This document shows positions 1 to 26,512 of a DNA stretch of 26,512 nucleotides, piece after piece (the first letter of the stretch is position 1; the number at the start of each line of letters is the position of its first letter). Location: IMG/VR virus record IMGVR_UViG_3300033148_002449, positions 1-26,512 of that record, one strand, 5' to 3'. The position numbers and the translations under genes were made by a program. The stretch comes from a virus. The notes beneath the pieces were generated by a model, which was not told the DNA's origin, did no database searches, and saw only the letters and a program-made list of their open reading frames with translations.

Positions 1-695
1 CCTTTCTCAGCTACCTTTTCAACCCCACCCGACTTGATGGTAAGAAATTTGGTAATTTCCTTAACCACGGCCTCAGTAGAGGGCAGACTGATAGGAGTCA
101 AGGACTTAACAACGACGGGGGTATGCCACGTCCCCTTAGCGTTCTCCGCATAGCGTGCCTTGAGTGTAACAGGAAGGGGGCCGTGAGGCTCTACATCCAG
201 CCCACGCCGCTCGATATCAGCTGCTGTAAGCGGGAGGAAGGGGTAGAGCTTCTTCGCTTCTGGGCGACTCGATTTATTACCGAAGTACACCTCCAGGAAC
301 TGCCCGGTGGTCTTCTCAAAAACCAAAAAGCTAATACCATGCTGACACCCAGAACTGGGTGTAGTTGATCTAGCCTGAATATCCAGAAATGCTGGGGCTT
401 GATTGTCATAAGATACGACAATCGCAGACTTATCGCTCACATCAAGTGCTTTAGGACGCCTAGCCAGGGGGAGAATGTCAATCGAGTCCCCCAGATCGGT
501 AATTGCCTCATCCGCCTCTGGAATGCCCCAATGGCCGGGGATGATTTTACCCGTGTCGATTGCCTTACCCTTAGTAAACAGCTTAACATAGCTGAGAAAA
601 TCCCCGCCTTTAGCGAGTTCCATAAAGGATTCATCGCTTCCAAGCTGAGTTGTGGGCAGTTGATTCAGGTCCAGTGTCGCCAGTTCATTTGACAT
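1..695 (-). CDS. Partial conserved phage protein, possibly replication-associated (3' end outside window)
   Basis: An open leftward frame begins at ATG 695-693 and runs without a stop to the left edge, giving 231 codons. GGGAGA at 703-708 lies 7 nt upstream of the ATG and supports this start. The protein begins MSNELATLDLNQLPTTQLGS and includes GKIIPGHWGIPEADE, PLARRPKALD and YPFLPLTAADIERRGLDVEP. It is soluble in character, with no membrane segment. I recall similar proteins near phage primases as conserved proteins of unknown role, and a DNA-binding role would fit, but no catalytic motif is visible. The frame is also open upstream to ATG 776 inside the inverted repeat, which would add 27 residues. 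That start lacks an obvious ribosome site. It is transcribed divergently from the primase-helicase gene at 853. Confidence 0.85.
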   Translation of the reverse strand, partial: MSNELATLDLNQLPTTQLGSDESFMELAKGGDFLSYVKLFTKGKAIDTGKIIPGHWGIPEADEAITDLGDSIDILPLARRPKALDVSDKSAIVVSYDNQAPAFLDIQARSTTPSSGCQHGISFLVFEKTTGQFLEVYFGNKSSRPEAKKLYPFLPLTAADIERRGLDVEPHGPLPVTLKARYAENAKGTWHTPVVVKSLTPISLPSTEAVVKEITKFLTIKSGGVEKVAEK

Positions 696-734
696 TACGT
701 TGTCTCCCGTTTGAAATAGTGTTGAAAATGTCGC

Positions 735-842
735 ATACAAACAACACAAGGGACGAAAGAGGCCCTGCATAGCCATTTAATTTATAATTTTGTGGATTAA
801 ATGGCTATGCAGGGCCTCTTTCGTCCCTTGTGTTGTTTGTAT
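735..842. repeat. Perfect 47-bp inverted repeat with 14-nt spacer between divergent genes
   Basis: Positions 735-781 and 796-842 are exact reverse complements over 47 bp, separated by an AT-rich spacer (782-795). The spacer includes TATAAT at 783-788, a match to a bacterial -10 box, although no good -35 element is placed for it. The repeat lies between the leftward gene starting at 695 and the rightward gene starting at 853, so both mRNAs could carry the same leader. Possible roles are a replication origin or protein-binding palindrome beside the primase gene, a bidirectional regulatory site, or a small palindromic element. An assembly artefact is also possible. The rest of the 696-852 gap holds only the two ribosome sites. 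Confidence 0.95.
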
Positions 843-852
843 AGGATAAAAT

Positions 853-3444
853 ATGCCCAAAGTATCAGAAGCAATACGAAACTTCCTGGAAGCCCGTAAA
901 ACAGGGGCTAATGCCGACCTTATTGGCCGCTGGCATCCTGGTATGGAGACTCAAATCAACGTAGCGGCTGGCGATGGCGAGCCAGTAGAAGGCAAACGAA
1001 GCACCTATACAGACGGTGTGAATGAGTGGTGGAACATCCGCTGCCCTAAGAACGCCGACAGTGAGCCTGAGTGGAATGACTACAATCTTCGTTGGCCGCT
1101 GGATTTGCACGCTGATGGAATTGGTATGACCGGGTGGAATTGGCAATCAAAACAATCTTGCTGGGTTGGTTTTGATATCGACTCCCTATTATCTCACGCC
1201 AAGGGGATCGGAATCAGCGACGGTGAATTAAAAAAAGTCAAAGAAAAAGCTATTTCATTACCGTATATCGAAGTGAGACACAGCACCGGCGGGGCTGGCC
1301 TCCATTTATATTGTTACTTGGATAATATCCCCACACAAAACCACACAGAACACGCCGCACTAGCCCGTTGCATCTTGGGTTTAATGAGCAAAGAAGCGGG
1401 ATTTGATTTTTCTAGTCGAATTGACTGCTGCGGTAGCAATATGTGGATTTGGCATAGAAAACTGGCGAACGACGGCCTGAAAATCATTAAGACCGCATCT
1501 AAGCAACTCACTGTCAGTGATTTGCCAAGCAACTGGAAAGATCACATTGAAGTTGTTACTCGTCGCCGCGCTAAGGTGCAAATTTCAATTGCCGACGAAG
1601 ATAAAGACCCATTTGAAGATTTAGCTAGTAGCCGACATTTAACCCCGCTGGATGACACTCATAAAGCTATCATTGATGAATTGGCTCGCTCAGGATACTC
1701 AACTGTTTGGGTTTCAGATTATCACCTGCTTCAAACTCACACAAAAGCCTTAGAAGAACTATCTAAGAAGTTAAAGATCAAGGGTTTTTTCAAAACAACC
1801 TCTAATGGAAAAGACCCCGCCACTTGTAATTGCTTTTGTTTCCCGCTTCATGATGGTGGGTGGCGAGTTTACCGATTCTCCCCAGGTGTTTCAGAAGATG
1901 AGACTTGGGAGCAAGATGGCAGCTGGACTAACTGCTACTTTAATTGTGTCCCTAATCTAAGCCTCGCTTCCAAAGCGTTTGGGGGCGTCGAAGCGCCAAA
2001 CAACGGTGGTTTTGTCTTCTCCGATGCGAGTAAAGCTACCAAGACATTAGAAATGCTGGGGCAGTCAATAAATATCCCAGAAGAATTAAAGGGGCGCGGT
2101 GTTCGTCTTAGAGCGCAAAAAGATGGCCGAATTGTTGTCACAATCAAAAGAAATAAAGATGAGGAAGTACCCGGTTGGCTCGGTGAAAAAAATAAACTCA
2201 CACGGGTCTTGAATGTTAAGATTGCAAGCAAACCACAAGCCGATCCCGAATACGACAAACTCATTAGAGCATTAGTTTCTCCCGATAAGGAACGTGCAGG
2301 ATGGTCAGGCAAGACTGATGACGGTTGGATTGGTCAATCAAAGGACGACATAAAAAGCTCTCTTTTATATCACGGTAAAGCAAAACCTGAAATTGATTTA
2401 ATTGTTGGTGCTGCTTGTGTCAAACCGTGGAAGCTAGTTAGTTTGCCGTTTCAACCGGAGTACCCAGGTGGAAGATTGTGGAATAAAAATGCAGTCCAAT
2501 ACTTACACCCTCCCGCTGAAACTAATGGGCCACACCCACACTGGGACATGATTCTAAACCATTGCTTTGAAGATTTAACAGGTGCGCTTCAAGAACTACC
2601 CTGGGCGCAGCAGGCTAATATAAAGACAGGGGCGGATTACGGACTAACATGGATGGCATGTCTCCTCCGTGAACCCCTACGACCCCTGCCATATTTGTTT
2701 CTTTTTGGCGACGAGAATTGTGGTAAGTCAATTTTCTTTGAGTCATTTACATATCTAATATCGGAAAGAGGAGTTGTATCAGCTAATCAAGCTCTAAGTA
2801 ATCAAAGTGGTTTTAATGGCGAACTCGCAGGAGCCGTCTTAGCCTATATTGAAGAAATTGATATTTCAAAGACTCGCGGAGCACTCGCTAAGATTAAGGA
2901 GTGGGTTTTATGCCCGAGGCTTCCCATTCGACAAATGAGAACAGACACATATTCACTGCCCAATACCTTGCATTTTGTTCAAACTGCCAATGATGCAACA
3001 TACTGTCCAATTATGCCGGGCGACACACGAATCACAATGGTTCACGTGCCGCCACTTTTAGATGAAAATGAAGTAGCTCGCCATTTGATGGAAGAGTATC
3101 TTATCAAAGAGGCTCCCTACTTTATGCGAACTATTTTTAATTTGACTCTTCCATCTATGACAGGGCGTTTAAGACTACCCATAGTTGAGACTGCTAGTAA
3201 AGTACGTGTTCAAGCAATGAGACGTAATCCAGTTGAACAATTTACTGCTGAAAGCTACCATATTGTTGCTGGTGAGCAGGTTTTATTCAAAGATTTCTAT
3301 GCCGAATTTATAGAGTGGCTATCAGTAGACGATAGAGGGGCTTGGAGTAAGCAAAGAACAGCAAGCGCTCTTCCAGCCAGTTGCCCAATAGAAACGGGCC
3401 GCGCCAATCAAAGATTTATTAACAACCTAGCGAGCGTAAAATGA
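853..3444 (+). CDS. Primase-polymerase fused to superfamily 3 (D5-like) helicase
   Basis: An 863-residue replication protein likely to prime and unwind phage DNA. The N-terminal part has archaeo-eukaryotic primase-like motifs: acidic pair FDID at residues 107-110, a motif II-like histidine in STGGAGLHLY (H151), and SRID (D191). The C-terminal part is an ATPase: Walker A GDENCGKS at 619-626, Walker B-like AVLAYIEEID at 661-670, a polar sensor TAND at 711-714, and an arginine-finger-like GDTR at 723-726. This motif set and order fits the D5/SF3 primase-helicases of phages and large DNA viruses. AGGA at 843-846 lies 6 nt before ATG 853. It is the first gene of the rightward operon, and its stop overlaps the next start by 4 nt (ATGA). 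The ATPase call is firmer than the primase call, because motif assignment in AEP proteins is difficult by eye. Confidence 0.88.
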   Translation: MPKVSEAIRNFLEARKTGANADLIGRWHPGMETQINVAAGDGEPVEGKRSTYTDGVNEWWNIRCPKNADSEPEWNDYNLRWPLDLHADGIGMTGWNWQSKQSCWVGFDIDSLLSHAKGIGISDGELKKVKEKAISLPYIEVRHSTGGAGLHLYCYLDNIPTQNHTEHAALARCILGLMSKEAGFDFSSRIDCCGSNMWIWHRKLANDGLKIIKTASKQLTVSDLPSNWKDHIEVVTRRRAKVQISIADEDKDPFEDLASSRHLTPLDDTHKAIIDELARSGYSTVWVSDYHLLQTHTKALEELSKKLKIKGFFKTTSNGKDPATCNCFCFPLHDGGWRVYRFSPGVSEDETWEQDGSWTNCYFNCVPNLSLASKAFGGVEAPNNGGFVFSDASKATKTLEMLGQSINIPEELKGRGVRLRAQKDGRIVVTIKRNKDEEVPGWLGEKNKLTRVLNVKIASKPQADPEYDKLIRALVSPDKERAGWSGKTDDGWIGQSKDDIKSSLLYHGKAKPEIDLIVGAACVKPWKLVSLPFQPEYPGGRLWNKNAVQYLHPPAETNGPHPHWDMILNHCFEDLTGALQELPWAQQANIKTGADYGLTWMACLLREPLRPLPYLFLFGDENCGKSIFFESFTYLISERGVVSANQALSNQSGFNGELAGAVLAYIEEIDISKTRGALAKIKEWVLCPRLPIRQMRTDTYSLPNTLHFVQTANDATYCPIMPGDTRITMVHVPPLLDENEVARHLMEEYLIKEAPYFMRTIFNLTLPSMTGRLRLPIVETASKVRVQAMRRNPVEQFTAESYHIVAGEQVLFKDFYAEFIEWLSVDDRGAWSKQRTASALPASCPIETGRANQRFINNLASVK

Positions 3445-3632
3445 TGGAACGACCAATTTCACAAAATGATCTTCGAGCAATTGCCGACCACCTAGAAGGT
3501 GAAACTGAACTGTCAATTGCAGTCAGTGAGATGGGCTTTGATCCAGCAGAATATCCGCACATGCAAAGGTGGCTGCAAGAAATTGGTCTATTAACCCACA
3601 ATGGCACTTGGTATAAGAAGGTTGATAAATGA
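3441..3632 (+). CDS. Small hypothetical protein, possibly a winged-helix-like fold
   Basis: A 63-residue protein beginning MMERPISQNDLRAIADHLEG. Its start overlaps the primase-helicase stop (ATGATG across 3441-3446), so translation is probably coupled. The second Met is an equally possible start. The sequence suggests two or three short helices followed by a beta turn ending in THNGTWYKKVDK, a layout that could suit a small winged-helix DNA-binding domain. There is no diagnostic motif. Position within the replication operon suggests an accessory to primase-helicase action, but that is inference. I do not recognise the family. Confidence 0.75.
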   Translation: MMERPISQNDLRAIADHLEGETELSIAVSEMGFDPAEYPHMQRWLQEIGLLTHNGTWYKKVDK

Positions 3633-4000
3633 AAACTATCAAAGATAGCGGAACTAGAACAGAATTTTCAACCGGCGCAGTACGAGACGCTCAAGAAGGC
3701 AAGGGCCGCATGGACCTCTTACCTGTGCGGGCAATAATTGAGGTTGCAAAAATAATGGAGTTAGGGGCAGAAAAATATGAGGCGCGTAACTGGGAGCAAG
3801 GTATCCCGGTACATCGCTTTATGGACAGTGGGTTGCGACACAGCTTTAAGCATCTTCGCGGAGACACAGATGAGCCTCATTTAGCTATGGCTTGCTGGAA
3901 CCTTTTATGCTGCCTAGATACTCAAATGCGAATCGAAGAGGGATTGTTGCCAAAAGAACTTAACGATTTACCGGGGCCTAATGAAACATCTATTCAATAA
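3629..4000 (+). CDS. dATP/dGTP diphosphohydrolase-like (MazG-type) protein
   Basis: A 123-residue protein matching the phage family I know as the dATP/dGTP diphosphohydrolase N-terminal domain (formerly DUF5664), an all-helical MazG-type nucleotide pyrophosphohydrolase fold. Visible family features are ELGAEKYEARNWEQG (residues 44-58), the RHSFKHLRGD segment with D81-E82 (70-82), and HLAMACWNLLCCLD (84-97). Acidic and histidine residues in these helices normally bind Mg2+ and nucleotide. Members hydrolyse dNTPs to dNMPs and include MazZ of 2-aminoadenine phages. The start overlaps the preceding stop by 4 nt and the end overlaps the next start by 20 nt. A dNTP-pool role in replication is inferred. 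No PurZ or base-modifying gene is visible in this window. Confidence 0.8.
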   Translation: MKTIKDSGTRTEFSTGAVRDAQEGKGRMDLLPVRAIIEVAKIMELGAEKYEARNWEQGIPVHRFMDSGLRHSFKHLRGDTDEPHLAMACWNLLCCLDTQMRIEEGLLPKELNDLPGPNETSIQ

Positions 4001-4553
4001 CATAATCGCCTCTGTCGATGTTGAAACAAGCGGGACCGTTGCCGGTTTCCATGAAATCATTCAAATTGCTATTGTGCCACTTGAGAGATTGCAGCCTGCT
4101 GGCGCGCCTTTCTATACCAACATCCGACCAAAATACCCTGAGCGGCGGGACCAAAATTCTCTCGACATCAACGGATTAAGCATTGAAGAATTGATGAATG
4201 CCCCTAGTAAAGAACGGGCGATTGATCTCTTTTCCGAATGGTTTGAAGAACTAAACCTGCCTTGCGGTGGTAAAATTATTGTGTTAGCTCACAACTCGTT
4301 TTTTGAACATGGCTTCTTACGGGCGTGGCTAGGACAAGAAGGATTAGATAATTTCTTTCACTATCTTTACCGCGATGCAATGACCTGCGCTTTAGCGATT
4401 AAAGATAAGATGGCATTAGTCGGTGAGTCGCCATTTGAAAGTGTCTCCCTTACTAATCTTTGTAAGGTCTACGGGATTACGAATGAAAAACCACACGACG
4501 CCTTAGCTGACGCTTTAGCCGAAGCTGAGCTTTACAAGGCACTACTGGGATGA
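3981..4553 (+). CDS. DnaQ-like DEDDh 3'-5' exonuclease
   Basis: A 190-residue protein with the three exonuclease motifs. Exo I is SVDVETSG with D13 and E15. Exo II-like is VLAHNSFFEHGFL (residues 101-113). Exo III is PHDALADA with H172 and D177. The family degrades DNA or RNA ends 3' to 5' using two metal ions and often proofreads or processes replication intermediates. The acidic residue expected in motif II is Asp (HNxxFDxxFL); here it is Glu109. The protein is close to the size of an isolated exonuclease domain. It overlaps the upstream nucleotidase-like gene by 20 nt and the downstream gene by 4 nt. A role as a free-standing exonuclease in phage replication or recombination is inferred. 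Confidence 0.9.
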   Translation: MKHLFNNIIASVDVETSGTVAGFHEIIQIAIVPLERLQPAGAPFYTNIRPKYPERRDQNSLDINGLSIEELMNAPSKERAIDLFSEWFEELNLPCGGKIIVLAHNSFFEHGFLRAWLGQEGLDNFFHYLYRDAMTCALAIKDKMALVGESPFESVSLTNLCKVYGITNEKPHDALADALAEAELYKALLG

Positions 4554-5668
4554 GTAATCCAAACGATCCAAATCGACCAGACATAACATTCTGGAAACCA
4601 TTAAGACCAAACTTAGACCCGCCTCTTTGGTGTGACGGTGGAGCTTTTCAATACCCAGTAGATCGTGAGCCAACAGCGGCTGAATATACAAATCTCCCTT
4701 TCACACTTGAAGCCTACACACAAATCGTAGTAACACATAGAACAATTGTACCAGAGACTTCTATCCCAGAACCCGAAGAGCCTAAAGTTTGGAAAAAACA
4801 AGACGTTATTGATCTAAAAACCGCTATCGAAACAGATCAATATGAAATGGAGTGGGAGATTGCAAAAGCTGACGCAAGACTCTGGCACGAAGATGAAGTC
4901 AATGATTTACGACGTGCCTCAGCGTATCCAAATACCACTGAAGACCAAGATGATGTTTACGATAAAGCGCCATTCGCTTTTAACCATTGCTTTGGAAGAG
5001 CAACAAAGGGGTTACGATGGCTAAAAGAATCGGAAGAGGGCGAGGGGTCAGCCAGTGATTGGCAATCTTTTGTAGGACAAAAACTTGCTGAACCCAGTCA
5101 AACACACCGTTTTTGGTTTTGGACTCGTTATTTCGATACAGGTGATTGGAGCGGGGGTACTGTAGGTCCAATTGGGGTGGACGGAACTATCCTAGAGCCA
5201 TTTGGTGGCACCATAGGGTACGAAGATGAGTGGACAGGCGCGCCACAAACTGGAACCCAAAGCGACGGTTACTGGCATTTAATTCAACTTGTTCAAGATA
5301 TCGAACCCACTATTGAACAACTAACAACTGCAAAGCACCCGATTAAAGGTATGTTTTACGAAGAAGCATACGAAGATCGTAGCTGGGGTAGCTGTAGTGC
5401 GACATGCACGGATGATGGGTACTGGACTTATAGCTACACCTTTTACTATAAAAATGGCTGTAGTGGTCACATAGATGTTAATTCTGGTTCAGGTAGCGGT
5501 TATACCCCTATTGGCGGCATACCATTCCCTCCTTACTGCCACTGCCCTGGCAGTGAGTCGCCTACCTCGTACAATGATACCATACCCCAGGCTGCATGGG
5601 AGTGGAATATTGAATGGGGTGCGACTTTTTTTCATACTTGGGAATATTATATTGATGCAACAATTTAA
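4550..5668 (+). CDS. Trp/Tyr/Cys-rich protein of unknown function
   Basis: A 372-residue protein I do not recognise. It is very rich in Trp, Tyr and acidic residues. A Pro/Glu segment (PEEPKVWKKQ) leads into a predicted helical stretch at about residues 80-130. A Trp-rich stretch (THRFWFWTRYFDTGDW) follows at about 185-200. The C-terminal third has a cysteine cluster beginning SWGSCSATCTDDGYW, later PPYCHCPGSES, and it ends WEYYIDATI. The WGSCSATC stretch resembles the start of a thrombospondin type 1 repeat, but the later conserved Arg/Cys pattern is not obvious. There is no signal peptide. Its composition looks more like a particle-associated protein than a replication enzyme, yet it sits in the replication operon, starting 4 nt inside the exonuclease gene. 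It could be a late or virion gene placed after early genes. Confidence 0.85.
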   Translation: MSNPNDPNRPDITFWKPLRPNLDPPLWCDGGAFQYPVDREPTAAEYTNLPFTLEAYTQIVVTHRTIVPETSIPEPEEPKVWKKQDVIDLKTAIETDQYEMEWEIAKADARLWHEDEVNDLRRASAYPNTTEDQDDVYDKAPFAFNHCFGRATKGLRWLKESEEGEGSASDWQSFVGQKLAEPSQTHRFWFWTRYFDTGDWSGGTVGPIGVDGTILEPFGGTIGYEDEWTGAPQTGTQSDGYWHLIQLVQDIEPTIEQLTTAKHPIKGMFYEEAYEDRSWGSCSATCTDDGYWTYSYTFYYKNGCSGHIDVNSGSGSGYTPIGGIPFPPYCHCPGSESPTSYNDTIPQAAWEWNIEWGATFFHTWEYYIDATI

Positions 5669-6056
5669 AGGCTTAAAATTAACGCATATTACAATCCCAA
5701 AAGGAATGCCTCAAAAAGATATACCGGCTTATGTAAAAGCCAAACTTCCCTTGAGATTTCAAGGCACAGATATTAAAGAACTATTAGCTAACCCCGAGCT
5801 AAAAATTACTGTAGAATCCCCCCCACTAAAACAGAAAATAGTGACCTACGCGAGCGCCTTAAAAGAATGGGTTGCAGCAGGTAGCCCGACTCGCTCTAGT
5901 ATAGAAATCAAGCAAATCTTAAAGATTTGTCAAGCCTGCTCTGCTTACAACAAAGGTGTTTGCAACAGTTGTGGCTGCCGTGTTACTAATTCTGAGTGGG
6001 GCATCCTAAACAAAATTCGTATGAAAACCCAGCACTGTCCGAGGAAAAAATGGTGA
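5655..6056 (+). CDS. Zinc-ribbon-like cysteine-cluster protein
   Basis: A 133-residue protein starting MQQFKGLKLTHITIPKG. I chose ATG 5655 rather than an upstream in-frame start because conserved-looking sequence begins here, a GGGA lies about 12 nt upstream, and the overlap with the previous gene is then only 14 nt. The C-terminal part contains C92xxC95, C103xxC106xC108 and C128 in CPRKKW, a pattern that could bind one zinc ion. I have seen a similar Cys cluster ending in CPxxKW in environmental phage proteins, sometimes beside glycosyltransferases, but have no firm function for it. The N-terminal half is a small alpha/beta region without a recognised motif. It is translationally linked to both neighbours. 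Confidence 0.8.
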   Translation: MQQFKGLKLTHITIPKGMPQKDIPAYVKAKLPLRFQGTDIKELLANPELKITVESPPLKQKIVTYASALKEWVAAGSPTRSSIEIKQILKICQACSAYNKGVCNSCGCRVTNSEWGILNKIRMKTQHCPRKKW

Positions 6057-6367
6057 CACACATTGTCTATGCTGTCGATGGCTCCCTCGCTCGATTACTG
6101 CGAACAGCACTACCTGATGTCACAATACACGATGACTGCTCTATGGAGCTTGATGGACCCATCGAAGGTTGGAGCGGAAAGGGTCTACTGCACTTAGAGT
6201 GGCCAGAGTGCCCCTGTCGAGTATTAAAGATAGACGGCTTATCAATCAGCGCTACCTGCCTACTGCATGATAAGCAACTAACAACCGCTGATTGCAAAAA
6301 CTGCACTAATCCTCTTGTAAGAAAGCCGTCCCCGCCCCAAACTTCTCGCCTTCCTTGTCGTATTTGA
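6050..6367 (+). CDS. Small Cys-containing hypothetical protein, last gene of the rightward operon
   Basis: A 105-residue protein starting MVTHIVYAVDGSLARLLRTA. GAGGAAAAA directly before ATG 6050 supports this start over an upstream one at 5996. It overlaps the zinc-ribbon-like gene by 7 nt. The body carries scattered cysteines (PECPCRV, SATCLLHDK, DCKNCTNPL), hinting at metal binding. The last 62 bp (6306-6367) overlap the 3' end of the convergent tail-hub gene. The C-terminal tail (about 20 residues, Pro/Arg/Ser-rich) is therefore the antisense reading of the hub gene and may not be conserved. No function is recognised. Confidence 0.65.
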   Translation: MVTHIVYAVDGSLARLLRTALPDVTIHDDCSMELDGPIEGWSGKGLLHLEWPECPCRVLKIDGLSISATCLLHDKQLTTADCKNCTNPLVRKPSPPQTSRLPCRI

Positions 6368-9300
6368 AGTCAAATACCTTTGGCTCAGCTTGATCGTCTG
6401 TACAGAGTTTCATCTTAGAGCCATCTAACACCAAAACCTGCTCATCATCAACACTTGCAATCTTCTTGATAATCGTATCAAGGTGTGCAGGCTCTTGCCC
6501 AGGATTATCTGAATCGGTAAACATGGTTGTCCGTATATCAACCAGGGGGCCACCCTTAAGATTGATCGGGGCAAGCGGTGCAGCTACCCGTGGAATCAAT
6601 ACGCGTAAATTCATAACTGGTCGAGTACCAGAGACTAATCCACTATAAGACTCACCAGACACAGCGGTTTGGGCCGTAAAACCAACATCAGTTGGAGTTG
6701 GATCACCACGACTGCTGTTTGCACCAAACACTACGTTAGGCCCACCAATAAAAATTCCATTCGGAATGGTGCTCGTATCTCCAACAGGTAAATTACCAGT
6801 TGCGCCACTCCCGACACTGCCAACATCTACTTCATCTTGAGGGGGCCAAATATCCGTTTGGGGCAAGTCAGCAGGCCAGAAAAAATGGTACTGCTCCATC
6901 TGCCCGGCTGTCACAGGCACCAGACACTCAAAATCTACACAGTTCTCGGCCGAATTGTAATTGGCTTGTTCAACAAGAGCCTTGATAGAGCCGTTAGCTA
7001 CGTAAGTCTGGGTAAAGTCTAACGTGACCGCATCAAAAGTTTCAAGATTGAGCTTGTTCAAAAAAGTCTTAAACCTAATTCGCTTCCAAGTTTTTGATCT
7101 GCGAATTAACCAGAATGTCGCGCACTTAAAAACAATATCGGGTTGGTTATAGATATAGAAATCATAATCTTCTTCTTGCAGCCCATACTTAGTTATGTTA
7201 TGGCGCAGGATGATTGTCTTTTCATTGTCGTCTTTTGGTCGGTCTGATTCAGCGGCCCAACTCATACGCCACTTAATCTTCATCTTAGTCACAAGGTCTT
7301 CAGTTGGGGTTAATTCGACTACCACACCCTCAGCGTCCATGTCACTGACTTCAATTGTATCAATGGCAGTAGGCTCTTCCGGTAAGTATTTTAGGTAAAA
7401 AACACCGTTATTGATCCAGATAGCACACCGGGCTTGATAAGCGATTTCCTGTAGCACTTGGATCGTATTTTTTCGATCTAGGATAGGAAAATTCGCCGGG
7501 AATTGTTGCAACTTAACTCTGACGTAATCAAATGAATCAGCGTCCCAGGTTAAATCTGTATAGTTTTGGATGAGATACTTAAAAACATCAACCGTATTAG
7601 GCCCGACACTTGACTGAAATGTTACGTAAATATCATCACTCCACCCATCGTCTAAAGAGCTAAGAGGCTTGGAAAGAACAATTTGCACGGCTGTTATGGT
7701 GCCGTAGTTTTGTGTGCTGACAACGTACATATCTGACGGAACGTTCGTTAATCTGCGTTCACCAGTTAATTGCTTGTAGGCTTTAACTGCGAGCACGTTT
7801 CCGGGTACAATTGAAGCAATATATGTAATAGCTTCATAGCTATATAACGACACCGTGGCACCAGCATCGGACCAGGAAGAACGTGCCACGGGGGTCGAAC
7901 CCTGATTTTGATCGTTATTACCACCGCCCATCATCATCGAACCCTTGGTGGTTGATACCCCATCAGTACGCCCATCCGCCCAATCTTGAAGACATCCTTG
8001 AGGGACTTCATCTTCAAAACAATATACCTGCGCTTTAGGGGACTGGCTACAATTCATGGTGGATTGTGTTTGTGTCCTTGCTACTTCACCTTCATCGTCA
8101 GGGTGGGTACGTCCTTGAACGGTGAAATATTCGCCAGCAAAACGACCAGTATAGAGCCCACCACCAACACGAATTGTAACAGTTGTGCCCTGTGGAAAAT
8201 CTTCACCACCAAGAATACGAATAGGATTGTCACCTGAGCCGTGAGATTCAGCTGTTTGTTCATTCTCTCTCTGTTTCGCTGCTTCACAAGCTCGTTGCCG
8301 CGCGTGGTTACTAATAGCTTCGCTCATTTGCTCGGAGACCTCCTCTGCCGCCTTTTCGTATTTTGCCTCTTTCTTGCTATCAATACCATCCCAAGCCGAA
8401 GCTATACTAACTAAATGACTCTGCTGGATGGACAACATAGCCATACTCCTCCAAAAGTCAGAGTCATTGCTCCTTGAACTAGCTTCCCTCCAAGCAGTAA
8501 CACCGCTTACAACACCGACACCAGTTAAGGTAGTGCCCTTAACAGCTTGATTAACTTGCAGAATAGGGTAATTAAGCACTGTGCCAAAAACCATTGGCCA
8601 AGCCTTACCCACTAAATCTGCTGGTAGGTAGGGAAACTGACCTTCTTCGGCAGAAAAGCCAACTTCCTTATCCTCAAGTTGCGATACTATTGTAATTGTT
8701 ACTGTTCGATCACGCTCGTTCCAAGTAATAGGGGTATTGATTTTACCACTAAAAATTAGAAACTTATCAGCGAGGTCTAACCCTGTAAAATATTGATACA
8801 CACGAGCGGGGCGCTTATGGACATCATACGCATCCATCAGTGATTTAATTGAACTATCCGTATCATCCAGCGTGAGAGTAATTTCCTGTGAACTGGAACT
8901 ATCACCCACATTAACTACGTTATCCAAGTCACTTAATTCAATAATGCGTCCGGGAATTTGTTCAATGTCCCGATCTGCATAAGTTCTAGTAGCTTCCCCA
9001 GCAATAACAAGGGTGCCACTTAACTGTGCAGTTCGACCATCATCGTCACTCGCAGTAATTGTGTAATAGTGCGTACCAACAAGAAGGTCATCAAAAGTTC
9101 CTGAGTAATTATCCCCTGGCGGATCAGGGTAGGGGCCATCAACCGAAGCGGTTTTTCCGCTGACAACTAAAGCGGCGGAAGTTGCACCTACAACATGCCA
9201 AGTTATCTCACCCTGAGCAGCTACAACCTCACTGATAACTGGAGGGGTGCCGGAAATAACAAAGGAGCCATTATATTGAGCCGTGCCATCACCATCCTCT

Positions 9301-10103
9301 GCTGTGATTGTGTAGTAATGAGTGCCTGTGGGAAGTGTCCAAAAAGTTCCTGAGTAATTATCCCCAGGAGGATCAGCATAAGGGCCATAAACCGTACCGG
9401 TTCTCCCGCTAACAACTATGGTAGTTGCAGTTGTTCCGGCGGAAACGTGCCAAGTTATCGCGTCCTGCTCTGCTACTACTTCACTAATAGTTGGACCTGA
9501 TGGTGCTGGTGGAGTGCCCGCTACCGTAAGAGTACCATTATAATGAGTAGTTTGATTCCGATCATCCTTTGCTGTAATGGTATAGTCGTAGGTGCCAGGA
9601 TCAAGAGAAAAAGAAGCTCCGTAATTGTCGCCCGGTGGATCAGAGTAGGGCCCGTAGACTGTTATATCTACCCCGTCAATAAGCAATTGGCAAGTTGCGC
9701 CGGGAGAAACATGCCAAGTTATTTCATCCTGTAGTGTTACTACTTCGCTAACTACAGGCGGCTCTCCAGTAATAGTAAAAGTGCCAACATGGTGCGCGCC
9801 CCGATCTTGAGCATCCAGTGCTGTAATGGTATACTCATACGTTCCAGCAGCAAGCGAAACCAACCCATAGAAATTATCGCCAGAAGGAACAACTGTGATT
9901 CCCTTACCATCAATAAGCAACCAACAAGTAGCAGCAGTCGGACAATGCCAGGTTATTACACTTGGAGTAGTCACTACCGCGCTTATAACAGGGGCCCCAG
10001 ATGTAAGCAAGCCGGTAAACCAATCAACTTCAACAATAGAAATTGGCTCAGTGCCATATTTCTGTGCTAGTTTTGCTAGTCCATTTACTGATATACTACG
10101 CAT
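6306..10103 (-). CDS. Tail hub / tail-tip protein with four inserted Ig-like repeats
   Basis: A 1265-residue protein, the last gene of the leftward structural block. The first 30 residues (ending EPISIVEVDWF) and the segment from YADRDIEQIPGRIIELSDLD (375-394) look like one domain that has been split by four Ig-like repeats at about residues 37-370. After it come ITLTLDDTDSSIKSLMDAYD, GKAWPMVFGTVLN and a charged helical stretch (KKEAKYEKAAEEVSEQM). The rest is rich in beta structure, including DNIYVTF-like strands and FLNKLNLETFDAVTLDF. I associate this organisation with a central tail hub in siphophages, at the distal end of the tail tube. GAGGGGG lies about 7 nt before ATG 10103, and the start overlaps the upstream gene by 8 nt. 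The hub call is by gene order and pattern; it may also contribute to receptor binding. Confidence 0.82.
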   Translation of the reverse strand: MRSISVNGLAKLAQKYGTEPISIVEVDWFTGLLTSGAPVISAVVTTPSVITWHCPTAATCWLLIDGKGITVVPSGDNFYGLVSLAAGTYEYTITALDAQDRGAHHVGTFTITGEPPVVSEVVTLQDEITWHVSPGATCQLLIDGVDITVYGPYSDPPGDNYGASFSLDPGTYDYTITAKDDRNQTTHYNGTLTVAGTPPAPSGPTISEVVAEQDAITWHVSAGTTATTIVVSGRTGTVYGPYADPPGDNYSGTFWTLPTGTHYYTITAEDGDGTAQYNGSFVISGTPPVISEVVAAQGEITWHVVGATSAALVVSGKTASVDGPYPDPPGDNYSGTFDDLLVGTHYYTITASDDDGRTAQLSGTLVIAGEATRTYADRDIEQIPGRIIELSDLDNVVNVGDSSSSQEITLTLDDTDSSIKSLMDAYDVHKRPARVYQYFTGLDLADKFLIFSGKINTPITWNERDRTVTITIVSQLEDKEVGFSAEEGQFPYLPADLVGKAWPMVFGTVLNYPILQVNQAVKGTTLTGVGVVSGVTAWREASSRSNDSDFWRSMAMLSIQQSHLVSIASAWDGIDSKKEAKYEKAAEEVSEQMSEAISNHARQRACEAAKQRENEQTAESHGSGDNPIRILGGEDFPQGTTVTIRVGGGLYTGRFAGEYFTVQGRTHPDDEGEVARTQTQSTMNCSQSPKAQVYCFEDEVPQGCLQDWADGRTDGVSTTKGSMMMGGGNNDQNQGSTPVARSSWSDAGATVSLYSYEAITYIASIVPGNVLAVKAYKQLTGERRLTNVPSDMYVVSTQNYGTITAVQIVLSKPLSSLDDGWSDDIYVTFQSSVGPNTVDVFKYLIQNYTDLTWDADSFDYVRVKLQQFPANFPILDRKNTIQVLQEIAYQARCAIWINNGVFYLKYLPEEPTAIDTIEVSDMDAEGVVVELTPTEDLVTKMKIKWRMSWAAESDRPKDDNEKTIILRHNITKYGLQEEDYDFYIYNQPDIVFKCATFWLIRRSKTWKRIRFKTFLNKLNLETFDAVTLDFTQTYVANGSIKALVEQANYNSAENCVDFECLVPVTAGQMEQYHFFWPADLPQTDIWPPQDEVDVGSVGSGATGNLPVGDTSTIPNGIFIGGPNVVFGANSSRGDPTPTDVGFTAQTAVSGESYSGLVSGTRPVMNLRVLIPRVAAPLAPINLKGGPLVDIRTTMFTDSDNPGQEPAHLDTIIKKIASVDDEQVLVLDGSKMKLCTDDQAEPKVFDFKYDKEGEKFGAGTAFLQED
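8994..9995 (-). repeat. Four tandem Ig-like repeats within the tail hub gene
   Basis: Four copies of an 80-87 residue unit span about residues 37-114, 115-198, 204-285 and 286-370 of the hub protein. Each contains ITWH, a strand with LIDG or VVSG, and then TYEYTITA, TYDYTITA or THYYTITA near the end. Copies 2-4 share the nearly identical YGPYxDPPGDNY or DGPYPDPPGDNY loop; copy 1 has only PSGDNFYG there. Copies 3 and 4 are the most alike. The fold is probably an Ig- or PKD-like beta sandwich, judged from strand pattern only. Confidence 0.85.
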
Positions 10104-10494
10104 CTTCGACCCCCTCGAAAGTCAAATCAATTGCGACTGTTTCACCACGGGGCATAGGAGTTATCGCAGGCCCGGCTCGGTCTGCTGCATCAAACTCAAA
10201 TGGATTCTCTGTAAAGTTTCCGACCCAGACCCGGTCGTTATGGTCAATAACCCGTACCTTTGCGGCGAAGTAAGCATAAATAAAAGCTCTAAGCTCAAGA
10301 GCTTTATTACGTGTCAATCTGAATGACCAAGATAACTTACGCCTACTCTTGCGTTTAACATAGGTATACCTTGTCCCATCCATAGCCAGCTTGCGAGAAA
10401 CTGACACCATCAGAGCCTCAGCATCACTGAACTTCGGGCTTGGCAGGACCGAAGTTGTTTCAATTACCGGGTGTGGAGCTTGTAGAATGAACAT
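10096..10494 (-). CDS. Minor tail protein upstream of the tail hub
   Basis: A 132-residue protein starting MFILQAPHPVIETTSVLPSP. It has a basic middle section (YTYVKRKSRRKLSWSFRLTR), a helix (NKALELRAFIYAY) and a beta-rich end (VWVGNFTENPFEFDAA). Its start overlaps the upstream stop (TAATG at 10494) and its end overlaps the hub gene by 8 nt. In siphophages this position is filled by small tail-tip proteins that link the tube to the hub, so a tail-tip role is the natural inference. No catalytic motif is visible. Confidence 0.8.
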   Translation of the reverse strand: MFILQAPHPVIETTSVLPSPKFSDAEALMVSVSRKLAMDGTRYTYVKRKSRRKLSWSFRLTRNKALELRAFIYAYFAAKVRVIDHNDRVWVGNFTENPFEFDAADRAGPAITPMPRGETVAIDLTFEGVEDA

Positions 10495-10976
10495 TACAGC
10501 TTAATTGGCGGTTCAATAGTGATTTCCAATTCAGTTGTACTGAGTGCAAGACCAACTCGCACAACGAACTCACCAGCAGCCGTTGGCGCTGCTAATACAA
10601 GTTCACCAGCAGTGTCTTTACTGAGGTAATACACTGTGCCTGCGACAAGTCCACCAGTTTCACCAGTAACCGCATCCCACTGACCAGTTGTTGCGACCAA
10701 AACACCATCTGTTTGAATCTCCCCGGAAGCAGCAGCAGCTATCGAAACCGCTCGAACGAGCCCTATCAACTGAACCGTGCCGGAAGCGTCAGCTTGCGCT
10801 AAATCAACAGAATCATTTGTGTCAACATAAACAGGTGAACCGATAACAATCGGGCTTGCATTACCATTTGTCATTTCAATAACATCAATGGCGGACACCG
10901 GCGCATCAAGCGTATCACCCGCTTGAAGTTGTTGAATTTGCCCTGCATCTAATACCAAAGGTTTCTTTAACGCCAT
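10494..10976 (-). CDS. Fibre-like / decoration-type tail protein, paralogous to the neighbouring C-terminal domain
   Basis: A 160-residue, beta-rich, Ala/Thr/Gly-rich protein starting MALKKPLVLDAGQIQQLQAG. A strong ribosome site (AAGGAGAG) precedes ATG 10976. The body has IVIGSPVYVDTND, GLVAGTVYYLSKD and EFVVRVGLALSTTELEITIE, and it ends PPIKL. The same pattern recurs at the C-terminus of the adjacent upstream gene (LIGQPIYIKATT, LSPGTVYYLST, YIVRVGRATSTVSLDIEIE, ending RPIRL). Such domains occur in phage fibre and structural proteins, and a surface tail role is likely. The stop shares bases with the next ATG. Confidence 0.8.
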   Translation of the reverse strand: MALKKPLVLDAGQIQQLQAGDTLDAPVSAIDVIEMTNGNASPIVIGSPVYVDTNDSVDLAQADASGTVQLIGLVRAVSIAAAASGEIQTDGVLVATTGQWDAVTGETGGLVAGTVYYLSKDTAGELVLAAPTAAGEFVVRVGLALSTTELEITIEPPIKL

Positions 10977-10989
10977 AACTCACTCTCCT

Positions 10990-12864
10990 TTACAATCGTA
11001 TCGGACGTTCAATTTCAATATCCAAACTAACCGTTGATGTTGCCCGGCCTACACGAACTATATACCCGCTCGTAGGTGCCGTACTTGTTATTTGCCCCAC
11101 CACCGTACTCAAGTAATAAACAGTACCGGGAGAAAGCAACGCGCTATCGGAAATCCCCGTCCAGTCTATTAGTGTTATTTTACCCTCTGTTATGTAATTA
11201 ACAGTAAATGTCGGTTCAGCAGCCGTTATAGCAAAACCAACAGCCGCTGACTTAACCCCAATAGCTTGTGCCAAGCCAGCATGGGTAGTTGCTTTAATGT
11301 AAATCGGTTGGCCAATTAAAATACTGTCATCAGCCTCTGCCGAGTAACTCTCTTCTGGTATTTCTGGTTCTGGCTCTGGTTCCGAAGGATTCACGTTTTC
11401 ATACTCCGGGCGTACTCGTCTAAGCGGCGTGCTTGGCAGCCACGGAACAACCTGCGGCGTCCACGTCTCATCCATTTCACCTTCAAACTGAAAACTCGCC
11501 GTGTAGCTGTTAAAACTATCCTCAATGATGGGTTCTTCCGATACCAGAATAACACCCTTCCAATACCGCTGCTCCCAATCAATCAATCCCACTTCCTGCC
11601 CAAGATAGTCATTGAAAAAGTCCAACAAATCTTGAGCCTCAGTTCTTCGGAGTGCGGAAAAACTCAAAACGAGAGTTTGAATCTTTGGCCAAATTGGATC
11701 GGCAAAAACAACTAACGTACCCCCACGAGTCTCACGCAGAACACGATTAAAACTAAGCCGGTCTTTATTTCCCAAATTAGGCGCTCGCAAAGTCACAGAA
11801 TCAGTAACCTCCCCCGCAGCGGGATAAACCAACTGGAAGGGAGCTTCAATACCGGGCATGGGCTCATTCAAGGTTGCTGCAACAGGTGAACCCTCAGTAG
11901 TAAACGGGCAGTATTGATAATCAACCTGACGATTACCAATGTAATATGCCACAGACTGTTGTATAGCCAGTGTATGACTCTGTGCTCTTGTCAGTAACAA
12001 GCAAGCATCAACTGCTTGCGACAAGGGGATTGAGTCAGAAGCTAATCCGCCGTAGCCCCATGCCGCCTCTTGCGTAAGATTTAATACTCCTTCTCCCAAA
12101 TACCGCTCTAACCCGCTATCCGACAACCCCAATGAGTCAAATACATTTATTACAACAAACCGTACCGCAACGCCCGTTAGAGCCAGAGTGTTAGTGCCAC
12201 TAGCTCCAACGTCGCGATTATTTACATTTGAGTCATCAAAATCAATGCTGTCAGTAACAGAACGATAATAAGGGCTGACTGCGCCTGCCGCATCGGTCAA
12301 ACCTAAATCATGCACTACTGAAACATTGATCGGGGTTGTAACTGACACGTATTGAGAGAGATTAAGTGTATCTTCAACCTCTCGAACCAAAACGCATCCA
12401 ACTGCAACCTCTTGACTTACTCCTAAATCATCTACACAAAGCCGAACAGTACCAGCAACAGCCGCGCCAACTAAAGACAGGGTACTGCTGGCTATACCTT
12501 CTTTAATCTGTATTGTACTAGACGTAGCTTCATCAACCAGGACGAGTGTGTTACTGGCTGATTTCTCTACTGAGGCTCCACCGTAATAGCCTGCAACGCC
12601 AACCAGAGACAGGGTGTTACTGGCCGACCTACCAACTGCACTACCAACACAATAACCAGCATCGTCAAACAGGGAAAGCGTATTGCTGGCCGATTTCTCT
12701 TCTACGACTGGTATGTATGAAATCGCGACATCAACATACTGTCTTGAGACGCGCGCTTCACCAGTGCCGGTCTTTAAGACATCAATATACTGTCTTGAGG
12801 CACGTGCCTTACCGACACCCTCTTTCAAAACATCAGTACACTGTCTTGTGGTGCGAAGAGACAC
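10990..12864 (-). CDS. Tail fibre-like protein with short tandem repeats and a C-terminal fibre domain
   Basis: A 624-residue protein. I chose GTG 12864, whose first base is the last base of the upstream TAG and which follows GGAAG by about 8 nt. An ATG at 12915 would force a 52-nt overlap and add an unlikely Cys-rich leader. Residues 4-313 are degenerate short repeats: three TRQ/SRQ units, then SASNTLSL-type units. The middle part (about 315-500) includes GNKDRLSFNRVLRETRGG and QEVGLIDWEQRYWKGVILVS, resembling a phage structural domain. A Pro/Glu linker (SEPEPEPEIPEE) leads to a C-terminal domain shared with the next protein. This arrangement suggests an extended tail appendage, though receptor binding is not shown. 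Confidence 0.8.
   Translation of the reverse strand: MSLRTTRQCTDVLKEGVGKARASRQYIDVLKTGTGEARVSRQYVDVAISYIPVVEEKSASNTLSLFDDAGYCVGSAVGRSASNTLSLVGVAGYYGGASVEKSASNTLVLVDEATSSTIQIKEGIASSTLSLVGAAVAGTVRLCVDDLGVSQEVAVGCVLVREVEDTLNLSQYVSVTTPINVSVVHDLGLTDAAGAVSPYYRSVTDSIDFDDSNVNNRDVGASGTNTLALTGVAVRFVVINVFDSLGLSDSGLERYLGEGVLNLTQEAAWGYGGLASDSIPLSQAVDACLLLTRAQSHTLAIQQSVAYYIGNRQVDYQYCPFTTEGSPVAATLNEPMPGIEAPFQLVYPAAGEVTDSVTLRAPNLGNKDRLSFNRVLRETRGGTLVVFADPIWPKIQTLVLSFSALRRTEAQDLLDFFNDYLGQEVGLIDWEQRYWKGVILVSEEPIIEDSFNSYTASFQFEGEMDETWTPQVVPWLPSTPLRRVRPEYENVNPSEPEPEPEIPEESYSAEADDSILIGQPIYIKATTHAGLAQAIGVKSAAVGFAITAAEPTFTVNYITEGKITLIDWTGISDSALLSPGTVYYLSTVVGQITSTAPTSGYIVRVGRATSTVSLDIEIERPIRL
11925..12855 (-). repeat. 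Degenerate 16-22-residue repeats in the fibre-like gene
   Basis: At protein level, (S/A)xNTLxL units recur with an exact 22-residue period for four copies (three SASNTL, then IASSTL). They continue as weaker D(T/S)LxL units every 16-20 residues (DDLGV, DTLNL, HDLGL, DSIDF, NTLAL, DSLGL, VLNL, DSIPL, HTLAI). Three TRQ/SRQ-type units precede them. The pattern suggests a beta-solenoid or stacked-strand shaft. Confidence 0.75.
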
Positions 12865-13898
12865 TAGGCTACTTCCAAACCAAATTGTGCCGCATTGACA
12901 TCTGCGGCAACCCAAGCAGCAGATGTATGCGGGTCTTCCTCTAGCACGCGAGTTTTTGTGACATAATCCGTAGAGCCAATTGCCTGTCCAGCATCGGCAT
13001 CTTCAGTTGTATCAGATTTGCAAACAGTTTTCAAATCAAAGCTGGATGCATCTGTCTCCCGGCAATCAGTATTTACCTGCACACCTAAAATAACACCTGT
13101 AAGCGCTGCGTCCGTCCCGTATAAATCCTTATGCCCGACTGTCAATGATTCAACATAGGTCGTATCATCATCGCAGAGTTCTTCATCTACACACTCGTAA
13201 TTAGCGCCGGCACTAGGAGTAAGTTGAGTCGAATCACCAGCGGCATCAGGTCTGATAGCCACTACTCTCGTGTTACCGAGAAAATCATTATTAGCTGATC
13301 CTGAACCATCGCAACAATACATATCATCAAAATGCGGTGTTGTGAGTACATTATTTGATGTCCCAAGAAATCTGAAAGTAGTGTGGTAGCTATTACTGCC
13401 TGCTTTGGTATCGACACTACTCAAAGTTAATTTGACACCCTCATCAACTCTGACTATAACACTGCCGGTATCGCTGCAAACAACTTTAACCTCGATGTAC
13501 CTCCAAGGCCCGACACCAAGAGAAGCTCCAGTAGTGGTTCCCAATAGAGTCACTCCACGATAGACGCCTATCTCCCCTGCGGTGGTCAATTTGAAATTCA
13601 CACCCAATGTTACGCCGTCATAGAGACTTAGAAACACCATATCACTAGGGGGGAATTGGTCTATCTTGAACGCAAAACCAACAACCATCGTTGCATCAGT
13701 TGTTAATGCGCCCGGACTAAAATAACCGCCGGTGGAAACTATCCTGACGGCATAGGCATCTAACCGGCCAGTTACCACATCAAATGAAGATTCATTAAGA
13801 ATCAACGGGTATTTACGGCTAACGACCCCAGTTGGAGAGGGTGCATCACCTACGGACGTACCGTAATTATCGAATCCGTCTATAAACAATAAGCTCAT
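12864..13898 (-). CDS. Tail structural protein with lectin-like (LamG/concanavalin) character
   Basis: A 344-residue protein starting MSLLFIDGFDNYGTSVGDAP. The FIDGFDxY opening and the beta-rich body (VVGFAFKIDQFP, WRYIEVKVVCSD, VRVDEGVKLTLSS, FDDMYCCDGSG) resemble phage proteins with a concanavalin-like jelly roll. The C-terminal part (TQLTPSAGANYECVDE, VESLTVGHKDLYG, AAQFGLEVA) looks like a separate conserved region. It lies directly after the GIY-YIG endonuclease gene (2 nt gap) and shares its stop base with the next GTG start. The ribosome site is weak. A virion surface role, perhaps carbohydrate contact, is inferred and not certain. Confidence 0.78.
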   Translation of the reverse strand: MSLLFIDGFDNYGTSVGDAPSPTGVVSRKYPLILNESSFDVVTGRLDAYAVRIVSTGGYFSPGALTTDATMVVGFAFKIDQFPPSDMVFLSLYDGVTLGVNFKLTTAGEIGVYRGVTLLGTTTGASLGVGPWRYIEVKVVCSDTGSVIVRVDEGVKLTLSSVDTKAGSNSYHTTFRFLGTSNNVLTTPHFDDMYCCDGSGSANNDFLGNTRVVAIRPDAAGDSTQLTPSAGANYECVDEELCDDDTTYVESLTVGHKDLYGTDAALTGVILGVQVNTDCRETDASSFDLKTVCKSDTTEDADAGQAIGSTDYVTKTRVLEEDPHTSAAWVAADVNAAQFGLEVA

Positions 13899-13900
13899 AA

Positions 13901-14683
13901 TTACACCAGATTTTTATATCCGCCTCCGTCCCAGTATAAATCAACAGCGGCGTTATAGGCTCTTGCGGCTTCTAACTCTGTTGGAAAAGTACCTAAATGA
14001 TGATCGGCCAATCTGGCCCGCCAAGATGAGCCCATTTTACCGACGCCCTTAAAACGCCCTGCCCGGGGGCCACTGTATTGCCGTTTAATCAGTAATTGTT
14101 GCCTTGCTTCTGGGTTATTCCAAACTCTTTTAGAGGCTTCTGACTTTTCTCTTTGCGCTTTAGGACTTTTCCCCGCTTCAATACGCCGTTGCCGTACTAT
14201 AGGATCGGCCCAAGTTCTCTTTGCTATCTCTGATTGAAGTTGTTTCATTTCAGGTGTATTATGTATCAATGTCTGTATCTTAGACATCTGGCGTTTTCTC
14301 TCAGGTAAGCTGCAATTTGCCTTCATTGATTCTGACATCCTTCGTCTTGTTTCAATTGATGGAGCTTTGCAACCCTCTCCGCCATCAGTGTGGTTACATA
14401 ATGGACCCGTCCCTAAATCCCTCCGCCCTAAAGCCATAATAAAGAAACGTTCCCACACCTGAAAAGCATCGTATCTTGATAGGCCACTTAATAGTCGATG
14501 GACAACTGGTTGAACGCCTTCCCGCTCCATTTTATTCAGTTTGTTATAAAAGAAGCGACACGTCTTGATATGATTCCGAAACTTGCGTCTCAAGTGTTGT
14601 TTATCGCGCTTACCGTGACCAGCGCCAATGTAAAAGGCGGTGTCATTTCGGGGATCAATATAAGCATAAACGTAATAACTCAT
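13901..14683 (-). CDS. GIY-YIG homing endonuclease with NUMOD-like and AP2-like domains
   Basis: A 260-residue free-standing nuclease. Residues 1-95 are GIY-YIG-like: YVYAYIDP (4-11), FYIGAG (17-22), a basic region HLRRKFRNHIK, and a likely catalytic Glu in WERFFI (E78). Residues about 105-125 resemble a NUMOD3 DNA-binding motif (IETRRRMSESMKAN). Two related basic segments follow (KRTWADPIVRQRR and KRVWNNPEARQQL). The C-terminal 50 residues are AP2-like (GRFKGVGKMGSSWRARL through LEAARAYNAAVDLY). I chose ATG 14683 because the nuclease fold begins there; an upstream frame to 14749 would read through the hairpin. Such genes insert between phage genes and spread by cutting alleles that lack them. 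It separates two tail genes. Confidence 0.88.
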   Translation of the reverse strand: MSYYVYAYIDPRNDTAFYIGAGHGKRDKQHLRRKFRNHIKTCRFFYNKLNKMEREGVQPVVHRLLSGLSRYDAFQVWERFFIMALGRRDLGTGPLCNHTDGGEGCKAPSIETRRRMSESMKANCSLPERKRQMSKIQTLIHNTPEMKQLQSEIAKRTWADPIVRQRRIEAGKSPKAQREKSEASKRVWNNPEARQQLLIKRQYSGPRAGRFKGVGKMGSSWRARLADHHLGTFPTELEAARAYNAAVDLYWDGGGYKNLV

Positions 14684-14692
14684 TTTATAAAA

Positions 14693-14722
14693 CACCCGGG
14701 CGAGTTTTACCTCGCCCGAGTG
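14693..14722 (-). terminator. GC-rich hairpin followed by TTTT just before the homing endonuclease start
   Basis: On the minus strand, positions 14722-14711 and 14704-14693 pair as a 12-bp stem with one G-U pair and a 6-nt loop (GTAAAA). TTTTAT follows directly. It lies after the stop of the 160-residue gene (14737) and 9 nt before ATG 14683. It could be an intrinsic terminator limiting endonuclease transcription, or an RNA structure restricting its translation, since the only SD-like bases (GGGTG) lie in the stem. Confidence 0.75.
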
Positions 14723-14736
14723 GTAGCAAGGGAACT

Positions 14737-15219
14737 CTACCCTGAGCATGTATAGGTAATTTTCAGAACATCGTTGTCATTGAGCGGCACTGCTGAACCA
14801 AAAGCCGCTGTAGACCACAAGACACCAGCAGTTCCATCCTTAGTTGAGCTACTTGAAATAAAGATGCCCTTAATTGTTATGGTAGCATCCATAGTGAAAT
14901 CAACTGTCACAGCATTAGTGATGGAACGAGCCGCAGCCGCCCCCGGCGTCCAAGCCTGTCGAGTGGCCTCGTCGTAATCGGCAGATTCTACCCAACCCGT
15001 GTGGGAACTCATAACATCAGCGTCGGCAAATTCAGTCCATGCGGCATTATCAACTAGACCAATATACCAAGTTGGAACAACAACCCCCTCGTGGAATTCT
15101 GTTTCCAAAATGTGATTCAGCCCCTCATCCACAATCCCATTGGGAATGTCGTAAGTGGCAATCACTTTGCCATCCCGTACGTGCTCGACCTTAAAACGCC
15201 CTTGCAATTTCATCTTCAT
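14737..15219 (-). CDS. Conserved phage tail-region structural protein
   Basis: A 160-residue protein starting MKMKLQGRFKVEHVRDGKVI, preceded by AGGAGAA. Recognisable stretches are NGIVDEGLNHILETEFHEG, TWYIGLVDNAAWTEFAD, HTGWVESADYDEATRQAW and TIKGIFISSSSTKDG. I have seen this pattern repeatedly in phage structural modules, where it follows the tape measure gene. The fold is probably beta-rich. The exact role is not known to me, and tail tip or fibre accessory is the best guess. It lies 15 nt after the tape measure stop and just upstream of the hairpin and homing endonuclease. Confidence 0.8.
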   Translation of the reverse strand: MKMKLQGRFKVEHVRDGKVIATYDIPNGIVDEGLNHILETEFHEGVVVPTWYIGLVDNAAWTEFADADVMSSHTGWVESADYDEATRQAWTPGAAAARSITNAVTVDFTMDATITIKGIFISSSSTKDGTAGVLWSTAAFGSAVPLNDNDVLKITYTCSG

Positions 15220-15234
15220 AGCATTCTCCTAAGT

Positions 15235-18200
15235 TTATTTCAGACGGCTTGATCCCCGCCTAATTTCCCTGTTCAAAACCGCAACAATATCACGCCCTGT
15301 TTGTTTTGTCGCGCCACCACCCACATTAACCGACACGTCTCCAATAATCCCCGCATTTGTTGTGCTGCCGCCTTGCTCCCTACTGGGTTTAATACCCGCG
15401 TTCATAGCCAAGAGTTGCGGATACCATTGTCGAGTGGACTTGGCATTCATCACAAACTCGCCCGGACTGAGCATAGCTGATACGGTATCGGTGCCTCTTG
15501 CAGCCCCGCCAGCATCAAAGCGTCTGATAGAACCACCCGAGGCAGCTACTTGAACACTCCCGCCAGAAGCAACCGATGCCAGGGCAGATGCGGCAGTCCT
15601 AACAGCAGATGCCACCCGCATCCAACTTGCCGCCACTGCATCAGCAGCGCCAACAGCGGAATTGGACATCGAGATTTGACCGCCAATAGCTGTTGAAACA
15701 GATTGCACGGCTGCGGCCTCACGCATTACCGCGGCAGCACCTTGATTCTGAATACTTTGCTTTTGCTGAAGTAGCCTTTGCTCCTGTTGAATCATCTGAT
15801 GCTTTTGAACCTCTACTGGATCAATGCGGCCAGTTTTTTCAATGTTTTCTTTTGCAGTTCTCAGTTTTAAGTATGCCGCTGTTAATGAAGACAAGTGAGC
15901 TAGGAAGCGATCTTGAGAGCCTAAGTCCCTCCCCTCCCCTGGGAAAGCCATTCTTAGTTTCTTTGGGTCCGCAAGACCTTCAGAAGCCTTTCTTAATTTC
16001 GCTGCATCCTCCGCAGTGATTTTACTCTGGCTACTCAATTTAACCAGCTGCTGCGTAAAAGACGCATAAGCCTCGCGTGCTTTTACAGCAGCCTTAGCTT
16101 CCCCTGGGAGAGTGACTAATGTTCTTTCTGGTTGGGTAAAAACCTTCTCTGATACAGGGTCTAAAGCCCTTTGAAATTCCTCTCTAGCTTTAGTTGCATC
16201 GCGTTCATACTGAGCCCGCTTCTTAGATTGCTCAGTAAATCCCCCTAACTTCTCCCCATATTGTTTTAGAACAGCATCTAACCCTCGCTGTTCAATGGTC
16301 ATACCGGTCAATTCTTCCATGATAACGACACCCTTAAATTCAAGCCTGACCTTAGCGGCACTAGCTCGTAGCTCATCCCACATTTGAGCGACAGCGGCAG
16401 GAGCCATTTGTAAATCCTCAAAATACAAACTTCCTAACGCTTGCTCAGCTTCGCGCCTAAGTTCCGAAAAACCGCTCACGTCCCCCAGAAAATCCTTTAA
16501 GATTGAGCCCTTGTAACGCGACCGGATCGCCCCAACCCACTCATCAATCAATATTCGTGCCTCACCCAAATCCTTTCGAGCCTGCTCCGGGTGTTTAATA
16601 ACTAAAGCGCCTTGATCGTCTTCCGCCCACTTGCTAATTTTATTCGCTATAACCTCACGTTGACGAACAAATGCTTCGTAGTATTTTGTTTCTTCATGTT
16701 GTTTTCTAGCCAATTCAACAGAAGCCGCTTTTTGCAAGCTAGCTTGTTTTTGAATACTTCCAATGCGCCTTTCATCTGAACGACGGAGATCACTCAGAGC
16801 TTTTTCCTGCTCGTGTATTTCGCCTGTTTGCTGTGCGGCAGACCATGTTGCTTGTTTAAGGGCGTCAACAATTTGCCACGCTGCTGCGGCTGCTTTTTCT
16901 TGCTCAGCACCTAGAGCCACTTTTTGAAGTGCTACAGCATTGCCTGTTGCATCATTTAGCCGCCTACCTAGTTCCCCTACTTGCTGTTCCAGGGGTAGGT
17001 GTTCAACCCTAAAGAGTTCTTCTCTGAGCCAGATTGCACTTTCGATGTCAAACATCTTAGCGTAGCTATCTGAGGCTTTTTTCGCCATATTATCGCTAAG
17101 AGAACCAAGTTTTTGAATAAGACTCTTATAGTCACTGAGAATATTATCAAAAGCGCGACCCATTGCTTTTACTTGAATCTCTGACGCAATTTTAAAATTG
17201 TCGGCGTTTTGTATGTGCAATTTATTGGAAGCAAGAAGATGTTGACGCAACAACTGCATCAATACTTTATTCTCACGGTTCTTTTCACGAATAGAAGCCG
17301 CAGTCCGAGCCTTATTCATTTCAATAGATCGGGTAAGCGCCTCGCGGGCCAATGTTTCAGAGCGTGTAAGCTCTTCACCAAGCATAGTGCCAATCTGCTG
17401 CCCCAATATACGAGCACCATGCCAAAGCGCTAAGAGGCCAAGTGCATTTCTCAACGTGGCTATCTTCTTGATACCCAAATCCACACCCATACCAAATTGA
17501 GCAAAGCCGGTAGAAGCTACAGGGCCAATCAAACGCATTGCTAAAATCAAACTACCTATCGCAGCCGCAGCAGCAGGGCCCTCGGATGTAATAGTACGCA
17601 GTACACCAACAAGCCCTTTTCCACCCCCGAAAACCTTGATAAGACTATTAGCAGTCGCAACCATGTCTGCACCAAGCTCGGCAGTGAAAAAGTTGCGTAG
17701 TTTATTTAATTCAAGTGTAAGCCTAGCAGCGTCGGTGCTCATAACTTCAAGAGCTTTGCCGCTAAGAATGGCTTTATCTGACTCCTGTAACTTCTCCTCT
17801 GCTTCAACAAATGCTTGAGCTCCCTTTCCCAACAAACGGAAAGCACCCGCTGCGCCGCGAACTCGGGGAACCAATTGACTGACCGCAGTAGAAGACCCGT
17901 CAGTCGTGTCCTTGAGTGCTTGCAACGCGCGTTGCAAGCCGAACGTCCTGATTGCTGCCGGGCCAGATTCGACACCAATATCTTTCAGTGCCTTTTTCAT
18001 AGCCTCAGATGGCTTAAGAAGGGCTGTAAAAATACCTCTTAATTGAGTGCTTGCCTCGCGTGCTTTTACACCACCAATGGTAATCGAAATGAGACCAGCC
18101 TGCAATTCCTCCATGCTGACGCCAAGCTCGGCTCCAATAGACTGGATACGAGATAAAGCGGCTCCTAACTCGGTGGCTCGAAAACGACCCAAGTTAATAG

Positions 18201-18816
18201 ATTCAAAGAATTGAGAGGCGCGTACACCGGCCATTTCAGAAGATTCACCGTAAGCGTTTAATGCCCCGGTCAAAAGCTGAGTAGCGCCGACCAAATCATC
18301 TTCGGTCGTTTTAGCTAGTAAATTCGCGGCGGAAAGAATATCAGCCCGCTCAGCAGCAGAAGTAAACTGATCGGACATGGCTTCATATTGGGCTGTCCCC
18401 ACAGTACCGATAGGTTGACTGAAAGCGTCAGACAACTTACGAACATCTTCTGCTATCTCATTGAAAGAGCGGTCAGGGTCAATAGCTTTAATTTCACTTA
18501 GACCTTTTACGAACTCCATCTGGGACTTAAAAGCAAAATCAAGTGCTTGTTGAACGGCGTTCAAACTCCGCACGATTGCTTGGGTCATCAAGACACGGGA
18601 AAGAGTCTGCCAAGTAATGATGAAGCTCTTGGTACTTTTCTCAGTCTTATTCAGTGCCTTACCTGCGCCGGTGCTGGCAGTATTAAACCTTTTAATACCC
18701 GCGGCTGACGCATTCAGTGACGCATTCAGTTTAGCAAATCCAGCTTCTAAACTAGAGAGAGTCGCAAGTGTATTACCTGCATCTAGGCCAATTTGTTGAA
18801 CAATTTTTTCAGCCAT
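15235..18816 (-). CDS. Tail tape measure protein
   Basis: A 1193-residue, mostly helical protein that would set tail length and sit inside the tail tube. The N-terminal part (about residues 80-345) matches the TP901-type tape measure domain: KSQMEFVKGLSEIKAI, LLTGALNAYGESSEMAGVRA, ELGAALSRIQSIGAELGVS and STQLRGIFTALLKPSEAM. Hydrophobic stretches follow at about 410-475 (AAAAAIGSLILAMRLIGP; NALGLLALWHGARILG). Long Glu/Lys/Arg-rich coiled-coil regions fill 500-1050. Near the end is GTDTVSAMLSPGEFVMN, a common C-terminal tape measure motif. By the usual 0.15 nm per residue rule, the tail would be near 180 nm. There is no strong ribosome site; ATG 18816 is 3 nt after the upstream stop, so coupling is likely. 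Confidence 0.95.
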   Translation of the reverse strand: MAEKIVQQIGLDAGNTLATLSSLEAGFAKLNASLNASAAGIKRFNTASTGAGKALNKTEKSTKSFIITWQTLSRVLMTQAIVRSLNAVQQALDFAFKSQMEFVKGLSEIKAIDPDRSFNEIAEDVRKLSDAFSQPIGTVGTAQYEAMSDQFTSAAERADILSAANLLAKTTEDDLVGATQLLTGALNAYGESSEMAGVRASQFFESINLGRFRATELGAALSRIQSIGAELGVSMEELQAGLISITIGGVKAREASTQLRGIFTALLKPSEAMKKALKDIGVESGPAAIRTFGLQRALQALKDTTDGSSTAVSQLVPRVRGAAGAFRLLGKGAQAFVEAEEKLQESDKAILSGKALEVMSTDAARLTLELNKLRNFFTAELGADMVATANSLIKVFGGGKGLVGVLRTITSEGPAAAAAIGSLILAMRLIGPVASTGFAQFGMGVDLGIKKIATLRNALGLLALWHGARILGQQIGTMLGEELTRSETLAREALTRSIEMNKARTAASIREKNRENKVLMQLLRQHLLASNKLHIQNADNFKIASEIQVKAMGRAFDNILSDYKSLIQKLGSLSDNMAKKASDSYAKMFDIESAIWLREELFRVEHLPLEQQVGELGRRLNDATGNAVALQKVALGAEQEKAAAAAWQIVDALKQATWSAAQQTGEIHEQEKALSDLRRSDERRIGSIQKQASLQKAASVELARKQHEETKYYEAFVRQREVIANKISKWAEDDQGALVIKHPEQARKDLGEARILIDEWVGAIRSRYKGSILKDFLGDVSGFSELRREAEQALGSLYFEDLQMAPAAVAQMWDELRASAAKVRLEFKGVVIMEELTGMTIEQRGLDAVLKQYGEKLGGFTEQSKKRAQYERDATKAREEFQRALDPVSEKVFTQPERTLVTLPGEAKAAVKAREAYASFTQQLVKLSSQSKITAEDAAKLRKASEGLADPKKLRMAFPGEGRDLGSQDRFLAHLSSLTAAYLKLRTAKENIEKTGRIDPVEVQKHQMIQQEQRLLQQKQSIQNQGAAAVMREAAAVQSVSTAIGGQISMSNSAVGAADAVAASWMRVASAVRTAASALASVASGGSVQVAASGGSIRRFDAGGAARGTDTVSAMLSPGEFVMNAKSTRQWYPQLLAMNAGIKPSREQGGSTTNAGIIGDVSVNVGGGATKQTGRDIVAVLNREIRRGSSRLK

Positions 18817-18819
18817 GAT

Positions 18820-19332
18820 TTAACTAACTACAATTGTTGCGACATCTAAAATAGAACCCCAACCAGGGAGTTCTATGGTAGGTACAAAACTTCTAAATGC
18901 TGCTGCGGCCTTCTTTTGAAAGTGGTACGGGCCAGGGTTTTTCAAATGAAAGTATGGACCATTAGGACCAATAAAAGTATTGGCGTCATGGTACTCGTTA
19001 ATAATCAAATGTGGTAGGGTCGTGCTATAAGTAAAAGTATACAGACCAGCCCTCCCCGTCCCAGGCTCGAACTCTGCGCTTCCATTCGCTATGCCAATCG
19101 ACACCCTATCAAGTGCGCCCCCAACAGGGGTGGGAGCTAAGGCAAATGCAACATAACTAGCCAAAGGAGTAAAAGTTGCGACCGAAGCACCACTCCAAAT
19201 TGGTAATCCAACTGCCGCAGTTAACCACACCTTACACGATTCGGCCAGCGCCTCTGAAAGTTGCTCATGTAACTTTCTACGGTACTTAGCTAATTTAAGT
19301 TTCGGCGCTTTGAGCGTGGCTCTTATGTGCAT
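18820..19332 (-). CDS. Minor tail / tail-completion-like protein before the tape measure
   Basis: A 170-residue protein starting MHIRATLKAPKLKLAKYRRK, with a basic helical N-terminus and then a mixed region (GLPIWSGASVATFTPLASYV, HLIINEYHDANTF, PYHFQKKAAAAFRSFVP). The WSG and residue pattern recalls HK97 gp10-like neck proteins, but the match is loose and the gene is placed after the chaperone gene rather than in the neck cluster. Its ATG overlaps the TAA that ends the -1 frame of the chaperone gene (TAATG). This links its translation to the frameshifted product. Confidence 0.75.
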   Translation of the reverse strand: MHIRATLKAPKLKLAKYRRKLHEQLSEALAESCKVWLTAAVGLPIWSGASVATFTPLASYVAFALAPTPVGGALDRVSIGIANGSAEFEPGTGRAGLYTFTYSTTLPHLIINEYHDANTFIGPNGPYFHLKNPGPYHFQKKAAAAFRSFVPTIELPGWGSILDVATIVVS

Positions 19333-19990
19333 TACCTACCTGCCAATGCAGCTGCCCTTGCATCTTCATCATGTGACGCAACTTGATCGTATGCAAGTAC
19401 TAAGGCTTGCATAACGGACCCCATATCTTCCCACGAATCAAGGACGCCGGGTGGTCTAATGCCTATGCGTAAACACGCGCTCCATGTGGCATAAAGACCA
19501 GTCCTATAATCAGGCCAAATTATCCTTTTTACTGACCCGGCATCCCTTGTAAAAAAAGCTCACGAGCCTCTTGAAGTTTCTTTTCATCCAGGCTGTTTGC
19601 TTCCATAACAAGGGCCATCACCCGTCCGCACTCAATCGTAGTTAACCCTGCGTTTTTCAAATCGGCTTCCCAATTATCCCAGGTCGCAGGGTTATCCAAT
19701 TGCACCGTATCCCACTCAATTTGACTTGGAGCAAGAGTATGCACAACTACGTAAGCTGAACGCCTTTTCTCGTAACTAGCTAAAGCATCCTTGTAGCCCT
19801 GATCCCCCGTGTCAGCTACCTGCCCACCCTTAATCAACTTTTGAGGTGGTACAAGCTCAGGACAAAGACGATCAAAATCCTTTGCGTCCTTCAAGCCGCT
19901 GGCTCGAAAAACAATCTGCTTGTTGCCACGGGGCAAAACTAGAATTTCCTCACACGGTAAAGTAGTCGGATCAACTCCACCAATCTTCAT
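19332..19990 (-). CDS. Tail assembly chaperone, -1 frameshift fusion product (lambda GT-like)
   Basis: Ribosomes slipping back one base at T TTT TTA (19556-19550) would read 147 residues in the zero frame and then resume at base 19550 in the -1 frame for 72 more residues, giving 219 residues. The -1 frame is open from there to TAA 19334-19332 and reads TRDAGSVKRIIWPDYRTGLY, then LRIGIRPPGVLDSWEDM and ALVLAYDQVASHDEDARA. The PPG...W...L.LAY pattern resembles T-type tail chaperone extensions. The stop overlaps the next ATG, and the -1 frame otherwise has no suitable start, so frameshifting explains a 196-bp stretch that would be empty. Confidence 0.87.
19529..19990 (-). CDS. Tail assembly chaperone, zero-frame product (lambda G-like)
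   Basis: A 153-residue protein starting MKIGGVDPTTLPCEEILVLP. GGGAGA about 8 nt before ATG 19990 supports this start rather than an in-frame ATG at 20050 inside the tail tube gene. It lies between the major tail protein gene and the tape measure gene, where siphophages encode tail assembly chaperones that bind the tape measure before tube polymerisation. The sequence has PRGNKQIVFRASGLKDAKDF and ends ELFLQGMPGQ. A -1 slippery heptamer lies seven codons before the stop. The chaperone role follows from position and the frameshift arrangement; sequence similarity to lambda G was not tested. Confidence 0.85.
   Translation of the reverse strand: MKIGGVDPTTLPCEEILVLPRGNKQIVFRASGLKDAKDFDRLCPELVPPQKLIKGGQVADTGDQGYKDALASYEKRRSAYVVVHTLAPSQIEWDTVQLDNPATWDNWEADLKNAGLTTIECGRVMALVMEANSLDEKKLQEARELFLQGMPGQ
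19550..19556 (-). promoter_or_regulatory. Programmed -1 ribosomal frameshift site T TTT TTA
   Basis: The minus strand reads CTT TTT TTA CAA in the zero frame of the chaperone, so the X XXY YYZ heptamer T TTT TTA is in the correct phase for a -1 slip. It is seven codons before the zero-frame stop. I saw no strong downstream stem-loop by eye. Confidence 0.87.
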
Positions 19991-20013
19991 AACATTCTCC
20001 CTTGCAAAATAGT

Positions 20014-21069
20014 TTACGCAACCGTAATAGTCGGCTCCGTGCGGTTGCACTTGCCACTAACAGCGATAGTAGCGTCCTTAATAGAGTAATCACGCTTTTC
20101 GCTACGGAAAACAGGGAACAAATAGTCCCTCGATTCACCAGCCACACAAGTCCGTACATCTTGCACAAGCAAGTCTACGGCATAAGGATCACACAACTCA
20201 GATGAAGACGTGACCCACTCCGACGCATTGCCAGAGCCTTTCAAGGCTTCAATCGGGGTAATGACCTCGCCTGTACCAGACTTAACTTGATCGAAGACAA
20301 AGTTCAATGCCACTTCCATCGGTTGGTCGTCACCTTTACGAACCGTATCCAAAAGGCCACGCTCCAAGTCATAGCTATACTCATCGGCTTCAGTATAGCT
20401 CAAGTCACCTTCACCAACCTTAATTTCAACCTCTTGCGATTGAACCGTAATCGCGGCACCCGTCCCATACGAACCAGCCCCGAGAGCAGGGGTAAATGTA
20501 ATCTCGGTAGTCGGGCCAGCATCGATTGGGACTCTTGCAGAGACAACGTGAACAGTGGCGACTGACTCACCAGCAATCGTAAATCGCGCCCCAACTGGAA
20601 CCAAATCAGTGTCTACTGAGTTAAGCACCACAGTCTCGATTGTCAACGAAGCATTAGCCTCCGCAGGCGGGGTACCAGTACCACCGTCTACTGTCTCGGC
20701 AATCGTGACTTCCTCACCACCGCTACCAGTAACAAGAGTGTCATCAATGACCATAAGCGATAGGGAAGTTTCCCCCAGGGTTCCAATGAACTCACAAACG
20801 TGAGAAGCCTCAGCCACTCCGGTAACGGATATGTTGCCCTCACCAATTGAAGTCAAACCTTCCAACGCAGATTGTAACTGCGCGGGGGTCAAATCCCAAG
20901 GCAAGTTTCCAGTCTCTTCACTGTCATACTCCACTGTAAAGGTTCCACCCGTCACACTCGTAATAGTAATAGTTTGCTTTTCGTTTGTTTTCTTGGCTGA
21001 GACGGCAGAGCCCGCGAGCCCATCCTTCAGCGTGATAGTACAAAGACGAAGATCAATACGTGCTGACAT
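20014..21069 (-). CDS. Major tail (tube) protein with inserted beta domains
   Basis: A 351-residue protein starting MSARIDLRLCTITLKDGLAG, with GGAGAG before ATG 21069. It lies between the tail terminator and the chaperone genes, the standard site of the tail tube gene. The ends look like a tube protein (VEIKVGEGDLSYTEADEYSY, RGLLDTVRKGDDQPMEVALN, VFRSEKRDYSIKDATIAVSG). Between them are two extra regions. Residues 28-140 are a beta domain (TGGTFTVEY, LQSALEGLTSIGEGNISVTG) that also occurs in the protein at the right edge. Residues about 141-213 form a second beta unit (GARFTIAGE, TTEITFTPALGAG). The inserts would probably decorate the tail surface; that is inference. Confidence 0.85.
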   Translation of the reverse strand: MSARIDLRLCTITLKDGLAGSAVSAKKTNEKQTITITSVTGGTFTVEYDSEETGNLPWDLTPAQLQSALEGLTSIGEGNISVTGVAEASHVCEFIGTLGETSLSLMVIDDTLVTGSGGEEVTIAETVDGGTGTPPAEANASLTIETVVLNSVDTDLVPVGARFTIAGESVATVHVVSARVPIDAGPTTEITFTPALGAGSYGTGAAITVQSQEVEIKVGEGDLSYTEADEYSYDLERGLLDTVRKGDDQPMEVALNFVFDQVKSGTGEVITPIEALKGSGNASEWVTSSSELCDPYAVDLLVQDVRTCVAGESRDYLFPVFRSEKRDYSIKDATIAVSGKCNRTEPTITVA

Positions 21070-21090
21070 AGTTACTCTCCAAATAAAGGT

Positions 21091-21588
21091 TTAATCTTGT
21101 AAATCCATCGCGTACTTAGCATTTACCTCAGACATTTTAGTTTTTTCAACTGTGTCAACTTGTCCAAAGTGATTGATCTGCACACCCGTCCCAGGTCGAA
21201 GTTTCAAGCAACCCAACAATACCAGTGTAGCCGGGTCGGTTGGGTCGTAATCTCCTGGTTCGTTGCCAAAATTGTATATTCCAATCGAGGCATTCATCGC
21301 TCCATAGAAAAATCCTGCATACTTATGGATATCATAGGCGTTTTTATTGCCGTCGTAGCGTGACACTAAAAGAACACTTACGTCCAAAAACAAGACATGA
21401 TAGTCCTTACTCATTTCTCTCGCGACCGGGCCTGTAATCCGTATTTCAACCCTGTCGCCAGCTTGCATAAACGCTTCGGTTCTTTCATCAAAGTGCTCAA
21501 CGAGAACAGGCAGATTATTATCAGTGGCAACCCCCTTAAAATAATCTGCAACCGAGGCGAAACAATATCGAGGCCAGTCAGACAACAT
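21091..21588 (-). CDS. Probable tail terminator / tail completion protein
   Basis: A 165-residue protein starting MLSDWPRYCFASVADYFKGV, which overlaps the upstream head-closure gene by 11 nt. GAGGG-like bases precede ATG 21588. The middle has RVEIRITGPVAREMSKDYHV and FLDVSVLLVSRYDG, a strand-rich pattern with some resemblance to tail terminators, and the end has HFGQVDTVEKTKMSEVNAKY. Its position directly before the major tail protein gene is the usual one for the tail terminator that caps the tube at the neck. The family was not confirmed. Confidence 0.72.
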   Translation of the reverse strand: MLSDWPRYCFASVADYFKGVATDNNLPVLVEHFDERTEAFMQAGDRVEIRITGPVAREMSKDYHVLFLDVSVLLVSRYDGNKNAYDIHKYAGFFYGAMNASIGIYNFGNEPGDYDPTDPATLVLLGCLKLRPGTGVQINHFGQVDTVEKTKMSEVNAKYAMDLQD

Positions 21589-22063
21589 TATCCACCCTCA
21601 AACCGTCATCTGCTTTCACGCTGATGACTTGCTGCGGGACTTCCCCTACCAATTCTTTCGCAGTGATAAGCCACGCCGAATCAATCTCACACGCCTCAAG
21701 ACTTTTAACTTGATATTTTTTACCCTTATAAACAATCCAATCATCAGATGTCAATGAGGTTAATCCTTTTGCATCCTTGCGATCCACGAGAAAATCTCTA
21801 ACACTGAGATCGCGAGAACCGCTTGCCACAAATCCTGTTACGCTAGTCACTGGTGGCATCCTTGTCCGTGAATACCCAGCAGGGAAAACGATAGCTCGCT
21901 TGACGCGATACGTAGTAGTCGTGACTACCTTCGCACCAGTGCGAACATCAGTCTCCGAGCCAAGCAGCTTGTAAATATCAATCTGCTCGCCAAACTGTCG
22001 TTTCAACATATAAACAGTCAGTGGCGCTAATCTACTCAGCATTTTGCTGATGCGCTGTCGCAT
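21578..22063 (-). CDS. Probable head closure / head-tail joining protein
   Basis: A 161-residue protein whose body is beta-rich (IDIYKLLGSETDVRTGAKVV, TTYRVKRAIVFPAG). Its later part, DDWIVYKGKKYQVKSLEACE followed by AWLITAKEL, has the pattern of phage stopper or head-closure proteins, which seal the portal channel. The start is unclear: ATG 22063 has GGAGG immediately against it, while ATG 22042 (residue 8) is about 21 nt from the same site. It overlaps the upstream small membrane protein gene by 32 nt in the longer form and the downstream gene by 11 nt. Confidence 0.72.
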   Translation of the reverse strand: MRQRISKMLSRLAPLTVYMLKRQFGEQIDIYKLLGSETDVRTGAKVVTTTTYRVKRAIVFPAGYSRTRMPPVTSVTGFVASGSRDLSVRDFLVDRKDAKGLTSLTSDDWIVYKGKKYQVKSLEACEIDSAWLITAKELVGEVPQQVISVKADDGLRVDNVV

Positions 22064-22358
22064 CCTCCAGTAGTTGCTCCATCACATCCCGCGCTCCTTT
22101 GGCCTCAACGTAGCCAATTTTATCCAACACCCTCTCCAGCCGTATCATTACAGCGGTATTCTGAGCGACAATCGCCGAGCACCGCTCTACCAACGGAAGA
22201 AGTATATCCTTTTGGTCCTTCTCCAACATTTCGACACGGTCTTGTAATCGCATTTCTCTTTTGTAATCCCTCCATAAAAAGAACGCAATCATAGCCAACA
22301 CACAGCCCACAATGGGTGCTGGTTGACTAACCAGTCTTACAACAGCGGCCCAATCCAT
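22032..22358 (-). CDS. Small membrane protein with coiled coil
   Basis: A 108-residue protein starting MDWAAVVRLVSQPAPIVGCV. One membrane segment covers about residues 13-29 (ending MIAFFLW), followed by a basic stretch (RDYKREMRLQDR) and a heptad-like region to about residue 60 (VEMLEKDQKDILLPLVERC). The C-terminal half is helical. GGAGA lies before ATG 22358. A single N-terminal anchor plus a cytoplasmic coil resembles some holin- or spanin-like phage proteins, but the location between capsid and neck genes is not that of a lysis cassette. Function is unknown. Confidence 0.75.
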   Translation of the reverse strand: MDWAAVVRLVSQPAPIVGCVLAMIAFFLWRDYKREMRLQDRVEMLEKDQKDILLPLVERCSAIVAQNTAVMIRLERVLDKIGYVEAKGARDVMEQLLEDATAHQQNAE

Positions 22359-22377
22359 TATTTATCTCCAAAATAAT

Positions 22378-22407
22378 CACCCACCCGGAATTAACTCCGG
22401 GTGGGTG
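22378..22407 (-). terminator. Perfect 12-bp hairpin after the major capsid gene
   Basis: Positions 22407-22396 and 22389-22378 (minus strand) form a perfect 12-bp GC-rich stem with a 6-nt loop, 14 nt after the capsid stop. ATTATTTT follows. It is probably a (partial) intrinsic terminator or mRNA-stabilising end that lets capsid mRNA exceed that of downstream genes. Confidence 0.75.
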
Positions 22408-22421
22408 TATTTAACAACAGA

Positions 22422-23834
22422 TTAACCAAGCAGGGGCACGCACAGATCATCGTCGAGCACGGCAACACCGGCCAACAGATCAACTGCCACAACTCTTCCG
22501 ACGTTGATAACGTCCTGCATCGACACGCGAACGCCGAGGCCATAAGCATCAGCAACCGCAGTCATCATACCAGCGCCACTCACCTGCTCCAACGGGCGAG
22601 TCACCAAAGCCAGTGCATTTTTGTGCAAGCCAAGGTTGAACGAGCCATAAGGACCAGGACAAACAACAGTCGAATCAGCAGTAATCGTCGTGTCCAACGG
22701 ACGATCAAGAACAACCTCACTGGTGGTGCCATCAACGGTCGATTCGATCACAACATACGTGTGACGATTCGCACCCGTGGACGCATCACAGAAGGCAATC
22801 AACTGACCAACTTGTGGGCCTTTTGCCGTGGTATGAGATTTCAATGAGATTTCCTCACTGTAACCCGCGGCGCGGGTAGTTGCCACAGCACAACTCTTGT
22901 AGTGCTTCGCAACTGCGCTATTCGCAATAGCGTACTTCAAAGCCTCATGAAGAACGATGGCACCCGTACTAACATCAGTCATGTACGTTGGTTGCGCATT
23001 GCCAGCGATTACCAAGAACTCACCAACTACACCAGAGATAGCGACGTTGATAGCCCCAGCATACTCAGCAGCTTGGGCACCAGCACCATCAACCGCCAAG
23101 AGCGCGACATCAGCGCCAGTTTGAACACTGCTAACGTTTTGAGCCATATAGACATCAAAACCAAGCATCTCACCAATGGTAGCGGAACGCATCGCCGAAC
23201 CACCGTCACCACGCTCGTTTGCCTTAACAAATTTATCAGACTTCAACATCTGAGCCTTGGAAGACGGGGCAATAACTAGAGAACGTCCTTCAGACGGGAC
23301 TTTATTCTCGTTCATGATCTTGTCAACATCGACAACCCAATCATAGACGTTAGCGTAAGTCAACTCTTCCAAGCGGCCAGCCCGCTTAGACGAATCTGCC
23401 AAAAACGCACAAGCTCCGCGACCCAATACCGCACGATCAATACCGCGCGCAATTGCCAACATAGCTGGTTCAAGATAAGTTGATACCAACTCCTTGAAAG
23501 ACAGGCTCATTTCACTCGGACGAATAGTAAACGTCTGATTGAACCACTGATTCAAATCAACCGGAACATCCGTAGCAGAAGCATCCTGTGACGCAACAGT
23601 GGTCGCATCAGTTCTGCGAGAGATTTTGAACTCGCCCGGCTTACGGGTATGAACCCTATCACCGAACTTCGCAATCTTCGGACTAAAATCACGGTGAACC
23701 AATCCGGCAGCCACCATGTTTTCTTTCAAAATCTCCAAAGATTCTTGGGCCCAAATTTCCGGCACATAGGCATCAAGATCATTATCATAACACGCTACTT
23801 GAGCCGGGGACACATACAAACTGTACTTACACAT
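22422..23834 (-). CDS. Major capsid protein, P22 coat-like HK97 fold
   Basis: A 470-residue protein starting MCKYSLYVSPAQVACYDNDL, with AGGAG 10-14 nt before ATG 23834. Typical coat features are AYVPEIWAQESLEILKENM (22-40) and AGLVHRDFSPKIAKFGDRVH (43-62), then TFTIRPSEMSLSFKELVSTY (101-120) and the LEPAMLAIARGIDRAVLG helix (121-138). A region at about 310-400 (GQLIAFCDAS, YVVIEST, TSEVVLDRPL) looks like an inserted beta domain, and the end is beta-rich. Scaffold lies directly upstream and a hairpin directly downstream. This is the shell-forming protein of the head. The P22-like assignment is from memory of sequence style and length; no search was made. Confidence 0.92.
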   Translation of the reverse strand: MCKYSLYVSPAQVACYDNDLDAYVPEIWAQESLEILKENMVAAGLVHRDFSPKIAKFGDRVHTRKPGEFKISRRTDATTVASQDASATDVPVDLNQWFNQTFTIRPSEMSLSFKELVSTYLEPAMLAIARGIDRAVLGRGACAFLADSSKRAGRLEELTYANVYDWVVDVDKIMNENKVPSEGRSLVIAPSSKAQMLKSDKFVKANERGDGGSAMRSATIGEMLGFDVYMAQNVSSVQTGADVALLAVDGAGAQAAEYAGAINVAISGVVGEFLVIAGNAQPTYMTDVSTGAIVLHEALKYAIANSAVAKHYKSCAVATTRAAGYSEEISLKSHTTAKGPQVGQLIAFCDASTGANRHTYVVIESTVDGTTSEVVLDRPLDTTITADSTVVCPGPYGSFNLGLHKNALALVTRPLEQVSGAGMMTAVADAYGLGVRVSMQDVINVGRVVAVDLLAGVAVLDDDLCVPLLG

Positions 23835-23851
23835 TTTTTCACTCCTAGAAG

Positions 23852-24688
23852 TTAATTTCCACCTAACCCAAGTTTTGTCTTTCGATATTCTTGGTATTGA
23901 GCCTGCGTCATGCTACGCGGGTCCACGTTCGCTCCCGATAATCCATCGGTATTTGAATTTCCACCCACCCCGGACACGACGTTAGCCTTAAAGAAATTCC
24001 CATACATTTCAGGAAGTTCCTTCATACGCTTCATCGCGTCTTCAGGTGTCAAGGTAGTAACAACAGATTTGCCATCTACCACATCCTCAAGGTCCACCAT
24101 CACGTGAGCTTCCTCGTCCAACTTAGTGTATGGTCGAAGAGCACTCATCATTTGACGGACATTATAAGCCTCATATTTTACAGCTGCTTCCTGCAATTCC
24201 CGCTCGATGCTCGAATCCTTAAACTTCGACTCCCAATCAGTTGCTCTCTTTTCAGCATCAGTCACCTTGCCGATAAGAGCCGCTTCCAACTCCTTTTTCT
24301 CTCGCGTAAGCAACTCCTCACGAGAGTGTAACTGCTTCTCAACCTCGGTCAATGACTCACGAAGCCCGTCTCGCTCTTGCTCTGTCAAGTTTTGATTCAC
24401 AAGTAAAGCGTTGTAAGTCTTTTCTTGCTTCTCCAACTCTGCTTTCGTCTGCGCCTTATGCTTAGCCTCCGTCTTACGGCGGTCAGCGGCTAGGTACGCA
24501 TTTACCTCCGCTTGGGTAAAAGTTTTAGTGCTGGCTCTAGCAGCGGCAGCTTCGGCAGCTTCAGCAGCTTCAGCAGCAGCAGCGACCTCAGCGGCGGCGA
24601 CAGCTTCAGCAGCGGCAGCTTCAACAGCGGCAGCTTCACCTGCTTCATCATAACACGCAATCATAGGTTGTGAATAATACTTTGACAT
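23852..24688 (-). CDS. Capsid scaffold protein
   Basis: A 278-residue acidic, helical protein. I chose ATG 24688, preceded by a strong GGGGAGGAGA ribosome site, over an upstream ATG. The N-terminus (MSKYYSQPMIACYDEAGEAA) leads into an Ala/Glu-only stretch at about residues 16-50. Then comes TKTFTQAEVNAYLAADRRKT, long coiled-coil sequence at about 70-175 (KQEKTYNALLVNQ, EVEKQLHSREELLTREKKEL), and a C-terminal region ending QAQYQEYRKTKLGLGGN whose basic tail is typical of coat-binding ends of scaffolds. The position directly before the coat gene and 17 nt away fits. The TFTQAEVN and ERDGLRE phrases are common in phage scaffolds. Confidence 0.87.
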   Translation of the reverse strand: MSKYYSQPMIACYDEAGEAAAVEAAAAEAVAAAEVAAAAEAAEAAEAAAARASTKTFTQAEVNAYLAADRRKTEAKHKAQTKAELEKQEKTYNALLVNQNLTEQERDGLRESLTEVEKQLHSREELLTREKKELEAALIGKVTDAEKRATDWESKFKDSSIERELQEAAVKYEAYNVRQMMSALRPYTKLDEEAHVMVDLEDVVDGKSVVTTLTPEDAMKRMKELPEMYGNFFKANVVSGVGGNSNTDGLSGANVDPRSMTQAQYQEYRKTKLGLGGN

Positions 24689-24761
24689 TTCAATCTCCTC
24701 CCCAGATTCTTTCGGTTGACTATGGCTGGGTTCCATAAGCACCGTCCCGAGTAACTCGGTA

Positions 24762-25217
24762 TTAAACTACATTCAATCTTGCGAATTCACCAAAGAATTT
24801 CTTAGCCGCTTTGTTATACGCTTTAGCGGCGTCTAGTTTATCTATGAAAAGACCAAGAAAGTATCGCTTGCCATTACACCTAATTTGAGTACACCACTTA
24901 CTACAATCTCTTCTATAATAAACACCCTTAAAGCCCGATGTATTACTTTTCTGCGGTGGGCAATTCATCTTTTGTTGCGCTGGTGTTGCTGGCCGCAAAT
25001 TCTTACGTCGATTGTCGAGTTTGTCTAAATTTTTATGATCAATCGTTTGGGAGCAATCTACCCCGGCGCGCTCTGCAATTACTCGGTGCATTCTGATTGC
25101 CGGCGATCCGCTAACTACATACCCGTGATGCCAGCACCACTTAAATTGACTAAGATACTCATAGTCAATATTATCAACCAGTGCATATTTACCTTGAGTG
25201 AGTGAGATTCTTTTCAT
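24762..25217 (-). CDS. HNH homing endonuclease with AP2-like C-terminal domain
   Basis: A 151-residue free-standing nuclease. The start is ATG 25217, overlapping the upstream TGA by one base (TGATG), after AAGGG. Residues 20-80 show the HNH core: FKWCWHHGYVV, MHRVIAE with H44, then IDHKNLDKLDNRRKNLRPAT (59-78) with D60, H61 and Asn residues that would bind metal. The C-terminal part is AP2-like: SGFKGVYYRRDCSKW (94-108), IRCNGKRYFLGLF, then LDAAKAYNKAAKKFFG. Such proteins cut a homing site near their own insertion. It sits between the adaptor-like and scaffold genes and interrupts the head module. A short hairpin (ccgag/ctcgg, 24747-24759) follows its stop. Confidence 0.9.
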   Translation of the reverse strand: MKRISLTQGKYALVDNIDYEYLSQFKWCWHHGYVVSGSPAIRMHRVIAERAGVDCSQTIDHKNLDKLDNRRKNLRPATPAQQKMNCPPQKSNTSGFKGVYYRRDCSKWCTQIRCNGKRYFLGLFIDKLDAAKAYNKAAKKFFGEFARLNVV

Positions 25218-25726
25218 CAACTAACCCTTGATAATTTAATTTCATTGCAGTCTCTAAGAAAAGGCTTTAGTAATTGCCACGCCGCCGCGCTTGGTATGCG
25301 ATGTACTACGTGTTCAATCGGTTGCATATCGCGGTTATACACCGTAGCGACTGATGCGTACCTTTGACTGGTCACGGCTAAACTCTCCAATTCTAAGTCG
25401 GGATCACGACCATCCAAAAGAGAATAGGCAATTTCATAACACGCACGTTCAATGTCGGTCGGGACTTCTGTGTCGGTGTCCCGAGGGAATTCCAACCCCT
25501 GGCTTGCCTCAGCTTCTCTAACTTGAGCATTAGTAGCCGACGAATTAGCCAATAAAAGTGTGTAAACTGCTGCCCTATAGCCTTTGAAATTCAAAGCGTC
25601 TATAAGCCGTGTCGCAGCTTGTAACGCCAGCGGCCGGTCGGCAACTTCAGATTCAGTCCAGACGGGGCTAAACAGCCGTCCTGCAAAGTAATCTGAAGCG
25701 CCGTTTATTGTTCCGTAATACGTCAT
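25217..25726 (-). CDS. DnaT-like family protein, probably a head-tail adaptor
   Basis: A 169-residue protein starting MTYYGTINGASDYFAGRLFS. ATG 25726 shares its A with the upstream TAA. The opening, the DRPLALQAATRLIDALNFKG segment (about 30-49), and the later EVPTDIERACYEIAYSLLDG (about 86-105) match a phage family that databases name putative DnaT-like ssDNA-binding protein. In phage structural modules it is probably a head-tail connector or adaptor. Its position, upstream of scaffold and coat rather than after them, is a little unusual. It is followed by the HNH gene. Confidence 0.8.
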   Translation of the reverse strand: MTYYGTINGASDYFAGRLFSPVWTESEVADRPLALQAATRLIDALNFKGYRAAVYTLLLANSSATNAQVREAEASQGLEFPRDTDTEVPTDIERACYEIAYSLLDGRDPDLELESLAVTSQRYASVATVYNRDMQPIEHVVHRIPSAAAWQLLKPFLRDCNEIKLSRVS

Positions 25727-26512
25727 TAACTCGCTATCCAAGAGTAATCACAACCATCAGATGCTTGCCCTGCCACCACGATTGTAACTTCAGCATCAGG
25801 ATCGCCCTTTATAACTTCCGCAGGAGTGACAGTACCTAAGTTTCCTTTATGCGTTTCAACAACCCCAACTGTGAGCTCGTTGCCAGGGGTTGTTTCAACT
25901 ACATCAACAGTAAGCTCGTTGCCAGGGGTTGTTTCAACTACATCAACAGTAAGCTCGTTGCCGGGAGTAGTCTCAACAACATCGACAGTGAGCTCGTTGC
26001 CGGGAGTAGTCTCAACAACATCGACAGTGAGCTCGTTGCCGGGAGTAGTCTCAACAACATCGACAGTGAGCTCGTTACCAGTGGTCGTTTCAACTACATC
26101 AACAGTAAGCTCGTTGCCAGGGGTTGTTTCAACGATCGTTATTGTCGCGGGATCGCCCACTAAGTCTGTATCATCGCCTGTTAACGCTACTATAGCTTGA
26201 TAACCTAAATCACCTTGGAATGTGACAACCCACTCTGGGGCAGTTCCAGCAACACCCACATCACCAGTTCCAATATTATTCAAACCCTCAAGAGCATCTT
26301 GCACTTCTTGAGCAGTGGCGTCCCAGTCAATATTCGCAGTTGTTTGTCCTGAGTACGTTAATGTAAATGTACCGCTTGTCACACCATTTAAGGTTACAGT
26401 TTGGACCTCATCGGTTCCACCTACACCACTGATGGCTGAAACATCAGTATTCGCCAACAACTCACCGAACGTCACAACATAAGATGATCCAGGCGTACCA
26501 GTCACAGCAACG
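25726..26512 (-). CDS. Partial beta-domain structural protein with 13-residue repeats (5' end outside window)
   Basis: An open frame ends at TAA 25728-25726 and continues to the right edge. The first visible residues (VAVTGTPGSSYVVTFGELL) look like the second half of a domain, so the true start is beyond the window. A complete copy of the domain follows: VQTVTLNGVTSGTFTLTYSG, WDATAQEVQDALEGLNNIG, then EWVVTFQGDLGY. It aligns with residues 28-140 of the major tail protein. Seven 13-residue units (VETTPGNELTVDV) come next. The tail end reads VTIVVAGQASDGCDYSWIAS. It is probably an extended surface-exposed structural protein encoded upstream of the head genes. No enzyme motif is visible. Confidence 0.85.
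   Translation of the reverse strand, partial: VAVTGTPGSSYVVTFGELLANTDVSAISGVGGTDEVQTVTLNGVTSGTFTLTYSGQTTANIDWDATAQEVQDALEGLNNIGTGDVGVAGTAPEWVVTFQGDLGYQAIVALTGDDTDLVGDPATITIVETTPGNELTVDVVETTTGNELTVDVVETTPGNELTVDVVETTPGNELTVDVVETTPGNELTVDVVETTPGNELTVDVVETTPGNELTVGVVETHKGNLGTVTPAEVIKGDPDAEVTIVVAGQASDGCDYSWIAS
25854..26126 (-). repeat. Seven tandem 39-bp in-frame repeats
   Basis: Seven contiguous 39-bp units, each encoding VETTPGNELTVDV with few changes: one unit has VETTTGNELTVDV, and the last in protein order ends TVGV. A partial, diverged unit (VETHKGN) follows. Units differ mainly at synonymous positions and fall into two nucleotide types. Confidence 0.95.

Follow-up and report, generated by a model that had tools for sequence, protein, structure and literature searches.

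The 108-bp stem-loop in front of a phage primase-helicase gene is one instance of a hairpin that a large phage family conserves at its primase gene, in pairing and not in sequence. On balance, this stem-loop is probably the replication origin of the phage, a structural hairpin of the pRN1 type used by the adjacent primase-SF3 helicase. We favor this reading because of the primase-linked position of the hairpin, the covariation of its arms, the precedent of pRN1 and the adjoining primase-SF3 helicase. An origin beside the replication genes had been one of several options raised in an earlier sequence-only reading of this DNA; the conserved position in relatives and the retained pairing now strongly favor it among them.

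A Perfect Inverted Repeat between Two Divergent Genes

The window analyzed here, 26,512 bases long, is an entire virus record, linear and probably a fragment. Elsewhere it carries genes for a major head protein and for a tail tape measure protein, and it is therefore a piece of a tailed-phage genome. The stem-loop sits in the gap between two divergent genes. Its left arm (735–781) and right arm (796–842), each 47 bp, are complementary at 47/47 positions and enclose a 14-nt loop, TTATAATTTTGTGG (782–795, plus strand), with TATAAT at 783–788, exactly as the sequence-only reading had described. The loop also contains GTGG (792–795). Re-measurement also confirmed the distances given there from the arms to the start codons, 39 nt to the leftward start at 695 and 10 nt to the primase start at 853. 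Putative ribosome-binding sites can be read in the sequence for both genes, GGGAG (704–708, minus strand) for the leftward gene and AGGA (843–846, plus strand) for the primase-helicase gene.

This inverted repeat is not a product of chance. A stretch of this size should by chance contain about 8e-23 perfect inverted repeats of 47 bp whose spacer is at most 60 nt, and the runner-up ungapped inverted repeat within the window has 12-bp arms. Nor is it probably a fold-back artefact, a concern raised in the sequence-only reading: the 30-nt flanks beyond the arms are unmirrored (10/30 complementary), making a gross fold-back unlikely, and both flanks encode the expected genes. What survives of that concern is narrower. 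At 47 bp, the uninterrupted stem far exceeds those of the family hairpins described below (next longest 28, median 19), and there is a modest chance, roughly that of an outside bet, that the hairpin is real but owes its perfect symmetry to an amplification or assembly artefact, or to template-switch correction acting on a hairpin that was once imperfect. This would touch only the perfection of the stem and does not conflict with the origin reading.

The rightward gene (853–3444, plus strand) encodes an 863-aa protein with matches to DUF5906 and to phage primases in PHROGs. Its earlier designation as a primase-helicase is borne out by the presence of primase motifs (DID, STGGAGLH) and an SF3 helicase (DUF5906). 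Among 25 primase relatives the residues of DxD, S..GxGxH, D and Walker motifs show little or no variation, and DUF5906 is present in 25/25; we take the conserved residues to be the archaeo-eukaryotic primase and Walker motifs. The sole solved relatives returned by a profile search match the helicase region and come from the NrS-1 phage primase. An AlphaFold model (pLDDT 86) likewise gave the NrS-1 structures as best fold matches, followed by the SaPI5 primase-helicase and the poxvirus and African swine fever virus primase-helicases. The predicted helices and strands of the C terminus have a winged-helix-like look at the level of secondary structure.

The divergent gene (3–695, minus strand) is cut by the record end and encodes at least 231 aa of a ∼245-aa family, with an orthologue at the same place in the relative L032/L040. 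Domain searches found no known domain in this family, and the AlphaFold model of the 245-aa protein is unusable (pLDDT 38).

Other features of the record include, downstream of the primase, a gene of the dATP/dGTP diphosphohydrolase N-terminal type overlapping a DnaQ-like exonuclease gene (3629–4553, plus strand). Two homing-endonuclease-like open reading frames lie on the minus strand (13901–14749 and 24762–25220), one matching HNH/homing-endonuclease PHROGs and the other HNH_3, with a weak AP2 match. A 39-bp tandem repeat in seven copies (25814–26172), coding on the minus strand for the peptide repeat VETTPGNELTVDV, adjoins the head genes.

A Primase-Linked Hairpin

Primase searches yielded 30, 80 and 12 viral loci, in overlapping sets, and 6 bacterial-genome loci. 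An annotated phage collection yielded no matches. Removal of near-identical primases left 88 non-redundant loci, and a gapped-palindrome scan was run over whole loci. In 57 of the 88, against 3.6 expected by length, the locus-wide strongest palindrome falls in the 400 bp ahead of the primase start. At a score of at least 25 there are 46 palindromes in 44 kb upstream of the primase versus 10 in 766 kb elsewhere, and none in the 500 nt downstream of the primase gene. Fresh loci, retrieved via the other gene, gave the same picture, with a hairpin within 500 bp in 17/19.

For statistics of size and position we used the 61 hairpins that score at least 20 and were found within 800 bp upstream, of which about four could be chance members as judged from the background palindrome density. 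Their median length is 116 nt (interquartile range 90–147), and their median end lies 68 nt ahead of the primase start. Family hairpins are mostly 80–170 nt long, with sequences that are unrelated between lineages. In the window and nearly all relatives the hairpin is 5′ of the primase gene. Across the primase tree the hairpin has a broad and clustered distribution, and the window's own clade has it in 8/8 members. Against an origin role, the upstream hairpin is absent by the criterion used from 29/88 tree members, and a few hairpins are displaced, one to −1147 (L074) and one to 34 nt past the primase stop (L038).

The gene on the other side of the hairpin varies. It belongs to the 245-aa family in 9 loci (hairpin in 9/9), is ParB-like in 63 (hairpin in 45/63) and comes from another family in 3 (hairpin in 3/3); the 245-aa gene is also found in ParB-type phages. 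The hairpin stays with the primase while the opposite neighbor changes.

Several further elements were seen in these loci. In the larger group, with L049, L031, L079, L113 and their relatives, a ParB-like gene (ParB_N, mostly with HTH_ParB) is located between the hairpin and the other leftward genes, a place where the window group has no such gene. The element TGATTTGATTT recurs upstream of the primase in L013, L014, L016, L017 and L020, often with an inverted copy, and in several loci is near but separate from the large hairpin; it could be an operator or an initiator site. L022 has several inverted-repeat copies built on CCGTTTATTGATTACAGAATC (1582–2094), some 3 kb ahead of the primase.

Pairing Is Kept while Sequence Changes

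The sequence-only reading had proposed comparison with relatives of the same gene order as a test capable of refuting a core function. Among relatives that keep this divergent gene pair, the closest is L032/L040 (68% and 59% identical); a hairpin with 38-nt arms occupies the same gap there, and the resemblance of its arm to that of the window is non-significant. The same spot thus holds a hairpin of unrelated sequence.

In 17 hairpins from one clade, 94.8% of stem cells are paired. Two-sided changes affect 13/23 stem pairs, with 55 two-sided cells versus 1 one-sided cell; none of 500 shuffles scored as high, and slid controls were 30%–49% paired. Template-switch correction of quasi-palindromes could keep the arms matched even in the absence of selection.

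These changes bear on the leading functional rival, a symmetrical promoter or large dimer-bound operator giving matched expression of both divergent genes, which we consider unlikely but worth keeping in mind. The sequence-only reading had suggested a symmetrical promoter, and the idea has in its favor the divergent genes that flank 51/61 hairpins, the little promoter space left in the gap outside the hairpin, and the presence in some lineages of a shared motif, CACCTATA for example, close to the base of the stem. However, an operator or promoter would not be expected to maintain pairing over 20–47 bp per arm despite two-sided sequence change, and this retention of pairing without sequence is left unexplained. 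The TATAAT in the spacer is no family feature, a search for a sigma-70 promoter found none, and the hairpin remains where the left-hand gene has been swapped. An intrinsic terminator was also sought, and none was found.

Next in order is a leader hairpin of the primase mRNA that would control translation or stability. The fold would be very stable as RNA (z = −15) and the arm ends 10 nt ahead of the start codon, but the pattern of change makes this improbable. Mismatches over all stems comprise 23 G-T and 36 A-C (p = 0.12), and the 55 two-sided changes are set against a single one-sided one. This near absence of G-U type intermediates, together with the lack of a G-T excess, argues for symmetry of DNA rather than RNA and points to pairing that is maintained at the DNA level. 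The leader sequence shared by both transcripts, as envisaged in the sequence-only reading, loses its support for the same reason. Furthermore, no Rfam family reaches its gathering score, and the distance to the start codon varies widely, with a few hairpins more than 1 kb away or downstream. Matches to Rfam microRNA precursors, far below gathering scores, reflect only the long stem.

We consider it very improbable that the hairpin serves partition (as a ParB site) or telomere resolution (as a protelomerase site for hairpin telomeres). Telomere-resolution sites are long palindromes, and a ParB-like gene adjoins the hairpin in many relatives. Yet the window group, lacking a ParB gene at that place, has the hairpin in 9/9 loci; no protelomerase (PF16684) match was found in 17 records, many of them fragments; and internal loops of up to 58 nt are unsuited to a symmetric telomere site. 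We give equally little weight to a double-strand origin of rolling-circle replication with a nick inside the hairpin, as proposed for pRN1 by Joshua et al. (PMC3869888), since no nicking-type initiator was recognized among the genes scanned in this partial record and Berkner et al. argue against such a mechanism for pRN1 (PMC4234260). Finally, a mobile palindromic element, another suggestion of the sequence-only reading, finds no support: there is no second copy in the record, and a 21-nt piece of the arm is unique among 2.9 million viral contigs.

Comparison with Known Primase-SF3 Systems

The closest precedent is the Sulfolobus plasmid pRN1. Adjoining its primpol-SF3 gene orf904 is a ∼100-nt stem-loop, with a stem of 21 nt and a loop of 58 nt, that is essential for replication and functional when moved. 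One stem mutation there is tolerated only when symmetry is restored, and the stem-loop sequence is unconserved between pRN plasmids (PMC4234260; PMC3869888). Specific binding of the replication protein to this stem-loop was undetected by its discoverers (PMC4234260). When our palindrome scan was applied to pRN1, the known stem-loop ranked first.

The phage family thus shares with the pRN1 family a stem-loop of ∼100 nt adjoining a primpol-SF3 helicase gene, in which structure is kept, sequence is not, and pairing matters. Dimensions like those of pRN1, with outer stems of 20–25 bp and loops of 58–59 nt in an ungapped scan, are found in L002/L003, L014/L029 and L031. The window itself has a single unbroken 47-bp stem and a 14-nt loop, unlike pRN1. 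The two systems also differ in that the pRN1 element lies 54 bp downstream of the gene, whereas that of the window is upstream, in the divergent gap. The window and nearly all relatives do not share the 3′ location of pRN1; we regard this as a difference of position, since the pRN1 element works when moved. pRN1 is, moreover, a crenarchaeal plasmid, and for the phages an origin function is suggested by analogy.

Berkner et al. proposed a similar stem-loop for the phages BIP-1/BPP-1 (PMC4234260). In BPP-1, a phage with a primpol-SF3 gene, the same scan locates a 133-bp palindrome (26592–26724 of its record) between divergent genes and some 450 bp on the 3′ side of the primase gene; it is possibly the same as the stem-loop drawn by those authors. 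Within the phage collection, the window primase finds no protein match in BPP-1.

The primase-polymerase of NrS-1, the best solved-structure match to the helicase part by both profile and fold, also combines a primpol with an SF3 helicase. This enzyme starts synthesis at GTG/GTGG and TTTGGTTA, with GTGG an efficient primer-start site, and the origin suggested for NrS-1 is based on 8-nt recognition sites near the genome center. These motifs are unenriched in the family hairpins. A search for a shared initiator motif found none, and GTG and TTTGGTTA were set aside as a shared signal, although the loop of the window ends in GTGG. GC skew was likewise rejected as evidence for an origin, as it tracks gene strand and marks no origin.

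A Proposed Model for Hairpin-Directed Initiation

For the favored reading of the stem-loop as a replication origin, we infer an origin role, an action of the neighboring protein on the hairpin and cruciform extrusion. In supercoiled DNA the palindrome may extrude as a cruciform; the primase-SF3 helicase would assemble there and melt it, and priming on the exposed strand would then launch replication. More tentatively, a large uncultivated family of tailed phages might start replication by reading DNA shape and not sequence, at a palindrome next to the primase-SF3 helicase gene that drifts freely in sequence while selection or template-switch correction keeps its symmetry; we see this broader proposal as a real possibility short of a probable one.

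Before this work, the case for hairpin origins of primase-SF3 replicases rested on a single family of archaeal plasmids and on what had been proposed for a single phage group; beyond the pRN1 papers, we found no report of these phage hairpins in the literature open without subscription. Here, dozens of divergent phages prove to have the same kind of element, with strong covariation and placed upstream of the gene. The choice of start site by primase-SF3 replicases becomes directly testable, and the hairpin offers a simple computational marker of candidate origins in uncultivated phages. If the broader proposal is true, hairpin origins would be a general mode of initiation for primpol-SF3 replicons, in bacterial viruses as well as archaeal plasmids.
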